Source: an uncultured Veillonellaceae bacterium
GTDB lineage: Bacteria; Bacillota; Negativicutes; Veillonellales; Negativicoccaceae
Assembly: GCA_945876385.1 (NCBI GenBank)
Contig: CAMCNU010000001.1
Span: forward strand, 248,001-312,000
Direction of reading: 5' to 3'
DNA length: 64,000 nt
Below, piece by piece: positions 1 through 64,000 of the stretch (position 1 is its first letter; each line of letters begins with the position of its first letter). The translations under genes and the position numbers were made by a program. A model generated the notes under the pieces. It was not told the DNA's origin. It searched no databases and was given only the letters and a program-made list of their open reading frames with translations.

Positions 1-392
1 ATTTTGACTTTTTAGGGTTGGATGTATCTTTTGATCACTTGCACGGATATGAGATTCATATGGGGCAAACGGACTTTTTGGACACCGAGGGTGGCGCCTT
101 TGCTTTGCGCACACGCAGTAGCCGGCCGGTCACCGCACAAGACGGCAAAGTGTCCGCGGATAAACAAGTATTCGGTACGTATATGCATGGCGTATTTGAT
201 AATGATGAGCTGCGGCGCGCCGTGTTGAACGCATTGCGCCAACGGAAAAATCTGGAACCGTTACCGGTATCTTTCCGCTGGAATGAGTACAAAGACGCTG
301 AATATAATCGGTTGGCCGATACAGTCAGAAAGGCACTGCGGATGGAGTTGATTTACGAATCGCTGCGTGAGGAGCCGAACGCGCATGTATGA
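1..392 (+). CDS. cobQ: Cobyric acid synthase, C-terminal end (partial)
   Basis: This is the last ~130 residues of CobQ/CbiP, which amidates four side chains of adenosylcobyrinic acid a,c-diamide using glutamine and ATP. The frame is open to the left edge, so the N-terminal ATPase domain lies outside. GYEIHMG and TYMHGVFDND are typical of the C-terminal class-I glutamine amidotransferase-like domain of this family. The stop overlaps the cbiB start by 8 nt, so this is the upstream part of the same cobalamin operon. The identification rests on these motifs and the following genes. Confidence 0.9.
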   Translation, partial: FDFLGLDVSFDHLHGYEIHMGQTDFLDTEGGAFALRTRSSRPVTAQDGKVSADKQVFGTYMHGVFDNDELRRAVLNALRQRKNLEPLPVSFRWNEYKDAEYNRLADTVRKALRMELIYESLREEPNAHV

Positions 393-1341
393 CCTCTATC
401 CCTTGGTGCCGTGGTTGGCGATGGTCTTGGACATCGCCATCGGTGATCCGCGGAGCCGTTGGCACCCGGTGGTACTGATTGGCCGAGTGATTTCGTTTTG
501 GGAAAAGCGTGTCTATCCGCAACGCAGCTCTCCCCGTCAAACGATTTTTGACGGGGCTTGTTGTGTCTTGCTGGTACTGCTGACCGTCGGCGCGGTCGGC
601 GGGGTTATTATGTATCTGGCGGCGTGGGTGGGGTACCATGCGTACTTGCTGATGGCGGCAGTCGTACTCTACATTACCATTACGCCGGATTCGCTCGCGC
701 GGGACGGTAAAGAAATCGCAGGCTTACTGATGCACGGCGATATAGCCGAAGCACGACACAAATTATCATGGATTGTGGGACGGGATACCGCCGGATTGGA
801 TGAAGGCGAAATCTCGCGTGCCACGATTGAAACAGTTGCGGAAAATATTACGGACGGTATTTTGTCTCCGCTCTTTTACTTCGCGTTACTCGGACCGCTG
901 GGGGCACTGTTGTATCGAGCCGCCAATACGATGGACTCCATGCTGGGATACAAAAACGAACGGTATTTGTATTTCGGTCGTGTCGCCGCACGTCTGGACG
1001 ATGTGCTCAACTATCTGCCGGCCCGAATTACCGCAGGGCTTCTTTTGGTGTCTGCTTGGGTCTTACGTTATAATGTGCATAATGCATGGCGCATCATGCG
1101 CCGTGACGCCGACAAACATCCCAGTCCGAACGGCGGGTATGCGGAAGCTACCGTCGCCGGCGCATTGGATATTCGTTTGGGTGGGTATAATTATTATGAC
1201 GGAGTGGCGGAATTTCGCGCCTACATGGGGAATGCCTCGCAGCCGATAACATGGCTGCATATATTATCGACAGTGCGGTTGATGTATGCGGCTACATGGT
1301 GGATGATCGGTATCGTCAGTTTGAGCATGCTGGTTAGGTGA
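385..1341 (+). CDS. cbiB: Adenosylcobinamide-phosphate synthase CbiB
   Basis: A membrane protein of 318 residues that attaches aminopropanol (or its phosphate) to adenosylcobyric acid, giving cobinamide (phosphate). The N-terminal motif GDPRSRWHPVVLIG is the family signature, followed by several hydrophobic segments and the conserved DDVLNYLPAR region. ATG 385 is preferred over an in-frame start 18 nt earlier because GAGGAG lies about 10 nt upstream and the N-terminus then matches the family. It overlaps cobQ by 8 nt. The threonine-phosphate arm is supplied by the kinase and decarboxylase genes downstream. Confidence 0.95.
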   Translation: MYDLYPLVPWLAMVLDIAIGDPRSRWHPVVLIGRVISFWEKRVYPQRSSPRQTIFDGACCVLLVLLTVGAVGGVIMYLAAWVGYHAYLLMAAVVLYITITPDSLARDGKEIAGLLMHGDIAEARHKLSWIVGRDTAGLDEGEISRATIETVAENITDGILSPLFYFALLGPLGALLYRAANTMDSMLGYKNERYLYFGRVAARLDDVLNYLPARITAGLLLVSAWVLRYNVHNAWRIMRRDADKHPSPNGGYAEATVAGALDIRLGGYNYYDGVAEFRAYMGNASQPITWLHILSTVRLMYAATWWMIGIVSLSMLVR

Positions 1342-1345
1342 TAGA

Positions 1346-2098
1346 ATGAATGCATTTTTGATTGCATTGCAATTTTTAACGAGAATCAAGTTGGTTCGCC
1401 AAACCGTTTGGACGGAAAAAGATTTCGGTGCATCCGTGACTTGGTTTCCTGCGGTGGGGGCGATCATCGGCCTGCTGTTATGCGGGATTTATTGGTTGCT
1501 GCATGATGTCGTTCCCGCCTTTGCGGTCGCAGTGATATTGGTCATTGCAGAATTTTTGATTACCGGCGGATTACATGCGGACGGTCTGATGGATACGTGC
1601 GACGGCTATTTTTCCGGGCGCTCGCGCGAGCGGATGTTGGAGATTATGAAGGACAGCCGAGTCGGTGCAAACGGCGTGCAGGCATTTGTCTTTTTTGTCC
1701 TGCTGAAAATCGCATTACTGCTCTCGTTATCCGTGGAGCCGTATGTTGTACTGGGAACCATGCCGCTTTTGGGGCGTTGGCTGATGTCCTGGAGTGTGAC
1801 CGGATTTCCCTATGCACGTCCGCAGGGCATCGGTAAAGCGTTTGCGGAATATGCGCCGTCATACGCACTGAAAGTGGCCACATTAATAACGCTTCTCCCT
1901 GTACTGTGGGTGCCGATTCCTCTGTACCTGACGATGGCGGGGACTGCCGCACTCTGGGGATGGTGGGCAAACTCCCGCTTAGTCCGCAAATTGGGAGGCG
2001 TGACAGGAGATACTTACGGCGCAGTAACGGAAACGGGTGAACTGATGGTATTGGCGGCCGGTGTGGCCATGGGGCAGTGGGCATGGAATATGTGGTAA
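1346..2098 (+). CDS. cobS: Adenosylcobinamide-GDP ribazoletransferase (cobalamin synthase)
   Basis: An integral membrane enzyme of 250 residues that joins adenosylcobinamide-GDP to alpha-ribazole (phosphate), the last assembly step of the nucleotide loop. The signature GGLHADGLMDTCDGYFSG followed by IMKDSRVGANG carries the conserved acidic and lysine residues of the CobS family. Hydrophobic helices fill the rest. It starts 4 nt after cbiB. No cobU or cobT homologue is present in the window, so cobinamide activation and ribazole synthesis must be encoded elsewhere. Confidence 0.95.
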   Translation: MNAFLIALQFLTRIKLVRQTVWTEKDFGASVTWFPAVGAIIGLLLCGIYWLLHDVVPAFAVAVILVIAEFLITGGLHADGLMDTCDGYFSGRSRERMLEIMKDSRVGANGVQAFVFFVLLKIALLLSLSVEPYVVLGTMPLLGRWLMSWSVTGFPYARPQGIGKAFAEYAPSYALKVATLITLLPVLWVPIPLYLTMAGTAALWGWWANSRLVRKLGGVTGDTYGAVTETGELMVLAAGVAMGQWAWNMW

Positions 2099-2958
2099 GA
2101 GCACCGGGATCTTGCGGAGAGCTGCTGCAAGGGCGCGTGAATCATGCGGATGTATTGGTCACTTGTCCCATCAATCGCTTTTCTACGGCTGTCGCCTCGG
2201 TTCCGCCGCAACCGCAACAAAAGCAACTGCCGCAAAAAGCACAAACGGCGGTCAATCTGACCTTGCACTATTTACAAAAGCAGCCACATTTTTCTCTGCA
2301 GTTATCCTCCTCCTTGCCGGAAGGTAAAGGAATGGCCTCCAGCAGTGCTGATATTGCCGCCGTCTGCATGGCGACGGCACTGGCCTGCGAGGCGACATTG
2401 ACACAAGCGGAATTAATGCAAATTGCATTGCTGATTGAGCCCAGTGATGCGGTCTTTTATCCCGGTATCGTGATGATGGATTACTTACAGGGCTCCTATA
2501 TCCGGGAGCTGGGCGAAGCGCCGCCGGCAGTGATTACCGTATTCGATCAAGGAGGGTATATCGATACGGTGATGTTCAATGAACGACGTGATTTGCGCAG
2601 CATGCGGGAAAAACAAAGCGCCGTCATTCGAGAAGCCTTGCACAAAATTAACGACGGCTTGCACCGCAAAGATTGGTATGCCATCGGAGAAGGCGCAACA
2701 ATGAGCGCCTTTGCCAATCAGGAGATATTGTATCGCGACTATCTGGACACCTTGGCCGCAATTGCCCGTGATACCCATGCCTACGGCGTTGTCATTGCGC
2801 ACAGCGGGACAATCTGCGGCGTGTTGTCCGCACCGGAGGCGGCGGACGAAATTAAATGCAAGGTCAATGAGCGTTGCGGACAGGCGATTCGCTATTTTGA
2901 TACAGTGTCATTGTACAATGACGGAATTGATATAAAGGTGCGTGACAATCATCGCTAA
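2083..2958 (+). CDS. pduX: L-threonine kinase, PduX-like GHMP kinase
   Basis: A GHMP-superfamily kinase of 291 residues. The N-terminal APGSCGELLQG and the glycine/serine loop LPEGKGMASSSADIAAV (about residues 77-93) match PduX-type L-threonine kinases, which make L-threonine O-3-phosphate for CobD. The next gene is that decarboxylase, so the assignment is well supported by context. ATG 2083 lies inside the end of cobS; an in-frame GTG 6 nt earlier is the alternative. The general GHMP fold is also shared by homoserine and mevalonate kinases, but the N-terminal motif and location argue against those. Confidence 0.88.
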   Translation: MEYVVRAPGSCGELLQGRVNHADVLVTCPINRFSTAVASVPPQPQQKQLPQKAQTAVNLTLHYLQKQPHFSLQLSSSLPEGKGMASSSADIAAVCMATALACEATLTQAELMQIALLIEPSDAVFYPGIVMMDYLQGSYIRELGEAPPAVITVFDQGGYIDTVMFNERRDLRSMREKQSAVIREALHKINDGLHRKDWYAIGEGATMSAFANQEILYRDYLDTLAAIARDTHAYGVVIAHSGTICGVLSAPEAADEIKCKVNERCGQAIRYFDTVSLYNDGIDIKVRDNHR

Positions 2959-4018
2959 TCAATTTGTCCATGGCGGCAATATTTATCAATACAGTGAGGA
3001 ACAACGAAAAGGACTGTTGGATTTCAGCGCCAATATCAATCCGCTGGGGCCGTCTCCGTTGGGACTGGCGGCCTTGGGAGATTGGACGGAGAGAATTCAG
3101 CATTATCCGGAGCCGTATCATGTGACCTTGCGTCAGGAACTCGGTCGATATTATCGGCTGGCGCCTGAAAACATTGCTGCGGGTAATGGCGCCACCGAAT
3201 TTTTATATACGCTGTTTTCCCATTTGCGACCGCCTCGGGTATGGGTCGTCGCGCCGACCTTCAGTGAATATGCGCGTGCCGGTCTTGCGGCAGGTGCGCG
3301 CATTATCTCGAAAGCGCGCGAAGACTTGTTGCGCGACGCGCAAGAAAATTTGCGGCGCAATGATGCGGTGTGCCTGTGTCTGCCCAACAATCCCGACGGC
3401 ACTATTCCGGCCCCGGAAATCGTTGCGCAATGGATGGATCTGACGCGCCGACGCGGTGCGTATTTGCTGCTGGATGAATCGTTTGGTGATTTCAATCCGG
3501 AGTTTGCTTCGTATCGAAACTCGGTGATAACGAATCCGCATGTATTCGTGTTACAATCATTGACTAAATTTTGGGCCATTCCGGGATTGCGTCTCGGCGC
3601 GCTGTTTGCGCACTGCGAGCAAATTGAAAACGTTCTTGCGCAAACCGATCAATGGAATGTCAATGTGCTGGCGACGCAGTACATGACGGCGGCCTTGCAA
3701 GACACCGCTTACATTACCGCTACGCAAGCACTGATTGCAACGGAAAAAAATCGTGTCTATGAGATGTATCGCTCACGAAGCGATTTTGCGGTCCACTATC
3801 CTGCCGTTAATTTCATGCTGATGAAGCTCCCGCCTCATTGTGCCGCGTCGATCATCGCCGACCGATTGGCGGCGCGGGGAATATTGATTCGTAATTGTGA
3901 CAATTATGACGGATTGACGTCTCGTCATATTCGTATTGCCATTCGGGAGCCGCAAGACAATGATACGTTGTTCGCGGCACTGGTGGAAGAGGTCGAACGC
4001 CTGCAAGGAGGAAGATAG
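2942..4018 (+). CDS. cobD: Threonine-phosphate decarboxylase CobD
   Basis: A PLP-dependent fold-type I enzyme of 358 residues, related to histidinol-phosphate aminotransferase, that turns L-threonine phosphate into (R)-1-amino-2-propanol phosphate for CbiB. It shows the N-terminal HGG and DFSANINPLGPS segment, the GNGATEFLY phosphate-binding turn, the LLLDESFGDF aspartate that contacts the PLP nitrogen, and SLTKFWAIPGLRLG with the Schiff-base lysine. GTG 2942 follows an AAAGG element, and the gene overlaps the kinase by 17 nt. HisC is the main confusable relative; the operon settles it. Confidence 0.92.
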   Translation: MTIIANQFVHGGNIYQYSEEQRKGLLDFSANINPLGPSPLGLAALGDWTERIQHYPEPYHVTLRQELGRYYRLAPENIAAGNGATEFLYTLFSHLRPPRVWVVAPTFSEYARAGLAAGARIISKAREDLLRDAQENLRRNDAVCLCLPNNPDGTIPAPEIVAQWMDLTRRRGAYLLLDESFGDFNPEFASYRNSVITNPHVFVLQSLTKFWAIPGLRLGALFAHCEQIENVLAQTDQWNVNVLATQYMTAALQDTAYITATQALIATEKNRVYEMYRSRSDFAVHYPAVNFMLMKLPPHCAASIIADRLAARGILIRNCDNYDGLTSRHIRIAIREPQDNDTLFAALVEEVERLQGGR

Positions 4019-4019
4019 T

Positions 4020-4631
4020 TTGATTCGAATATTTTTGATTCGCCACGGAGAAACCGTCTGGAATCATTCCGGGCGCTACCAAGGTATTACGGATGTCGAG
4101 TTGAGCGAGGTCGGGAGGCATCAGGCACAGATGCTGATTCCGTATTTTCGCGAAATTGCACTGGATGCCGTCTATACGAGCGATTTATCCCGCGCCTATG
4201 ACACGGCACTACCGCTGGCGGAAAGCAAAGGCTTGCCGGTGACAAAAGTCCCCGGCTTGCGGGAAATCAATTTCGGCGACTGGGAAGGATTGACGTATGA
4301 AGAAATTACCCGTCAATGGCCCGGCGCGATCGAGCATATGTACCGGCACCCGGATACATTGCGTATTTCCCACGGCGAATCATTCCTGGATGTACAAGTA
4401 CGAGCCTATGATGCGCTACAACGTATCCTGGTCAATCATGACGACGGCACGCTGGCGATTGTTTCACACGGCGGTACCATTCGTTGCTTGCTTTGTTCTC
4501 TGCTAGGGATTGATTTGCACTTGGCATGGAACTTCAAACAAGACAATGCCAACGTGACGGAAGTACATTACTACGGCGAGCGCAATTTGCTGGCGTTACT
4601 GAATGATACCCATCATGTATCATCGGTATAA
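4020..4631 (+). CDS. cobC: Alpha-ribazole phosphatase, histidine phosphatase family
   Basis: A 203-residue phosphoglycerate-mutase-like phosphatase with the catalytic RHGETVWN at residues ~8-15, the SDLSRAYDTA helix and a late SHGGTIR with the second catalytic histidine. In this operon it most likely dephosphorylates alpha-ribazole-5'-phosphate or adenosylcobalamin phosphate. The start is TTG 4020, 8 nt after a perfect AAGGAGG and 1 nt after the cobD stop; upstream in-frame ATGs lie inside cobD and give unrelated residues. Broad-specificity phosphatases look alike, so function rests on context. Confidence 0.88.
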   Translation: MIRIFLIRHGETVWNHSGRYQGITDVELSEVGRHQAQMLIPYFREIALDAVYTSDLSRAYDTALPLAESKGLPVTKVPGLREINFGDWEGLTYEEITRQWPGAIEHMYRHPDTLRISHGESFLDVQVRAYDALQRILVNHDDGTLAIVSHGGTIRCLLCSLLGIDLHLAWNFKQDNANVTEVHYYGERNLLALLNDTHHVSSV

Positions 4632-4647
4632 ATGTTGCGCGAATGTT

Positions 4648-4676
4648 TTGGATATCGTCGGATAATGGTGTATAAT
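4648..4676 (+). promoter_or_regulatory. Sigma-70-type promoter for the peptidase-efp genes
   Basis: TTGGAT at 4648-4653, a 17-nt spacer, and a perfect TATAAT at 4671-4676. It lies in the only gap between cobC and the peptidase gene; an AAGAAGG Shine-Dalgarno follows at 4682-4688. Confidence 0.75.
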
Positions 4677-4698
4677 TATTCAAGAAGGTACTATAAAT

Positions 4699-5748
4699 AT
4701 GAACATTTCAGAACATGTCTTGACGCAATTCACCGTCGACGCCGTATGGCTGCATAAATCGGTGAATGTGCGCTACCAAAGCGGATTCACCGGTGACGAC
4801 ACGGATGCATTGATTGCCGCCGAGCGACACTGCCTGTTGACAGACGCCCGCTATACCCAGCAAGCGCGGGAAGAATGTCCCCAATGGGAGATTATTGACC
4901 ATCAGGGACGCCTGACGGGCGCACTGAAGGCACAATGTGAGCACCTCGGGGTTCGTCGTCTGGGCGTGGAAATGCAAGCCATTTCGGCCGCGCAGTATCG
5001 ACAACTTCAGCAGGAGATGCCGACCGTGGAATTGATTGATACGGATACCGATCAGTTACGACAGATTAAATCCGAGGACGAAATCGCGTCGATACAGCAT
5101 GCGTGCCGGATTGGCGACCGCGCCTTGCAGGACATCCTTCCGCTGATTCGTGCGGGAGTGACGGAAAATGAATTACGGCGAGAACTGGAACGGGCCATGT
5201 TGGCACACGGTTCCGAACGGACAGCGTTTACGACCATTGTCGCGTCGGGGTATCGTTCGGCCATGCCGCATGGAATTGCCAGTGACAAAGTCGTCGCTGA
5301 CGGTGAGTTCATTACGTTTGATTTCGGTGCCGTCTATCGGGGCTACCACTCCGATATGACACGTACATTTGTCGTCGGTCACGCCTCGCCGGAACAGCGA
5401 CGTATGTACCATGCCGTTTTACATGCACAAGAAGCGGCCTGTGCGATGATACGTCCGGGCATGGCCGGCAACGAACCGGATGCATTGGTACGACGTTTGT
5501 TGGCTAAGGATGGATTATCGTCATACTTTACGCATGCCTTAGGGCACAGCGTCGGACTGGAGATTCACGAAGGTCCGAATTTGTCACCTCGCGAATCGAG
5601 AAAACTGGTCGCGGGAATGGTAGTTACCGTTGAGCCGGGAGTGTATATTCCCGGTTTCGGGGGATTACGTATAGAAGATACAACTGTGGTGAGGGAGGAC
5701 GGACTGCAATTGTTGACGCAGTTCCCGAAAGAGTTAGTCGAGTTATAA
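4699..5748 (+). CDS. Xaa-Pro peptidase, M24 family
   Basis: A cytoplasmic metallopeptidase of 349 residues that removes N-terminal residues preceding proline. An N-terminal creatinase-like domain (about 1-120) is followed by the M24 pita-bread domain. The five metal ligands are visible: D in [14 protein letters not shown] in SDMTRTF, H in [17 protein letters not shown] in VTVEPGVY and E in LRIEDTTVV. It sits directly upstream of efp, the common Firmicutes arrangement. The start has an AAGAAGG Shine-Dalgarno and its own promoter. Xaa-Pro aminopeptidase versus dipeptidase cannot be separated from sequence alone. Confidence 0.93.
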
Positions 5749-5762
5749 GGAGAGGGTTTCAA

Positions 5763-6320
5763 ATGATTTCCAGTAATGATTTTCGTCCGGGAGTAACGAT
5801 TGAGATTGACAATCAAGTGTGGCAAGTCGTTGACTTCCAGCACGTCAAACCGGGAAAAGGCGCGGCGTTTGTACGTTGTAAAATCAAAAACCTGCAGACC
5901 GGCGCGGTAATTGAACGCACCTTTAACGCCGGTGAAAAGGTACCTCGTGCACATGTTGACCGCCGTACCATGCAATATTTATATGAAGACGGCGGCACAT
6001 ATAATTTCATGGATACGGAAACGTATGACCAAACGATGCTCAATCAAGAGCAACTGGGTGATGCGCTGAATTTCTTGAAAGAAAACATGGAAATTGCCGT
6101 ATTGTTCTTTAACGGCATTGTCATCGGGGTCGAATTGCCGAATTCGGTAGAGTTGGAAGTTGTGGAAACCGACCCGGGGATTCGCGGCGATACGGCTACC
6201 GGCGGTACAAAACCGGCCAAAACCGAAACCGGATACGTGGTCAAGGTTCCCCTGTTTATCAATACCGGTGATGTACTACGAATTGATACAAGAACGGGTG
6301 CGTATATTGAGCGTGCGTAA
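5763..6320 (+). CDS. efp: Translation elongation factor P
   Basis: EF-P binds the ribosome next to the P-site tRNA and relieves stalling at polyproline stretches. The 185-residue length and the three beta-barrel pattern are standard. The tip loop [12 protein letters not shown] places a lysine at residue 32, the residue that carries modification in many bacteria. No modification gene (epmA, epmB, earP) is present in this window. The start follows AGGAGAGG. A strong terminator follows directly. Confidence 0.97.
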
Positions 6321-6324
6321 GAGC

Positions 6325-6354
6325 AAAAGCGATGAATCCGTTCATCGCTTTTTG
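6325..6354 (+). terminator. Rho-independent terminator after efp
   Basis: A 12-bp perfect stem (6325-6336 with 6341-6352), 4-nt loop TCCG, and a T run. It separates the peptidase-efp unit from the Asp23-nusB genes, whose promoter is not obvious in the 30 nt that follow. Confidence 0.88.
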
Positions 6355-6383
6355 TTACATGCAGCGACCGATCGGGGGCAGCT

Positions 6384-6746
6384 ATGAATACACAAGACGA
6401 GCTGGTCGTCGCCGATGAAGCATTGGCATCTATCGCCGCTATCACAGCGCAAAGCATGCCGGAAATCGCGGGACTGGAATCCGGTTTGGTGCAGGATTTG
6501 ACGGCCATGTTCGGGCGCGAGCATCAGACTGTCGGTGTGGCCATCCGTCGCACAGAAGATGAAATCAGCGTGGATATGTATATTCATGTTTATTACGGAC
6601 ATCGGATACCGGATATCGCGTTGCGGTTGCAAGAAAAAGTCAAAACCGCCTTGGAGCAATATGCCCAAGTGATGGTCGTTGCCGTCAATGTCTATGTCCA
6701 AAAAATTCTTTGGCAAGACCATACGGGAGGACAAAATGGCGGATAA
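6384..6746 (+). CDS. Asp23/Gls24 family envelope-stress protein (first copy)
   Basis: A 120-residue Asp23 (DUF322) protein. The VDMYIHVYYGHRIPDIALRLQEKVKTAL segment followed by VVAVNVYVQKI is the family core. Members in Gram-positive bacteria sit at the membrane and are linked to envelope stress; their molecular role is poorly defined. It forms a tandem pair with the next gene, which it overlaps by 11 nt, and precedes nusB, as in many Firmicutes where the product is called YqhY. A G-rich element lies just upstream of ATG 6384. Confidence 0.85.
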   Translation: MNTQDELVVADEALASIAAITAQSMPEIAGLESGLVQDLTAMFGREHQTVGVAIRRTEDEISVDMYIHVYYGHRIPDIALRLQEKVKTALEQYAQVMVVAVNVYVQKILWQDHTGGQNGG

Positions 6747-7098
6747 ACAATCCCCACTCGGACTGTCGAAAGGTGAGTTTAACCGGCTGGCGGCAGTGAT
6801 TCGTCGACACGTGCTGACGATGAAAGAGGTCGCCGGCATACGCGGCAATGTATGGGAGCGTGTCAAAGATTCGTTTTCACGGCATCGGCGGCGCAGTTTT
6901 GACGGGATTGTCATCGTCGAAACGGATGATACTCTGCTGGTAGCCATTTCCCTGACCGTTTATTACGGCACCGTGTTACCCCGACTGGCTGAGCGTATAC
7001 AAGAAGAGTTGAAAGTCATTTGCCGGGAACATGGCGCGCAACGTCCTGTTTCCGTGCGCGTTTTTATTGATAATGTAGTCACAATGGAGACCAAATGA
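6736..7098 (+). CDS. Asp23/Gls24 family protein (second copy)
   Basis: A second 120-residue Asp23-type protein, diverged from the first. ISLTVYYGTVLPRLAERIQEELK and VSVRVFIDNVV give the same fold pattern, with a more basic N-terminal third. ATG 6736 is chosen because GGGAGG lies 5 nt upstream; the upstream in-frame ATGs fall inside the first copy. It overlaps that copy by 11 nt and nusB by 4 nt, so the three are probably translationally coupled. The pair could form a heteromer; this is inference. Confidence 0.82.
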   Translation: MADKQSPLGLSKGEFNRLAAVIRRHVLTMKEVAGIRGNVWERVKDSFSRHRRRSFDGIVIVETDDTLLVAISLTVYYGTVLPRLAERIQEELKVICREHGAQRPVSVRVFIDNVVTMETK

Positions 7099-7475
7099 GT
7101 AGACGATCATCGCGTGAACACGCCTTACAATTTTTGTATGGACAATTATTGAATCCGGACATTGAGTATGACCGCCTTGGTTATGAAGAGCCGGAGGCAG
7201 ATAAAGCATACTCCCAAGGAATTATCGCGGCCGTCAATGCACATATAGAGGAGATTGATGCGCAAATTTCGACGCACAGTCACAAGTGGAGTATTCAGCA
7301 GATGAATAAAGTCGATGTGACAATCTTACGAATGTCCGTCGCCGAATGCCTGTATGTGCCGCAAGCCGATGTCAATAAATCCATCGTCATCAATGAAGCG
7401 CTGGAATTAGCCAGGCAGTACAGCGGCGAGGAATCCGTGCCGTTTATCAACGGGATTTTAAATGCGGTGCTCTAG
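7095..7475 (+). CDS. nusB: Transcription antitermination factor NusB
   Basis: NusB pairs with NusE (S10) on boxA RNA during rRNA antitermination. The 126-residue all-alpha protein starts SRRSSREHALQFLYG, with RxxxREhAlqfLY as the family's N-terminal signature, and ends SGEESVPFINGILNAVL, typical of the C-terminal helix. It overlaps the Asp23 gene by ATGA. It starts the usual Firmicutes series nusB, xseA, xseB, ispA, tlyA, argR, recN. Confidence 0.95.
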   Translation: MSRRSSREHALQFLYGQLLNPDIEYDRLGYEEPEADKAYSQGIIAAVNAHIEEIDAQISTHSHKWSIQQMNKVDVTILRMSVAECLYVPQADVNKSIVINEALELARQYSGEESVPFINGILNAVL

Positions 7476-7476
7476 T

Positions 7477-8424
7477 ATGTATTTTCTCGGCATTGATACA
7501 AGTTGCTATACGACTTCGGCCGCATTGCTGGACTGTGAAGGGAACGTTGTCCGCGAAGACCGGCGTCTATTACGGGTCCCGCGCGGTAAGCGGGGGCTGG
7601 CGCAATCGGAAATGGTGTATCAGCATACCCGCCATTTGCCCTCCATTTTGGATGACGTCATCGGATCGGATGGCACACAAATCGCCGCCGTCGGCGTATC
7701 CGGCATGCCGCGGCGACGGGAAGACTCCTACATGCCCGCATTTCTTGTCGGTGCCGGTTATGCGCAGGCTCTTTCCCGTGTGTTGCAGTGCAGTTGCTGC
7801 CTGTTCAGCCATCAGGAAAATCATGTCATGGCCGCGTTGCGTACCGTCCCGGAGTACTGGGGAAAGAACGGCTATATGCTGCATCTCAGCGGCGGCACAA
7901 CAGATTGGCTGTGCCTGCAATGGGAGTCGGGGAGACTTGCCGTTGAGGAGGTGGCCGGCAGCGAAGATATTTCCGCCGGTCAGTTGATTGACCGTATCGG
8001 CGTCCTCTTGGGAATGCCATTTCCCTGCGGGCCGGCCTTGGAGAAACTGGCCGCGTCAGCGGAAGAAGCGCCATACACATTGCAACTGCCGAGAAATCCG
8101 AATATCATTTCATTCGCCGGTGCCGAGACCGAATTGCGGCGGCGATATGCGCAAGGATTATTATCACCTGCACAAACGGCCGCCGCGGTATTCGATTATA
8201 TTCGCCGCAGTTTGCGCCGCACATTGTTACGGCGGCGATGGGACAGAGGAACGTTTTTAATTGCCGTAGGAGGGGTTATGGCCAATTCCTATCTTCGCAC
8301 ACATCTGGCCGAAGATGCCGCCCGCATCGGGCTTATACCAATCTTTGCACCACCCGAATACAGCGCGGACAATGCAACCGGAAATGCCTACGGTGCGTTG
8401 CGGTACTATGATGAAACCCGTTAA
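7477..8424 (+). CDS. Kae1/TsaD-like protein (M22 family paralogue)
   Basis: A 315-residue member of the Kae1/TsaD/YgjD ASKHA fold. It has FLGIDTSCYTTSAAL at the N-terminus, the HQENH metal-binding motif (HxxxH) at about residue 111, a glycine-rich LSGGTTDWL loop and VGGVMANSYLR near the C-terminus. True TsaD makes N6-threonylcarbamoyl-adenosine in tRNA; this shorter version beside nusB and xseA looks like a separate paralogue seen in some Firmicutes, with no known function I can name. ATG 7477 begins 1 nt after nusB; no strong Shine-Dalgarno is seen. Confidence 0.8.
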   Translation: MYFLGIDTSCYTTSAALLDCEGNVVREDRRLLRVPRGKRGLAQSEMVYQHTRHLPSILDDVIGSDGTQIAAVGVSGMPRRREDSYMPAFLVGAGYAQALSRVLQCSCCLFSHQENHVMAALRTVPEYWGKNGYMLHLSGGTTDWLCLQWESGRLAVEEVAGSEDISAGQLIDRIGVLLGMPFPCGPALEKLAASAEEAPYTLQLPRNPNIISFAGAETELRRRYAQGLLSPAQTAAAVFDYIRRSLRRTLLRRRWDRGTFLIAVGGVMANSYLRTHLAEDAARIGLIPIFAPPEYSADNATGNAYGALRYYDETR

Positions 8425-9631
8425 CGTTGCCGCCTTGGCCCAGACGATTGATGTCGCCATTCGGCAAAATTATTTGTTGCGGCGCGTCAGCGTAGTCGGA
8501 AGGGTGGTATCGCGTCAGACATCGATTCGCGGTCATGTGTTTTTCGCACTGTCGGACTTAGAGGAAAACATTCAAATTTCAGGGATTTTGTTTCAATCCC
8601 GTCGACGGTTGTATGACGCAATGCTAATCGAAGGTGAGCAAGTCGTCATCAACGGAAATGTCAGTTTTTACGCGCCCAACGGTACGATTCGCTTGCTGGC
8701 GGAACAAATTACCCCGTTCGGTCAAAGTCTCTACGCCCGCCGGCATGAAAAATTGCGGCGCCAAATGGAAGCTAAAGGCTATTTCTCTCCGGATCGGAAA
8801 CGTCTGCCGGCACCGTATGTGTTTTCTGTCGCACTGATAACATCGCCCGTCGGAGCGGTTGTCCATGATGTGACCAAACGCATTCGCGAACGTAGTCCGT
8901 TTGTGTCTTGCCGGCTTTTTCCGGCGCAAGTCCAAGGTGCGGGCGCACCGGAATCGATTGCGGCCGCGATTGCCGCAGCCAATGCCCTGCCGCAGCTGCC
9001 GGATGTAATTATTGTAGCCCGCGGCGGCGGTTCGCGTGAGGAATTGGCGACATTTGATTCCGAAATCATTATCGAAGCGGCGATACACTCCGCCGTTCCT
9101 GTCATATCGGCTATCGGGCATGAAAGTGATTCACCGCTGCTGGATTTGGCCGCCGATATTCGCGCGGCGACTCCGACACATGCCGCGGAAATTGTAACTC
9201 AATCCACATTGGCAGCGGTCACCGAGTTGTCACAACGCCAAGATTCCCTCGGCAGCGCACTCACCGCCCGCCATGAGGCGGCGGCCCGACAACTGCGTTT
9301 CTTGCAGGCCCGAGGCATGACCCGTTCGCTGAAACAAATTTGCGCGCAAGAAAAGCGTCACCTGGACACCTGTCTGGTAAACCTCGTGACGGCTTGGAAC
9401 GAACAAATACAAGGAGCAAGACAGCATTTGACCGGACGAAACGAAGCATTGCAGCTGGCATCACCGGAGACGATGTTTCGCAACGGGTATATGTGGGTTG
9501 CACGGCAACATCGGCAAATCACTGATTTATCTCAATTGGTAGCGGGGGATGAGGTGCAGCTGGCAGATCGATGTCATACAGCGAACGCATTGATTACGGA
9601 GATTACTCCGCGAAAGGACGAACAGGGATGA
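8408..9631 (+). CDS. xseA: Exodeoxyribonuclease VII large subunit
   Basis: The catalytic subunit of ExoVII, which degrades single-stranded DNA from both ends. In order: N-terminal OB-fold (about residues 10-100), then the catalytic domain with ALITSPVGAVVHDV, VIIVARGGGSREEL and ISAIGHESDSPLLDLAADIRAATPT, then a coiled-coil C-terminus. At 407 residues it is family-typical. Two adjacent ATGs (8408, 8411) are possible starts. It overlaps the Kae1-like gene by 17 nt and xseB by ATGA. Confidence 0.94.
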   Translation: MMKPVNVAALAQTIDVAIRQNYLLRRVSVVGRVVSRQTSIRGHVFFALSDLEENIQISGILFQSRRRLYDAMLIEGEQVVINGNVSFYAPNGTIRLLAEQITPFGQSLYARRHEKLRRQMEAKGYFSPDRKRLPAPYVFSVALITSPVGAVVHDVTKRIRERSPFVSCRLFPAQVQGAGAPESIAAAIAAANALPQLPDVIIVARGGGSREELATFDSEIIIEAAIHSAVPVISAIGHESDSPLLDLAADIRAATPTHAAEIVTQSTLAAVTELSQRQDSLGSALTARHEAAARQLRFLQARGMTRSLKQICAQEKRHLDTCLVNLVTAWNEQIQGARQHLTGRNEALQLASPETMFRNGYMWVARQHRQITDLSQLVAGDEVQLADRCHTANALITEITPRKDEQG

Positions 9632-9840
9632 ATGAATACGAAGATAAAATCCGCGAACTGGATGCCGTCATTGCCCGCTTGGAGGCCGGGGACATTTCCC
9701 TGCAAGAAGCAATGAATTTATATCAACGCGGCAATGAATTGATGATTGCCTGCTCGGAATTGTTGCAGACGTATCAAACGCATGCAGAAACGATGATGGC
9801 AAAGACCGAAAAAATGATGCAAGAGGCCAATCAACAATGA
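9628..9840 (+). CDS. xseB: Exodeoxyribonuclease VII small subunit
   Basis: A 70-residue two-helix hairpin protein that binds the XseA coiled coil in several copies and controls ExoVII activity. IRELDAVIARLEAGDISLQEAMNLYQRG is its signature. ATG 9628 overlaps the xseA stop as ATGA, and the gene overlaps ispA by ATGA. An upstream in-frame start would add 19 unconserved residues from inside xseA and is not used. Confidence 0.95.
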   Translation: MNEYEDKIRELDAVIARLEAGDISLQEAMNLYQRGNELMIACSELLQTYQTHAETMMAKTEKMMQEANQQ

Positions 9841-10724
9841 ACACCGATTTTCAACTGTATTTACAAACACAAAAAGAGCGCATTGAAACCGTGCTGTCTA
9901 CGCTGCTGACTTCAAAAAGCGCCCGCACGGACGGCTTATATGCCGCGATGAATTACAGCTTGCTCGCCGGCGGAAAACGGATTCGTCCGATTCTGTTGCT
10001 GGCGGCACTGGAGGTCTTGGGGCGGCCGTCTTCGGATTATCTTTCCGTCGGATGCGCCGTGGAATGTGTGCATACGTATTCGTTAATTCACGACGATTTG
10101 CCCTGCATGGATAATGACGATTACCGGCGGGGAAAATTGACTTGCCACAAACAATTTACACCCGCCATCGCGACACTGGCCGGTGACGCTCTGCTAACAG
10201 TTGCCTTTGAGTTAATCGCGACGGCGCCGCAACTACGACCGGAGCTCCGTTTGGAATTGGTCCGTATTTTAGCACAAGCAGCCGGTCCTGACGGCATGGT
10301 CGGGGGACAATATATCGATGTCTGCGCGTCCCGGGAAAACAATACGCCGGAATCGCTACAGTATATGGATGCCAAAAAAACGGGTTGCCTGTTGACCGCG
10401 CCGTTGGTCATGGCCGGTGTCATTGCGGAAACCGATGATGCGCACATGAGCGCGTTGGTGCAGTATGGCGAGGCAATCGGTCTATTGTTCCAAATCGTAG
10501 ATGATTTATTGGATGAAAAAGGAACCTTGGCAGAAATGGGAAAACAGCAAGGACAAGACCGCAAAATGGGAAAAGCCACCTATGTCACGCTGTTGGGTCG
10601 TGATGAAGCCTATCGCCGCGCTGAGACCCAAGCCCTCCGTGCGCAGGCAATCCTGACCGCGGCGGGATGGGGGCATACCGTATTAAGCCAATTTCCCGAA
10701 TATTTGCTGACACGTGTGAAATAG
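9837..10724 (+). CDS. ispA: Farnesyl diphosphate synthase (trans-prenyltransferase)
   Basis: A 295-residue trans-isoprenyl diphosphate synthase that condenses isopentenyl and allylic diphosphates, mostly to the C15 product. The first aspartate-rich motif is SLIHDDLPCMDNDDYRRG at about residues 81-98, the second is VDDLLDEKG near residue 222, with GGKRIRP near residue 45. In many Firmicutes the next gene is dxs; here it is a PAP2-like gene. Product length cannot be told with certainty from sequence, but IspA position and motifs favour C15. Confidence 0.93.
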   Translation: MNTDFQLYLQTQKERIETVLSTLLTSKSARTDGLYAAMNYSLLAGGKRIRPILLLAALEVLGRPSSDYLSVGCAVECVHTYSLIHDDLPCMDNDDYRRGKLTCHKQFTPAIATLAGDALLTVAFELIATAPQLRPELRLELVRILAQAAGPDGMVGGQYIDVCASRENNTPESLQYMDAKKTGCLLTAPLVMAGVIAETDDAHMSALVQYGEAIGLLFQIVDDLLDEKGTLAEMGKQQGQDRKMGKATYVTLLGRDEAYRRAETQALRAQAILTAAGWGHTVLSQFPEYLLTRVK

Positions 10725-10736
10725 GGGGTCTCAGGA

Positions 10737-11192
10737 TTGATTCGTACTGCAGTCGATGCACTCTTGGCCAATATGGTTTTAGTCGTATCGTTTTCCGCAT
10801 GGTTGATTGCGCAAGTGTTGAAAGTGCTCTTTTTTATGATTAAAAACCGCAAATTTGATATTGAACGCTTGGTCGGCGCCGGCGGCATGCCCAGCTCGCA
10901 CAGTGCGCTGGTAGTGGCATTGTGTGTCAGCCTGGCGATTGAAGAAGGACTCCGGTCGCCACTGTTTGCACTGGCCATCATCTTCGCCTGCATCGTCATG
11001 TACGATGCTGCCGGTGTACGCCGAGCCGCCGGCAAACAGGCCAAGTTTCTGAATGAATTGATTCGCGAATTTTTATCCGGTCATGCATTCAACGATACCA
11101 AGTTCAAAGAGTTGCTGGGACATACCCCCTTGGAAGTGTTGCTGGGCGGTATCCTGGGAGGAGTCGTAGCGTACGGCTTTTACTACTGGTGA
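10737..11192 (+). CDS. Divergent PAP2 family membrane protein (YuiD type)
   Basis: A small membrane protein of 151 residues with three or so hydrophobic segments. GAGGMPSSHSALVVAL and MYDAAGVRRAAGKQA match the divergent PAP2 family (DUF212, B. subtilis YuiD), a phosphatase-like fold with an SxxxH-type motif. The substrate is unknown; an undecaprenyl- or isoprenoid-phosphate role would fit the ispA neighbour but is speculation. The start is TTG 10737, with a weak AGGA just ahead and AGGGGGT further upstream. It overlaps tlyA by GTGA. Confidence 0.85.
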   Translation: MIRTAVDALLANMVLVVSFSAWLIAQVLKVLFFMIKNRKFDIERLVGAGGMPSSHSALVVALCVSLAIEEGLRSPLFALAIIFACIVMYDAAGVRRAAGKQAKFLNELIREFLSGHAFNDTKFKELLGHTPLEVLLGGILGGVVAYGFYYW

Positions 11193-12007
11193 CCGAGATG
11201 AAAAAGGAACGCCTCGATGTCGTATTGGTCGAGCAAGGTTTGTTTTCGAGCAGGGAAAAGGCCCGTCGCTACATTATGACGGGAGATGTCCTGGTCAATG
11301 ATATCCCGATTGACAAACCCGGCACCAAAATCAACCCCGCATCACCGATTCGCCTTCGGCGCAAGCCGTTGCAGTATGTCGGCCGCGGCGGACTGAAGAT
11401 GGAAAAAGCCCTGCGAGTATTTCCCGTCTCCGTGGCGGATAAAGTAGTCATCGATATCGGCGCCTCGACCGGAGGGTTTACCGATTGCGCTTTGCGTAAC
11501 GGTGCGAGAAAAGTATATGCGATTGATGTCGGCTATGGTCAGCTTGCCTGGAAGTTGCGCAATTCAACGCAGGTCATCAATATGGAGCGAACGAACATTC
11601 GACATGTGACGCCGGCGGATATCGGCGAACCGGCGCAATTGATTGTCATTGATGTGTCGTTTATTTCATTGACCAAAGTATTACCGGCCGCCGTACCGTT
11701 ACTTGATCCGCTCGGCGATTTTTTGGTATTAATCAAGCCGCAATTTGAGGCCGGCAAAGAACTGGTCGGAAAGGGCGGTATCGTCCGCGATACGAATGTA
11801 CATCGAAAGGTATTGACGGATTTTTACGCGACACTTCCCTCCTTTGGATTAGAGGTATGGGGATTGACCGTTTCTCCCATCAAAGGCAGTGAAGGCAATA
11901 TTGAGTTTTTGGCATGGTTGCGGACCAACGAGAGCGGCAGTTCCGCTTTTGATTATGCGCAGGCAGTGGAGCAGGTACTGCAAATCCATCCGGAAGAAGG
12001 GTTGTAA
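11189..12007 (+). CDS. tlyA: TlyA family 2'-O-ribose rRNA methyltransferase
   Basis: A 272-residue protein with an N-terminal S4 RNA-binding domain (KERLDVVLVEQGLFSSREKARRYI, about residues 5-65) and an FtsJ/RrmJ-like methyltransferase domain with VIDIGASTGGFTDCALRNGA as SAM-binding motif I. The family methylates 16S and sometimes 23S rRNA ribose; older names call it hemolysin. The start is either GTG 11189, coupled to the previous stop, or ATG 11198; neither has a strong Shine-Dalgarno. Confidence 0.93.
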   Translation: MTEMKKERLDVVLVEQGLFSSREKARRYIMTGDVLVNDIPIDKPGTKINPASPIRLRRKPLQYVGRGGLKMEKALRVFPVSVADKVVIDIGASTGGFTDCALRNGARKVYAIDVGYGQLAWKLRNSTQVINMERTNIRHVTPADIGEPAQLIVIDVSFISLTKVLPAAVPLLDPLGDFLVLIKPQFEAGKELVGKGGIVRDTNVHRKVLTDFYATLPSFGLEVWGLTVSPIKGSEGNIEFLAWLRTNESGSSAFDYAQAVEQVLQIHPEEGL

Positions 12008-12008
12008 T

Positions 12009-12896
12009 ATGTTAGTCGGAATTTTTCCTAATTTATCCAAAGAAAACATCGTTCGCTATGTGGATGAGCTCTGTCGCCATCTGGATGCGGCGGACATCGA
12101 TTATCGCATGTGGGACCGGTACCGGGCGGAGATGGACGAACGCGGGTATCATTTTGCCGGCGAACGCTGGGCGTCCTGGGACGAGTTGATTGACCGCATG
12201 GATATGGCCATTTCTCTGGGCGGAGACGGAACACTCATTTCCGTTGCCAAACAAATTTTCCCGACACGTGTACCGATTGTCGGCGTCAATCTGGGTGACT
12301 TAGGATTTCTGAATGTCATTGAACGAAATACGCTCGATGAACGCTTACAAAAAATCAAATCAGGCGCGTATCATTTAGTTGAGCGCACAGTGCTCGATGC
12401 CGCGATTTTGACACGAGAAGGTGAAAAAAATCAGCTGCCGATGGCGGTGAACGAAGTCGTTGTCGGCCGCAGCAAACCGGGAAAAATGGCACGTCTGCGC
12501 CTATATATCAACAACGTCTATGTCGAAGAATATCCGGCAGACGGAATTATTATTGCGACTGCTACCGGTTCGACAGGATATGCATTATCGTGTGGCGGGC
12601 CGATTTTGTATCCCGGTTTGGACAGTCTGCTGGTGATTCCGGTATGCCCGCACTTATTGCAAAGTGCACCGCTCTTAATCGGACGGCAAGATGAAGTCAT
12701 GATTACCATGCCGGAACGGGAAAAGCAACTGTATGCCTCCATTGACGGCAACGAATCCTTCCATTTCAATTACGGCCGCCGCTTGATGATTCGTGCGCAT
12801 GAGCAAACGATACCGTTCGTTCAATTTAATGACCAAAACTTTTTCCAATCGCTGTTCCCCAAACTCAGCAAGTCAATCTACCATGACCATCTCTAA
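12009..12896 (+). CDS. nadK: NAD kinase
   Basis: Phosphorylates NAD to NADP with ATP or polyphosphate. It shows LGGDGTLISVAK (catalytic GGDG) at about residue 75, GVNLGDLGFLNVI and the nucleotide-contact region GIIIATATGSTGYALSCGGPI. At 295 residues it is normal. ATG 12009 begins 1 nt after tlyA with GAAGAAGGG upstream. The recN-adjacent position is usual for this gene in Firmicutes. Confidence 0.95.
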   Translation: MLVGIFPNLSKENIVRYVDELCRHLDAADIDYRMWDRYRAEMDERGYHFAGERWASWDELIDRMDMAISLGGDGTLISVAKQIFPTRVPIVGVNLGDLGFLNVIERNTLDERLQKIKSGAYHLVERTVLDAAILTREGEKNQLPMAVNEVVVGRSKPGKMARLRLYINNVYVEEYPADGIIIATATGSTGYALSCGGPILYPGLDSLLVIPVCPHLLQSAPLLIGRQDEVMITMPEREKQLYASIDGNESFHFNYGRRLMIRAHEQTIPFVQFNDQNFFQSLFPKLSKSIYHDHL

Positions 12897-13443
12897 CGTA
12901 CTCGCTGTCAATCGCCTGCTGTTGCGACCGTACTTGGCGCACGCCCGTTGCGTAATCGATGCGACGGTGGGGAACGGGCACGACAGTGCATTTGTCTTGC
13001 ACCATGCACCGCATTTACAATATTTGTTTTGCTGTGACATCCAAGCCCAAGCGATGGAGTCGTCGCAGCGAAAATTAGCGGCAATAGATACACCGGCGCA
13101 AATCTATCGGTACGAAATGAATCATGCGTATGTACTGGAGGATTTCCCGCTGGCTGTCGACGTTATTTTGTTTAACCTCGGCTACTTGCCCGGCGGCAGT
13201 CATGCGTTGCATACACGGACAGAGGATACGTTGCGAGCCTGTACGGCGGGCTTACAGGCCTTACGCCGCGGCGGTGTATTATCCGTGGTCAGTTATCCGG
13301 GAACAGCCGCCGGTGCAGAGGAAGACCGGGCATTACACGCATGGGCACAAGCATTGCCTCAACAAAAATGGCATGTTGCCCGCGTCCGCATGCCCAATCA
13401 AATTCATCAACCGCCGTGCTTGTTGTTTATCGAAAGGAGGTAA
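12883..13443 (+). CDS. Class I SAM-dependent methyltransferase, MnmM/YtqB-like
   Basis: A 186-residue Rossmann methyltransferase of the YtqB family. CVIDATVGNGHDSAFVL is motif I with the characteristic GNGHD; LFNLGYLPGG carries the conserved asparagine and GYLPGG element. In B. subtilis the YtqB member (MnmM) methylates aminomethyl-thiouridine at the tRNA wobble position; transfer of that role here is by homology only. ATG 12883 overlaps the nadK end by 14 nt; residues upstream of this start would come from inside nadK. Confidence 0.85.
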   Translation: MTISNVLAVNRLLLRPYLAHARCVIDATVGNGHDSAFVLHHAPHLQYLFCCDIQAQAMESSQRKLAAIDTPAQIYRYEMNHAYVLEDFPLAVDVILFNLGYLPGGSHALHTRTEDTLRACTAGLQALRRGGVLSVVSYPGTAAGAEEDRALHAWAQALPQQKWHVARVRMPNQIHQPPCLLFIERR

Positions 13444-13446
13444 CTC

Positions 13447-13905
13447 GTGAAAAAATATCGATACGCCAAAATTCGTGAGATTGTCCAAGACCAAGTCATC
13501 GAAACACAGGAAGAATTGGCACAGGCGCTGGAACGCGAGGGAATCGCCGTCACCCAAGCAACGATTTCCCGAGATATCAAAGAAATGATGCTGGTGAAGG
13601 TGCCGTATCGCAGCGGGCATTATCGGTATGCGCTTTCTTCGGAAGAACCGATGTTGTTGGCCAAGAACCGATTGATTGATATTTTTGCCCATACGATTGT
13701 CAAAATCGAATGCAGCGGGAATATCGTGGTAATCCATACTACTCCCGGTTCCGCCAATGCGGTTGCCTTTGCCCTGGATAATTTGAATTTGTCACATATC
13801 ATCGGTACGCTGGCCGGCGATGATACGATTTTGCTGGTTGTTGAAGAGGGCTATTCTGCCGCCGATATTAAAACGGAAATTTATCAGATTTTTCATGAGG
13901 ATTGA
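13447..13905 (+). CDS. argR: Arginine repressor ArgR/AhrC
   Basis: A 152-residue transcription regulator with an N-terminal winged helix (IREIVQDQVIETQEELAQAL then TQATISRDIKEM) and a C-terminal hexamerisation and arginine-binding domain (TTPGSANAVAFALD and GTLAGDDTILLV). It controls arginine metabolism genes, none of which are in the window. GTG 13447 follows a perfect AAAGGAGG. The position ahead of recN is conserved across Firmicutes. Confidence 0.95.
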   Translation: MKKYRYAKIREIVQDQVIETQEELAQALEREGIAVTQATISRDIKEMMLVKVPYRSGHYRYALSSEEPMLLAKNRLIDIFAHTIVKIECSGNIVVIHTTPGSANAVAFALDNLNLSHIIGTLAGDDTILLVVEEGYSAADIKTEIYQIFHED

Positions 13906-13908
13906 GCC

Positions 13909-15582
13909 GTGCTGACACAACTTTCCATTCGGAATTTTGCGATTATTGCATCCGTCGATTTGGAATTTCATCAAGGAGTAACGGTATTTACCGGGGAAAC
14001 CGGCGCCGGCAAATCGATTTTGATGGATGCGTTGGCGATGGTGCTGGGAGCGCGGGCGTCGACAGAATACATTCGTAACGGTGCTGACGCCTTGCTGGTG
14101 ACCGCAATGTTTGACATCACTGACCGTGCAGATATCCGCACATTTTTACAAGCACAAAATATCTCCGAAGATGACTCGGATACCGAGTTGATTGTATCGA
14201 GGCGACTTGATGTGTCGGGAAAAGGGCGGATTTTGGTCAACGGCGCCGTCACTCCGATTCGTACACTGGCCGCGCTCGGGGATTTGCTGGTCGATATCCA
14301 TGCCCAAGACGATCATCGTCGGCTCTGCTCACCGGCCTATCAACTGTCAATCCTGGATACGAGCACGCCCCGCTTGATGGATTCGGCCAAGCAATACTGC
14401 CATGCCTACAAAAAGTGGCAGGAGCAGGAAGCGGAATATCGTACATGGCGCAACAAAGTGCAACAACTGCAGGAGAAAAAAGAGCTGCTGGCTACGCAGA
14501 TTGCGGAAATCGAGGCTGCCCGATTGACTTCGCCGGAGGAAGAAGATACGCTGGCAACCGCGATTTCCCGTGCCACGCATGCGGAAAAAATCGCCATCCA
14601 TCTGGAACGTGCGTTAACCTTATTAGCCGGGCATGAGCAAGTACAGGAACATTTGGCACAGGCCGTACACGAATTGGAGCGGGCCTCGGAGTTCGACGAT
14701 ACCCTCACCGCTTCCGCCCAAGCAACGGAGGCATCATTAATCTCGATTGAAGAAACCATTCGTGAGTTGCAGGAATATGTCTATTCGATTCAATTTTCGC
14801 CGGAGGAGCTCAATCGATTACAAACTCGCGCCCAGGAAATTCGCCAACTTAAACGCAAATACGGCGGGACATTGACGGAGGTCTTGGCGTTTGCCGAACA
14901 TGCGCGAAAAGAACTCGACGCCATCGCGACGATTGATGAGGAAGGGACGCGTCGACAAGAAGCGCTTGCCCAATCCGAGACAGAGGCCCAAACGCGACGC
15001 GATGCCCTGAATGCGCTGCGGGAGAAAGAAGCTCCCGGGCTTTGCCGACAGCTGACCGACGTGCTGCAGGAATTGGATTTGGCGCAGGCACGGTTACACT
15101 TTCAATTCACTCCCGGCACGGAATTGACGCCGTCCGGATTGGCCGGGGCCGAATTGTACTTTGCCCCGAACCCCGGTGAAGAGGCGAAGCCGCTGAAAGA
15201 TATTGCTTCCGGTGGGGAAATGTCTCGGCTGGCACTAGCGGTCAAGGCCATTGACCGACAACAGTCCGTACCGTCGACCTGGGTTCTGGATGAAGTCGAT
15301 GTCGGAATCAGCGGCAATGCCGCGATTCGTGTCGGGAAATTAATTCATCGTATCGGGCAATCCGCGCAAGTGCTGTGTATTACCCATTTGGCGCAAACCG
15401 CTGCAGCCGCCGACCACCATATCCATCTGGTCAAACGAGTGGAAGCAGGGCGCACCAGTACATACGCCCATGCGTTGAATGAAACGGAGCACATCCAAGA
15501 AATGGCGCGCATGCTGGAGGGGGATAACTACTCACCAAAAGCACAAGAGACGGCGATTCGTCTCATCGCGCAAATGAAATAA
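13909..15582 (+). CDS. recN: DNA repair protein RecN
   Basis: An SMC-like ATPase of 557 residues that acts in double-strand break repair. The N-terminal Walker A is FTGETGAGKSILMDALAMVLG at about residues 26-45; a long coiled coil fills the middle; the C-terminal half-ATPase has SGGEMSRLALAVKAI and VLDEVDVGISG (Walker B). The start is GTG 13909, 3 nt after argR. No LexA box is seen just upstream, so any SOS control would come from further up the operon. A terminator follows. Confidence 0.96.
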   Translation: MLTQLSIRNFAIIASVDLEFHQGVTVFTGETGAGKSILMDALAMVLGARASTEYIRNGADALLVTAMFDITDRADIRTFLQAQNISEDDSDTELIVSRRLDVSGKGRILVNGAVTPIRTLAALGDLLVDIHAQDDHRRLCSPAYQLSILDTSTPRLMDSAKQYCHAYKKWQEQEAEYRTWRNKVQQLQEKKELLATQIAEIEAARLTSPEEEDTLATAISRATHAEKIAIHLERALTLLAGHEQVQEHLAQAVHELERASEFDDTLTASAQATEASLISIEETIRELQEYVYSIQFSPEELNRLQTRAQEIRQLKRKYGGTLTEVLAFAEHARKELDAIATIDEEGTRRQEALAQSETEAQTRRDALNALREKEAPGLCRQLTDVLQELDLAQARLHFQFTPGTELTPSGLAGAELYFAPNPGEEAKPLKDIASGGEMSRLALAVKAIDRQQSVPSTWVLDEVDVGISGNAAIRVGKLIHRIGQSAQVLCITHLAQTAAAADHHIHLVKRVEAGRTSTYAHALNETEHIQEMARMLEGDNYSPKAQETAIRLIAQMK

Positions 15583-15588
15583 TCTTAC

Positions 15589-15619
15589 GCCGCAATTGCC
15601 TTGTGAATTGCGGCTTTTT
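15589..15619 (+). terminator. Rho-independent terminator after recN
   Basis: A 9-bp perfect stem (15589-15597 with 15606-15614), an 8-nt loop and five T's. It ends the long nusB-recN series. Confidence 0.88.
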
Positions 15620-15650
15620 CCATTCACCGCCAGGTGATGCATCCGATGTA

Positions 15651-15659
15651 TGCTATAAT
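15651..15659 (+). promoter_or_regulatory. Extended -10 promoter for dapB-asd-dapA
   Basis: TATAAT at 15654-15659 preceded by TGC, an extended -10 element. No good -35 is present at the expected place (CAGGTG). It lies between the recN terminator and dapB; no lysine riboswitch is seen in the short leader. Confidence 0.65.
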
Positions 15660-15705
15660 ATACATAGTAACAATAAGATACGATTCGGAGCAAGGGGGAG
15701 ATGTG

Positions 15706-16491
15706 ATGATTTCAGTAGTAGTATGCGGAGCCGGCGGGAAAATGGGCCAAGAAGTCATGCGAGCGGTATTGCAGGATGAAGCCTTGCAATTAGTCGGTGC
15801 CGTGGATATTTCCCGAGCCGGACAATGTGTTTCGGATATCATGAATGTGTCTTGCGATCTGGTGGTGCAAGATAATCTGGAGACGGTCATTGCCGACGTA
15901 CAACCGGATGTTGTCGTTGATTTCACCACACCGCAAGCTGTGTATCAAAACGCCTGCACGGTACTGAAAGCCGGTGTCTTTTCGGTAATCGGAACGACCG
16001 GTCTCAGTGCCGAGGAGCGTGAGGAGTTGGACGCTTTGGCACGACAAAACGGGGTTGCCGTGTTGGTCGCACCGAATTTTTCACTGGGAGCGGTATTGAT
16101 GATGCAGGCCGCTGCGCAAATCGCGCGCTATCTGCCGGAAACGGAAATTATCGAACTGCATCATAACCACAAATACGACGCGCCGTCAGGTACCGCTAAG
16201 CTGACCGCGGAAAAGATTAATCAGGCACGTCAGCAAGCACCGGAACCCGATCGAACTCAGGAAAGTATCCCGGGAGCACGCGGTGCAAAATGGGAAGACG
16301 TGCATATCCATAGTGTGCGCCTACCGGGCTATGTGGCGCATCAGGAAATATTGTTCGGCGGCAGCGGTGAGATTTTGACCATTCGTCATGATTCCTTGAC
16401 GCGTACATCCTTTATGCCCGGTGTTTTGCTGGCCTGCAAACATATTCAAGAAAAACGCGGGCTGGTGTACGGTTTGGAACATTTCTTATAA
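15706..16491 (+). CDS. dapB: 4-hydroxy-tetrahydrodipicolinate reductase
   Basis: Third step-specific enzyme of the diaminopimelate/lysine pathway: NAD(P)H reduces 4-hydroxy-tetrahydrodipicolinate. The N-terminal VCGAGGKMGQEV is the dinucleotide-binding loop; ELHHNHKYDAPSGTAK holds the catalytic histidine and lysine. The 261-residue length fits if ATG 15706 is used, with GGGGGAG ending 5 nt upstream. It is first in dapB-asd-dapA; dapF is elsewhere in the window at 44.4-45.3 kb. Confidence 0.96.
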   Translation: MISVVVCGAGGKMGQEVMRAVLQDEALQLVGAVDISRAGQCVSDIMNVSCDLVVQDNLETVIADVQPDVVVDFTTPQAVYQNACTVLKAGVFSVIGTTGLSAEEREELDALARQNGVAVLVAPNFSLGAVLMMQAAAQIARYLPETEIIELHHNHKYDAPSGTAKLTAEKINQARQQAPEPDRTQESIPGARGAKWEDVHIHSVRLPGYVAHQEILFGGSGEILTIRHDSLTRTSFMPGVLLACKHIQEKRGLVYGLEHFL

Positions 16492-16506
16492 GGAGAGGAA
16501 CCCACT

Positions 16507-17553
16507 ATGATTACCCATGCACATATTGCGATTTTAGGTGCGACAGGCGCGGTAGGACAAGAGTTTATCGAATTAATCGAGGAGCGTGACGTACCGTACT
16601 CCCGGCTTACGCTACTGGCATCGGCACGATCCGCCGGTAAAAAAATAACGGTCAAGGGTGTGGAGTACACCGTACAAGAAGCATGCCCGGAGGCGTTTGA
16701 CGATGTCGATATCGCGCTTTTTGCCGGTGGCAGTATCAGTCAAACCTTGGCACCGCAAGCTGCGGCGAGAGGGGCTGTCGTCATTGACAACTCCAGTACC
16801 TTCCGGATGGATCCCGACGTCCCGCTGATCGTACCTGAAATCAATCCGCAAGACATTATGTCTCATCAAGGTATTATTGCCAATCCGAACTGCTCGACGA
16901 TAATCATGCTGATGGCATTGAAACCGATTCACGATATTTCGCCGATTCGACGGATTGTTGTCAGTACGTATCAAGCCGTCTCGGGCGCCGGCAAGGAAGG
17001 CATGGCGGAGCTGGAAACACAATTACGCGATTTTTCCGTCGGAAAGCCGTTGCAAGCGGAAGTACTGCCCGTATCTTCACTCGCGACGCATTATCCGATT
17101 GCCAATAATTTGATTCCGCAAATCGATATTTTCTTGGAAAATGATTACTCCAAAGAAGAAATGAAAATGGTCCATGAAACCCACAAGGTATTTCACGATG
17201 ACACCATTGCCATAACACCGACCACAGTGCGCGTGCCGGTGATGCGCAGTCACTCGATGGCGGTCTATATCGAAACCCGCGAGCAAGTGCCCGTTGCGCA
17301 AGTTCGCAAGGCCTTGGAGGCCGCTGAAGGCATCACCGTCGTAGATGATTTGGCGCAAATGAAGTATCCGATGCCGCTGTATACGTCCCGGCAAAATGAT
17401 GTGCAAGTCGGACGCATCCGGGCAGACTTATCCGTTCCCAACGGAATTAACCTTTGGGTAGTCGGTGATCAGATTCGCAAAGGTGCCGCCCTGAACACAT
17501 TGCAGATTGCGGAATACATACTGGCACATGATTTGCTGAAAGGACGGGGATAA
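16507..17553 (+). CDS. asd: Aspartate-semialdehyde dehydrogenase
   Basis: Makes aspartate semialdehyde from aspartyl phosphate, the branch-point intermediate for lysine, threonine and methionine. ILGATGAVGQEFIELIEER is the NADP-binding start; NPNCSTIIML near residue 127 carries the active-site cysteine. It has 348 residues. AAGGAGAGG lies upstream. The aspartokinase gene is not in the window. Confidence 0.95.
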   Translation: MITHAHIAILGATGAVGQEFIELIEERDVPYSRLTLLASARSAGKKITVKGVEYTVQEACPEAFDDVDIALFAGGSISQTLAPQAAARGAVVIDNSSTFRMDPDVPLIVPEINPQDIMSHQGIIANPNCSTIIMLMALKPIHDISPIRRIVVSTYQAVSGAGKEGMAELETQLRDFSVGKPLQAEVLPVSSLATHYPIANNLIPQIDIFLENDYSKEEMKMVHETHKVFHDDTIAITPTTVRVPVMRSHSMAVYIETREQVPVAQVRKALEAAEGITVVDDLAQMKYPMPLYTSRQNDVQVGRIRADLSVPNGINLWVVGDQIRKGAALNTLQIAEYILAHDLLKGRG

Positions 17554-17554
17554 A

Positions 17555-18439
17555 ATGAACACATTCGGAAATGTTTTAACCGCTATGATTACGCCGTTTA
17601 CGTTGACGGGTGAGGTCGACTATAAAGCGGCGGTACAACTGGCTCACTACCTGTTGGCAAACGGCTCCGACGGATTGGTTGTCGCCGGAACCACCGGCGA
17701 AGGCGCCGTCATGACCGCAGCGGAAAAGTTGCAATTGTTTGCCGAGATAGTCAATGCCGTCGGTTCGGATGTACCGATTATTGCCAATACCGGTTCCTAT
17801 GACACACGTGAATCGGTCGAATTGACGGCTGCGGCGGAAAAGACCGGTGTCAGTGCTGTCATGGCGGTCGTTCCGTACTACAACAAACCGACGCAAGAAG
17901 GATGCTACCGTCATTTTTCCGCCATCGCGGAGGCTACCTCTTTGCCTGTCGTTCTGTACAACGTTCCCGGACGGACTTCGCTCAATTTGGATGCGAAAAC
18001 CGTGATTCGCTTGGCACATGACTACGACAATATTGTAGCTGTCAAAGAAGCCAGCGGCAATTTGGTGCAAATCTCGCAAATTGCCCGTAACATGCCCGAA
18101 GACTTCATGATTTACGGCGGGGATGATTCACTCACATTGCCGATTTTGGCAGTAGGCGGCACCGGGGTAATCAGTGTTGCCGCACACCTCATCGGTGCGG
18201 AGATGAACGACATGATTCGCGCATTCAAAGCCGGTCATGTGCAGGAAGCGCAACGGCTTCATTGCCACTTGCTACCGTTCATGCAAGGGATGTTTTTCAC
18301 GGCGAGTCCGATTCCCGTGAAAGAAGCAATGAACCTTATCGGTCAGCCGGGAGGTGACTTCCGTTTGCCCTTGGTTCATGCAAGTGACGCAGAAAAAGAA
18401 ACCATTCGGACTTTGTTGAAAGAGTATCAATTGTTATAA
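17555..18439 (+). CDS. dapA: 4-hydroxy-tetrahydrodipicolinate synthase
   Basis: Condenses pyruvate with aspartate semialdehyde. The 294-residue TIM barrel shows AGTTGEGAVMTAAEK near residue 43, the catalytic tyrosine region YYNKPTQEG, LYNVPGRTS, and the Schiff-base lysine in AVKEASGNL at about residue 161. It begins 1 nt after asd, and a bidirectional terminator follows. Confidence 0.95.
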   Translation: MNTFGNVLTAMITPFTLTGEVDYKAAVQLAHYLLANGSDGLVVAGTTGEGAVMTAAEKLQLFAEIVNAVGSDVPIIANTGSYDTRESVELTAAAEKTGVSAVMAVVPYYNKPTQEGCYRHFSAIAEATSLPVVLYNVPGRTSLNLDAKTVIRLAHDYDNIVAVKEASGNLVQISQIARNMPEDFMIYGGDDSLTLPILAVGGTGVISVAAHLIGAEMNDMIRAFKAGHVQEAQRLHCHLLPFMQGMFFTASPIPVKEAMNLIGQPGGDFRLPLVHASDAEKETIRTLLKEYQLL

Positions 18440-18442
18440 ATC

Positions 18443-18478
18443 AAAAAAGAGAGCTTACCGTGGTAAGCTCTCTTTTTT
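18443..18478. terminator. Bidirectional terminator between dapA and lexA
   Basis: A 12-bp perfect stem (18448-18459 with 18462-18473) with a 2-nt loop, flanked by an A run on the left and a T run on the right, so it can end both dapA (+) and lexA (-). Confidence 0.9.
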
Positions 18479-18490
18479 GTTCATATGGAC

Positions 18491-19117
18491 TTAATTGTAT
18501 TTACGATATACGCCGATTACCTTGCCGACAATTTGAATGTGACTTTCAGGACCGCAAATAATCGGCTCATAACTTTCGTTTTCCGGTTGCAGGCGGATGT
18601 ATCCCTTTTCCTGATAAAACGTTTTTACGGTCGCTTCGTCGTCATTGACAAATGCGACTACGATTTCACCGTTTTCGGCGACATTTTGGGATTTGACAAA
18701 CAGATAATCTCCGGGGAGAATCCCCGCATCCATCATACTTTCACCTTTGACTTCCAACATAAAAGTATCTTCTACACCGGAACCGATAAACTGAGCGGAA
18801 AAGGGGAAGACGTCTTCGATACACTCTTCCGCAGTTGCCGGCATTCCGGCATGCACACTGCCTACTAACGGAATCGGCGCCAAGCTCTTGTGTCGCCATT
18901 CGTCATCGGCCACCAACTCGATGGAGCGACTTTGATTCGGATTGCGCCGGATATAACCGGCATCTTCCAGCCCTTTCAAGTAACCTGAGATAGTAGAAGT
19001 GGACTTAACGTTCAATTTTTTTGCCATATCCCGAAAGGAGGGAGAGTATCCGAAGCGCAACGTATGCTCTTCAATATATTCCAGCAATTCCTGCTGGCGG
19101 GTAGTTAATATTGACAT
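18491..19117 (-). CDS. lexA: LexA repressor
   Basis: SOS repressor and self-cleaving protease, 208 residues. An N-terminal winged helix (TTRQQELLEYIEEHTLRFGYSP then SGYLKGLEDAGYIRR) is followed by the cleavage site HAG-MP (Ala-Gly) and the S24 dyad: serine in GESMMDAGI and lysine in EATVKTFYQ. ATG 19117 is preferred; an AAGGAG lies 11 nt upstream, and the in-frame GTG 12 nt earlier would overlap it. LexA boxes lie in the shared upstream region. Confidence 0.95.
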   Translation of the reverse strand: MSILTTRQQELLEYIEEHTLRFGYSPSFRDMAKKLNVKSTSTISGYLKGLEDAGYIRRNPNQSRSIELVADDEWRHKSLAPIPLVGSVHAGMPATAEECIEDVFPFSAQFIGSGVEDTFMLEVKGESMMDAGILPGDYLFVKSQNVAENGEIVVAFVNDDEATVKTFYQEKGYIRLQPENESYEPIICGPESHIQIVGKVIGVYRKYN

Positions 19118-19140
19118 GGTGGAAATCACTCCTTTTATCC

Positions 19141-19149
19141 ATTATAACA
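19141..19149 (-). promoter_or_regulatory. Extended -10 promoter for lexA
   Basis: On the minus strand TGT then TATAAT (19146 down to 19141). It predicts a very short leader of about 17 nt before ATG 19117. The imperfect LexA box at 19168-19179 would cover the -35 region, as expected for autoregulation. Confidence 0.6.
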
Positions 19150-19167
19150 GACTTGTAGAAAAACCGA

Positions 19168-19179
19168 AAACATTTGTTC
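19168..19179. promoter_or_regulatory. Imperfect LexA (Cheo) box, lexA side
   Basis: AAACATTTGTTC differs from the Gram-positive consensus GAAC-N4-GTTC at one base. It lies upstream of the lexA -10 element. Confidence 0.55.
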
Positions 19180-19196
19180 TTTTTTCGCGGATTCGC

Positions 19197-19225
19197 TTGA
19201 CCGAACGTTTGTTCTGTGATACTAT
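19197..19225 (+). promoter_or_regulatory. SOS-controlled promoter of the LysM gene
   Basis: TTGACC at 19197-19202, 17-nt spacer, TACTAT at 19220-19225. A perfect LexA box fills the spacer. Confidence 0.75.
19203..19214. promoter_or_regulatory. LexA box 1
   Basis: GAACGTTTGTTC, a perfect GAAC-N4-GTTC operator lying between the -35 and -10 elements of the LysM gene promoter. Confidence 0.85.
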
Positions 19226-19238
19226 TTCAGTAGAGACA

Positions 19239-19250
19239 GAACAGATGTTC
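19239..19250. promoter_or_regulatory. LexA box 2
   Basis: GAACAGATGTTC, a second perfect GAAC-N4-GTTC operator, just upstream of the GAAAGGAGTG Shine-Dalgarno of the LysM gene. It is centred 36 bp from box 1. Confidence 0.85.
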
Positions 19251-19267
19251 GAAAGGAGTGTTCGCTG

Positions 19268-19582
19268 ATGATAACAAAACTGATTACCCCTATCTTATAT
19301 ACCATGCTTCTTTGCAGCGGTATCATGGCCTCGGGCTTTCTGACTCCGACGCCCACGCCCGTTTACCAAGAAATCCGGGTCCGCTCGGGAGATACATTAT
19401 GGTCATTGGCTGCAACATATGCCGAGCACTCATCTACGGATATTCGCGAAGTCATCTATCATATTCGGAAAGTCAATCAGTTGGCGAGCGCTGCGGATTT
19501 GCGTCCGGGGATGGTATTGCGCATCCCGGTTGCGGTTGATGCCGAGACAACTACGGAGTCCGTCTATATCGCACAACAATAA
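19268..19582 (+). CDS. LysM-domain protein, YneA-like SOS cell-division inhibitor
   Basis: A 104-residue protein with an N-terminal hydrophobic anchor (about residues 5-24) and one LysM peptidoglycan-binding domain (IRVRSGDTLWSLAATY to LRPGMVLRIPV, residues ~36-90). This is the architecture of YneA, which holds back division during the SOS response in B. subtilis. The gene is divergent from lexA and its promoter carries two LexA boxes, so SOS induction is well supported; the division role is inferred from the YneA parallel. Confidence 0.85.
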   Translation: MITKLITPILYTMLLCSGIMASGFLTPTPTPVYQEIRVRSGDTLWSLAATYAEHSSTDIREVIYHIRKVNQLASAADLRPGMVLRIPVAVDAETTTESVYIAQQ

Positions 19583-19593
19583 ACGATACCTAT

Positions 19594-19622
19594 ACTGCGG
19601 AAGGGAATATCCCTTCCGCAGT
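19594..19622. terminator. Perfect inverted repeat between convergent genes
   Basis: A 13-bp perfect GC-rich stem (19594-19606 with 19610-19622) and a 3-nt loop, between the stops of the LysM gene (+) and the recombinase (-). It is a plausible bidirectional terminator, but neither side has a clean T run. Confidence 0.6.
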
Positions 19623-19626
19623 TGTC

Positions 19627-20604
19627 TTATGTAGAGAAAATATCTGTCAACGGATTGTGGCTGAATCTGTCCGCCTCATTGATATAGTGGCGTACCATTT
19701 CTACCGAGTGATGTCGTGTTTGCTGCATAATATGGCGCTCTTCCACACCTGCCATGGCAGCGGACGTGGCAAAACCATGCCGCAAGCTGTGGGCGCCGTA
19801 ATCATCCGGGTTCAGACCGATTTGCGCCACCCGCTCTTTAACAATTCGATTGACCATTTGATCGGACAATGCCGTGGAGCGCAAGGTACCGCTGCGCGTC
19901 ATTCCGCGAAAAACCGGCCCTGCAGTAATCTGCGCGGTATCCAACCATTGCCGCATTGTCCGAACCGGACAAATCTCCGCATTCGGCAAAAACGGTAATG
20001 CCACCAGATTTCCTCGCCCTTCCTGGTCGGCTTTGGAGTAGGGGATAAAAATCTCCAAACCGCGTCGCTCAAACGTTAACTCTTCTACTTGTATGCCGAC
20101 CAGTTCACTTCGCCGAAATGCGCCCATGAAACCAATCAGCAAAAGGGTTTTGTCTCGCAAATCAACTAAATTTGCCGTTTTTAGCACCCGAACGATTTCC
20201 AGCAAGTCTTCCTTTAAAATCGGCATCTTTCCTTGCTGAAATGTCCCTATTTTGCGGCGAATACTTTTCATTGCCGCCTTGACCAGAGGAGAGGCACAAG
20301 GATTATCCGCAATGATGCCTCCGGCCAAATAATTTTCGGAAATAGCGCTCACACGGCGGGAAATAGTATTCGCCTTCGCATAGCGAGATAGATCATTGAT
20401 ATAATTGACCAAGGTTTCCGGGGTAGCCGGAAAAAAACGCACACGCTGGTGGCGACACCAATCACAAAAGTCATTCCAGTCCGCCTCGTAAGCATCAATC
20501 GTACCTTCCGATTTTTCCAATTGAAAGAGTTCCTTACTTGCTGCAGACAGCGCCTCGTTGGAGGCTATTTTTTGATTATCACGTAAATAGAAATGGTCTG
20601 TCAT
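19627..20604 (-). CDS. Cre-like tyrosine recombinase
   Basis: A site-specific recombinase of 325 residues. The N-terminal SAM-like core-binding domain (~30-120) includes WNDFCDWCRHQRVRFFPATP, resembling the same region of phage P1 Cre. The catalytic domain has every family residue: R164 in GAFRRSEL, K191, H272 and R275 in HSLRHGF, H298 in TRHHS and nucleophile Y307 in VRHYIN. ATG 20604 follows AAGGAG. There is no excisionase, relaxase or cargo beside it. A perfect 21-7-21 dyad begins 22 nt upstream of the start, as a possible target or autoregulatory site. Alternatives are a XerS/XerH-type resolvase or a relic integrase. Confidence 0.9.
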   Translation of the reverse strand: MTDHFYLRDNQKIASNEALSAASKELFQLEKSEGTIDAYEADWNDFCDWCRHQRVRFFPATPETLVNYINDLSRYAKANTISRRVSAISENYLAGGIIADNPCASPLVKAAMKSIRRKIGTFQQGKMPILKEDLLEIVRVLKTANLVDLRDKTLLLIGFMGAFRRSELVGIQVEELTFERRGLEIFIPYSKADQEGRGNLVALPFLPNAEICPVRTMRQWLDTAQITAGPVFRGMTRSGTLRSTALSDQMVNRIVKERVAQIGLNPDDYGAHSLRHGFATSAAMAGVEERHIMQQTRHHSVEMVRHYINEADRFSHNPLTDIFST

Positions 20605-20625
20605 CCGTAACTCCTTACAAAAACG

Positions 20626-20674
20626 CCCTATGATTAGTAACGATAATTTAATGTTATCGTTACTAATCATAGGG
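20626..20674. repeat. Perfect 21-bp inverted repeat with 7-nt spacer (lox-like dyad)
   Basis: Left arm 20626-20646 and right arm 20654-20674 are exact reverse complements; the spacer is TTTAATG. The inner arm ends read CGATAA and TTATCG. The layout resembles tyrosine-recombinase core sites (loxP is 13-8-13) and it lies directly upstream of a tyrosine recombinase. On the minus strand the hairpin is followed by CGTTTTTG, so it could also terminate the upstream rib/mtn/mtaD transcript. I saw no second copy in the window. Confidence 0.85.
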
Positions 20675-20687
20675 TAACATCTTTTTA

Positions 20688-21980
20688 TTACTTTTGCAAG
20701 GTCGCAAAATACTGTTGTGCCTTCTTCATTTCCTCTCGCACACGCGCGATATCTATCGTCAACAATTCACGATGGCGCATAACCGGCTGTCCGTTGATCA
20801 TCACCGTATCGACATCCATGGAGTTGGCCGAATACGCAATCGACGAAGTGACGTCGTAACACGGTTGCCAATGATAGCCGCTGCGATCCAACAAAATGAT
20901 ATCCGCCAAGGCACCGACTTGTAACGTCCCCAGACCTTTGTTATAGCCGATTGCGCGAGCGCCGCCTTCCGTCGCCAACGCAATCGCCTCTTTCGCCGTT
21001 ACGGCGAAAGCATCCTGCAAATGTCCTTTATGAAGCAATGCCGCCAACTGCATTTCTTCAAACATATCCAACTTATTGTTGCTGGAACACCCGTCCGTAC
21101 CTAAACCGACAACGATTCCTTTTTCTTGCATCGCCGTGAGCGGGGCAATCCCCGAGGCGAGTTTCAGATTGCTTCGCGGATTATGTGCAACCCGTACATG
21201 GCGGCGCGCCAAAATATCCAAGTCCTGCTCGTCGACATGGACACAATGTGCCGCCAGTGTCGGCACTTCAAACAGTCCCAGTTCTTCCATCCACGCAATC
21301 GGGCTCACTCCGTGTTTTTCATAGCAAGTATCGACTTCTCCTTGTGTTTCGGATAGATGAATATGGACTTCCATGCCTTCCCGTTTCGCCGTCGCAGCTA
21401 CTTGACGGATATATTCTCCCGGACAGGTATACGGTGCGTGCGGTCCGAGCATGACGCGCAACAGACCGTCATGCGCTCCGTGCCAACGGTGAAACAACTC
21501 GACATTTTGTGCCAAAGCCTCTTCACCGTTCGGGGATACGCCTGCCAAGCCTCGGGCCAATGTCCCGCGGATACCGACATCGACAGCCGCTTGGGCTACC
21601 GCATCCATGTGCATGTACATATCGCAAAAAGCGGTCGTACCGCCCCGTATCATTTCGGCGAACGCCAATTGCGATCCCCAGTACACCAATTCATCCGTCA
21701 ACTTCTCTTCTGCCGGCCAAATATGATTCTGGAGCCAATCCATTAAGGCGACATCATCCGCATAACTGCGAAACAATGTCATCGCGACATGCGTATGAGA
21801 ATTGACCAATCCCGGCAACGCGAGCATGCCCTGCCCGTCGATAACCTCATCCGCATCATCCCGAATCGGTTCATCAAGGCGGCCGATGGCCTGAATAGAA
21901 GTCCCGTCAATATAAATCGAAACATCCGTTTGCACGCCTTCCGGTGTGTAGGCATCTACATGCGTAATCATTCGCTTCAT
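20688..21980 (-). CDS. mtaD: 5'-methylthioadenosine / S-adenosylhomocysteine deaminase
   Basis: An amidohydrolase of 430 residues that deaminates methylthioadenosine or S-adenosylhomocysteine to the inosyl forms. Metal and catalytic motifs are visible: LVNSHTHVAMTLFR, HIHLSET, AAHCVHVD and GTDGCSSNN. ATG 21980 has GGAGGT 7 nt upstream within the end of ahcY; upstream in-frame starts add unconserved residues. Next to ahcY it suggests a route via S-inosylhomocysteine. Related guanine or cytosine deaminases share the fold, but HTH..LFR and the partner genes favour MtaD. Confidence 0.92.
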   Translation of the reverse strand: MKRMITHVDAYTPEGVQTDVSIYIDGTSIQAIGRLDEPIRDDADEVIDGQGMLALPGLVNSHTHVAMTLFRSYADDVALMDWLQNHIWPAEEKLTDELVYWGSQLAFAEMIRGGTTAFCDMYMHMDAVAQAAVDVGIRGTLARGLAGVSPNGEEALAQNVELFHRWHGAHDGLLRVMLGPHAPYTCPGEYIRQVAATAKREGMEVHIHLSETQGEVDTCYEKHGVSPIAWMEELGLFEVPTLAAHCVHVDEQDLDILARRHVRVAHNPRSNLKLASGIAPLTAMQEKGIVVGLGTDGCSSNNKLDMFEEMQLAALLHKGHLQDAFAVTAKEAIALATEGGARAIGYNKGLGTLQVGALADIILLDRSGYHWQPCYDVTSSIAYSANSMDVDTVMINGQPVMRHRELLTIDIARVREEMKKAQQYFATLQK

Positions 21981-21982
21981 GG

Positions 21983-23236
21983 TTACACCTCCCCACGGTG
22001 GTATAAATACGCGTACTGCTCGGAGGTCAGTGCGTCGATGTGACAATCCATGGAGTCCAGCTTGATTCTGGCGACACGTTCATCAATTTGCGGCGGCAAT
22101 ACATACACGCGCGTTTCCAGTAACTCGGCATGTTTCTGTACATATTCAAGAGCCAATGCCTGCAATGCAAACGATAAATCCATCACTTCCGCCGGATGGC
22201 CGTCCGCCGCTGCCAAATTCACCAAACGCCCCTCCGCCAATACGTAGACGGTTCGTCCGTTCGGTAAGGTATACGCCTGAATATTTGCTCGCGCCGTTTC
22301 CGTATGAACAGCGGTTTCCCGCAATGTTTGCATATCGATTTCCACATCAAAATGGCCGCCGTTACAAAGAATGGCGCCTTCTTTGAGCGACGGGAAATGG
22401 CGCGCATCAATGACATGCTTGCACCCGGTCACCGTCACAAACAAATCCCCCTGCCTCGCGGCCTCTTCCATCGGCAGAACGGTAAATCCGTCAAATACGG
22501 CTTCAATCGCTTTAATCGGGTCGATTTCCGTTACGAACACATGCGCACCCAGTCCTTTGGCTCTCATCGCGACGCCTTTGCCGCACCAGCCGTAGCCGGC
22601 CACAACCACATTTTTGCCGGCCACAACTAAATTGGTAGTCCGCACGATACCGTCCCAAACGGATTGTCCCGTACCGTAACGATTATCAAACAAATATTTG
22701 CACAGCGAGTCATTGACGGCAATCATCGGAAACGCCAAAGATTTTTCTTTGTCCCAATTGCGTAAACGATTCACCCCGGTAGTGGTTTCTTCCGTTCCGC
22801 CCAGCAGACGTGCCCGTGCATCTTGACGTGTCGTCAGCAACAGCGCGGTCAAATCACCGCCGTCATCCAAAATCAAATGCGGGAGGTGATCCAGTGCACA
22901 ATTCAGGTAAGCGGTATACTCTTCATCCGTGCAAGCATGTGTCGCATACACGGTGATTCCCTCCGTCGCCAGTGCGGCGGCAACATCGTCTTGTGTGGAC
23001 AGCGGATTGCTCCCGGTAATAATCACTTCGGCACCGGCATCATGCAGCACCGTCGCCAGATAGGCGGTCTTTGCTTCCAAATGAATGGACATGACCACGG
23101 TTTTTCCGGCAAAGGTCTGCGCATCCACCAAATCCTTTCGGATTTTTTGCAAAATCGGCATGTGTGACTCCACCCATTTGATTTTCTTTTTCCCTGACGG
23201 AGCCAACGAAATATCGCGAATTTGAGAACCCATCAT
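21983..23236 (-). CDS. ahcY: Adenosylhomocysteinase homologue (short, Thermotoga/archaeal type)
   Basis: A 417-residue NAD-dependent hydrolase of the SAHH family. GYGWCGKGVAMRAKGLGA is the NAD-binding loop, DNRYGTGQSVWDGI and LAEGRLVNLAAADGHP are family hallmarks. It lacks the ~40-residue insert of many bacterial SAHHs. The adenine-contact motif, HMTxET or HMTxQT in classical enzymes, is HLEAKT here (residues 52-57). With mtaD directly downstream the real substrate may be S-inosylhomocysteine. The start is ATG 23236 (a second ATG follows at 23233), overlapping mtnA by ATGA, with GGAGG just upstream. Confidence 0.93.
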   Translation of the reverse strand: MMGSQIRDISLAPSGKKKIKWVESHMPILQKIRKDLVDAQTFAGKTVVMSIHLEAKTAYLATVLHDAGAEVIITGSNPLSTQDDVAAALATEGITVYATHACTDEEYTAYLNCALDHLPHLILDDGGDLTALLLTTRQDARARLLGGTEETTTGVNRLRNWDKEKSLAFPMIAVNDSLCKYLFDNRYGTGQSVWDGIVRTTNLVVAGKNVVVAGYGWCGKGVAMRAKGLGAHVFVTEIDPIKAIEAVFDGFTVLPMEEAARQGDLFVTVTGCKHVIDARHFPSLKEGAILCNGGHFDVEIDMQTLRETAVHTETARANIQAYTLPNGRTVYVLAEGRLVNLAAADGHPAEVMDLSFALQALALEYVQKHAELLETRVYVLPPQIDERVARIKLDSMDCHIDALTSEQYAYLYHRGEV

Positions 23237-24297
23237 TCAACCTCCTCCTTGAACCGTGCAATGCTTGCGGCCAGCGGCGATGTCAATACCCCCCGGTCGG
23301 TAATAATCCCCGTGATTAATGCGGCCGGCGTCACATCAAATGCCGGATTATACACATTTACATCTGTCGGTGCCGTCCGATACTCTTGCCAGTAGCGCAC
23401 CTCATCTCCGTCACGTTCTTCAATGACAATATCCTTCCCTTGTGCAAGACTAAAATCAAAGGTGGAAAACGGCGCGGCAATATAAAACGGGACGTGATGA
23501 TAAGCGGCCAAAATTGCTAACCCGTAAGTACCGATTTTATTTGCGGTATCTCCATTCGCACAAATTCGATCTGCACCGACAATGACCGCATCTATCTGAC
23601 CGCTTTCCATGACTGTCGCGGCCATATTGTCACAAATCAGTGTACAGGGAATGTGTTCGGCGCAGAGTTCCGTAGCCGTCAGTCGTGCGCCTTGCAAAAG
23701 CGGTCTGGTTTCGTCAATAAATACATGCCGCAACAAGCCGTTGTCATGTAGTTTACGGATGACGCCCAATGCCGTCCCGATACCTGCCGTTGCCAATGCG
23801 CCTGCATTGCAATGCGTCAATATCGTAACTTTCTCGGAAAAGAGCTCGGCTCCTGCCGCGCCGATACGATCATTCAGCGTGACGTCCTCCGCTTCGATTT
23901 GTCCGGCGGTGGCAATCAAAACCGCTTCCACTCTATTCGCCTCGCCCTCGCGCATGATTGTTTTCGTAGCTGCACGGTACATCTTTTCGACCGCCCAACT
24001 CAGATTCACCGCTGTCGGTCGGGCGGCTGCTAAATGACGGGCTTGCACTTCATACTTCGCAAGTAAATCGTCGGGAGAAAGCGCTTGGCTCGATACCTCA
24101 CGCCAGGCCAATACCATTGCGTACGCCGCCGCCACACCGATGAGGGGTGCACCGCGCACGGCCAATGTCACAATTGCTTCCCGTACCTCTTCCATACGGG
24201 CACAATCGATATATGCAATGCGTTCAGGAAGCACGCGCTGATCCAAAATCGTTACGACCGGATCACGCCATCGCAAGGGTTGCAGACGTGTACTCAT
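23233..24297 (-). CDS. mtnA: Methylthioribose-1-phosphate isomerase
   Basis: Converts 5-methylthioribose-1-phosphate to 5-methylthioribulose-1-phosphate. It is 354 residues, with family motifs AVRGAPLIGVAAAYAM, LTHCNAGALATAGIGTALG (catalytic cysteine) and IVGADRICANGDTANKIGTYGLA (catalytic aspartate). It resembles eIF2B subunits but has the full MtnA motif set. It overlaps both mtnP and ahcY by ATGA. None of mtnB, mtnC, mtnD or mtnW is in the window, so what happens to the product is open. Confidence 0.95.
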   Translation of the reverse strand: MSTRLQPLRWRDPVVTILDQRVLPERIAYIDCARMEEVREAIVTLAVRGAPLIGVAAAYAMVLAWREVSSQALSPDDLLAKYEVQARHLAAARPTAVNLSWAVEKMYRAATKTIMREGEANRVEAVLIATAGQIEAEDVTLNDRIGAAGAELFSEKVTILTHCNAGALATAGIGTALGVIRKLHDNGLLRHVFIDETRPLLQGARLTATELCAEHIPCTLICDNMAATVMESGQIDAVIVGADRICANGDTANKIGTYGLAILAAYHHVPFYIAAPFSTFDFSLAQGKDIVIEERDGDEVRYWQEYRTAPTDVNVYNPAFDVTPAALITGIITDRGVLTSPLAASIARFKEEVE

Positions 24298-25094
24298 GCT
24301 TGTACCTGAAACCCGCCGTATTCTGCCATGGCACGAAACGCCGGACTCTCCATATCGTCATCAAAATGGCGGAAAATCCATGTCAACAACTCACTGAAAC
24401 GCGCGCTGTTTTGTTGCATAGCCTCTACCACTTCGCGATGGGTCAGCGGTGTCGGTGATACACCGGCGCCGTAATTGGTCACCATCGAGAGTGTCGCGTA
24501 GGCCATTTCCGCTTCACGTGCTAATTGGCACTCCGGCACATTGGTCATGCCGACAATATCTCCGCCCAATTGATGAAACATTCGCACTTCCGCAGCCGTT
24601 TCAAAACGCGGACCTTCCGTGCATACATAGGTGCCCGTTTTATGAAACGGCACGTTCAACTCTCGCAAACCGGCAGCAAGCAGCTCCCGCAACACCGGAC
24701 AATACGGCATCGACATGTCTACATGCGCTACGGGCAAAGGCTCACCGTCAAAAAACGTAGAGGGTCTGGCATGGGTAAAATCCAAGAATTGATCGGGAAT
24801 CATCATTTCTCCGGGGCGAACCTCCAAGTGCGTCGACCCGACAGCAGTGGTCGCAATGATTGCCGTGACACCGAGCCGTTTCAATCCGTAGATGTTTGCC
24901 CGATAATTAATCCGATGCGGCGGAATGCTGTGCTGCTTGCCGTGGCGAGTCATAAACACAATTTCTCTGCCCGCATACATACCGCTGACATATGTCATTT
25001 CACCGTAAGGTGTCAAACAAGACTGCTCCTGTATGTCATCCAACAAATCGGGATGATAGACCCCGGTTCCTCCGATAATTGCCAATTTATTCAT
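24294..25094 (-). CDS. mtnP: S-methyl-5'-thioadenosine phosphorylase
   Basis: Phosphorolyses methylthioadenosine to adenine and methylthioribose-1-phosphate, the substrate of the next gene. It has 266 residues; IIGGTGVYHPDLL is the phosphate-binding start, MTRHGKQHSIPPHRINYRANI and MTNVPECQLAREAEMAYATL are typical of MTAP rather than general purine nucleoside phosphorylases. It lies 6 nt after hslO, so it looks like part of the riboflavin transcript. Confidence 0.94.
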   Translation of the reverse strand: MNKLAIIGGTGVYHPDLLDDIQEQSCLTPYGEMTYVSGMYAGREIVFMTRHGKQHSIPPHRINYRANIYGLKRLGVTAIIATTAVGSTHLEVRPGEMMIPDQFLDFTHARPSTFFDGEPLPVAHVDMSMPYCPVLRELLAAGLRELNVPFHKTGTYVCTEGPRFETAAEVRMFHQLGGDIVGMTNVPECQLAREAEMAYATLSMVTNYGAGVSPTPLTHREVVEAMQQNSARFSELLTWIFRHFDDDMESPAFRAMAEYGGFQVQA

Positions 25095-25100
25095 TTTTCC

Positions 25101-25970
25101 TCACCCCTTTAATCCGAATAGTTCTTGCAACTCGCCAGGCGTCAAACGATAGACCGCATTACAATAATGGCAGCTCATTTCTACACCGTTCTCATCATGC
25201 AAAAGCTCTTCTTTGTCATCACGGGCCAGCTGCAACAACGCCCGTTCAAACCGTTCTTTGCCGCAAGTGCATTCCCACTTGACCGTATTTTCACTGAGCC
25301 GTCGAAAGGACAAATTCCGCGATAACGTCGCCAAAATATCCGCGGAAGGTTGTGTCTGAATCGCATGCGAAATCGGTCCCAGCTCTTGCAAGTTGGCTTC
25401 CATGGCGGACAATGCATGCTCCTCGGCATCCGGCAACGCCTGTACCATGACGCCGCCGGCCGCCGCAACGGACGTATCCGGATTGACCAGCACGCCTAAA
25501 CTCACCGCGGAAGGGATTTGTTCCGAAACGGTCAAATAGTACGTCAAGTCTTCGGCAATCTCGCCCGACGTGAGCGCAATCGCACTCTGATACGGATGGC
25601 GCAGCAAGGAATATCGAGTCACATACAGCATTCCTCGGCCGACGGCACTGCCGACATCCAGTTTATGCGGTCCTTTCAAGGGCAGCTCCACATGCGGGCA
25701 GTCTACATATCCGCGCACTTTGCCTGACTCGTAGGCATCCGCATGAATGCTGCCCAGAGGTCCGTCGCCGGCGATGCGAATACTGACCCCCTCTTTATTT
25801 TTGAAGTCATTCGCCAGTAACAACGCTCCCGTCATCGTCCGTCCCAACGCCGCCGCGGCGACCGGAGACAATTGATGAAGCTGCTGTGCCTGCCGAACGA
25901 GCTCGGTCGTGTATGCCACCGACATCCGCAATCCTGCCGGTGATACATAATGGGCAATCGTATCGGCCAT
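25101..25970 (-). CDS. hslO: Redox-regulated chaperone Hsp33
   Basis: A holdase chaperone switched on by oxidation and unfolding. The 289-residue protein has the N-terminal chaperone domain (DTIAHYVSPAGLRMSVAYTTELV) and the C-terminal zinc site made by CTC and CHYC (about residues 236-272). ATG 25970 begins 1 nt after ribH with AAGGAA upstream; earlier in-frame starts lie inside ribH. Its place inside a riboflavin operon has no obvious metabolic reason. Confidence 0.94.
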   Translation of the reverse strand: MADTIAHYVSPAGLRMSVAYTTELVRQAQQLHQLSPVAAAALGRTMTGALLLANDFKNKEGVSIRIAGDGPLGSIHADAYESGKVRGYVDCPHVELPLKGPHKLDVGSAVGRGMLYVTRYSLLRHPYQSAIALTSGEIAEDLTYYLTVSEQIPSAVSLGVLVNPDTSVAAAGGVMVQALPDAEEHALSAMEANLQELGPISHAIQTQPSADILATLSRNLSFRRLSENTVKWECTCGKERFERALLQLARDDKEELLHDENGVEMSCHYCNAVYRLTPGELQELFGLKG

Positions 25971-25971
25971 C

Positions 25972-26439
25972 TCAGCGCAATTCCTTTTGCAAATTGCACA
26001 TTTCCAATGCGGATTGCGCCGCGTCAAACCCTTTATTGCCACTCTTTGTACCCGCGCGCTCTACGGCTTGTTCGATACTGTCGGTCGTGACAATACCGAA
26101 AATAACGGGTTTCCCCGAGGACAGTGAAACCGCCGCAATGCCTTTGGCCGTTTCATTGCAAACCAACTCATAATGCGATGTCGCACCGCGAATGACCGCT
26201 CCCAAACAAATGACCGCATCCATCTTGTCGGCTTGTGCCAACTGCTTGGCCACCAGCGGAATCTCGAATGCGCCCGGGCAGTACGCTACGGTAATATCAT
26301 CCGAATCGACACCGTGCCGCTCCAAGCAATCCAGCGCACCGGTCAATAAATGCTCTGTAATGAAATGATTGAAACGCGCAACAACAATACCGATGCGTAA
26401 ATTTTTGCCGTCCAGTTTACCTTCAATAATATGTGCCAT
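25972..26439 (-). CDS. ribH: 6,7-dimethyl-8-ribityllumazine synthase
   Basis: Penultimate riboflavin enzyme, forming the lumazine from the aminouracil and dihydroxybutanone phosphate; members assemble into pentamers or 60-mers. 155 residues; [33 protein letters not shown] and [17 protein letters not shown] (with the catalytic histidine) are diagnostic. It lies 12 nt downstream of ribBA. Confidence 0.96.
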
Positions 26440-26451
26440 ATGCCCTCCCTC

Positions 26452-27648
26452 TTAAAACTGATGCCCCATCTTCAATTCTTTGGTATGCAGGTACTCTTTG
26501 TTGTACTCGTTCGCCGGAACGGTAATCGGTTCCCGCGAAGCAATCGTTATCCCGTACTCATGCAAGCCTTCAATTTTATCCGGATTATTCGTCAACAGGC
26601 GAATACTGTGAATCCCCAAGTCTTCTATTATTTTAGCACTTAATGAATACTCGCGTAAATCAGGCGCAAATCCGAGCCGCTCATTGGCCTCTACGGTATC
26701 CATGCCTGTTTCTTGGAGACGATAGGCCTTGATTTTATTCACGAGCCCTATCCCCCGTCCTTCTTGCCGCATATAGATAACCGCCCCCGCCCCTTCACGG
26801 TCGATACGACGCAACGCCGCATGCAGTTGCTCGCCGCAATCACAACGTTTTGACCCGAACACATCGCCGGTAAGGCACTCCGAGTGAATTCGCACCAATA
26901 CATTGTCCCGATTGCGGACATCTCCTTTGACAATGGCCAAATGGTTAAAGGAATCCAGTACATCTTCATAAACATATAACGTGAAATTCCCGTATGCGGT
27001 CGGCAGTTTCGAGGACGCGACACACTTCACCAAAGGCTCATGTTGTTTGCGATACACGATAATATCCGCAACGGAAATCATATGCAACCGGTGCGTATCG
27101 CAAAAATTCGCCAATTCTTTTCGGCGCATCATATCGCCGTTATCTGCGGTAATTTCACAAATCACCGACGCAGGGTACAGTCCCGCAATCCGCAACAAAT
27201 CAATCGAGGCTTCCGTATGACCGCGTCGGACCAACACCCCGCCGTCCCGATAAATCAGCGGAAACACGTGTCCCGGGCGACGAAATTCTCCGGAATGCGC
27301 CTGCGGATTCAACAACTGTCGAATGGTCAAGGCGCGTTCTGCCGGTGAGACACCGGTGGTTGTTTCGACATGATCGACCGAGACGGTAAAGGCCGTTTGG
27401 TGATTGTCCGTATTTTCCGTGACCATCGGCGGTATCTGTAAGCGTTGCAGGTCATGTTGCAACATCGGCACGCAAATAATCCCGCGACCGTACTTTGTCA
27501 TAAAATTAACAGCCTCCGTATCGGCAAATTGGGCGGCCATCACCAAGTCACCCTCATTCTCACGCGACGGATCATCTACCACCACTATCATTTTACCTTG
27601 TTGCAAATCACTGATAATTTCATCCATAGTCGCCATGATATAGTTCAT
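26452..27648 (-). CDS. ribBA: Bifunctional DHBP synthase / GTP cyclohydrolase II
   Basis: Makes both riboflavin precursors: 3,4-dihydroxy-2-butanone 4-phosphate (N-terminal half, DDPSRENEGDL, HTEASIDLLRIAG) and the pyrimidine from GTP (C-terminal half, with zinc ligands in CLTGDVFGSKRCDCG and MRQEGRGIGL). 398 residues. ATG 27648 is chosen since AAGAGG lies 6 nt upstream; the ATG at 27654 directly abuts that element. Confidence 0.96.
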   Translation of the reverse strand: MNYIMATMDEIISDLQQGKMIVVVDDPSRENEGDLVMAAQFADTEAVNFMTKYGRGIICVPMLQHDLQRLQIPPMVTENTDNHQTAFTVSVDHVETTTGVSPAERALTIRQLLNPQAHSGEFRRPGHVFPLIYRDGGVLVRRGHTEASIDLLRIAGLYPASVICEITADNGDMMRRKELANFCDTHRLHMISVADIIVYRKQHEPLVKCVASSKLPTAYGNFTLYVYEDVLDSFNHLAIVKGDVRNRDNVLVRIHSECLTGDVFGSKRCDCGEQLHAALRRIDREGAGAVIYMRQEGRGIGLVNKIKAYRLQETGMDTVEANERLGFAPDLREYSLSAKIIEDLGIHSIRLLTNNPDKIEGLHEYGITIASREPITVPANEYNKEYLHTKELKMGHQF

Positions 27649-27678
27649 CGCCATCCTCTTTTCCGTTATCCAAATCGA

Positions 27679-28326
27679 TTATTTCCAATATCCGTTAGCT
27701 CGCAACACCGCATGAAGCGACGACGGCATTGTTTCCGCCGGTTGGCGCTCCAACCAGGAAAAAACATACTTACCGATCATGTCGGTTTCGATATTGACGA
27801 CGGCTCCGACGTCCGCCGCTTGTAGCGCTGTGTGGACATAGGTGTGCGGAATGACACCCACCGAAAAAGTCCCCGCCGTACACGCAATCACGGTCAAACT
27901 GATACCGTCCAGCGCTACGGAGCCTTTGGGAATCAGCCCTGCCATCAGCCCGGTCTCGGCGGCGACCGTAATCCGCACCGCATTGCGGTCACGTCGAATG
28001 GATTGAATTCGACCGGTACCGTCTACATGCCCGCTGACGAGATGTCCGTCGAGTCGCGCAGACACGGACAAGGCCCGTTCCAAATTGACCTGCTTCCCTC
28101 GTCGCCATGTACTCAGTTCGGCACGGGCAACCGTTTCCGGCATGACATCCGCAACGAATTCTCCCGGCAAACAACGATTCGCCGTCAAACAAATGCCGTT
28201 GACCGCCACACTGTCTCCCTCTTGTAACCGGTCTGCCAGCGGACTGCGAATATGCAAACGGTATTCATTGCTGCCCCGTTCTATGGCATGAACGCTTCCG
28301 ACCGCTTCGATTAGTCCTGTGAACAT
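27679..28326 (-). CDS. ribE: Riboflavin synthase alpha subunit
   Basis: Dismutates two lumazines to riboflavin. The 215-residue protein is made of two similar lumazine-binding barrels: MFTGLIEAVGSV with VAVNGICLT in the first, and the repeat HLVSGHVDGTG with VALDGISLTV in the second. It overlaps ribD by 16 nt. ATG 28326 gives the canonical MFTGLIE start. Confidence 0.96.
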   Translation of the reverse strand: MFTGLIEAVGSVHAIERGSNEYRLHIRSPLADRLQEGDSVAVNGICLTANRCLPGEFVADVMPETVARAELSTWRRGKQVNLERALSVSARLDGHLVSGHVDGTGRIQSIRRDRNAVRITVAAETGLMAGLIPKGSVALDGISLTVIACTAGTFSVGVIPHTYVHTALQAADVGAVVNIETDMIGKYVFSWLERQPAETMPSSLHAVLRANGYWK

Positions 28327-29432
28327 ATATCTTCCTCCCGCCCGCGCGTATACGTAAGCCGTACATCCGACCCGCAACGCGCTATATCCGTAATTGTGTA
28401 TCGTCTCGCCTCGGCAAGACGAATAACGCCTTTCCCGGCGGTCGCTCCTTTTGCTTGTGTGCCGCCGAACGCCGTCGGCGCAATATAGGTAACAATTTCA
28501 TCCAAGTAATCCCGATCGAGTAATTCTCCGAGCAAGACTGCGCCTCCCTCCACCATCAACTCCTGCACAGCCCATTCCGTCGCCAAGGCCTGCAAGGCAG
28601 ACGCTGTGTCAATCCGACCATCGGCAGAAAGCGGTAATGCCAGCACCGTCGCGCCGGTGGCTCGAATGGCATCTTGCTTGTCAAAATTGCTTTCTATGCC
28701 GACCAATACCACGGTTTCGTCCGCACGCTCTTGTAACAATCTCGATTCCGGAGGGATGCGTGCATGCGTATCCCAAACCACACATAACGGTTGGCGGCTT
28801 GTATCACCGTGTCGTACCGTCAGGCGGGGATTATCCGCCAAAACAGTGCCGATACCGACTGCCACCGCATCGGCTCGTGCCCGTAATCGATGCGCATCAA
28901 TCCTTGACGACGCACCGGTAATCCACTGTGACTCGCCGCCGACCGTGGCCGTTTTACCGTCCAACGTCATGGCCCACTTACCGACAATGTACGGCCGATG
29001 CCGTTGAATGACGCTCAGATAGCCACGATTCAGGCATCGCGCCTGCGTTTCCAACACCCCCACCGTAACGCTAATCCCCGCCGCTTGCAAACGCCGAATC
29101 CCTTGGCCGTTGACTGCGTCGAACGGATCCTGCATCGCGCAAACTACGCGCCGAACACCGGAACGGATGAGTAAATCGGCACAGGGCGGAGTTTTCCCCG
29201 TGTGGGAACACGGTTCCAACGTCACATATAATGTAGCGCCTCTTGCCTGCGCCCCCGCAGCGCGCAGTGCAAACACTTCCGCATGCGGCCCGCCGGCTTG
29301 TTGATGCCAGCCTTCACCGACGACATGACCGTCACGTACTACGACCGCCCCGACCATCGGATTAGGGCGGGTCGCATGGCGCCCTCGGCTCGCCAGCTCC
29401 AACGCCCGTTGCATATATTCCGTATCGTTCAT
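28311..29432 (-). CDS. ribD: Bifunctional pyrimidine deaminase/reductase RibD
   Basis: First gene of the riboflavin operon, 373 residues. The N-terminal deaminase has the zinc sites GGPHAEVFAL and TLEPCSHTGKTPPCADLL; the C-terminal NADPH-dependent reductase starts near KWAMTLDGK. ATG 29432 has CGGAG upstream; in-frame starts further up would read through the riboswitch. Expression should depend on the FMN aptamer and terminator directly ahead. Confidence 0.96.
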   Translation of the reverse strand: MNDTEYMQRALELASRGRHATRPNPMVGAVVVRDGHVVGEGWHQQAGGPHAEVFALRAAGAQARGATLYVTLEPCSHTGKTPPCADLLIRSGVRRVVCAMQDPFDAVNGQGIRRLQAAGISVTVGVLETQARCLNRGYLSVIQRHRPYIVGKWAMTLDGKTATVGGESQWITGASSRIDAHRLRARADAVAVGIGTVLADNPRLTVRHGDTSRQPLCVVWDTHARIPPESRLLQERADETVVLVGIESNFDKQDAIRATGATVLALPLSADGRIDTASALQALATEWAVQELMVEGGAVLLGELLDRDYLDEIVTYIAPTAFGGTQAKGATAGKGVIRLAEARRYTITDIARCGSDVRLTYTRGREEDICSQD

Positions 29433-29450
29433 TTTTACTCCGTTTTCATC

Positions 29451-29483
29451 AAAAAAGACATGGGAAAAACAGCCATGTCTTTT
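29451..29483 (-). terminator. FMN-riboswitch expression-platform terminator
   Basis: On the minus strand an 11-bp stem (29483-29473 with 29463-29453) and a U run, between the aptamer and ribD. FMN binding would be expected to favour this hairpin and stop transcription. Confidence 0.85.
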
Positions 29484-29486
29484 GCC

Positions 29487-29600
29487 GTCTTTTCCTATCC
29501 AGACTTTACTGTCGGTTTCGAAATTACATCGAATCAGCTTGCGCTTGCGGACTGTCACCGCCGGTCAGGAATTGATACTATCTCACCTTGCCTCAAAGAC
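29487..29600 (-). promoter_or_regulatory. FMN riboswitch (RFN element)
   Basis: Conserved RFN blocks are present in order on the minus strand: GAGGCAAGGTGAGAT, TTCCTGACCGGCGGTGACAG, AGTCCGC, a TGATTCG-to-TTTCGAAACCGACAGTAAAG block, and GTCTGGAT. P1 pairs GTCTTT (29600-29595) with AAAAGAC (29493-29487). It controls ribD and, by operon continuity, genes down to mtaD. Confidence 0.95.
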
Positions 29601-29619
29601 ACGATTTTCAGTTGTTTCT

Positions 29620-29648
29620 ACTGTATCACTTACCACGTAACTTTTCAA
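29620..29648 (-). promoter_or_regulatory. Candidate promoter for the rib operon
   Basis: On the minus strand TTGAAA (29648-29643), 17-nt spacer, TACAGT (29625-29620). It overlaps the last codons of rpe and starts transcripts just ahead of the riboswitch. Confidence 0.6.
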
Positions 29649-30273
29649 TAGTTGCCTTGCGGTCGTCGGAGCGAAATACCGCCGAGCCTGCGACCAAAAT
29701 GTCCGCCCCTGCTTGGCGAATCTTGTCGGCATTGGCCGGTGTCACACCGCCGTCCACCTCAATCTCGAACGCCAGCCCGCGTTCCCGTCGGCATGCGGCC
29801 AAACGCGCAATTTTATCCGTCACATACGGAATGTATGACTGTCCGCCGAATCCCGGATTGACGCTCATCAATAGCACATAATCCACTACCGACAATACAT
29901 CGTCCAACACGGAAATCGGCGTCCCCGGATTGAGCACTATGCCCGCCTGCATCCCTGCATCCTGTATCGCATGAATCAGCCGGTCATGATGTACGGGCGC
30001 TTCATAATGAAATGACAACATACGGGTGCCGATTTTTGCAAACGGTTGAATATAGTCGCCCGGATTGGTGACCATCAAGTGCACATCAAACGGAATGTCG
30101 GTGTGCGCAGATAAGTGTGTCACGACCGGCGCACCGTAACTGAGATTCGGGACAAAGTGCCCGTCCATGACATCGATGTGCAACAAATCGGCGCCGGCCT
30201 CTTTCATGCTTTGCAATTCGCCGCGTAAATCGGAAAAATCGGCGGATAATAATGACGGTGCAATACGAATCAT
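29626..30273 (-). CDS. rpe: Ribulose-phosphate 3-epimerase
   Basis: Pentose-phosphate enzyme that interconverts ribulose and xylulose 5-phosphates. The 215-residue TIM barrel has IAPSLLSADFSDL at the start, DVMDGHFVPNLSYG and HLMVTNPGDYI with metal ligands, MSVNPGFGGQSYI and EVDGGV. ATG 30273 has AAAAGGAGAGG upstream and overlaps rsgA by ATGA. Its place after the prkC-rsgA pair is usual in Firmicutes. Confidence 0.96.
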   Translation of the reverse strand: MIRIAPSLLSADFSDLRGELQSMKEAGADLLHIDVMDGHFVPNLSYGAPVVTHLSAHTDIPFDVHLMVTNPGDYIQPFAKIGTRMLSFHYEAPVHHDRLIHAIQDAGMQAGIVLNPGTPISVLDDVLSVVDYVLLMSVNPGFGGQSYIPYVTDKIARLAACRRERGLAFEIEVDGGVTPANADKIRQAGADILVAGSAVFRSDDRKATIEKLRGK

Positions 30274-31166
30274 CGAAACCTCTCCTTTTCTCGTTCTTCC
30301 CACTCTGCGACCAGTGTCACATACGATTGATAGCGAGGTGCTGCAATCTCTTGCGCATCTACCGCATTTTTGACGGCACACTGCGGTTCATGGCGATGAG
30401 TACAATCGTGAAAGCGACACTTGTCCTGCCTCGCCGCAATCTCATGGAAGCCAGACGCTATCTCTTCCTTGCGTGGCGGAAGATAATCCAGGGACGCAAA
30501 CCCCGGCGTATCCGCTACATAGCAGGAAGGATAGATTTCACCAATCACCGCATGGCGCGTCGTATTTTTCCCACGACCGATTCGTTGACTGACAGATTGC
30601 ACCGGACACCATTCCCGACCGGCAATCGCGTTCAACAATGTCGATTTTCCGACGCCTGACTGCCCGCACACGGTCGTGACTTTCCCTTGCAATTGTTCCC
30701 GAATGGCGGCAAGCGTCTGTTGATTTTCCTCTTTGTCGCTGTTGTCCGAAGTGTATATCCTATAGGGCAACGATTTGTATACCGCCAATTCCTTATCGGA
30801 TTGCGGCGTTTGTAAATCCATTTTACTAAACCACAGTATCGGTGAAATTCGATTCAGTATACACATCATAATCAGCCGATCCAACAGCAACGGATTCATC
30901 GGCGGCGAGGCAACCGATGTGACCAGTAGAGCTTGATCCAAATTGGCTACCGGCGGACGTAACAGACGATTATGCCGCGGACAAATTTCTGTAATCACGG
31001 CCCGGTCGGAGTCGATTGCCGCAATGCGTACCCAATCGCCTACCAACACACGATTATTGTCTTGTTTCATTTTGCCGCGGACCTTGCACAAATACTCCGC
31101 GCGTTCCGTGCGCACCGAATAATATCCGTTTTGGTTTTTCGTCACCAACCCTTGCCATTCACTCAA
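30270..31166 (-). CDS. rsgA: Ribosome small-subunit GTPase RsgA
   Basis: A circularly permuted GTPase that checks late 30S assembly. 298 residues: N-terminal OB-fold, then G4-like FSKMDL, the P-loop GQSGVGKSTLLNAI (after it in order, as in this permuted family), DTPGFASLD, and a C-terminal zinc knuckle CRFHDCTHRHEPQCAV. It is coupled by 4-nt overlaps to prkC and rpe. Confidence 0.96.
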   Translation of the reverse strand: MSEWQGLVTKNQNGYYSVRTERAEYLCKVRGKMKQDNNRVLVGDWVRIAAIDSDRAVITEICPRHNRLLRPPVANLDQALLVTSVASPPMNPLLLDRLIMMCILNRISPILWFSKMDLQTPQSDKELAVYKSLPYRIYTSDNSDKEENQQTLAAIREQLQGKVTTVCGQSGVGKSTLLNAIAGREWCPVQSVSQRIGRGKNTTRHAVIGEIYPSCYVADTPGFASLDYLPPRKEEIASGFHEIAARQDKCRFHDCTHRHEPQCAVKNAVDAQEIAAPRYQSYVTLVAEWEEREKERFR

Positions 31167-33025
31167 AGCTCTTGCTCCTGCACGAGTTCCCCGTCAAAAT
31201 ATACTTCCACACGCACTGCGCCGACCCCCGATGCCTGGGTGCTGATTTCCGTGCCGGCTTTTTCTTCCCGGTCAAACAGTGTCCGTGTTCCGTTCGCGTC
31301 ATGCACCATAATGGTGACGCGTTGTGCCGGCTTTTTGCTCGGTACACGAATGGTAATCTCCGCTTTTTTCACCATCGTATCAAACGTCAAATCGATTGCC
31401 GTCCCGCGAACCGAACTGCTTCCCGCCGCCGGGTTCTGTGTCGTGACGACACTGTCTTTGGAAGGTTCACCGCCGTTCTTCATCTTCCAATTACCCTTCT
31501 TCAAATCATTTTCCTGTACTAACTGCTCCGCTTTCTCAACCGTCAGACCCGAAAAATCCGGAATATTGACACGACTGACCATATTCTTTTTGTTCAAAAT
31601 GACATGCACCGTACTATCCCGCTCTACCTTTGTCGGTGTGGACGGAGATTGCCCGATAATAGTGTCCAACGGTTTGGAGGTATCTTCCCGCTCTTCGATT
31701 TTGCCCAAACGCAGATGAATGCTGCGCAATTTTGCCGCCGCTTCTTCAATCGTCAGCCCCGTCAAGTCCGGTACTAAAATAATCGATCCTCCCTTACTGA
31801 CGGTAAGATGAATCGTCCGATGTGTTTTAACGGATGTTCCCGGCTCAGGCGATTGATTAATTACTTGCCCGATAGGCACTTCTTCACTGGCGATTTCATT
31901 GACCGATACGTTCAGGTCTTCTTTTTCCAGGGCTTTTCGCGCGACCTCCACTTGCTTACCGATCAGATTCGGAACGGTCACGGATTGCATACGCCAAAAA
32001 TCACCGACAAACCAAAAAGCCAAACCTGCCGCGAAAAAGAAGAGCGCGGCGACCGCAATCAAAATGCGTTTCATCGGCCATCCCAATAACCCGGTCAACC
32101 AATTTTCTTTTTCCTCCGACTGCCGTTTGCGTTCCAACGCTTGATGGGGAATCGGAATGGCCCCGGTTGCAAAATTATGTCTTCCTGTTTTGGTCGCCAC
32201 ATGTGTGACCAGCCCCTGTGCCAATCGTAAATCGGCAATCATCTCGGAAATATTGTTAAATCGCTTTTCCGGATCTTTTTGCAACGCCTTCAACACGCAA
32301 TCCTCTAACAGCGGTGTGATAGTCGGATTATATCGACTCGGCTTCGGAACCTCTTCTTGCATGTGTTTGAGCGCAATCGCAACTGCCGTTTCTCCTTCGT
32401 AGGGAACACGACCGGTCAACATTTCATACAAGACGACCCCCAGCGAATAAATATCGGTTTGGGCGGTCACCTTTTCCCCTGCTGCTTGTTCCGGTGAAAA
32501 ATAATGCACCGATCCCAGTACGGACTCTTTATTCATCACAGTGGCCGTATTCATGGCCCGTGCGATGCCGAAATCGGCCACTTTGATTTTGCCGGTTCGC
32601 GTGACCAAAATATTATGCGGCTTAATGTCGCAATGGACAATTCCGTTGGCATGCGCCTGTTCAAGCGCTTCTCCGATTTCCATCGCAATTCGTACCGCCG
32701 CATCATTGGACAATTTCTTTTGTCGCGCAATATATTCTTTTAGGGTTTCTCCGGCAACATATTCCATGACAATATAATGCACATTGTCATCGCAACCGAC
32801 ATCATAAATATTTACAATATTGGCATGTGATAACTTCGCTGCAGCTTGCGCCTCTTTGCGAAACCGTGTCACAAAATCCTGATCATTGGCATAGTCTTCA
32901 TGCAATATTTTGACAGCAACAATACGATCGAGCAGGATATCATGCGCGCAATATACGTCCGCCATCCCGCCGCTGCCGATTTTTTCGGTTATTTCATAGC
33001 GATTATCCAGAATTCGGCCAATCAT
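31163..33025 (-). CDS. prkC: PASTA-domain Ser/Thr protein kinase (PrkC/PknB type)
   Basis: A membrane receptor kinase of 620 residues: cytoplasmic kinase domain (residues ~10-270; GSGGMADVY, AVKIL, HCDIKPHNIL, DFGIA, SPEQAAG), one membrane helix near 325-345 (ILIAVAALFFFAAGLAFWFV), then three PASTA repeats that bind muropeptides and a C-terminal beta domain. The usual HRD is HCD, making it a non-RD kinase. ATG 33025 is favoured: AGAGG is 8 nt upstream, while the in-frame GTG 33034 lies on top of that element. It pairs with the Stp phosphatase upstream. Confidence 0.94.
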   Translation of the reverse strand: MIGRILDNRYEITEKIGSGGMADVYCAHDILLDRIVAVKILHEDYANDQDFVTRFRKEAQAAAKLSHANIVNIYDVGCDDNVHYIVMEYVAGETLKEYIARQKKLSNDAAVRIAMEIGEALEQAHANGIVHCDIKPHNILVTRTGKIKVADFGIARAMNTATVMNKESVLGSVHYFSPEQAAGEKVTAQTDIYSLGVVLYEMLTGRVPYEGETAVAIALKHMQEEVPKPSRYNPTITPLLEDCVLKALQKDPEKRFNNISEMIADLRLAQGLVTHVATKTGRHNFATGAIPIPHQALERKRQSEEKENWLTGLLGWPMKRILIAVAALFFFAAGLAFWFVGDFWRMQSVTVPNLIGKQVEVARKALEKEDLNVSVNEIASEEVPIGQVINQSPEPGTSVKTHRTIHLTVSKGGSIILVPDLTGLTIEEAAAKLRSIHLRLGKIEEREDTSKPLDTIIGQSPSTPTKVERDSTVHVILNKKNMVSRVNIPDFSGLTVEKAEQLVQENDLKKGNWKMKNGGEPSKDSVVTTQNPAAGSSSVRGTAIDLTFDTMVKKAEITIRVPSKKPAQRVTIMVHDANGTRTLFDREEKAGTEISTQASGVGAVRVEVYFDGELVQEQEL

Positions 33026-33045
33026 GTAGTTCACCTCTGCCTACC

Positions 33046-33759
33046 TCACTCAACCAGCAATGCAATGATTGTCACATTATCTTTGGCGCCGGCCTCATAG
33101 ACCAAGCGCATCAGTTCATGAACGCAACCTTCCGCATCATGCTCATGCATGATGAGTGTGTTGCGGATGACTTCGTCATCAAGCATGGAAGTCAACCCGT
33201 CCGAACACATCAAAATCATATTGCCGGACTCCAGCATGACGCGACCGGCATCGACCTCCAAGCGGTCTTCCGTTCCGACGGAGCGAGTAATGACATGCCG
33301 CGACGGGTGCGTAGCCGCTTCTTCCGGCGTCATCTCACCTGCGGCGATTAACTGCGCAACCAGCGAGTGGTCTTCCGTCACTTGTCGCAACACGCCGTCA
33401 CCGTACAGATAAATACGGCTGTCACCTACGTGCGCCCAAAACATGAATCCGTCTTCGATGTACGTCACCAAAGCGGTACTGCCCATCCCGTCCAAGCGAC
33501 TGTCCTCGCGGACTTTTTCGCGAATGGCCGCATTGGCTGCAAGAACAGCCTCTTGCAGCGTGACCTCGTTTTTCCAGTCCGAAGTATCGGCGAGTACATA
33601 GGATTTAACCTCGGCAATGACCGTTTCACTGGCCATTTCACCGCCGACATGACCGCCCATCCCGTCTGCCAAAATGGAGAACGCCGTGCCGTCCGTATAA
33701 AATTTGTCTTCGTTGCCCGTGCGGACCAAACCGCGCTTGCTGAGTCCAAAAATATTCAT
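33046..33759 (-). CDS. stp: PP2C-type Ser/Thr phosphatase (Stp/PrpC)
   Basis: Metal-dependent phosphatase that reverses PrkC phosphorylation. 237 residues with the PP2C motifs RTGNEDKF, LADGMGGHVGGEMAS, HVGDSRIYL, TEDHS and KDNVTIIAL. It precedes prkC by 20 nt on the same transcript. Its own promoter lies over the end of rlmN. Confidence 0.95.
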   Translation of the reverse strand: MNIFGLSKRGLVRTGNEDKFYTDGTAFSILADGMGGHVGGEMASETVIAEVKSYVLADTSDWKNEVTLQEAVLAANAAIREKVREDSRLDGMGSTALVTYIEDGFMFWAHVGDSRIYLYGDGVLRQVTEDHSLVAQLIAAGEMTPEEAATHPSRHVITRSVGTEDRLEVDAGRVMLESGNMILMCSDGLTSMLDDEVIRNTLIMHEHDAEGCVHELMRLVYEAGAKDNVTIIALLVE

Positions 33760-33797
33760 CGTTCACCTGCCACCTTACGGTCGGTTTAATATAGACT

Positions 33798-33826
33798 ATC
33801 GTACCATGTTCGCCAAAGACCGTCAA
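33798..33826 (-). promoter_or_regulatory. Promoter for stp-prkC-rsgA-rpe
   Basis: On the minus strand TTGACG (33826-33821), 17-nt spacer, TACGAT (33803-33798). The -35 overlaps the rlmN stop and one half of the short inverted repeat CGTCAAAC/GTTTGACG (33821-33828, 33833-33840). Confidence 0.7.
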
Positions 33827-34857
33827 ACAGGCGTTTGACGAAGAAACCGCAAGCGCAATTGACCGCATGCGGCCTGGATTTCTTTCCCCATTTCTTTGCG
33901 AACCGTGGCGGCAATACCGCTATGCTGCAAGCGTGCACAAAATGCATCGATGACCGTTTGCGAAGGTCGAAAGAGCGGGATTCCCTCGTTCTCATTCAGG
34001 GGAATCAGATTGATGTGACAGCGCAGCGGTTTGACCAAGCGCGCCAACTCATCTGCATGTTCCGGTCGGTCATTGACTCCGCGTATCAATATGTACTCGC
34101 AAGTCATTCGTCGTCGTGTAGTCTCCGAATACGCTTGCAATGCTCGCATCAGTTCAGGCAACGGATAGCGCCGGCTAATCGGCATAATCCGGTTGCGAAT
34201 CGTATCATTCGGCGCATGCAGTGACAGTGCCAGTGTAATGGGTAACCGCTCTTTGGCCAAGTGATAAATCTCATCGGTAATCCCCGACGTAGACAGCGTC
34301 ATATTGCGATAACTCATCTGCAACCCCTCCGGATCGGCGCAGCGGTGCATAAAGCGCACTACCTCCCGATAGTTTTGCAACGGCTCTCCCGAACCCATTA
34401 ATACTAAGGAATGAATCGCAATTCCCAGTTGCAGCTTAAATACATACAGTTGTGCCAACATTTCTTCCGCCGTCAAGTTGCGAATCAATCCGTTTTGCCC
34501 CGACGCACAAAAAGTGCAGCCGACGGCACAGCCCACCTGTGTAGACACACAAACCGAGTACCCGTAGTGATGATGCATCAGTACACTTTCTACCAGCGCA
34601 CCGTCGCGGTAGCGAATCAGTATTTTGGCCGTTTGCCCGTCATTGCTCAATTGCCGCTTGACCACTATCGGAAAATCGACGGAATGCACCTCGGCGAGTA
34701 CCTCCCGCAAGGCACGGGGAAGTTGTTGCATTTCGGCAAAATCGTGCACGCCACGATGGTACATGTAATCGTGCAGCTGCTGCCCGCGGTAAGCGGGAAA
34801 CCCAAGTCGCACGGATTCTTGTCGCAACTCTTCTCTTGTTTTCCCCCACAAATTCAC
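33823..34857 (-). CDS. rlmN: Dual-specificity rRNA/tRNA adenine-C2 methyltransferase
   Basis: A radical-SAM enzyme that methylates A2503 of 23S rRNA and A37 of some tRNAs. 344 residues; the cluster motif CAVGCTFC sits inside STQVGCAVGCTFCASG, followed by LVLMGSGEPLQNY. The start is GTG 34857, coupled by GTGA to rsmB, with AGAGAGG upstream; the longer frame enters rsmB. Upstream fmt-rsmB order is the common one. Confidence 0.95.
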   Translation of the reverse strand: MNLWGKTREELRQESVRLGFPAYRGQQLHDYMYHRGVHDFAEMQQLPRALREVLAEVHSVDFPIVVKRQLSNDGQTAKILIRYRDGALVESVLMHHHYGYSVCVSTQVGCAVGCTFCASGQNGLIRNLTAEEMLAQLYVFKLQLGIAIHSLVLMGSGEPLQNYREVVRFMHRCADPEGLQMSYRNMTLSTSGITDEIYHLAKERLPITLALSLHAPNDTIRNRIMPISRRYPLPELMRALQAYSETTRRRMTCEYILIRGVNDRPEHADELARLVKPLRCHINLIPLNENEGIPLFRPSQTVIDAFCARLQHSGIAATVRKEMGKEIQAACGQLRLRFLRQTPV

Positions 34858-36185
34858 GGCTGCCTCTCTTTCTCCAGCACGGCGATAAAAAAACCGTCCG
34901 AGCGATAATCCGACGGCCATATCGTAGTATATCCGTCGGCAATCTCTCCGATTGTCGGCAACGAAAACGGCACCAATCGATACATGGGATTCCCGCCTAG
35001 AAATGTACGAATCACATCTTCATTTTCATTTCGATTTACTGTACAAGTACTGTATACCAACCGTCCTCCCGGACGCACATAGGCTGCCGCACAATCCAAT
35101 ATGGATGTTTGTAACGCCGGGAAGGCATTGACACTTTCGCGTGTGCGTCGCCACTTCACATCGGGGCGATGCCCGATGACCCCCCAGCCGGAACAGGGGG
35201 CATCCACCAGCACCCGATGGTATTTCTCTGCCGCCTCCGGCACATACACGGTCGCATCCTGCACAATCCCTCGCACCGCGTCTGCTCCCAAACGAGCCGC
35301 ATTTGCTTCGATTAACTCTACCTTGTGCGCATGGATATCCGCCGCCACAATTTGCGCCCGATTTTGACTCAGCGCCGCCATATGGGTGCTTTTCCCCCCG
35401 GGCGCCGCACACATGTCCAAGATGGCCTCCCCCGACTGCGGATTGACCGCATAGGCGACCAGCATCGAAGAGATATCCTGCCAGTAAATCTCTCCCCGTT
35501 CCAACCACGGCCGGAGCGACGTGACGTCGCCGTCTATGATTTCCCGTCCCTCCGGAACGATAGTCGGACGCACCTTAATACCTTGCGCTTCCCACTCCGA
35601 TAAAATCGCTTGCGGCTCTTTCCGCAATGTGTTGATTCGTACATAACCGGGACTCGGCGACGACCACGCTTGCGCCGTTTGTAAAGTCTTTTCAAGTCCC
35701 CGCTGCGCCGTCAACTGTTCGACCAGCCAGAGCGGGATACCGTACGTCAGTGCAATATGTTCCTGCGGATTATCTTCAACAGACGGAATCGCAAACTGAT
35801 TTGCACGGCGCAAATAGTTACGCAAAACCGCATTGGTAAATTTTGCACTGCCGACATGTGTATGTTTTTTCACTAAATTGACCGATTCATTGACCGCCGC
35901 CGACGTCGGTATTTTGTCCAAGTAGATAATTTGATAGAGGGCGATATAGATCGCAATCACTACCTCCGGATCCATAGTGGCAACAGGGCGCTTGGCGAGT
36001 CGTTGTAAGATATTCTCCAATCGGTTCAAATAGCGCAAGACACCATACACCAATTCCGTACACAATCCCCGCTCACGGAGCGATAACGGCTGTCGCTGTA
36101 ATTGTGATCGCAGGGCAACATTGGCATACGCACCGTCAAACAGAATACGTCTGAGTATCAGTAAAGCCGATTCGCGAGCTGTCAT
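34854..36185 (-). CDS. rsmB: 16S rRNA m5C967 methyltransferase
   Basis: A 443-residue RsmB/Sun protein: N-terminal NusB-like RNA-binding domain (ESALLILRRILFDGAYANVAL), then a Rossmann methyltransferase with DMCAAPGGKSTHMA (motif I), VDAPCSGWGVIGHRPDVKW and YSTCTVNRNENED holding the two catalytic cysteines. ATG 36185 has AAAGGA upstream. It overlaps the DUF116 gene by 50 nt, unusually long for this window. Confidence 0.95.
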   Translation of the reverse strand: MTARESALLILRRILFDGAYANVALRSQLQRQPLSLRERGLCTELVYGVLRYLNRLENILQRLAKRPVATMDPEVVIAIYIALYQIIYLDKIPTSAAVNESVNLVKKHTHVGSAKFTNAVLRNYLRRANQFAIPSVEDNPQEHIALTYGIPLWLVEQLTAQRGLEKTLQTAQAWSSPSPGYVRINTLRKEPQAILSEWEAQGIKVRPTIVPEGREIIDGDVTSLRPWLERGEIYWQDISSMLVAYAVNPQSGEAILDMCAAPGGKSTHMAALSQNRAQIVAADIHAHKVELIEANAARLGADAVRGIVQDATVYVPEAAEKYHRVLVDAPCSGWGVIGHRPDVKWRRTRESVNAFPALQTSILDCAAAYVRPGGRLVYSTCTVNRNENEDVIRTFLGGNPMYRLVPFSLPTIGEIADGYTTIWPSDYRSDGFFIAVLEKERQP

Positions 36186-36972
36186 GGTTATCCTTTCCCG
36201 TACCGAGCAAATGTGCCAATACGTGTTCTACTTTGGCCAAGTCGACCTGCGTATTAAAGCAAGGTCCGTACGGACGTGCATTGAGCACCCCGAATACTAA
36301 AATCGGGAATACATCCCGCATGCCGAGCACCAAATCCCGCTCACAAGCGATGGCGATAATGACCTTGGGGCGATGTTGTTTCACCAGCAAGCGGGCAAAT
36401 GTCCCTCCGGTCGCAATATACAGCGATGTCCCCCAGCGCTTGGCGAGCCCTACAAGCCCGCCCACACAACAGCGCCCGCATTGTTTACACATAAACGCAT
36501 CGCGGGTTACCTTGATGGGGCATGTATCCAGTTGCAGGCAATGCGGAGTCAGCAGCATCACCTCGCTCGGTTTGACTTTGGTAATATAGTGCGCCGAGAT
36601 GGTGTTCATCAAGTCTACCAGCGATTGTCCGACCCGTTCCTTGGATATCCCCAGTATTCGCCCCCACTGCAAACAATACGGCAACATCCGATAGACGGTT
36701 TTTCCGGCCACTTTAAGTAGCGCCAGCGGCAGTTTCCCGGTGGCATAAGCGGCCACTGCGGTCACCCCTGCCAATACACCGCCGGCAATGACCGCCGCCA
36801 CAATCATCCCTACTACGAGATCGGCCAACCAAGGGTGAATCATCATCAAACCGGGGCGCAACAAAGCCGCAATGACTCCGCTTACGCCTGCCAACGTCAG
36901 CCATGCCAATGCCGTTAATCCTAAATACAGTTTCATTGACGCCAATGTTTGATCAATCTTCGGATTCGCCAA
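36136..36972 (-). CDS. DUF116 family membrane protein with cysteine cluster
   Basis: A 278-residue protein of unknown function. Two hydrophobic helical stretches lie at about 14-40 and 48-78; the soluble part has cysteines at 145, 151, 162, 165, 168, 169, 210 and 238, with CPIKVTRDAFMCKQCGRCC suggesting a metal or Fe-S site. DUF116 proteins often neighbour fmt and rsmB in Firmicutes. The start is TTG 36972, 6 nt after GGAG and overlapping fmt by 20 nt; ATG 36936 is the weaker choice. Confidence 0.85.
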   Translation of the reverse strand: MANPKIDQTLASMKLYLGLTALAWLTLAGVSGVIAALLRPGLMMIHPWLADLVVGMIVAAVIAGGVLAGVTAVAAYATGKLPLALLKVAGKTVYRMLPYCLQWGRILGISKERVGQSLVDLMNTISAHYITKVKPSEVMLLTPHCLQLDTCPIKVTRDAFMCKQCGRCCVGGLVGLAKRWGTSLYIATGGTFARLLVKQHRPKVIIAIACERDLVLGMRDVFPILVFGVLNARPYGPCFNTQVDLAKVEHVLAHLLGTGKDNHDSSRIGFTDTQTYSV

Positions 36973-37897
36973 ATCGTTCTCCTACCCGTAACTGGTAACC
37001 ATTAATAAAATCTGCTGCGCTCATTTGTTTTTTATTCTCCGGTTGTACAAGTTGTGCGACGAGGATACCGTCGCCTGTAGCGATATGAATACCTTGCGTA
37101 TCCATCTGCACAATCGCCCCCGGTGGACATGTTGTCGCTTCACTACTTGCAGCTACACGATGCAACTTGAGCCGGCGGTTACGAAACCGCGTATACACTC
37201 CCGGATTCGCATGCAAGGCATTCACTCGGCGGCGCAACGCGATTGCCGAGTGCTGCCAGCAGATATGCCCCTCTTCTTTGCTGATTTTTTGCGTATAGGT
37301 AGCCGTTTCATGATTTTGTGCACGTGCTTGCGCCAACGCAGCGGGCAGGTCACGCAAGACATCCGTCAAAACGTCCGCACCGAGCACCGCCAGTTTCTCA
37401 GTCAGCGCCGGCACATCATCATCTTCGGCTACGGCAATGGTGGCTTGCGCCACAATATCACCGGTGTCCATTCCTTCGTCCAGTCGCATAATCGTGACAC
37501 CTGTTTCGGTATCACCGTTCCAAATGCTGTATTGAATCGGAGCGGCGCCGCGATATTTCGGTAATAACGAAGCGTGCACATTAATACAGCCATAGGTCGG
37601 CATACGCAACACCTCTGCCGGCAATATTTTCCCGTAAGCCACCACAACAAACACGTCGGCATGCCACGCACGCAATTGTGCCAGCGTTTCTTCCGCCCGA
37701 ATCGTGGTCGGCTGGTAAACGGGAAGTCCGTGTGCAAGTGCCCAATCCTTGACAGGTGAAAACGCGACTTTTCCGCCGCGACGATTCACGCGATCCGGCT
37801 GGGTTACGACACCGACGACCTCGTGGCGTGAATCGGCCGCCAAGGCCGCCAATGACGGCACCGCAAACTCCGGAGTGCCCATAAATACGACCCGCAT
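36953..37897 (-). CDS. fmt: Methionyl-tRNA formyltransferase
   Basis: Formylates initiator Met-tRNA using 10-formyl-tetrahydrofolate. 314 residues with VVFMGTPEFAVPSL at the N-terminus, INVHASLLPKYRGAAPIQ (the catalytic Asn/His region) and GVTIMRLDEGMDTGDI, then the C-terminal barrel. It abuts def by 1 nt, the standard def-fmt pair. Confidence 0.96.
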   Translation of the reverse strand: MRVVFMGTPEFAVPSLAALAADSRHEVVGVVTQPDRVNRRGGKVAFSPVKDWALAHGLPVYQPTTIRAEETLAQLRAWHADVFVVVAYGKILPAEVLRMPTYGCINVHASLLPKYRGAAPIQYSIWNGDTETGVTIMRLDEGMDTGDIVAQATIAVAEDDDVPALTEKLAVLGADVLTDVLRDLPAALAQARAQNHETATYTQKISKEEGHICWQHSAIALRRRVNALHANPGVYTRFRNRRLKLHRVAASSEATTCPPGAIVQMDTQGIHIATGDGILVAQLVQPENKKQMSAADFINGYQLRVGERFGESED

Positions 37898-38364
37898 CAG
37901 TCTTCATCCTTTGTTTCGTATAATGTTTTGGCTCGCTCGATAAACAAAATACCGTCAATATGGTCATTTTCATGCTGAATCGCCTGTGCCAACAGTCCGT
38001 CTGCTTTCTTTACCTTGCGTTTTCCCCAACGGTTGGTATATTCAACCGTCACCGCGCAATGTCGCTCGACAATCCCTACCACACCGGGAATACTCAAGCA
38101 CCCCTCGGAAAGATCTGTCATTTCCGCAGATTTTTCCGTAATTACCGGGTTGATATACGCCTCAAATCCGTTCCCGTCATCAATCACAAACAAACGTAGC
38201 GACTTTCCGATTTGCGGCGCGGCCAAGCCCACGCCGTTGTCCGCATACATGGTCTCTTTCATATCATCGATTAAGGCCCGTACCGATTTATCGACTTTGT
38301 CAATCGGCGTGGCGACTTGTTTGAGTACCGGCGAACCGATCAATTCAATATTCAACTTTGCCAT
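37897..38364 (-). CDS. def: Peptide deformylase
   Basis: A metalloprotease that removes the N-formyl group from nascent proteins. The three motifs are exact: GVGLAAPQIG, EGCLSIPG (metal-binding cysteine) and QHENDHIDG (HExxH type with two histidine ligands). 155 residues, consistent with type 1 enzymes. It follows priA by 11 nt. Confidence 0.96.
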   Translation of the reverse strand: MAKLNIELIGSPVLKQVATPIDKVDKSVRALIDDMKETMYADNGVGLAAPQIGKSLRLFVIDDGNGFEAYINPVITEKSAEMTDLSEGCLSIPGVVGIVERHCAVTVEYTNRWGKRKVKKADGLLAQAIQHENDHIDGILFIERAKTLYETKDED

Positions 38365-38375
38365 ATTTCACCTCA

Positions 38376-40700
38376 CTATACAACTTCCGTGTCTATAATT
38401 ATACCATTCTCCGTCCAATCCGGATGATTCCGGATACACTCCTTGCATATCGTCAAATCACTCCCTTTGATGAGTAGCGAAACAAAAAAACGATCTCGAA
38501 CCTTGCGGACATATTCATCATAGGGACCGATTAACTCAACTTCTCCGTTTTTCACTGCCGATATCTGCGACAATCGTGCGGCATACTTCTCCGCTTGAGC
38601 AAGTGCACGCTCATACACCGTGTCAAAAAAAGTCATTCGCATTAATTCGGAAAACGGAGGATATCGTAATGCTTGGCGATACTGTATTTCCTCTTCATAA
38701 AATCCGCGATAATCATGTGTTCGGGCATGCCGAACCGCATAATGCTCGGGATGATACGTCTGTAAGACGACTTCTCCCTGTACATCTTTGCGCCCGGCTC
38801 GCCCTGCCGCCTGTGTCAGTAAGGAAAACGCCCGCTCAGCCGCCGTATAATCCGGCAAATTCAGCAGGTTGTCAACGGACAAAATACCTACCGCCCGTAC
38901 ATTCGGCAGGTCATGCCCCTTGGCGACCAGCTGGGTTCCCAACAAGATATCTCCTTGCCCGTCATGAAACGCATGCAACATGGCGGACAGTCTTTCCTGG
39001 CTTCCCATCGTATCCCGGTCCAGTCGAATAATACGTGCCTGCGGAAACATTTGTGCCAATAATTGCTCTGCTTTTTGCGTGCCGATTCCCAAAAACTTAA
39101 TGTATCGGCTGTGACATTCCGGACACACTTGCGGTACGGGATAGTTGCACTCACAATGATGACAGCGCAGCTGCCGGCCGTGCAAGTGATACGTCAACGG
39201 GCGCTCACACCGAGGGCACAGCGCAATATAACCGCATTGTCGGCACAAAATATAGGTGGCATACCCGCGCCGATTTAACAGCAAAATGGCCTGCTTATGA
39301 TGTTCCAGCACGCGTTGCAGTGTCGCCAGCAGCGGGCGAGAGACAATACTGTGATTTCCCGTCTCCAGTTCGCTGCGCATGTCGGCGACTACAATCTCCG
39401 GCAACGGAAGGTGACCGATACGGTGTGTGAGTTCCAAACGATGAATGTCACCTTGCTCGCTGCGATAATAGGTCGTCACCGCCGGCGTTGCACCGCCCAA
39501 CACGACAGTGGCACCGTGCAGCCGTCCCAACTCTTCCGCGACGCGTCGTGCATGATAGCGCGGACTGTCCTCTTGTTTGTAGGAAGAGTCGTATTCTTCA
39601 TCTACCACAATCAGGCCCAAATGACGATGCGGCAAAAAGAGGGCCGATCGCGCACCGACGACGACTCTGGCTTGCTTGTGGCGTATCCGCCACCAATTCC
39701 CGTATCGCACCCCGGCCGCCATACCGCTGTGGGCATATACGACAGTATCTCCGAAATGCGCGGAAAAACGCGCTGTCATCTGCGGCGTCAATGCGATTTC
39801 CGGGACCAGAATCAACACCGACTTTCCCCGTGCAAGCGCACTTTCCGCGGCGCGAATATAGACTTCCGTCTTGCCGCTGCCGGTCACACCGTGGAGCAAA
39901 AAGACTTCACTCTTTCCGCCCTCTTGTGCCTGACGGATGGCTTGCAGGGCCGTTTCCTGTTCCGCCGTCAATTGCAACGACGGCAACGGCGGTACCGGCG
40001 GCACATGCGGCGCGTTAATCTCCTCCGCACGCACAACGAGTCCGTTTTTTTCCGCTTCCCGTCGTAACGACGCGGAAAATCCTGCCGCGGTCAACGCCGC
40101 TGCTGTTTGCGCCCCGCCTTTCGTCAAAAATTCATACAATTCCCGCTGCCGATAACGCTTTTCCAACATCGCCTGCGTCACCTGCGGCGCCGCGGCAAAT
40201 CGCGTGATTGTGGGAAACGCCAATGTCATGGTCGGCACCGCAGCCGCTTCCCAATACTCGTCATCTTGCTCCCAACCGGGTAGATGCCGCTCCCAGTAGG
40301 ACGCCAACTGCGGCAATTCGGACAAGTGCGGATAGCGCGCTCGGCCGGCCGCCGTCAAATGCCATCCCGACTGCAAACGAACAGGCGCCGAATCAAACAT
40401 AAACAACCGCAACGCGGTCAATCGTGTACATACATAATACGATGCAATCATCTCGGCCAACGCCATCATCTCGGCGCTGAACCACGGCTCTCTGCCGACA
40501 CCGGAATGAATCTCTTTGACCGTAAATGAAGGAGTCTCCGTCGTAACCGAGAGCACAATCCCCTCTTGCCAACCGCCGGCAAACGGAACGAGCACACGCC
40601 ACCCGACGGAAATATCCGTCGCCGTCTCCGGGATACGATATGTGAATGTGCGATCCAACTTTTTGCTGGGACGGTTAATCAATACTTCCGCAAATCGCAT
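38376..40700 (-). CDS. priA: Primosomal protein N' (replication restart helicase)
   Basis: A 774-residue superfamily-2 helicase that restarts stalled forks. Order: N-terminal DNA-binding domain, Walker A GVTGSGKTEVYIRA, DEEYDSSYKQ, then two zinc-binding sites from CRQCGYIALCPRC and CHHCECNYPVPQVCPEC, and the helicase motif QAAGRAGR. ATG 40700 follows AAGGAGA; a metK terminator lies just ahead of it. Confidence 0.96.
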   Translation of the reverse strand: MRFAEVLINRPSKKLDRTFTYRIPETATDISVGWRVLVPFAGGWQEGIVLSVTTETPSFTVKEIHSGVGREPWFSAEMMALAEMIASYYVCTRLTALRLFMFDSAPVRLQSGWHLTAAGRARYPHLSELPQLASYWERHLPGWEQDDEYWEAAAVPTMTLAFPTITRFAAAPQVTQAMLEKRYRQRELYEFLTKGGAQTAAALTAAGFSASLRREAEKNGLVVRAEEINAPHVPPVPPLPSLQLTAEQETALQAIRQAQEGGKSEVFLLHGVTGSGKTEVYIRAAESALARGKSVLILVPEIALTPQMTARFSAHFGDTVVYAHSGMAAGVRYGNWWRIRHKQARVVVGARSALFLPHRHLGLIVVDEEYDSSYKQEDSPRYHARRVAEELGRLHGATVVLGGATPAVTTYYRSEQGDIHRLELTHRIGHLPLPEIVVADMRSELETGNHSIVSRPLLATLQRVLEHHKQAILLLNRRGYATYILCRQCGYIALCPRCERPLTYHLHGRQLRCHHCECNYPVPQVCPECHSRYIKFLGIGTQKAEQLLAQMFPQARIIRLDRDTMGSQERLSAMLHAFHDGQGDILLGTQLVAKGHDLPNVRAVGILSVDNLLNLPDYTAAERAFSLLTQAAGRAGRKDVQGEVVLQTYHPEHYAVRHARTHDYRGFYEEEIQYRQALRYPPFSELMRMTFFDTVYERALAQAEKYAARLSQISAVKNGEVELIGPYDEYVRKVRDRFFVSLLIKGSDLTICKECIRNHPDWTENGIIIDTEVV

Positions 40701-40716
40701 GAAATCTCCTTACCAA

Positions 40717-40739
40717 AAAAGGCGGAAATCCCGCCTTTT
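40717..40739 (-). terminator. Terminator after metK
   Basis: A 9-bp perfect stem (40739-40731 with 40725-40717), loop of 5, then T's on the minus strand. It sits between the metK stop and the priA Shine-Dalgarno. Confidence 0.82.
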
Positions 40740-41925
40740 ATATACCTGCATCACGTTTCAATACATCCGCTTTGTCGACACGCTCCCACGGCAACTCGAC
40801 ATCCGTCCTGCCGAAGTGACCGTACGCGGCGGTTTGCCGATAAATCGGACGCTGCAAGTCAAGCTCTCTGATAATACCTGCGGGTCGCAAGTCAAAGTGT
40901 TTACGCACCAACTCGACGATTTTGTCCTCCGCAATGACACCTGTGCCGAATGTGTCCACCAAAATCGAAACGGGATGGGCCACCCCGATGGCATAGGCCA
41001 GCTGGATCTCACACTTATCGGCCAGCCCGGCAGCCACGATATTTTTCGCGACATAACGAGCCGCGTAGGCCGCCGAACGATCCACTTTAGTCGGATCCTT
41101 GCCGGAAAACGCCCCGCCACCGTGACGTGCCATACCGCCATACGTATCCACAATAATTTTTCGTCCTGTCAATCCGGAATCACCTTGCGGACCGCCGATA
41201 ACAAATCGTCCGGTCGGGTTGATGAAAATCTTCGTATCTCTATCATACATCTCCGGCGGCAATACCGGCCGAATCACTTGCTCGAGCACATCCTGATAAA
41301 TTTGTTCCTGCGCAATGTCGGGATTGTGCTGGATGGAGACTACCACCGTGTCAATCCGCTTCGGCTTGCCGTCTTCATACTCAACCGTGACCTGCGTCTT
41401 GCCGTCCGGGCGCAAGTACGGAATCTCACCGGACTTACGTTTCTCCGCCAAGCACCGTGCCATCCGATGTGCCAACGATACCGACAACGGCATCAATTCC
41501 GGCGTTTCCCGCACGGCAAATCCGAACATCATGCCCTGATCGCCCGCCCCGATTAAATCCAATTCGTCGTTGCTGGCCTCCTTGGTCTCCAACGATTGAT
41601 CCACCCCTTGGGCGATGTCTTTCGATTGTTCGTCAATCGACACCAGAATGCCGCAGGTATTCCCGTCAAATCCGAGTGCGGCATCCGTATACCCGATTTC
41701 ACAAACGGTTTTACGAATAATCTGCGGGATATCGATATAGCACGAAGTAGAGATTTCTCCGACCACATGTACCAGCCCTGTATTGACAACCGTTTCACAA
41801 GCGACACGTCCGCTCGGATCTTGTGCCAAAATCGCATCCAATATGGCATCTGAAATTTGGTCGGCAATTTTATCGGGATGACCTTCCGTCACGGATTCGG
41901 AAGTAAAATACATCTTATTTTCCAT
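40738..41925 (-). CDS. metK: S-adenosylmethionine synthetase
   Basis: Makes SAM from methionine and ATP. 395 residues; [21 protein letters not shown] at the start, [12 protein letters not shown], and [19 protein letters not shown] are signature blocks. ATG 41925 follows AAAGGAGA. The gene is controlled by the SAM-I riboswitch directly upstream and ends at its own terminator. SAM by-products would be handled by the mtn/ahcY/mtaD genes. Confidence 0.97.
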
Positions 41926-41946
41926 AGCGTCTCCTTTACATGACAC

Positions 41947-41970
41947 AAAAAATCCCTCGCGACGAGGGAT
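41947..41970 (-). terminator. SAM-riboswitch expression-platform terminator
   Basis: An 8-bp perfect stem (41970-41963 with 41959-41952) with a 3-nt loop and a U run (41951-41947) on the minus strand, just before metK. Confidence 0.88.
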
Positions 41971-41975
41971 CCACC

Positions 41976-42066
41976 CTCATCTGTCAGTCAATCACTGTCG
42001 GAATTAGCACCGTTTGAACGGTTGCTGTAGTATCATCGGGCCGTTCCCTCAACTACTCTGGATGAG
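41976..42066 (-). promoter_or_regulatory. SAM-I riboswitch (S-box)
   Basis: The minus strand carries the S-box core: CATCCAGAGTAGTTGAGGGA, ACGGCCCGATGA, CAGCAACC, GGTGCTAATTCC, and P1 formed by CTCATC (42066-42061) with GATGAG (41981-41976). It precedes metK and its terminator, so high SAM would shut off SAM synthesis. Confidence 0.96.
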
Positions 42067-42075
42067 TACATATCT

Positions 42076-42104
42076 ATTGTAACGAAATATTTCTATTTAT
42101 GCAA
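42076..42104 (-). promoter_or_regulatory. Promoter for the SAM riboswitch-metK transcript
   Basis: On the minus strand TTGCAT (42104-42099), 17-nt spacer, TACAAT (42081-42076). It overlaps the 3' end of coaBC. Confidence 0.72.
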
Positions 42105-43301
42105 GCGGGACCGGCATTCCGCGGCGCGCCTAACAATTCGCTCCGCCACTTCCTGTTTATCCATCCGTGCCAACGCCTCCGGCTCCCTGTCGGGATAGAG
42201 CAACGTGACGATATTGGTTTCCGTATTGAACCCCGCTCCCGGTTGCGATACATCATTGGCCACCAAAATATCCAAATTTTTACGCTGCAATTTTTCCGTT
42301 CCGTGCGCAATCAAATTCTGCGTTTCAGCGGCAAACCCCACCAAGACTTGGTGCGTTTTTCGTTGTCCCAATTCGTACAAAATATCGGGATTTTTGGTCA
42401 AGGTCAACTGCAACTGCTCTTGCGATTTTTTGATTTTTTGATCCGCCACCAAATCCGGACGGTAATCCGCTACCGCCGCCGCTTTGATGACAATATCCGT
42501 ATCCGCAAAAACAGCATCCACCGCCGCTTTCATTTCCAGCGCACTGGTCACATAGACGATTTCTACCTCCGGCGGGACTTCCAACTTATCCGTCGCGCTC
42601 ACCAGCGTCACTTTGGCGCCTTGGCGCGCCGCTGCCCGCGCCAGTGCATAGCCCATCTTGCCGCTGGAACGGTTGCCGATAAAGCGCACCGGATCAATCG
42701 GTTCACGTGTACCGCCGGCCGTTACCACTACTCGGGCTCCGGCAAGCAAATGCTCGCTGAGTGCCTGCTCGACGGCAAACAAAATCCGTGCCGGTTCCGG
42801 CAGGCGACCTTTGCCGCAAGTCCCGCAGGCCATTTCTCCGGCATCCGGTTCAATGATACGGTAACCGTGTCTGCGTAATCGTTCCAGATTCTCCTGAACA
42901 ATCGGATTTGCAAACATATTGGTATTCATCGCCGGAGCCAGCAAGACCGGAGCTTGCGTTGCCATAACCGTTGTCGTCAACATATCATCGGCGATACCGC
43001 CTGCGATTTTTCCGATACAGTTAGCCGTCGCCGGTGCAATCAAAAACAAGTCCGCCCAATTGGCCAATGCGATATGCTCGACATTCCAATGCGTGACTTC
43101 CGCCCACATATCGACATAGACCGGTTCCCCGGAAAGCTCCCGAAACGCCAAGGCCGAAACGATGCGTGTCGCATTTTGGGTCATGATAACACGCACTTGC
43201 GCGCCCTCTTTGCGCAATTTGCGCACCAAATCCAACGCTTTGTAGACAGAAATCCCGCCGGTAACCCCCAGGAGAATATGCTTGCCGTCCAACCGATTCA
43301 T
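42093..43301 (-). CDS. coaBC: Bifunctional phosphopantothenoylcysteine decarboxylase/synthetase
   Basis: Two consecutive coenzyme A steps. The N-terminal CoaC flavoprotein half has GVTGGISVYKALDLVR, a catalytic histidine near TRIVSALAF/HWNVEHIALA, PAMNTNM and CGTCGKGRLPEP; the C-terminal CoaB half begins VVVTAGGTREPIDPVRFIGN and has KAAAVADYRP. 402 residues. ATG 43301 lies 7 nt after GAGG and overlaps the rpoZ stop as ATGA; TTG 43307 is less likely. Confidence 0.95.
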   Translation of the reverse strand: MNRLDGKHILLGVTGGISVYKALDLVRKLRKEGAQVRVIMTQNATRIVSALAFRELSGEPVYVDMWAEVTHWNVEHIALANWADLFLIAPATANCIGKIAGGIADDMLTTTVMATQAPVLLAPAMNTNMFANPIVQENLERLRRHGYRIIEPDAGEMACGTCGKGRLPEPARILFAVEQALSEHLLAGARVVVTAGGTREPIDPVRFIGNRSSGKMGYALARAAARQGAKVTLVSATDKLEVPPEVEIVYVTSALEMKAAVDAVFADTDIVIKAAAVADYRPDLVADQKIKKSQEQLQLTLTKNPDILYELGQRKTHQVLVGFAAETQNLIAHGTEKLQRKNLDILVANDVSQPGAGFNTETNIVTLLYPDREPEALARMDKQEVAERIVRRAAECRSRLHK

Positions 43302-43507
43302 CGCCAAGCCTCTTCCGCAATCCGGTACTTTAATTTCCGTGCCGCAATCTCCCGCAGCGCGATAGTCGTCGGCTTATCGCCGCGCGGCGGTACCAGCGGC
43401 TCGGCATTTTCCGTCAACTCCCGCGCCCGTTTAGCCGCCAACGTGACCAAGATATACTTGTTGCTGACCACATCGAGCAAATCTCCGATTGTCGGTTCAA
43501 TCATCAT
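43298..43507 (-). CDS. rpoZ: RNA polymerase omega subunit
   Basis: A small 69-residue RNA polymerase assembly subunit. EPTIGDLLDVVSNKYILVTLAAKRAREL followed by KPTTIALREIAARKL matches the omega fold. Two adjacent ATGs (43507, 43504) follow GAGGAGGT; the first has the better spacing. It overlaps gmk by 11 nt and coaBC by 4 nt, the typical gmk-rpoZ-coaBC order. Confidence 0.93.
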   Translation of the reverse strand: MMIEPTIGDLLDVVSNKYILVTLAAKRARELTENAEPLVPPRGDKPTTIALREIAARKLKYRIAEEAWR

Positions 43508-44138
43508 GATGATGTACCTCCTCACAAATATACTTTTTGAACACCGTATTAATTCGTTCCCGATTTCTTGCCAACTTGCAACGCTCCGCCATCATAATGG
43601 CACGTACTTTGTCTACCGCGTCCGGCAACTCATCATTGACAACAATATAATCATATTGATGCGCCAGCGCCAATTCATCCGTGACCTTCTCCAACCGTCT
43701 GCGGATGACCTCTTTTGAGTCCGTATCCCGCGTATACAACCGATACGACAGTTCGGCCAAAGACGGCGGCACAATATAGACGAAGATACCTTGCGGATAC
43801 TTTGACTTGACCTGCATGGCTCCTTGAATATCAATCTCCAACAACACCGTATGTCCCTGTGCAACCAAGTCCAGCACCTGCTTTTTCGGTGTGCCGTAAT
43901 AATTATCATACACTTTGGCATATTCCAAAAAAGCGTCCGCTTTAATCATTTCACGAAATTTTTGTTCACCGGTAAAAAAATAACTGACTCCGTCGATTTC
44001 CCCCGTCCGCGGTGCCCTGGTCGTTGCGGAAACGGAGTAGCATATCTCCGGATGCAACTTGCGCAATGCATTACAAATCGTTCCCTTGCCGGCCCCCGAC
44101 GGTCCCGATACGACTAGTAGGATTCCTTCATCCGTCAT
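43497..44138 (-). CDS. gmk: Guanylate kinase
   Basis: Phosphorylates GMP to GDP. 213 residues; P-loop VSGPSGAGKGTI, SATTRAPRTGEIDGVSYFF (GMP binding) and LLEIDIQGAMQVK. ATG 44138 follows GGAGG. It lies 20 nt after remA. The run gmk-rpoZ-coaBC-priA-def-fmt-rsmB is conserved in Firmicutes, here with metK inserted. Confidence 0.96.
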   Translation of the reverse strand: MTDEGILLVVSGPSGAGKGTICNALRKLHPEICYSVSATTRAPRTGEIDGVSYFFTGEQKFREMIKADAFLEYAKVYDNYYGTPKKQVLDLVAQGHTVLLEIDIQGAMQVKSKYPQGIFVYIVPPSLAELSYRLYTRDTDSKEVIRRRLEKVTDELALAHQYDYIVVNDELPDAVDKVRAIMMAERCKLARNRERINTVFKKYICEEVHHHDD

Positions 44139-44158
44139 AGTACCTCCACCATCATGAC

Positions 44159-44422
44159 TTATTCGTCTTCACTCCACAAGGACCGTTCGGACAAACGGTT
44201 TGCGATTGTTTCCGGCTGAATGGCCGATAAAATAATCTGCCCGCTGTCCATCACCAGCACGGCGCGTGTTTTGCGTCCGTATGTCGCGTCGATTAACACG
44301 CCGCTCTCTCTGGATTCTTGGATTCTTCGCTTAATCGGTGCCGAATCCGGACTGATAATCGCCATAATCCGCCCGGCGGATACCATATTCCCAAACCCGA
44401 TATTCACTAACGTAATATCCAC
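44159..44422 (-). CDS. remA: RemA-like regulator (DUF370)
   Basis: An 87-residue member of the RemA family, a DNA-binding regulator of matrix and osmoprotection genes in B. subtilis. [30 protein letters not shown] and [22 protein letters not shown] are diagnostic. The start is taken as GTG 44422, 9 nt after AAAGGAG and in line with family N-termini; ATG 44431 sits on top of that element. It starts 1 nt after the dapF stop. Its targets here are unknown. Confidence 0.88.
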
Positions 44423-44423
44423 G

Positions 44424-45278
44424 TTATGCATCTCCTTTGCTCCCCTTGATGATGCCGTCATACACATGTACGGCAGGGCCTGTCATATAAACCGGACAAC
44501 CGTTACCCTTCCATTCGATTGCCAATGTGCCGCCGTCTAAAAGCACCGTCGCACGCGTCGAGACCAATCCGTTTTGCACGGCGGCAACCATTGCCGCACA
44601 TGCACCGGTACCGCAAGCCTTGGTAATGCCGACGCCGCGCTCCCATACCCGCATCCGCAAGCCGGACGGTACGACCTCGACAAACTCCGCATTGGTCCGG
44701 TGGCGAAATACGGCCGCGGTCTCCACCTGCGGACCCCAGCGCTCCAGCGGAACACTGTCGACATCCGTCACAAACGTAACCGCATGCGGATTCCCCATGG
44801 ACACGCCGGTGAATGGCAAAACGCTGTTATCCACCGTAATCGGAATCGATTGCGCCAGTGCCTCGCCGTCATCATCAATCCCCACATCCCTGCGTCGCAA
44901 TCCGGGGATACCCATATTGACACGAACGGCCATCTCATCTTGGCCGTTCATTCGACAAAGCATCGCTTCCAGCGTCCCCGCCGATGTATCAATTCGCAAC
45001 GACGGAGCATCTGCATTTTCCGGCGCCAGCATCTTAGCCACACAGCGCAACGCATTGCCGCACATCTCCGCAATCGTTCCGTCCGCATTGTAGATTTCCA
45101 TCGCGGCGATGGCCTCGCTCGTACGCGGCGGTAAAATCCGCACTACGCCGTCCGCACCGATTCCGACGTGTCTGTCGCACATCGCCACCACAGCGACTGC
45201 GGTAAGGGCGATATTCTTCTTCCGACAATCCAGCAGAATAAAATCATTCCCCAGACCGTGCCATTTCATAAATTCCAC
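44424..45278 (-). CDS. dapF: Diaminopimelate epimerase
   Basis: A PLP-independent epimerase turning LL- into meso-diaminopimelate for lysine and peptidoglycan. 284 residues; the two catalytic cysteines lie in [16 protein letters not shown] and [11 protein letters not shown]; the start [11 protein letters not shown] is canonical. GTG 45278 follows AGGAGG by 7 nt. It is distant from dapB-asd-dapA in this genome segment. Confidence 0.95.
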
Positions 45279-45300
45279 GTCAAAACCTCCTATTTTTACT

Positions 45301-45309
45301 ATTTTACCA
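45301..45309 (-). promoter_or_regulatory. Candidate extended -10 promoter for dapF-remA-gmk
   Basis: On the minus strand TGG then TAAAAT (45306-45301), 23 nt upstream of the dapF start codon. The -35 candidate CTGCAG is weak. Confidence 0.45.
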
Positions 45310-45392
45310 CATTTGTCCCGCACCTGCAGGTATTTTCTCGACGGAAGTCACGCGACATCTTCCCTGCGCAAACACCGACCGCGATTTTTTTG

Positions 45393-45398
45393 TATAAT
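45393..45398 (+). promoter_or_regulatory. Candidate -10 element for rqcH
   Basis: Perfect TATAAT in the divergent gap, without a clear -35. The rqcH Shine-Dalgarno AAAGAAGG follows at 45453-45460. Confidence 0.5.
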
Positions 45399-45465
45399 AC
45401 AATTATTAATCCACATGCACAATACGGTCTCACCCTAATCGGCAAGACCCGGAAAGAAGGTTCCT

Positions 45466-47166
45466 ATGAATATTGAAAGCTGCGTATTCCGGCGTTGGTC
45501 ACAGTGGGCACAATCACTGCTCGAAAGCCGCGTATTGCAAATACGCCAGAAAGATATTTTCCGCTTTGAACTCCTGCTCCACACACATACGAGTCCGCAT
45601 TCCCTGGCGCTCTTTCTCCGCCCCCTGCCGTTGCTCTGCGCAACTGACGAAAAAATCTCCGGTGAAAATGAAATCCCCGGACGCTTTTGTATGTCACTGC
45701 GCAAATACCTGGTCGGTGCACAACTCACCGCCGTCACCCAAGTGCATGCCGACAAAGTCATGCGATTGGATTTCTCTCGGATCGAAGACAGTGGCAAAAT
45801 TATCACGAGAGCACTGTATATCGAGCTGATTCCGGCCATGCCCAATCTGATTCTGACGCAAGCCGAGCGGATACTGGATGTACTCACTTCCCGCGACTTG
45901 CCGAACCGCACATTGCGACCGCAAGAACGCTACCTATTACCGTTGCACAGCGAGAAAATGGATTGGACGGAATTTACGCCGGACGAACTCCGATCGCTCT
46001 TGTCTGCACATGCCGATGCCCCCGTCCGGCACTCACTGTTGTCGCTGTTCAACGGCCTCTCCCGGCCTCTCTTGAGCGCGCTGGCCACTGCGGCCGCTGC
46101 CGATTTGGCGCAAGTCACATGGCACACCCTATCACCCGCGAGTCAAGCGGCCATGCTGCATCGGTTGCAGGAATGGCAACAAGAACTCCATACCGACAAA
46201 TGCATATACCTCTACCGGCAAGACAATAAAAAATGGTGCTCTCCGTTCAGCCTGCCGACAGTGACTGCGCAGGAAACCTGTGCGGATGCCAATGAGGCCT
46301 TATTACGAATTGCCCGGCAAGCGGAACGCACGGACTCTTATAAACAATCCGCACTGCGCAAACGAATCGATACACTGTACAAACACGCCCGGCGAAAATA
46401 TCAGAAAATGACGCAAGAAAAAGACGAAACCGCGCAACGGGATGAAGCCAAACAATACGGTGACTTGCTTGCGATTTATGCCTACTTGCCGCCCACCTAC
46501 GAATCTTCCGTCACCGTCGCCAACCTGCTCTTGCCCGACACGCCGCCGATTACGATTCCGATTACCCCCGGCGAAAGCATGTCACAAAACAGCCAGCGCT
46601 ATTATCGCCAGTATGCCAAGCTCAAACGGCGCGCGGAAAGGATTGACGAACGCTTGCACGTCGTACACCAAGAATGTGAATATCTGGCATCACTGCGGTA
46701 TTTTCTCGGCGAAACGCTCACTCCTAGCGAGCTCGATGAAATCACAGACGAAATCAATCGCCAATACCCCGTCGCATCTCGCACGCGCCCACAGCCGCCT
46801 GCGGCATCGGATATCACCTATATCCACTACGACGGATTCAAAATCGGCATCGGCAAAAACAACACCCAAAACGACCGGCTCACCATGAAAATCGCCGGTC
46901 CCCAAGACCTGTGGTTTCATGCCCGCGAAATCCCCGGATCGCATGTCATTTTATTTGCCGCCCCGGGCAATCAATTCACCGAAGAGGCCATCTCCTACGC
47001 CGCTGCTCTTGCCGCCGGTCACTCCCGCGCCAAACACGACACCAAAGTTGCTGTCGACTACACACTGAAAAAGCACGTCAAAAAACCGAACAACGCCGCC
47101 CCCGGATTTGTCCGCTACCAACACCAGCATACGCTGACAGTTGCGCCGATAAGCTTACCGACATAA
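45466..47166 (+). CDS. rqcH: Ribosome-quality-control factor RqcH (NFACT family)
   Basis: A 566-residue NFACT protein that, with 50S subunits stalled by an obstructed peptide, recruits Ala-tRNA and adds C-terminal alanine tails. Order: NFACT-N domain (about 1-210), helical middle with coiled coil, NFACT-R domain with the hallmark IGKNNTQNDRLTMKIAGPQDLWFH and IPGSHVIL. The N-terminal Asp-Arg pair needed in B. subtilis aligns with Asp96-Lys97 (HADKVMRLDF). It is divergent from dapF and ends at a terminator. Older annotation: fibronectin-binding protein. Confidence 0.9.
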   Translation: MNIESCVFRRWSQWAQSLLESRVLQIRQKDIFRFELLLHTHTSPHSLALFLRPLPLLCATDEKISGENEIPGRFCMSLRKYLVGAQLTAVTQVHADKVMRLDFSRIEDSGKIITRALYIELIPAMPNLILTQAERILDVLTSRDLPNRTLRPQERYLLPLHSEKMDWTEFTPDELRSLLSAHADAPVRHSLLSLFNGLSRPLLSALATAAAADLAQVTWHTLSPASQAAMLHRLQEWQQELHTDKCIYLYRQDNKKWCSPFSLPTVTAQETCADANEALLRIARQAERTDSYKQSALRKRIDTLYKHARRKYQKMTQEKDETAQRDEAKQYGDLLAIYAYLPPTYESSVTVANLLLPDTPPITIPITPGESMSQNSQRYYRQYAKLKRRAERIDERLHVVHQECEYLASLRYFLGETLTPSELDEITDEINRQYPVASRTRPQPPAASDITYIHYDGFKIGIGKNNTQNDRLTMKIAGPQDLWFHAREIPGSHVILFAAPGNQFTEEAISYAAALAAGHSRAKHDTKVAVDYTLKKHVKKPNNAAPGFVRYQHQHTLTVAPISLPT

Positions 47167-47189
47167 AACGCCGAAAGGCGTTTTTTTAT
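47166..47189 (+). terminator. Terminator after rqcH
   Basis: A 7-bp stem (47166-47172 with 47177-47183), GAAA loop and a run of T's. Confidence 0.88.
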
Positions 47190-47202
47190 TAAAAGCGGCA
47201 AC

Positions 47203-47232
47203 AAAAAATACATCCAAGTATCTTGGATGTAT
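47203..47232 (-). terminator. Terminator of the tRNA cluster
   Basis: An 11-bp perfect stem (47232-47222 with 47218-47208), 3-nt loop and a U run on the minus strand, about 50 nt after the tRNA-Leu 3' end. Confidence 0.85.
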
Positions 47233-47279
47233 GGCCTGCTTTATTAATGGACTAAACATAAGTTTAACGTATCTGCTGT

Positions 47280-47368
47280 TGGTGCCGAGGACCGGAATCG
47301 AACCGGTACGAATTTCTCAATTCGACGGATTTTAAGTCCGTTGCGTCTGCCTGTTCCGCCACCCCGGC
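47280..47368 (-). tRNA. tRNA-Leu (TAA)
   Basis: A class II tRNA of 89 nt with a long variable arm. The acceptor pairs GCCGGGG with CCTCGGC, the anticodon loop is CTTAAAA (anticodon TAA), the T-loop is GGTTCGATTCC, and the CCA end is encoded. Last of five tRNA genes on one transcript. Confidence 0.95.
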
Positions 47369-47379
47369 GAATGAAAAAG

Positions 47380-47454
<75 letters not shown>

Positions 47455-47458
47455 ACAA

Positions 47459-47533
47459 TGGAGCGGAAAACGAGATTCGAACTCGCGACCCTCGCCTTGG
47501 CAAGGCGATGCTCTACCACTGAGCTATTTCCGC
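47459..47533 (-). tRNA. tRNA-Gly (GCC)
   Basis: 75 nt with encoded CCA. Acceptor GCGGAAA, anticodon loop TTGCCAA (anticodon GCC), U at position 73 as in bacterial glycine tRNAs. Confidence 0.95.
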
Positions 47534-47537
47534 ATAA

Positions 47538-47613
<76 letters not shown>

Positions 47614-47626
47614 AATCATAAAAAAA

Positions 47627-47702
47627 TGGCGACCCGGATCGGATTTGAACCGACGATCTCCGCCGTGACAGGGCGGCATGTTAACCGCTACACCACCGGG
47701 CC
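47627..47702 (-). tRNA. tRNA-Asp (GTC)
   Basis: 76 nt with encoded CCA. Acceptor GGCCCGG with a G-T pair, anticodon loop CTGTCAC (anticodon GTC), G at position 73. First gene of the cluster. Confidence 0.95.
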
Positions 47703-47720
47703 GCAATTTGTTACTATCAC

Positions 47721-47749
47721 AGTATAGCGATTTTACACTATTCTGTCAA
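47721..47749 (-). promoter_or_regulatory. Strong promoter of the tRNA cluster
   Basis: On the minus strand TTGACA (47749-47744), 17-nt spacer, TATACT (47726-47721), about 20 nt upstream of tRNA-Asp. The next 128 nt up to the trkH stop hold nothing I can recognise. Confidence 0.88.
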
Positions 47750-47877
47750 GTTGTCGCCGTGTCGGCGGAATGAAAACCGCGCCCAACGCCGCAGTTGCTT
47801 TCATTGCAGGGCCGTCTCGATATTCTCGGGCGAGTGAGTACGCATTCACCCGCATTTCCCGATGTCAAGTGGATTAT

Positions 47878-49353
47878 TCAAGAGCGCACTTTGTCTTTCT
47901 GCCAAAACGGCCGCCAAAAGCCGGGATGCAACATGACCAGCAAGGTAAACAATTCCAACCGTCCGAGCAGCATATCCACCACGAATACCCCCTTCGCAAA
48001 AGGATGTACAAACGCAAATGAATCAGTCGGCCCCAGTTCTCCGAACGCCAGGCCGACATTGCCTAAAATACCGGCGACAGAAGTCAGCGCCACGTCTGTT
48101 TCCATCCCCGCCAGGGAAACCAGCATGACCGACACCAAGTAGACTAATAAATACATCACAAAAAACAGCAATGTCCCCGTCAACTCTTTCGAGGATACCG
48201 GCTTGCCGTTGTGTTTGACGACCTTGACCATGCCCGGATGAACCAATTGCTGTAAGTACACTCCGACCGCTTTCACAATCAAAATGTACCGCATCACCTT
48301 AATCGCCCCGGTTGTCGAACCGGAGCAGCCGCCGATAAACATCGCCATGAACAATATCACCCTGGCAAAAGGCGGCCATAAGTCATAATCGGTCACAGCA
48401 AATCCTGACCCGGTCTGCACGGACACCATGGTAAAAAGCGAATCCATCAGCGACTTCGCTGAGCCTACACCGTTGATGAGGTACAGCGTCAACACAATCA
48501 TCGCCGTTCCCCCCGCCAAAATCGCGATGTAGACGCGGAACTCGAGATCTTGCCAAACCAATCGGACGCCTTTTCTTGACGCCAAATAGTATAAACCGAA
48601 GTTCCCGCCGGAGACAATCATAAACAGCACCATGGCCAGCTGCACTGCATAATTGTCGGCATAGACAAAAGCACCGTCTGCGCTCGGTGTAAAACCGCCT
48701 GTCGCAATAATCGACATGCCGTAATTTAAGGCGTCAAACGGTGTCATCCCCACCGCCCACAAGACGACGATAAAGGTCAACGACAATAAAAGATACAACC
48801 GCCAAAGAGTTTTCGCGTATTCCCGAATGCGCGGCATCACTTGCCCGTAACCGTTGACAGCCGCTTCGGCATGAAACAAGTGCGAGGCTTCCATTCCCAA
48901 ACTCTTCAAAAACGCCAGCATCAAAATGATGATTCCCATACCGCCAAACCAATGGGTCATACTGCGGTACAGAAGTAATGATTGCGGCACGCTGTCCAGT
49001 CCAACGATGACGGTCGCCCCGGTCGCTGTAAACCCCGAGGTCGACTCAAACAACGCATCCACAAACGCGGGCAGGTATCCGCCTAGGTAATACGGCAACG
49101 CTCCCAAAAAAGAAGCAAAAATCCACGCAAACGACACAATCACGAAACCTTGGCTCAGACTGATAGAGAGACCGTTTTCGCCGCATTTTTTCAGTACAAC
49201 GCCCAGGCAAGCTGTGATTGCCGCCGTGCATAACAACGACCATATCTGCTCGCCGATGACAAGTCCGTATAAAAACGGAATCACCATCCCGACCGAAAAC
49301 AGGATAACGATTTGCCCTAGAAAATGACAAACCACCCGTAGCTTGGTATTCAT
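47878..49353 (-). CDS. trkH: Potassium uptake channel subunit TrkH
   Basis: A polytopic membrane protein of 491 residues with four pore repeats. Selectivity-filter segments are visible: TSGFTATGATV, IATGGFTPS, VQTGSGFAV and ILGNVGLAFGE. Together with TrkA, encoded 1 nt upstream on the same transcript, it forms a K+ uptake system driven by ion gradients and gated by nucleotides. The length and repeats suit TrkH rather than the slightly shorter KtrB. Confidence 0.93.
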   Translation of the reverse strand: MNTKLRVVCHFLGQIVILFSVGMVIPFLYGLVIGEQIWSLLCTAAITACLGVVLKKCGENGLSISLSQGFVIVSFAWIFASFLGALPYYLGGYLPAFVDALFESTSGFTATGATVIVGLDSVPQSLLLYRSMTHWFGGMGIIILMLAFLKSLGMEASHLFHAEAAVNGYGQVMPRIREYAKTLWRLYLLLSLTFIVVLWAVGMTPFDALNYGMSIIATGGFTPSADGAFVYADNYAVQLAMVLFMIVSGGNFGLYYLASRKGVRLVWQDLEFRVYIAILAGGTAMIVLTLYLINGVGSAKSLMDSLFTMVSVQTGSGFAVTDYDLWPPFARVILFMAMFIGGCSGSTTGAIKVMRYILIVKAVGVYLQQLVHPGMVKVVKHNGKPVSSKELTGTLLFFVMYLLVYLVSVMLVSLAGMETDVALTSVAGILGNVGLAFGELGPTDSFAFVHPFAKGVFVVDMLLGRLELFTLLVMLHPGFWRPFWQKDKVRS

Positions 49354-49354
49354 A

Positions 49355-50698
49355 TTACCCTTTCATAAAATGCAGGACAGCGTCCCGATTTTCCGGCAAT
49401 GTAAAAATAACGATACGATCGCCTTCCTGGCAGACGGTAGAACCGTTCGGCACAATCGTTTCCTCACCGCGAACGACCGCGCCGAGCAAAGTAGAGCCCG
49501 GGATATTCACTTGCGACAGCATCCGTCCGACCAAGGGGTTATGGATACTGAGCTCCAACTCCAGCGCTTCCGCTTTGGAGTTCTCAAAACTGCTTACTGT
49601 CAGCAAATCTCCTTTGCGAATTTGACGCAGTATCTCGGTTGAGGTCACCAGCCGCGGTGAAAAGACTACGTCAACTCCCACTTGTTCCATCAAGGGAATG
49701 TATTCAGGTCGCCCCACACGTACAAACGCTTTGGCGACACCGAAGTGTTTGGCCATCAACGCGACCAGGAGGTTCAGCTTGTCATCATCGGTTAAACACA
49801 CAATCACATCGCTGTCTTCGATTTCCTCACTGCGCAACAAGTCGACATCCGTCCCGTCGCCGTGAATGACAATCGTTTCTTCAACCATTTCCGCCAGCCA
49901 CTCACAACGTTCGAGATCTTTGTCAATCACCTTCACATGATAATTCTCGCTTTCCAGCAACACAGCCAAGTTGCGGCCGATGAGTCCCGCGCCCACCAAT
50001 AAGATGTTTTGCTTTTTGGGGGTCCGTTCCTGTGTGGTAAGACTCGTCTCGATTTCTTTAATCGCCGTGCTCTCACCCAAAAGGAAAATATTGTCGAGCG
50101 GTAAAATCAAATCATCGCCGTTCGGAATAATCATTCTGCCATGACGCAAAATACCGGCCACCAAGATTTTTTCAGGCAAATCGAGATCGCGAATTTTACG
50201 ATTCAAGAGCGACTGATTGTCCTGCGCCTTGATTTCAATCAGACGTGCCTTACCGTTGGCGAAATTTTCTACGTCAAGCACATTCGGCGTTTTCAGTATT
50301 TGCAAGATTTCATGGGCAGTGACCATCTCGGGATTAATCACCAATGTCAGCCCCAAATCCGTCAACACATCGGTCCGCTTTCCGTTGATATATTCATTCG
50401 CCCGGACTCTGGCAATCGTCTGCGTCGCACCGAGTTTTTTGGCCACATAGCAAGCCAATAAATTGACTTCGTCGGCATCGGTCACGGCGACAAACAGTTC
50501 CGTATCACTCATCCCGATACTTTCCAGCAAATCCGGATTGGCCCCGTTACCTTCGACAACCAACACTTCCAAATATTTGCGCAATACTTCGATACGCTCC
50601 GCATCATGCTCAATGACGATGACATCATGATCGTCTTCCGACAATCGCTGCGCCAATGTGTATCCGACCTTGCCGGCTCCGATCAGCACAATTTTCAT
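49355..50698 (-). CDS. trkA: Trk potassium regulator TrkA
   Basis: A 447-residue cytoplasmic gating protein with two tandem RCK units, each an NAD-binding Rossmann domain (IVLIGAGKVGYTLAQRL at the start, ILLVGAGLIGRNLAVLL near residue 230) followed by a TrkA_C domain. The duplicated form is the TrkA type, in contrast to single-unit KtrA. It overlaps cvfB by ATGA. Confidence 0.94.
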   Translation of the reverse strand: MKIVLIGAGKVGYTLAQRLSEDDHDVIVIEHDAERIEVLRKYLEVLVVEGNGANPDLLESIGMSDTELFVAVTDADEVNLLACYVAKKLGATQTIARVRANEYINGKRTDVLTDLGLTLVINPEMVTAHEILQILKTPNVLDVENFANGKARLIEIKAQDNQSLLNRKIRDLDLPEKILVAGILRHGRMIIPNGDDLILPLDNIFLLGESTAIKEIETSLTTQERTPKKQNILLVGAGLIGRNLAVLLESENYHVKVIDKDLERCEWLAEMVEETIVIHGDGTDVDLLRSEEIEDSDVIVCLTDDDKLNLLVALMAKHFGVAKAFVRVGRPEYIPLMEQVGVDVVFSPRLVTSTEILRQIRKGDLLTVSSFENSKAEALELELSIHNPLVGRMLSQVNIPGSTLLGAVVRGEETIVPNGSTVCQEGDRIVIFTLPENRDAVLHFMKG

Positions 50699-51564
50699 TG
50701 CGGGTCAACCTCCTCGACACAAAGCCGTGTCTCCATCCCCTCTTGCGTAACTAAACCTCGACGCATCAGATTACCCAGCGCACGCTTAAAGGCCCCCTTA
50801 CTGATGCCGAAATGCCGGCGAATCACCGCCGCATCCGTTTCGTCGGAATACGGCATCATCCCTCCGCGGGTGCGCAACTCGGTCAAAATCCGCTCCGCAT
50901 CGGACACCATCGCCTTTTCTTTCGGCAGGCGCAGCGAGGCATTAATACGACCGTCATCACGGACGTAGGTAACACGCGCCTTGACGGTCTCGCCAACCAG
51001 TAACGTGCGCGGCCATTCCTCGCGGTGAATTAATCCCAACCACCGTTCCGGAGTAATGCCGAAAGCCCCGACCTCCGTAATATTGTAAACGGACAATACG
51101 ACTTCATCCCCCCGCGTCACCCCGCTTACCGGAAGAGCGATTTCTTGCATGGCGGCATCCACATTCATCGTGACGGCCAGACGTCCGGATTTGTCTTCAT
51201 ACAGTCGCACCCAAACACGTTCTCCCGCCTTCAAACTTCCGCGTTGCTCGGCAAAGGGTAAAAAGATACCGCGTTCCGTCCCCAAATCAACAAACGCACC
51301 GAATTTCGTCGTGTGAAGTATCGGCGCATACGCGATTTGGCCGACATCAATGCGCGGCAGACGCATGCTGGCGGTCAACCGCCCTTTCGTATCATGATAC
51401 AGGAATACGGTAACCCATTCGTCAACCGTAACAGGTGCCGTTTGTTGGTCACGATGCAGTAAGACATCGTCCGTCGTCCGACCGGTTTGGGCATCCAAAA
51501 ATGCCCCCATATCATTCATCCGCGCGACCCGAAGCCGGGTAATGGTGTTTTCCTGAAGGTTCAT
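50695..51564 (-). CDS. cvfB: S1-domain RNA-binding protein CvfB
   Basis: A 289-residue CvfB/YitL protein: several S1-like beta barrels (for example KFGAFVDLGTERGIFLPF) and a C-terminal winged helix (DAAVIRRHFGISKGAFKRALGNLMRRGLV). In S. aureus CvfB influences virulence gene expression and in other species it binds RNA. ATG 51564 is 1 nt after rsfS; upstream in-frame starts lie inside rsfS. Confidence 0.87.
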   Translation of the reverse strand: MNLQENTITRLRVARMNDMGAFLDAQTGRTTDDVLLHRDQQTAPVTVDEWVTVFLYHDTKGRLTASMRLPRIDVGQIAYAPILHTTKFGAFVDLGTERGIFLPFAEQRGSLKAGERVWVRLYEDKSGRLAVTMNVDAAMQEIALPVSGVTRGDEVVLSVYNITEVGAFGITPERWLGLIHREEWPRTLLVGETVKARVTYVRDDGRINASLRLPKEKAMVSDAERILTELRTRGGMMPYSDETDAAVIRRHFGISKGAFKRALGNLMRRGLVTQEGMETRLCVEEVDPQ

Positions 51565-51565
51565 C

Positions 51566-51907
51566 TTATTCGCCTGCTGCCGATGCAAGCGGCGCATCGC
51601 CCCACATCGTGTCCAAATCATAATAATCCCGTTCTTTAGGAATAAAGATATGAACAATAATATCGCCGAAGTCTTGCAAAATCCATTCCCCGTCACGGTA
51701 TCCGTTTTCCCGAAGCAAGGCAATCCCATGCGTTTTCATCAGCGCGGTTACATAATCAGCCACCGCTTGGGCATGTTTCTTGTTTTTGGCATCGGCCAAT
51801 ACAAAATAATCGGCCAGCGAAGTGACTTCCGCCATGTCCAACGCCTTGATGCGGGAACATTTTTTATCTTCCAATAACGCCACCAATTCTTCAATAAGTG
51901 TCTGCAT
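51566..51907 (-). CDS. rsfS: Ribosomal silencing factor RsfS
   Basis: Binds L14 on the 50S subunit and blocks subunit joining under nutrient stress. 113 residues; KALDMAEVTSLADYFVLADAKNKKHAQAVADYV and ENGYRDGEWILQDFGDIIVHIF are the family core. ATG 51907 follows AAGGAGG. Its place near nadD, yqeK and obg is conserved. Confidence 0.94.
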   Translation of the reverse strand: MQTLIEELVALLEDKKCSRIKALDMAEVTSLADYFVLADAKNKKHAQAVADYVTALMKTHGIALLRENGYRDGEWILQDFGDIIVHIFIPKERDYYDLDTMWGDAPLASAAGE

Positions 51908-51917
51908 ATACTCCTCC

Positions 51918-52901
51918 TTAATTTTGCGCCGCATCCGGGCGCAATGTCAACCCGATAATATTTTGCACCGCAATGGGATCAATCCGCCAATAGCCGCCGT
52001 CCTCCGTTGCTATATATTGCCCCGGCGTAATATAGTAGTGCCAATTTTCCTCCGGCAAATTTGTCAAAAAACGTGCCATATCCGCAGCATCTCCGGCACT
52101 GATATTCGTCTCATCCGGATTCCAATCGTAATAGGCATACATATAGTTGACCCATGCATAATGGTGTCGCAACTTCTCCAAATAGGCTTTGATGAGACGT
52201 TGTTGTCGTTGCACCCGTGCCAAACTCGATGTGCCATCTTCACGATAGCGGACATACTCCATACTTTTCTCACCGCTAAGCTCTTGAAATCCCTGCCGCA
52301 GATTGACAACGACACCGGTATCATTATCCCGATACAAATCCCGCTCAACGTAAAAATCGATTTTCCCTCGCGAATTCAACCATTGCGCCGCTGTCGGCAT
52401 GCGCATGACAACATAGTAAGGAATAAAAATATGCAGGGTGCTTTCCACTTTTTCTTTCAGCGCCTGAATACCGCCTGCCTGATAGGCGTTCCCCAGCAAT
52501 TGCGGCGTCTCGTCATAATCTCCCGCTACATTCGTTTCCGGCAATAGGGAAATCAGCGTCACATACTCTTGTTCACGATTTACACTGAGTACTGCCAGGC
52601 CGTCTGCTGCGGGAACCGCCTCCTCATCCAAACCGACAGCGAGAATATAGACCGGTGTGTCCGCCGTACTTTGTGTAACTTTTTTAGTGCCGTTCGGCGA
52701 GTCCGACAAGAGCCCTTTCCACCCCCACCCGATACCGACAATGAGGAGCATCAAGACCAGCAGAAGCAGACACCAACGCAACATCCGGATAAAGATATTT
52801 TTTCTGCGTTTTTTACGCCGCGATCTGCGCGGACGACCTCCGCGTCGCCGGCTGTCCGTATCCGGGCGCGGTGTTTGTTTATCAATCAATGTTCTCTTCA
52901 C
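51918..52901 (-). CDS. LytR-CpsA-Psr (LCP) family protein
   Basis: A membrane-anchored protein of 327 residues. A very basic N-terminus (RRRGGRPRRSRRKKRRK) leads into one transmembrane helix (~42-62), then an extracytoplasmic LCP domain. LCP enzymes attach glycopolymers to the cell wall in Gram-positive bacteria. The domain is divergent: the usual arginine-rich catalytic motifs are only partly visible (RYREDGTSSLARVQRQQRLI). GTG 52901 overlaps yqeK by 20 nt. The polymer it would transfer is unknown. Confidence 0.82.
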   Translation of the reverse strand: MKRTLIDKQTPRPDTDSRRRGGRPRRSRRKKRRKNIFIRMLRWCLLLLVLMLLIVGIGWGWKGLLSDSPNGTKKVTQSTADTPVYILAVGLDEEAVPAADGLAVLSVNREQEYVTLISLLPETNVAGDYDETPQLLGNAYQAGGIQALKEKVESTLHIFIPYYVVMRMPTAAQWLNSRGKIDFYVERDLYRDNDTGVVVNLRQGFQELSGEKSMEYVRYREDGTSSLARVQRQQRLIKAYLEKLRHHYAWVNYMYAYYDWNPDETNISAGDAADMARFLTNLPEENWHYYITPGQYIATEDGGYWRIDPIAVQNIIGLTLRPDAAQN

Positions 52902-53460
52902 TTTCCAAAATCCAATTCCGTGTTTCGACCGTGCCTATATAAATCGTGCTGCCGGTTTCCAACAAATGATGTAACGTCGCCTCTATGCCGGCCAATACGC
53001 CAGCATTCAAAGATACCTTGGCCGCAGCGCGAATCCGTTCGACACCCGGAAAATCTCTTCCGGGTTCAATATAATCTGCCAAAAAAACAATCTTCTCCAG
53101 CGGACTCATCATTTTTCGCCCCACTGTATGATAAAAAATCGCCCGCAACACATGGTGATTGCGTACCCCGTATTCGGAAGCAGCCAACGCCGCGCCCGCC
53201 GGTCCGTGTAACAGTGCAGGTGAATTCCATACCGCCCGATCGACCGTGTAGCCCGCTTGCCGTACATACGCCTGCATGTCTGTCAACGGCACCTGCTTGG
53301 CACAATCATGCAACCAGCCTGCAGTCTCCGCCGCTTCGACATCAACCCCATATCGTGTCGCCAATTCCCGCGCAGCGCTTGCGACACCTTGCGAATGCGA
53401 AAATCGCTTGGGCGACAACGATTTCTCCAATCGCTCTTTCATTTCTTGCGTCATTACCAT
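52882..53460 (-). CDS. yqeK: HD-domain hydrolase YqeK (Ap4A hydrolase type)
   Basis: A 192-residue HD-domain protein. FSHSQGVASAARELATRYG, AAETAGWLHDCAKQ and LLHGPAGAALAASEYG provide the metal histidines and aspartates. YqeK family members hydrolyse diadenosine tetraphosphate symmetrically. ATG 53460 lies 4 nt after GAGGT; the longer frame enters nadD. The nadD-yqeK pair is standard. Confidence 0.92.
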   Translation of the reverse strand: MVMTQEMKERLEKSLSPKRFSHSQGVASAARELATRYGVDVEAAETAGWLHDCAKQVPLTDMQAYVRQAGYTVDRAVWNSPALLHGPAGAALAASEYGVRNHHVLRAIFYHTVGRKMMSPLEKIVFLADYIEPGRDFPGVERIRAAAKVSLNAGVLAGIEATLHHLLETGSTIYIGTVETRNWILESEENID

Positions 53461-53467
53461 ATCGACC

Positions 53468-54079
53468 TCACCGATAAATGTGATTTGCCAAAATATACTC
53501 CTGTACCGCCACCGGCAATAGATAGCGGGTACTACGTCCCGTCGCAAATCGTTGCCGCAAATCGGTCGCCGAGATTTCCATCTCCGGAGTATGTAAAAAA
53601 TGAATTTTTTCCTGCGTCTGTTGACCGAATTTGGCCGTCAGCATACTCAAATCCGTCCGGTAACGCGGGCGCAACGCGGAGAGAAAGTGCGTCAACGCAA
53701 TCAGTTCGTCCGCATATTTCCACGTCGGTAAATCGAGCAGGGTATCCGTCCCCATAATAAAATAAAATTCCGCTTGCCCCTGATACACTTCATGAAAATA
53801 CCGCAATGTATCCACCGTATAAGAAGGCCCCGAGCGCAACAACTCCACATCCGAAACGAAAAAGAACGGGTTGTCGGCCACGGCCAGCCGCACCATATCA
53901 TAACGCCAAGAATTCGGTGCGACATCACTACGCTGTTTGTGTGGCGGATGTGAAGCGGGCACAAAAATCACTCGCTCCAGACCATACTCTTCACGAGCCG
54001 CCTCCGCAATCAAGAGGTGCCCGTTATGAATCGGGTTGAATGTTCCCCCGAAAATGCCGATACGCCGTACTGTCATCAT
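53468..54079 (-). CDS. nadD: Nicotinate-nucleotide adenylyltransferase
   Basis: Adenylates nicotinate mononucleotide in NAD synthesis. 203 residues; IGIFGGTFNPIHNGHLLIAE carries the nucleotidyltransferase HxGH motif and ISATDLRQRF is the ISSTxIR-type motif. Several starts are possible; ATG 54079 or 54076 is preferred because the small gene upstream ends in TGATG there, consistent with coupling. No strong Shine-Dalgarno is seen. Confidence 0.93.
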   Translation of the reverse strand: MMTVRRIGIFGGTFNPIHNGHLLIAEAAREEYGLERVIFVPASHPPHKQRSDVAPNSWRYDMVRLAVADNPFFFVSDVELLRSGPSYTVDTLRYFHEVYQGQAEFYFIMGTDTLLDLPTWKYADELIALTHFLSALRPRYRTDLSMLTAKFGQQTQEKIHFLHTPEMEISATDLRQRFATGRSTRYLLPVAVQEYILANHIYR

Positions 54080-54204
54080 ACTATGCACCATGCCGCTATA
54101 CAGCCCCATACAAACCACATGCCGGCGCGAGCGTATCCGCGCAATTCATACTGTCCTTTCGGTGTACGGTAGTACGACTGAAGCGCCTTCCATTTGCCAT
54201 TCAT
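54076..54204 (-). CDS. Uncharacterised 42-residue putative membrane protein
   Basis: A 42-codon frame, ATG 54204 to TGA 54076-54078, that fills the whole proA-nadD gap. Its start overlaps the proA stop as ATGA and its stop overlaps the nadD start in the same way. The product has a basic, aromatic N-terminal half (WKALQSYYRTPKGQYELRGY) and a single hydrophobic stretch (GMWFVWGCIAAWCIV) at the C-terminus, suggesting a tail-anchored peptide. It is rich in W and Y and has two cysteines near the end. I know no matching family; the exact fit between neighbours is the main support. Confidence 0.6.
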   Translation of the reverse strand: MNGKWKALQSYYRTPKGQYELRGYARAGMWFVWGCIAAWCIV

Positions 54205-55442
54205 GAGCGAATTTGTCCGTCCCCGAACATGCGATATTCATACGTTGTCAATGCCTCCAAGCCCATCGGTCCTCGAACATGCATTTTTTGCGTACTGATA
54301 CCGATTTCCGCGCCCAAGCCGAATTCAAATCCGTCCGTAAACCGCGTGGATGCATTGGCATAAATCACTGCCGCATCGACCTCCTGCATAAACCGCTCTA
54401 CAGCTTGCCTGTCAGTTGCCACGATACACTCACTGTGCCGCGTGCCGTACTGTTGGATATGCGAGATAGCAGCCTCTTCGTCAGGCACAAATGCCACTGA
54501 CAAAATGAGGTCATTATACTCTGTGCCCCAATCTTCTTCCGTCGCCGGATGGGCTGCAGGAAAGCAGCGGCAGATTTTCTCATCCCCGCGAATCTCTACG
54601 CCGGCATCTGCCAGCGGCTGTAAAAGATCGCCAATTCTTGGTTGCCAAAACGCATGCACCAACAGCGTTTCCATTGCATTGCAAACGGAAGGACGTTGCA
54701 CTTTTGCATTCAGCGCCAAGGCAATCGCCGTTTCCCACTCCGCCGAAGAGTCAATATACATATGACAAATGCCGCTTCCCGTCTCAATCACCGGCACCGT
54801 ACTGTTTTCCACGACAGTACGGATTAAGGCCGCACTGCCGCGCGGAATCACCAAATCAATATAACGGCGCAAACGAATCAATTCCTGTACCCGCTGCCGA
54901 TCCGTATCTTCTACTAGTTGCACAATGTCCGTCGGCAAGTGATGTTGCTCCAGCGCTGCCGCCAAACAGTCCCGCAACGCCCGATTGGTAGCCAACGACT
55001 CTTTGCCGCCACGTAAAATCATCACATTGCCCGATTTAATACCGAGCACTGCCGCATCAACAGTAACATTCGGGCGTGACTCGTAAATCATTAAGATAAC
55101 ACCGAACGGAACGGGCTGACGGACGCAGGTAATGCCCGAGGCAAGCACATGCGCCTGTGGAGTCCGGGCACAGGGATCCGGCAAGGAAATAACCTGGCGA
55201 ACGCCTTCAATCATTCCGTCAATTCTCTCCTGCGTCACCCGCAAGCGATCAAGAAAAGCCGTTTGCGCCGATGACTGCGCAGCCCCTTCCAAATCGCATG
55301 CATTGGCCGCCAGAATACGTTCTCGCTGCGCATCCAACATGTCGGCCACGGACAACAGCACTGCATTCTTTTCCTCGCTCGTACAGCGGGCTACCGCGCT
55401 TCGTGCCTGCTGTGCCCGACGGGCAATCTCTACCGCATCCAT
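54201..55442 (-). CDS. proA: Gamma-glutamyl phosphate reductase
   Basis: Second proline-synthesis enzyme, reducing glutamyl-5-phosphate to the semialdehyde. 413 residues of aldehyde-dehydrogenase fold; ESRPNVTVDAAVLGIKSGNVMILRGGKES and QRPSVCNAMETLLVH (catalytic cysteine) are diagnostic. It follows proB by 8 nt. Confidence 0.96.
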   Translation of the reverse strand: MDAVEIARRAQQARSAVARCTSEEKNAVLLSVADMLDAQRERILAANACDLEGAAQSSAQTAFLDRLRVTQERIDGMIEGVRQVISLPDPCARTPQAHVLASGITCVRQPVPFGVILMIYESRPNVTVDAAVLGIKSGNVMILRGGKESLATNRALRDCLAAALEQHHLPTDIVQLVEDTDRQRVQELIRLRRYIDLVIPRGSAALIRTVVENSTVPVIETGSGICHMYIDSSAEWETAIALALNAKVQRPSVCNAMETLLVHAFWQPRIGDLLQPLADAGVEIRGDEKICRCFPAAHPATEEDWGTEYNDLILSVAFVPDEEAAISHIQQYGTRHSECIVATDRQAVERFMQEVDAAVIYANASTRFTDGFEFGLGAEIGISTQKMHVRGPMGLEALTTYEYRMFGDGQIRS

Positions 55443-55450
55443 TACTTCTC

Positions 55451-56587
55451 CTATTGCTTCACAACTAAATGATCCCGATGCACCGCCACCGTATCGGCAG
55501 GTACATATCCCAATATATCTGCAATTTCTTCACTTTTGCAGCCGCTGATTCTTCGCATTTCTGCGCTGTCAAACCCGGCCATCCCGCGCGCAATTTCCCG
55601 ATTGTCATAATAGACGGAAATTCCGTCTCCTTGAACGAATTCTCCTTCCACCTCGACAATCCCCACCGGCAAAATACTGGCACCGTGTTGCATCAGCGCG
55701 TCACGGCAACCGGCATCGACACGAATTTTGCCGCACATATCCGCGCCGAACAGCAAACGGCGTTTCCACATCTGCGGATGCACATCATGCGCAACAAAAC
55801 GAGTACCTATCGTTTCCGCGTCAAATATTTTCAGCAGCACTTCCGGAGTCGACGCATTCGCGATAATCATATCCACTCCGGAGTTCATCGCAATATCGGC
55901 AGCCACCAGTTTAGTATACATGCCGCCTGTCCCCAGCACTGTACCGCTTCCCTGCGCCGACGCCCATATTTCCGGCGTCAACTCGTCTACCATCGGACGT
56001 AATACCGCCTCCGAATCGGTCATGGGGTTGCCGGTATACAAGCCGTCCACATCCGATAACAGCACCAATACATCCGCATCGACAATACTGGCCACCATTG
56101 CCGACAACGTATCATTATCTCCGATTTTAATTTCCTCTGTCGATACAGTGTCGTTTTCGTTGACAATCGGCACCGCGCCCAACTCCAGCAGACGCACCAA
56201 CGTATTACGTGCATATAAATAATGCCGCGGATGCAGATAGTCGCCCTTTGTCAATAAAACTTGCCCGACCGTCAATCCGTACTCACGAAACAACTTTTCG
56301 TACATATGCATCAGCATGCCTTGCCCGACCGCGGCGGCGGCCTGCTTGTCCGCCAGCTGTGCCGGTCTTTCGCTAAACCCGAGCGACTTCATTCCCGCCG
56401 CAACCGCGCCGGACGACACCAATACGACTTCTTTTCCGGCATTGGCAAGATCCGCCAGCTGGCGAATCAGCATGTCCGATTTATGCACATGAATCTGTCC
56501 GTTCGCATGGGTAATCGAACTCGTCCCTACCTTGACGACAATCCGTTTCATGGACGAGAGATGACGCATATTACCGCGGCAACTCAT
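55451..56587 (-). CDS. proB: Glutamate 5-kinase
   Basis: First step of proline synthesis, feedback-inhibited by proline in most bacteria. Kinase domain (IVVKVGTSSIT, VSSGAVAAGM, VNENDTVS, GTGGMYTKLVAA) followed by a C-terminal PUA domain from about residue 285. 378 residues from ATG 56587, which has AAAGGA 8 nt upstream; ATG 56569 and 56551 are shorter alternatives with poorer ribosome sites. It overlaps yhbY by 17 nt if the first start is used. Confidence 0.93.
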   Translation of the reverse strand: MSCRGNMRHLSSMKRIVVKVGTSSITHANGQIHVHKSDMLIRQLADLANAGKEVVLVSSGAVAAGMKSLGFSERPAQLADKQAAAAVGQGMLMHMYEKLFREYGLTVGQVLLTKGDYLHPRHYLYARNTLVRLLELGAVPIVNENDTVSTEEIKIGDNDTLSAMVASIVDADVLVLLSDVDGLYTGNPMTDSEAVLRPMVDELTPEIWASAQGSGTVLGTGGMYTKLVAADIAMNSGVDMIIANASTPEVLLKIFDAETIGTRFVAHDVHPQMWKRRLLFGADMCGKIRVDAGCRDALMQHGASILPVGIVEVEGEFVQGDGISVYYDNREIARGMAGFDSAEMRRISGCKSEEIADILGYVPADTVAVHRDHLVVKQ

Positions 56588-56864
56588 AGGCAGAATCCTT
56601 TTTCTTCTGTTTGAACAAGACGCCTGTATGTCCGATGACCTGTACGGTTTCCGCCCCCAGCATCCGCGCCAAATCAGCCATTACATCATCCAGCTCATCC
56701 GGACTGTTGGTATGCATTCTGATTTTGATGAGTTCACGTTTCATCAAGACCTTGCGCACACTGTCAATCACCGGGTCGTCCAAGCCGTTTTTCCCGATTT
56801 GCACAACAGGCTCCAGCGCAACTGCCTGTGCTTTCAAAATTTTTTTCTGTTTGGTTGTCAGCAT
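56571..56864 (-). CDS. yhbY: CRM-domain RNA-binding protein YhbY
   Basis: A 97-residue CRM-domain protein linked to 50S assembly. LTTKQKKILKAQAVALEPVVQIGKNGL holds the family GxxG-like loop (IGKNG), and VQVIGHTGVLFKQ closes the domain. It lies 2 nt after obgE, as in most Firmicutes. Confidence 0.94.
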   Translation of the reverse strand: MLTTKQKKILKAQAVALEPVVQIGKNGLDDPVIDSVRKVLMKRELIKIRMHTNSPDELDDVMADLARMLGAETVQVIGHTGVLFKQKKKDSAYELPR

Positions 56865-56866
56865 AA

Positions 56867-58159
<1,293 letters not shown>

Positions 58160-58244
58160 CTATCTGTAGCATCGCCGGCACGCAGTCAACAGCGCGCCCT
58201 GATTGTTCTGTGTTCGGTACCTATTATGTTACCTTGAATATAGT

Positions 58245-58285
58245 AAAAAATCAAATAAATGCGGGCAAAGCAACGCTTTACCCGC
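58245..58285 (-). terminator. Terminator after ctpA
   Basis: An 11-bp stem with one G-T pair (58285-58275 with 58271-58261), 3-nt loop, then a T-rich tail on the minus strand. It separates the ftsEX-ctpA operon from obgE. Confidence 0.75.
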
Positions 58286-58290
58286 ACCTG

Positions 58291-59412
58291 TCAAAAGGCA
58301 TTGACAGCGGCCGCCATCCATTCGGATTCCGTCATCACCTCCGGATGCACCTGAACATCCGGCGTGACACCTTTCCCGTTAATGCTGTGTCCTTTGCTAC
58401 TGAAGTACTCCGCCACCGTCAAGCGCATACCGTCTTCTCCCGACAGAGGGAATACCCCCTGCACGGTACCTTTGCCGTAACTGGTTTCACCGACAATCAC
58501 ACCGGCCTGCAAATCTTGTACGGCAGAAGCCAATATTTCACTGGCGCTGGCACTGCGCTTGTTAATCAACACCACCAGTGGCACCGTATCCGCCGCTCCC
58601 GGCAACTCAATCGTATCAGCCCCACCGCTACGGGAAATGATTTTCACCAATGTCCCCTGGGGTAACAGCTGTTTGGCAATTTCGGTTACGGCATGCAGCG
58701 ATCCGCCCGGATTGTCACGCAAGTCGATTACCAGCTTGCGCATGCCGTTAAACCGTAATCGTTCGTATTCCTTGCGAAAATCGGTCGGCGTTTCTTCCGT
58801 AAAACTGCGGATTCGGATGCAGGCAATATCTGCTGTCAAAAAACGGGATACCACTGTCGGCACAACAAACGCATCACGTATCAGCGGCAAGGATTGGACA
58901 TCCCCGTTCACATGTCGTATCTCCAAGACCACTTGCGTACCTTTGGCACCGGAAATCCGCGCGACTACATCGGCCAACGGAACATCTCTGACCGTTTCGC
59001 CGTCAACCTTGTCAATCCGATCGCCGGGAGCGATTTCTCCCGATTGCGCCGCGTTCCCTCCGGGAATGACCTCCTGCACATAAACTTCTCCGTCTTGCTG
59101 TGACAGCAGTAGACCGACACCGACATGTGTCCCCCCGATGGCTTCTTGCAACCGCTGATATGCTTGCGACGACAAATACTCTGAATGCGCATCCTCCGTA
59201 CTCTTGACCAGTCCGGTCAAGAGTCCCTGCATCAGCTGATCGCTCTGCAATTGATGTACATATTGCGTTCGCAATATGTACATGGCGCGCGCCATCTTCC
59301 ACCCGTTGCCGACACTTCCGAACAACAGGTAGAACGTCGCGGAAACCACCAGTAACACAGCAGCCAAAGCAATCGCGGCACTGCCGGCAATATGTTTCCA
59401 TTTACTGTTCAT
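58291..59412 (-). CDS. ctpA: C-terminal processing protease (S41, CtpA)
   Basis: A membrane-anchored serine protease of 373 residues. N-terminal helix (~10-32), PDZ domain (GVGLLLSQQDGEVYVQEVIPGG to GDRIDKVDG), and the S41 domain with the catalytic serine in RSASASEIL and lysine in YGKGTVQGV. ATG 59412 or GTG 59418 could be the start; the ribosome site is short-spaced in both. It follows the EnvC-like gene and may process envelope or division proteins. Confidence 0.93.
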   Translation of the reverse strand: MNSKWKHIAGSAAIALAAVLLVVSATFYLLFGSVGNGWKMARAMYILRTQYVHQLQSDQLMQGLLTGLVKSTEDAHSEYLSSQAYQRLQEAIGGTHVGVGLLLSQQDGEVYVQEVIPGGNAAQSGEIAPGDRIDKVDGETVRDVPLADVVARISGAKGTQVVLEIRHVNGDVQSLPLIRDAFVVPTVVSRFLTADIACIRIRSFTEETPTDFRKEYERLRFNGMRKLVIDLRDNPGGSLHAVTEIAKQLLPQGTLVKIISRSGGADTIELPGAADTVPLVVLINKRSASASEILASAVQDLQAGVIVGETSYGKGTVQGVFPLSGEDGMRLTVAEYFSSKGHSINGKGVTPDVQVHPEVMTESEWMAAAVNAF

Positions 59413-59418
59413 AATCAC

Positions 59419-60546
59419 CTACAAATAATTCAACGGCTCAACCGGAGTCCCGTTCTCCCGCACCTCAAAATGGACATGAGGCCCCGTAGAATATCCCGTG
59501 GAACCTGAGTACGCAATAATCTGTCCCTGTGATACCGCTTGCCCAGCCGATACTACCAATTCCGAATTATGTGCATATACCGTCGACAAACCGTTACCAT
59601 GATCGATAATGACCGCGTAACCATACCCGCCGAGCCAATCCGCTTCAATCACGACGCCGCTATCCGCCGCCGCAACCGGAGTACCGGTATCGACCCCCAC
59701 ATCGACGCCGGAATGGAAAATCTGTGTGCCGAAAATCGGATGTGTACGATAGCCGAACGGCGATGTAATAGGGCCCGACACCGGCCAAATAAATTGCCCC
59801 GTGCCGTGTACCGCCTGCGACGCTCCCGCACCTTGACTTTGCCGCGCACGAATTCGCGCTTCGATATCATTACTCTGTTGCTGCAGCTCTTGGTAAGATT
59901 GCTCAGCCAATGACTTCTCGTACGACAAGCGTTCCAAAACAACCAGCTGATCCTGCTTGCGTGCCTCAATTTCCGCCTGTTTGGCGCGGGCCTGCGCTTC
60001 CAACTCATCCAATTGCTGACGTTGCAATTCCAGCTCATGTTGCTTGGCCAAAATGAGTTCCCGTTCCTGTTTAATCGCCGTAATCAAATCCAAGTCAGCC
60101 GCCACAATCCGTTTCAAAAATTCCAGCCGATTGACAAAATCCGTAAAATTCTTGGCACCGAACACGACTTCCACGTAATTGAGTTTACCGTGAATATACA
60201 CATCCCGCAGCCGTTTATGGAGCACTTGCTCACGTGCCTGCAGGCGTACCTGCGCCGCATCCAACTGTGCCTGCGTTTCTTGGATTTGTGCATGCAATAC
60301 AGACTGCTGCACTTGAATCTCACGCAATGCGAACAGTGCCGCATCCAGTTCGACCTGAATCTGCCGGAGCACCTCCGAGACCGAACCGATTTCCATTTCC
60401 GCCAGTTCTTTACGTCGTTGTGCCTCTTGCATTTGAGTCTGCACCTCGGACAACTCCGACTCCAGACTGTCCGCCACGGCAGGCAACGGCGTCGTCAATA
60501 CCAGTGCGGCCAACAAGGCGGCGATACTTGATTGCCATCTGTTCAT
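59419..60546 (-). CDS. EnvC-like M23 (LytM) peptidase with coiled coil
   Basis: A secreted 375-residue protein: signal peptide (~1-25, ending AVADS), long coiled coil (~26-240), and a C-terminal M23 domain that keeps the zinc ligands, HSGVDVGVDTG and HVHFEV. EnvC loses these and activates amidases, so this one may cut peptidoglycan itself. It stands directly behind ftsX, matching FtsEX-partner hydrolases such as PcsB or EnvC; regulation by FtsEX is inferred from that. Confidence 0.9.
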   Translation of the reverse strand: MNRWQSSIAALLAALVLTTPLPAVADSLESELSEVQTQMQEAQRRKELAEMEIGSVSEVLRQIQVELDAALFALREIQVQQSVLHAQIQETQAQLDAAQVRLQAREQVLHKRLRDVYIHGKLNYVEVVFGAKNFTDFVNRLEFLKRIVAADLDLITAIKQERELILAKQHELELQRQQLDELEAQARAKQAEIEARKQDQLVVLERLSYEKSLAEQSYQELQQQSNDIEARIRARQSQGAGASQAVHGTGQFIWPVSGPITSPFGYRTHPIFGTQIFHSGVDVGVDTGTPVAAADSGVVIEADWLGGYGYAVIIDHGNGLSTVYAHNSELVVSAGQAVSQGQIIAYSGSTGYSTGPHVHFEVRENGTPVEPLNYL

Positions 60547-60550
60547 GCTG

Positions 60551-61438
60551 TCACACCTTCATGTACTTGCGGACGGAGATGGCACTCCCCAATCCGCCGA
60601 TACAAATACCGATGCCCAATAAGGCCAACGCCACTTGTAAGATAAACGGATAAGTCGGAATCATCGGTAAAAACGCCAATCCGTGATCGACCAGTTGTAC
60701 CAAGCCCCAACGGTACATTTGCCACAAACAGACGCCGGCCAAAACCGATCCGGTCAATCCGAGCATCATACCTTCCAACAAAAACGGCCAACGTATAAAT
60801 CCGTTTGTCGCACCGACATATTTCATAATTTGAATTTCGCGGCGGCGGGCAAATACCGTCATGCGGATAGTATTGGAAATGATGAACAGTGTCGCAAATG
60901 CGAGGAACAAAATCAGCACAGTTCCGCCGATACGGATAAAGCGAGTAACCTCAAACAACTGCTCAATCGTATCTTGACCGTACTGTGCAGTCTCCACCGC
61001 ACTGTCTTGCTCCAAGATACCCGCCGCCTGACGCACTGCCCCGGGCGTCTCAAATATGACAGCAAATGACGACGGCAACGGGTTGCCGTTGAGCGAATCA
61101 AGCAGATAGCTTTGCTCCCCGAGTCGTTCCTTAAAATCACTCAACGCCTGATCTTTGTTGATAAATGTTACCGTTTTGACTTCCTGCATACCGCGAATCT
61201 TCCGCTCCACATCGCTGATTTGCTGTGTCGTCAAGCCGTCTTTCAAATACACACTCAGTTCGACCTGATTTTCCAAATATGAAGCCATATGAGTCAAATT
61301 CAACACCGTTGTCAAAAACATCCCCAAAATGAACAGCGATAATGTGACCGTCGCGATTGAGGCTAATGTCATCAAGCTGTTGCGGCGAAAGGATTTAAAC
61401 GCCTCACCGAGGAAGTAGGCAAAGGTTCGAATCTTCAT
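60551..61438 (-). CDS. ftsX: Cell division ABC transporter permease FtsX
   Basis: The membrane half of FtsEX. 295 residues: [27 protein letters not shown] leads into the first helix, then a large outer loop (~45-170) that usually contacts the hydrolase partner, and three further helices including [18 protein letters not shown] 61438 lies 9 nt after AAGGGG; ATG 61444 is the alternative. It overlaps ftsE by about 35 nt. Confidence 0.94.
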
Positions 61439-62111
61439 CTTCATACGCCCCTTTCTTGACATCTCGGACGATTTCGCCGTTGGCAATGGTAATGACGCGT
61501 TTATGCATGGTATTCACCAGCTCTTTGGCATGTGTTACCATCACAATCGTCGTGCCCAAATGGTTGATATCGTTGAACAACTTCATAATCGATTTCGCCG
61601 TTTCCGGATCCAGATTGCCCGTCGGTTCGTCAGCAATCAACAAGACCGGTCGGTTGACCAAGGCCCGTGCAATGGCCACCCGTTGCTGTTCCCCCCCGGA
61701 CAGTGTTGCCGGCAGCTGATGCGCCTTGGCGGAGAGACCGACCAGCTCCAACACATCCGCTACTTTTTTGCGGATTTCTTCCGTAGGTGCTTCAATTACT
61801 TCCATCGCAAAGGCAACATTTTCAAAGACATTTTTTTGCGCAAGCAAGCGAAAGTCTTGAAATACAATTCCCAATTTGCGCCGCAAAAACGGGATTTTAC
61901 TTTTCTTCAGCCGATTGACTTCAATTCCGTCAACGAACACCGAGCCTTCATCCGGCACTTCTTCGTGCGACAGCATCTTGATAAACGTCGATTTGCCGGC
62001 GCCGCTGGCACCGACCAAAAAGACAAATTCCCCTTTTTCAATTTGAAGACTCAAGCGATTCAATGCGGGACTTTTCCCGTACCGCTTGGACACATTCTCA
62101 AAGCGAATCAT
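61404..62111 (-). CDS. ftsE: Cell division ATP-binding protein FtsE
   Basis: The ABC ATPase that drives FtsX. 235 residues; Walker [14 protein letters not shown], signature [14 protein letters not shown], Walker [13 protein letters not shown] and the FtsE-typical [10 protein letters not shown]. It overlaps tktB by ATGA, an unrelated neighbour, so transketolase and division genes may share a transcript. Confidence 0.95.
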
Positions 62112-63055
62112 ACCTGCGCCTCGTTTTTGCGTGCGATGGCACGCTTGGCGGCCGCGGCAATTGTCTCTGCAGTCAAGCCGTATTTTTCCAAGAGCAAGGC
62201 CGGTTTGCCGGATTCACCGAACGTATCTTGCGTGCCGACAAACTCTATCGGTACCGGCGCATACTGCACGGCGACTTCAGCTACTGCCGCCCCCAGTCCG
62301 CCAATCCGTGTATGTTCTTCAGCCGTCACTATCGCTCCGGTCTCGCGAGCGGCCGCGATAACAGCGTCTTCATCAATCGGCTTAATGCTGCTCATGTTGA
62401 TGACTCGTGCCTCAATCCCTGCGTCTGCCAACAGTACTGCTGCCTGCAAAGCGGCGGCTACCATCACACCGCACGCGATGAGAGTCACTTCCGTACCGTT
62501 GCGCAAACAAGTCGAGCATCCCGGAGTAAACACCGTATCCTCCGGCATGACATCGTCAACGGACGCCCGTCCCATACGGATATAGACCGGTCCTTCATAC
62601 CCGACCGCCCAGCGGACGACAGCCTTGGTTTCTGCCGCATCTGCCGGAACGGCTACCGTCATATTCGGCAACGCCCGCATCAAGGCGATATCTTCCAACA
62701 TTTGGTGCGTAGCACCATCTTCTCCCACCGTCAATCCGGCGTGAGTCACCGCGATTTTAACATTCAACTTCGGATAACAAATCGAGTTGCGAATTTGTTC
62801 ATATGCGCGTCCTGCACCGAAAATAGCAAATGTTGACGCAAACGGAATTTTTCCGGCCGCCGCCAATCCGGCCGACACGCTCATCAAATTTTGTTCCGCA
62901 ATCCCGACGTTGAAATGCCGATCCGGAAATATTTTTTTAAATTCAAATGTCTTGGTCGATTGGGAGAGGTCCGCATCCAACACGACAACATTCGGATACT
63001 CCCGACCGATTTCCTGTAATACCTCGCCGTAGGCGTCACGTGTCGCTTTACCCAT
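62108..63055 (-). CDS. Transketolase, C-terminal subunit
   Basis: A 315-residue protein equal to the pyrimidine-binding and C-terminal domains of transketolase. VVVLDADLSQSTKTFEFKKIFPDRHFNVGIAEQNLMSVSAGLA includes the catalytic glutamate (AEQN) that contacts thiamine diphosphate. With the next gene it makes a two-subunit transketolase, the split form common in Firmicutes and archaea. ATG 63055 has GGAGGGAG upstream. Confidence 0.94.
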   Translation of the reverse strand: MGKATRDAYGEVLQEIGREYPNVVVLDADLSQSTKTFEFKKIFPDRHFNVGIAEQNLMSVSAGLAAAGKIPFASTFAIFGAGRAYEQIRNSICYPKLNVKIAVTHAGLTVGEDGATHQMLEDIALMRALPNMTVAVPADAAETKAVVRWAVGYEGPVYIRMGRASVDDVMPEDTVFTPGCSTCLRNGTEVTLIACGVMVAAALQAAVLLADAGIEARVINMSSIKPIDEDAVIAAARETGAIVTAEEHTRIGGLGAAVAEVAVQYAPVPIEFVGTQDTFGESGKPALLLEKYGLTAETIAAAAKRAIARKNEAQV

Positions 63056-63891
63056 CAGTCTTCTCCCTCCAATTCTGCCGCAAATATCGTATATTGTTCC
63101 GCACTCGGTGCTTTGCCGTGCCAGCCGGCTTGATTTTCCATTTCCCGTACGCCTTTACCTTTGATTGTCTTCATGACAATCGCCGTCGGCGCAGACGTCT
63201 CCGCCCGTGCCTCCTGAATCGCGGCATGCAGTGCTTGAATGTCATGTCCGTCCGCTTCGATGACATGCCAGTTGAAGGCTCGGAACTTATCCGCAATCGG
63301 TAGCGGTGACATGACATCTGTCACATTGCCGTCAATTTGCAAACCGTTGTTGTCGATACAGGCGGTCAGTGTATGCAAACGGTAATGTCCGGCAAACATC
63401 GCCGCTTCCCACACTTGCCCTTCTTGCAATTCACCATCACCCAAAACGGCAAACACATGAAATGCATCCTGATCCGATTGTGCTGCCAGCGCCATCCCGC
63501 ACGCGGCACTGAATCCCTGCCCCAAGGAACCTGTCGTCATGTCAACCCCGGGGGTATGCTTCATATCCGGATGCCCTTGCAACATGGCGTCAATTTTTCG
63601 CAGTTTCCACAACTCTTCGCGCGAGAAATAGCCTTTATGGGCCAACGCCGCATATAAGGCCGGCGCTGCATGCCCCTTCGACAAAACCACGCGGTCTCGA
63701 TTGGCCAGTTGCGGCACACGAGGGTCTACATGCAATTCCACTTCATACAGTAATGCCAGCAAATCCGCGCAGGAAAAAGAGCCTCCCGGATGGCCGCTGT
63801 TCGCTTCCGTCACCATACGCAAAACATCCTTGCGTATTTGCTTGGCCGCCGCTTTTACTTGCTGTTGTTGCTCTACGGTTAATTCAGTCAT
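63055..63891 (-). CDS. Transketolase, N-terminal subunit
   Basis: A 278-residue thiamine-diphosphate-binding half: EANSGHPGGSFSCADLLALLYE, LSKGHAAPALYAAL, GSLGQGFSAACGMALA, and GDGELQEGQVWEAAMFAGHY with the GDG...N-type metal site (in AVLGDGELQEG). The order and lack of a DXS-type insert exclude deoxyxylulose phosphate synthase. AAGGAGG lies upstream of ATG 63891. Together with rpe it serves the non-oxidative pentose phosphate route. Confidence 0.94.
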   Translation of the reverse strand: MTELTVEQQQQVKAAAKQIRKDVLRMVTEANSGHPGGSFSCADLLALLYEVELHVDPRVPQLANRDRVVLSKGHAAPALYAALAHKGYFSREELWKLRKIDAMLQGHPDMKHTPGVDMTTGSLGQGFSAACGMALAAQSDQDAFHVFAVLGDGELQEGQVWEAAMFAGHYRLHTLTACIDNNGLQIDGNVTDVMSPLPIADKFRAFNWHVIEADGHDIQALHAAIQEARAETSAPTAIVMKTIKGKGVREMENQAGWHGKAPSAEQYTIFAAELEGED

Positions 63892-63901
63892 GACACCCTC
63901 C

Positions 63902-64000
63902 TTATTTACACAATGCCAACGCCAATTCCGCCGTCAATTCCGATTGGTAGCGCAATTCCGAGACAGCTCGCCGTACATGCTCTTCTTGCTTTTGCAGGTG
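63902..64000 (-). CDS. C-terminal end of an unidentified gene (partial)
   Basis: An open frame enters from the right edge and stops at 63902-63904, 10 nt before the transketolase start. The visible 32 residues are helical and charged (for example EEHVRRAVSELRYQSELTAE). Its tight spacing and the shared strand suggest it is the upstream gene of the same operon. Too little is visible to name it. Confidence 0.5.
   Translation of the reverse strand, partial: HLQKQEEHVRRAVSELRYQSELTAELALALCK

What the first reader, a model, noticed from the sequence alone, without database searches (positions are those of the whole stretch)
19627..20674. Lone Cre-like recombinase with a perfect lox-like dyad directly upstream
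The 325-residue recombinase keeps all catalytic residues (R164, K191, H272, R275, H298, Y307), and its core-binding domain resembles P1 Cre around WNDFCDWC and FFPATPE. A perfect inverted repeat (two 21-bp arms, 7-nt spacer TTTAATG) begins 22 nt before its start codon. Recombinase plus core site in one short locus, without integration or conjugation genes, resembles Cre/lox, XerS/difSL and XerH/difH, yet arm and spacer lengths fit none exactly. It could be a chromosome-dimer or plasmid resolution system, an inversion switch, or an autoregulated integrase. The site assignment is inference; the dyad and catalytic residues are seen directly.
Basis: partly seen in the sequence, partly recalled or inferred. 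Interest (0 to 1): 0.78.

Follow-up and report, generated by a model that had tools for sequence, protein, structure and literature searches.

The report
A bacterial order's own chromosome-dimer resolver
The gene and the mirror-image DNA site beside it are almost certainly the system with which a whole order of gut and mouth bacteria (Veillonella, Dialister, Megasphaera and kin) separates fused chromosomes; it has replaced the usual XerC/XerD/dif system and looks as if it was taken over from a plasmid.

Summary
The 325-aa recombinase (19627-20604, minus) keeps all six catalytic residues, invariant in 80/80 homologues. The dyad (20626-20674) is the longest perfect one in the window. Its functional core is a 29-bp site, 11-7-11: AGTAACGATAA-TTTAATG-TTATCGTTACT (20636-20664). 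The outer 10 bp per arm look like a terminator stem wrapped around it. The recombinase is in 57/60 genomes of the order, one match each, and is the only tyrosine recombinase found in its own genome. The site is found in 58/60 (up to 2 mismatches). Canonical XerC, XerD and dif were found in none of the 20 order genomes tested. The window's GC skew flips here. In genomes where site and gene lie 37 and 85 kb apart, the skew peak follows the site (4 kb and 40 bp away), not the gene. Across the class, this recombinase and canonical XerC nearly exclude each other (1 of 56 against 45 of 64). In six genomes that still keep XerD, the old dif or its remnant lies 12-1,100 bp from the new module. The closest relatives outside the class are plasmid recombinases; six of ten plasmid loci carry the same type of site. 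Best reading: a single-recombinase Xer/dif system of its own clade, Cre-like, probably of plasmid origin. No wet-lab evidence.

The parts
19627..20604 (-). Solitary tyrosine recombinase ('X'), 325 aa, catalytic R164 K191 H272 R275 H298 Y307
   Evidence: only PF00589 protein found in the own genome
20636..20664 (.). Predicted dif-type site, 29 bp, 11-7-11: AGTAACGATAA TTTAATG TTATCGTTACT
   Evidence: single copy in own genome and found in 58/60 order genomes; conservation falls off outside these 29 bp
20636..20646 (+). left recombinase-binding arm AGTAACGATAA
   Evidence: conserved CGATAA core; both arms change together between families
20647..20653 (+). central region TTTAATG, predicted strand-exchange region (cleavage positions inferred)
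   Evidence: asymmetric, consensus TTTANNN in 42 distinct sites
20654..20664 (+). right recombinase-binding arm TTATCGTTACT
   Evidence: perfect complement of the left arm
20626..20674 (.). whole 49-bp dyad; outer 10 bp per arm form, with the core, a terminator-like stem on the minus strand (tail GCGTTTTTGT)
   Evidence: outer arms vary in sequence but stay paired in sister genera
18467..20674 (.). replication-terminus switch: cumulative GC skew of the window peaks at 18467; genes run rightwards before it and leftwards after it
   Evidence: peak at contig position 266467 against site 268650 over 400 kb

Best explanation
X and its 29-bp site are the chromosome-dimer resolution system of this bacterium and of its order. 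Two X monomers bind the two identical 11-bp arms, two bound sites from a dimeric chromosome pair at the septum in the terminus region, and X cuts and exchanges strands at the edges of the 7-bp central region (Y307 nucleophile, Holliday-junction path as in Cre and Xer), turning the dimer into two monomers. The asymmetric centre (TTTANNN) gives the site its polarity. FtsK, whose gamma domain is present, probably aligns or activates the complex. Evolutionarily, X belongs to a clade of plasmid recombinases carrying the same type of site; it settled next to the old dif in Negativicutes chromosomes, after which XerC, then XerD and dif were lost. Shown by computation: gene, site, distribution, terminus position, exclusion of XerC, adjacency to old dif, plasmid relatives with like sites. 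Inferred: binding, cleavage positions, dimer resolution itself, FtsK control, direction and order of events.
For: Single copy in 57/60 order genomes; sole PF00589 hit in a 99.98%-complete genome. No XerC or XerD at cut-off in 20/20 order genomes, although both models find over-cut-off members in 67 and 72 of 120 class genomes. No canonical dif in the order. Site found in 58/60. Skew peak follows the site, not the gene: M. hutchinsoni (G020) site 230892, peak 230932, gene 146020; D. succinatiphilus (G012) site 658258, peak 654290, gene 695900 (names by matching contig length and coordinates); G133 site at 49.8% of a single 2.57-Mb contig, gene at 56% (assumes the contig starts near the origin). 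Arms covary so that symmetry is kept (ACTTCC/GGAAGT, AGTAAC/GTTACT, GGTTCC/GGAACC, ATATAC/GTATAT, CCGTCC/GGACGG), as expected if one protein binds both. X against canonical XerC: 1 both, 55 X only, 45 XerC only, 19 neither, Fisher 1.6e-16. Old dif 12-1,100 bp from the X module in G088, G156, G094, G074, G072, G153. FtsK gamma in 12/12 relatives. Chromosomal X nests among plasmid homologues (100/100 split from XerC/D), and 6 of 10 plasmid loci have a like 11-7-11 site against 0.017 expected; A. dauci plasmid ACTTCCGATAA-TTTAACG-TTATCAGAAGT is one base off the order's consensus.
Against: No experiment. Site-to-peak distance is 13 kb in two Megasphaera-type genomes with weak skew and 35 kb in M. 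massiliensis. A few genomes break the pattern: G055 lacks both X and site (possibly an assembly gap), G083 and G136 have the site or a near-match without X, and G081 has the site plus XerC/XerD but no X. In two X+ genomes (G075, G151) no site was found near X. Counts across genomes are not phylogenetically independent. FtsK-guiding octamers could not be told from general purine skew. In XerD-retaining genomes it is unknown which system is active. The plasmid function (multimer resolution) is itself inferred, and the inner order of the plasmid branches is weakly supported.
Confidence: 0.88

Rival explanations
1. The dyad is only an intrinsic terminator for the upstream gene (mtaD-like) and has nothing to do with recombination.
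For: The minus-strand scan calls a 20-bp stem plus T tail; outer arms vary while pairing and T-run are kept in sister genera; another long perfect dyad in the window is a terminator (18442).
Against: Inner 29 bp are conserved in sequence across the class and on plasmids, including the start of the loop (TTTA), which a terminator does not need; many copies lack the extended stem; the site follows the terminus 37-85 kb away from the gene.
Confidence: 0.04
2. X is an integrase left by a decayed mobile element; the dyad is its att site or operator.
For: Single recombinase with adjacent site; plasmid relatives.
Against: Near-universal, single-copy, all catalytic residues kept in 80/80, monophyletic in the order (100/100), housekeeping neighbours; site follows the terminus where it is unlinked from the gene.
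Confidence: 0.04
3. X drives an inversion switch (phase variation) at the dyad.
For: The central region is inverted between two species of one genus, G002 TGTTAAA and G003 TTTAACA.
Against: Only one strong site in the own genome and usually one elsewhere, so there is no second site to invert against; only the 7-bp centre flips, which with identical arms needs no large inversion.
Confidence: 0.02
4. In genomes that keep XerD but not XerC, X acts as the missing partner of XerD on a mixed site (a hybrid heterotetramer); the order later became X-only.
For: 22 class genomes have X and canonical XerD without canonical XerC; X arms resemble the XerC arm of the local dif (ACTTCCGATAA against ACGTCCGATAA).
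Against: Sites in those genomes are symmetric or nearly so with X arms on both sides and a 7-bp centre, while dif has 6 bp; five of them still carry a diverged second Xer, XerC-like (about 230-280 bits).
Confidence: 0.08

Closest known systems
XerS/difSL (Streptococcus, Lactococcus)
   Same: single recombinase, site near the gene and at the terminus, replaces XerCD in a Gram-positive-type phylum (PMC5357621)
   Different: XerS model scores only 27 bits against a 267 cut-off; difSL is 31 bp with imperfect arms and an 11-bp centre; here perfect 11-bp arms and a 7-bp centre
XerL/dif (Legionellales)
   Same: single recombinase, dif with uninterrupted inverted-repeat arms (10 and 12 bp), order-wide; plasmid-borne xerL in Coxiella (PMC9765430)
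   Different: XerL is longer (catalytic Y387), Proteobacteria, L. pneumophila dif more than 400 kb from xerL; sequence kinship not tested here
XerH/difH (Campylobacter, Helicobacter)
   Same: single-recombinase, site-linked Xer system; XerH is among the fold hits
   Different: XerH 354-362 aa; fold match weaker than to Cre
Cre/loxP (phage-plasmid P1)
   Same: closest solved relative by sequence and fold; one recombinase on a symmetric-arm, asymmetric-centre site next to its gene; resolves dimers
   Different: 22% identity; 13-8-13 site; P1 plasmid, not chromosome; W instead of H298
Canonical XerCD/dif of Negativicutes
   Same: terminus position, 11-bp arms, arm ACGTCCGATAA similar to ACTTCCGATAA
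   Different: two recombinases, asymmetric arms, 6-bp centre; X is 18-21% identical to XerC/XerD
Plasmid recombinases of Alicyclobacillus, Sporosarcina, Protochlamydia (annotated 'site-specific integrase')
   Same: 36-43% identity and, in six of ten loci checked, the same 11-7-11 CGATAA-type site
   Different: plasmid-borne; function not established

Membership tests
Tyrosine recombinase superfamily (PF00589) | R-K-H-R-H/W-Y catalytic set and fold | tested here: met
Single-recombinase Xer/dif systems (functional class) | one Xer per genome, no XerC/XerD | tested here: met
Single-recombinase Xer/dif systems (functional class) | dif-type site at the replication terminus | tested here: met
   weaker in three genomes with faint or distant skew peak
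Single-recombinase Xer/dif systems (functional class) | recombination at the site resolves chromosome dimers | not testable with these tools
   needs an assay or a knock-out
XerC (TIGR02224) / XerD (TIGR02225) | equivalog score over cut-off | tested here: not met
   47 and 53 bits against 335 and 330
XerS (NF003462) | equivalog score over cut-off; difSL with 11-bp centre | tested here: not met
   27 bits against 267; 7-bp centre
XerA (NF040815) | equivalog score over cut-off | tested here: not met
   53.6 bits against 220
XerH/difH | 354-362 aa recombinase with difH site | tested here: not met
   325 aa and an unlike site; not compared by a family model
XerL (Legionellales) | XerL orthology | not tested
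   reference sequence not fetched; architecture differs in length
Cre/lox | 13-8-13 loxP and close Cre homology | tested here: not met
   11-7-11 site, 22% identity
Intrinsic terminator | hairpin plus T-run without sequence conservation | tested here: inconclusive
   outer arms fit, inner 29 bp do not

The most novel reading that the evidence does not exclude
Chromosome-dimer resolution in Negativicutes was taken over, more than once, by a plasmid-type Cre-like recombinase that arrived with its own site and settled beside the resident dif; living genomes show the stages (XerC+XerD+dif+X; XerD+decaying dif+X; X alone), ending with an order that relies on X only.
Probability: 0.55. Interest if true: 0.86.

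Novelty: new variant of a known kind. Interest (0 to 1): 0.78.

Why it matters
XerCD/dif is treated as near-universal and important for fitness. Here an order common in the human mouth, gut and vagina appears to have lost it and to use one recombinase from a different clade on a perfectly symmetric site. It gives a simple homomeric Xer system for mechanism (does site polarity, FtsK activation or half-site asymmetry matter when both arms are the same?), genomes at apparent intermediate stages of replacement, an experimentally testable plasmid-to-chromosome takeover, a terminus marker for draft genomes, and a possible genetic tool for hard-to-engineer anaerobes.

Tried and rejected
(1) Second copies near the main site in Megasphaera (G008, G032) as signs of hitch-hiking elements: they lie next to an unrelated arm-binding integrase and look like terminators; dropped. 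(2) FtsK-guiding motif: GAGAAGGG points to the site 16:0 in two genomes, but ranks only 11th of 56 anagrams; inconclusive. (3) Close Xer family membership: all NCBIfam Xer models far below cut-off. (4) First look at upstream regions used unoriented loci for minus-strand genes; superseded. (5) First residue check was off by one; corrected. (7) Literature: no paper in the library joins dif or chromosome dimer resolution with Negativicutes or Veillonella; Kono 2011 does not mention Veillonella, Acidaminococcus or Negativicutes in its main text; preprints and most subscription journals are not held.

Full report
OBSERVATION. The window holds one 325-aa tyrosine recombinase (19627-20604, minus) and, 21 nt upstream of its start codon, a perfect dyad of two 21-nt arms around TTTAATG (20626-20674). 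It is the longest perfect dyad in the window. The protein matches Phage_integrase (2.6e-16) and the N-terminal SAM-like domain, falls far below every Xer cut-off, and is nearest to Cre among solved structures by sequence (4.5e-6) and by predicted fold (mean pLDDT 82.5, Foldseek 1.5e-11; the global TM-score is low, about 0.48, and the Y307 segment is poorly modelled). The six catalytic residues are invariant in 80/80 homologues.

SURROUNDINGS. Genes run rightwards up to dapA (18439) and mostly leftwards from lexA on, and GC skew changes sign at 18-20 kb (peak at 18467). Over 400 kb of the contig the peak is 2.2 kb from the dyad. The locus is a replication terminus.

DISTRIBUTION. 57 of 60 genomes of the order have the recombinase, one match each. 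In the window's own genome (99.98% complete) it is the only PF00589 protein found. None of 20 order genomes has XerC or XerD over cut-off. Named relatives from one scan include Megasphaera, Dialister, Allisonella and Colibacter. In a phylum-wide draw of 249 genomes only one outside the class had a strong match.

THE SITE. Aligning homologous loci shows that the functional unit is 29 bp: 11-bp arm, 7-bp centre, 11-bp arm; consensus ACTTCCGATAA-TTTANNN-TTATCGGAAGT, with conservation dropping at both edges (the inner ATAA/TTAT letters were required by the search, the outer arm letters and the centre were not, though the centre was oriented to best fit TTTAACG). 58/60 order genomes match the palindromic pattern (up to 2 mismatches, so some weak hits are chance, as the reversed control shows). 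Arms differ between families but change together, so symmetry is kept. The centre is asymmetric; its orientation relative to the gene varies and is inverted between two species of one genus (G002/G003). In the window's family the core sits inside a longer stem whose outer arms vary in sequence while pairing and T-run persist: most likely a terminator built around the site.

SITE FOLLOWS THE TERMINUS. Where gene and site are unlinked, the skew peak goes with the site: G020 peak 40 bp from the site and 85 kb from the gene; G012 4 kb against about 42 kb. In G133 the site is at 49.8% of a single contig, the gene at 56%. Three Megasphaera-type genomes with weak skew give 13, 13 and 35 kb.

REPLACEMENT. 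In 120 class genomes, X and canonical XerC are nearly exclusive (1 both, 55 X only, 45 XerC only, 19 neither; outside the order 1/35/45/19, Fisher 5.6e-12; not phylogenetically independent; lists read off). 22 genomes have X plus XerD without canonical XerC; 33 have X alone. The class's canonical dif is ACGTCCGATAATATCTATTATGTTAAGT-like. In six X-bearing genomes a dif or dif-like relic lies 12 bp (G088), about 50 bp (G156), 200 bp (G094), 330 bp (G072), 370 bp (G074) and 1.1 kb (G153) from the X gene or its site. G153 still has XerC, XerD and an intact dif. This is what a takeover from beside dif would leave; the direction of events is inferred.

ORIGIN. The best matches outside the class among annotated plasmids are recombinases on plasmids of Alicyclobacillus, Sporosarcina, Protochlamydia and others (36-43% identity). 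Six of ten such loci hold an 11-7-11 GATAA-type palindrome (expected 0.017 in Markov controls; spacers of 7 and, less, 6 only). Trees split X and plasmid homologues from XerC/XerD with full support and place the chromosomal genes within the plasmid set; the Veillonellales genes form one clade (100/100), and one other family (f8) groups with Alicyclobacillus plasmids (89/80), hinting at a second capture. Inner plasmid branches are weakly supported.

MECHANISM. By analogy with Cre and single-recombinase Xer systems (PMC5357621, PMC9765430): four identical protomers on two sites, sequential strand exchange across the 7-bp centre, dimer to monomers. FtsK gamma is present in 12/12 relatives tested, so FtsK control is plausible but untested; motif analysis was inconclusive.

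NOVELTY. Single-recombinase dif systems are known (XerS, XerH, XerA, XerL). This one has its own recombinase clade and its own site geometry, and no description of it was found in the library, which lacks preprints and most subscription journals. I therefore rate it a new variant of a known kind.

Noticed in passing
window 18442-18479: Perfect 18-bp-arm dyad with 2-nt loop and T/A runs between convergent dapA and lexA: a bidirectional terminator.
   Followed up: partly
G002:C1:313991 and G003:C1:189951: Two species of one genus carry the same arms with the 7-bp centre inverted (TGTTAAA / TTTAACA): direct sign of flipping by an unknown route.
   Followed up: partly
class genomes G069, G096, G103, G111, G112, G118, G128, G139, G144, G145, G148, G154: Neither X nor XerC nor XerD over the thresholds used; best Xer-type hits mostly 1e-28 to 1e-56. 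Possibly yet another resolution system, many of them in one family (f14).
   Followed up: no
L162 (G012:C3) 8499; L163 (G127:C9) 7023: Second perfect palindromes with unusual centres (CGCCGAT, TGATAAT) in genomes that have a main site: possible integrated elements or plasmid sequence using the system.
   Followed up: no
L165 (G081:C6) 7368: Perfect X-type site in a genome with XerC/XerD and canonical dif but no detected X.
   Followed up: no
L178 (G153) 7208-7930: ORF resembling part of a group II intron reverse transcriptase between the X site and the intact canonical dif (recognised by eye, not by a search).
   Followed up: no
L080 (G086) 4721-5581 and 10626-11480: Two diverged X copies about 5 kb apart on opposite strands in a family that keeps XerD.
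   Followed up: no
G055 (Veillonella-type family f4): 99%-complete genome lacking both X and its site; assembly gap or loss.
   Followed up: no
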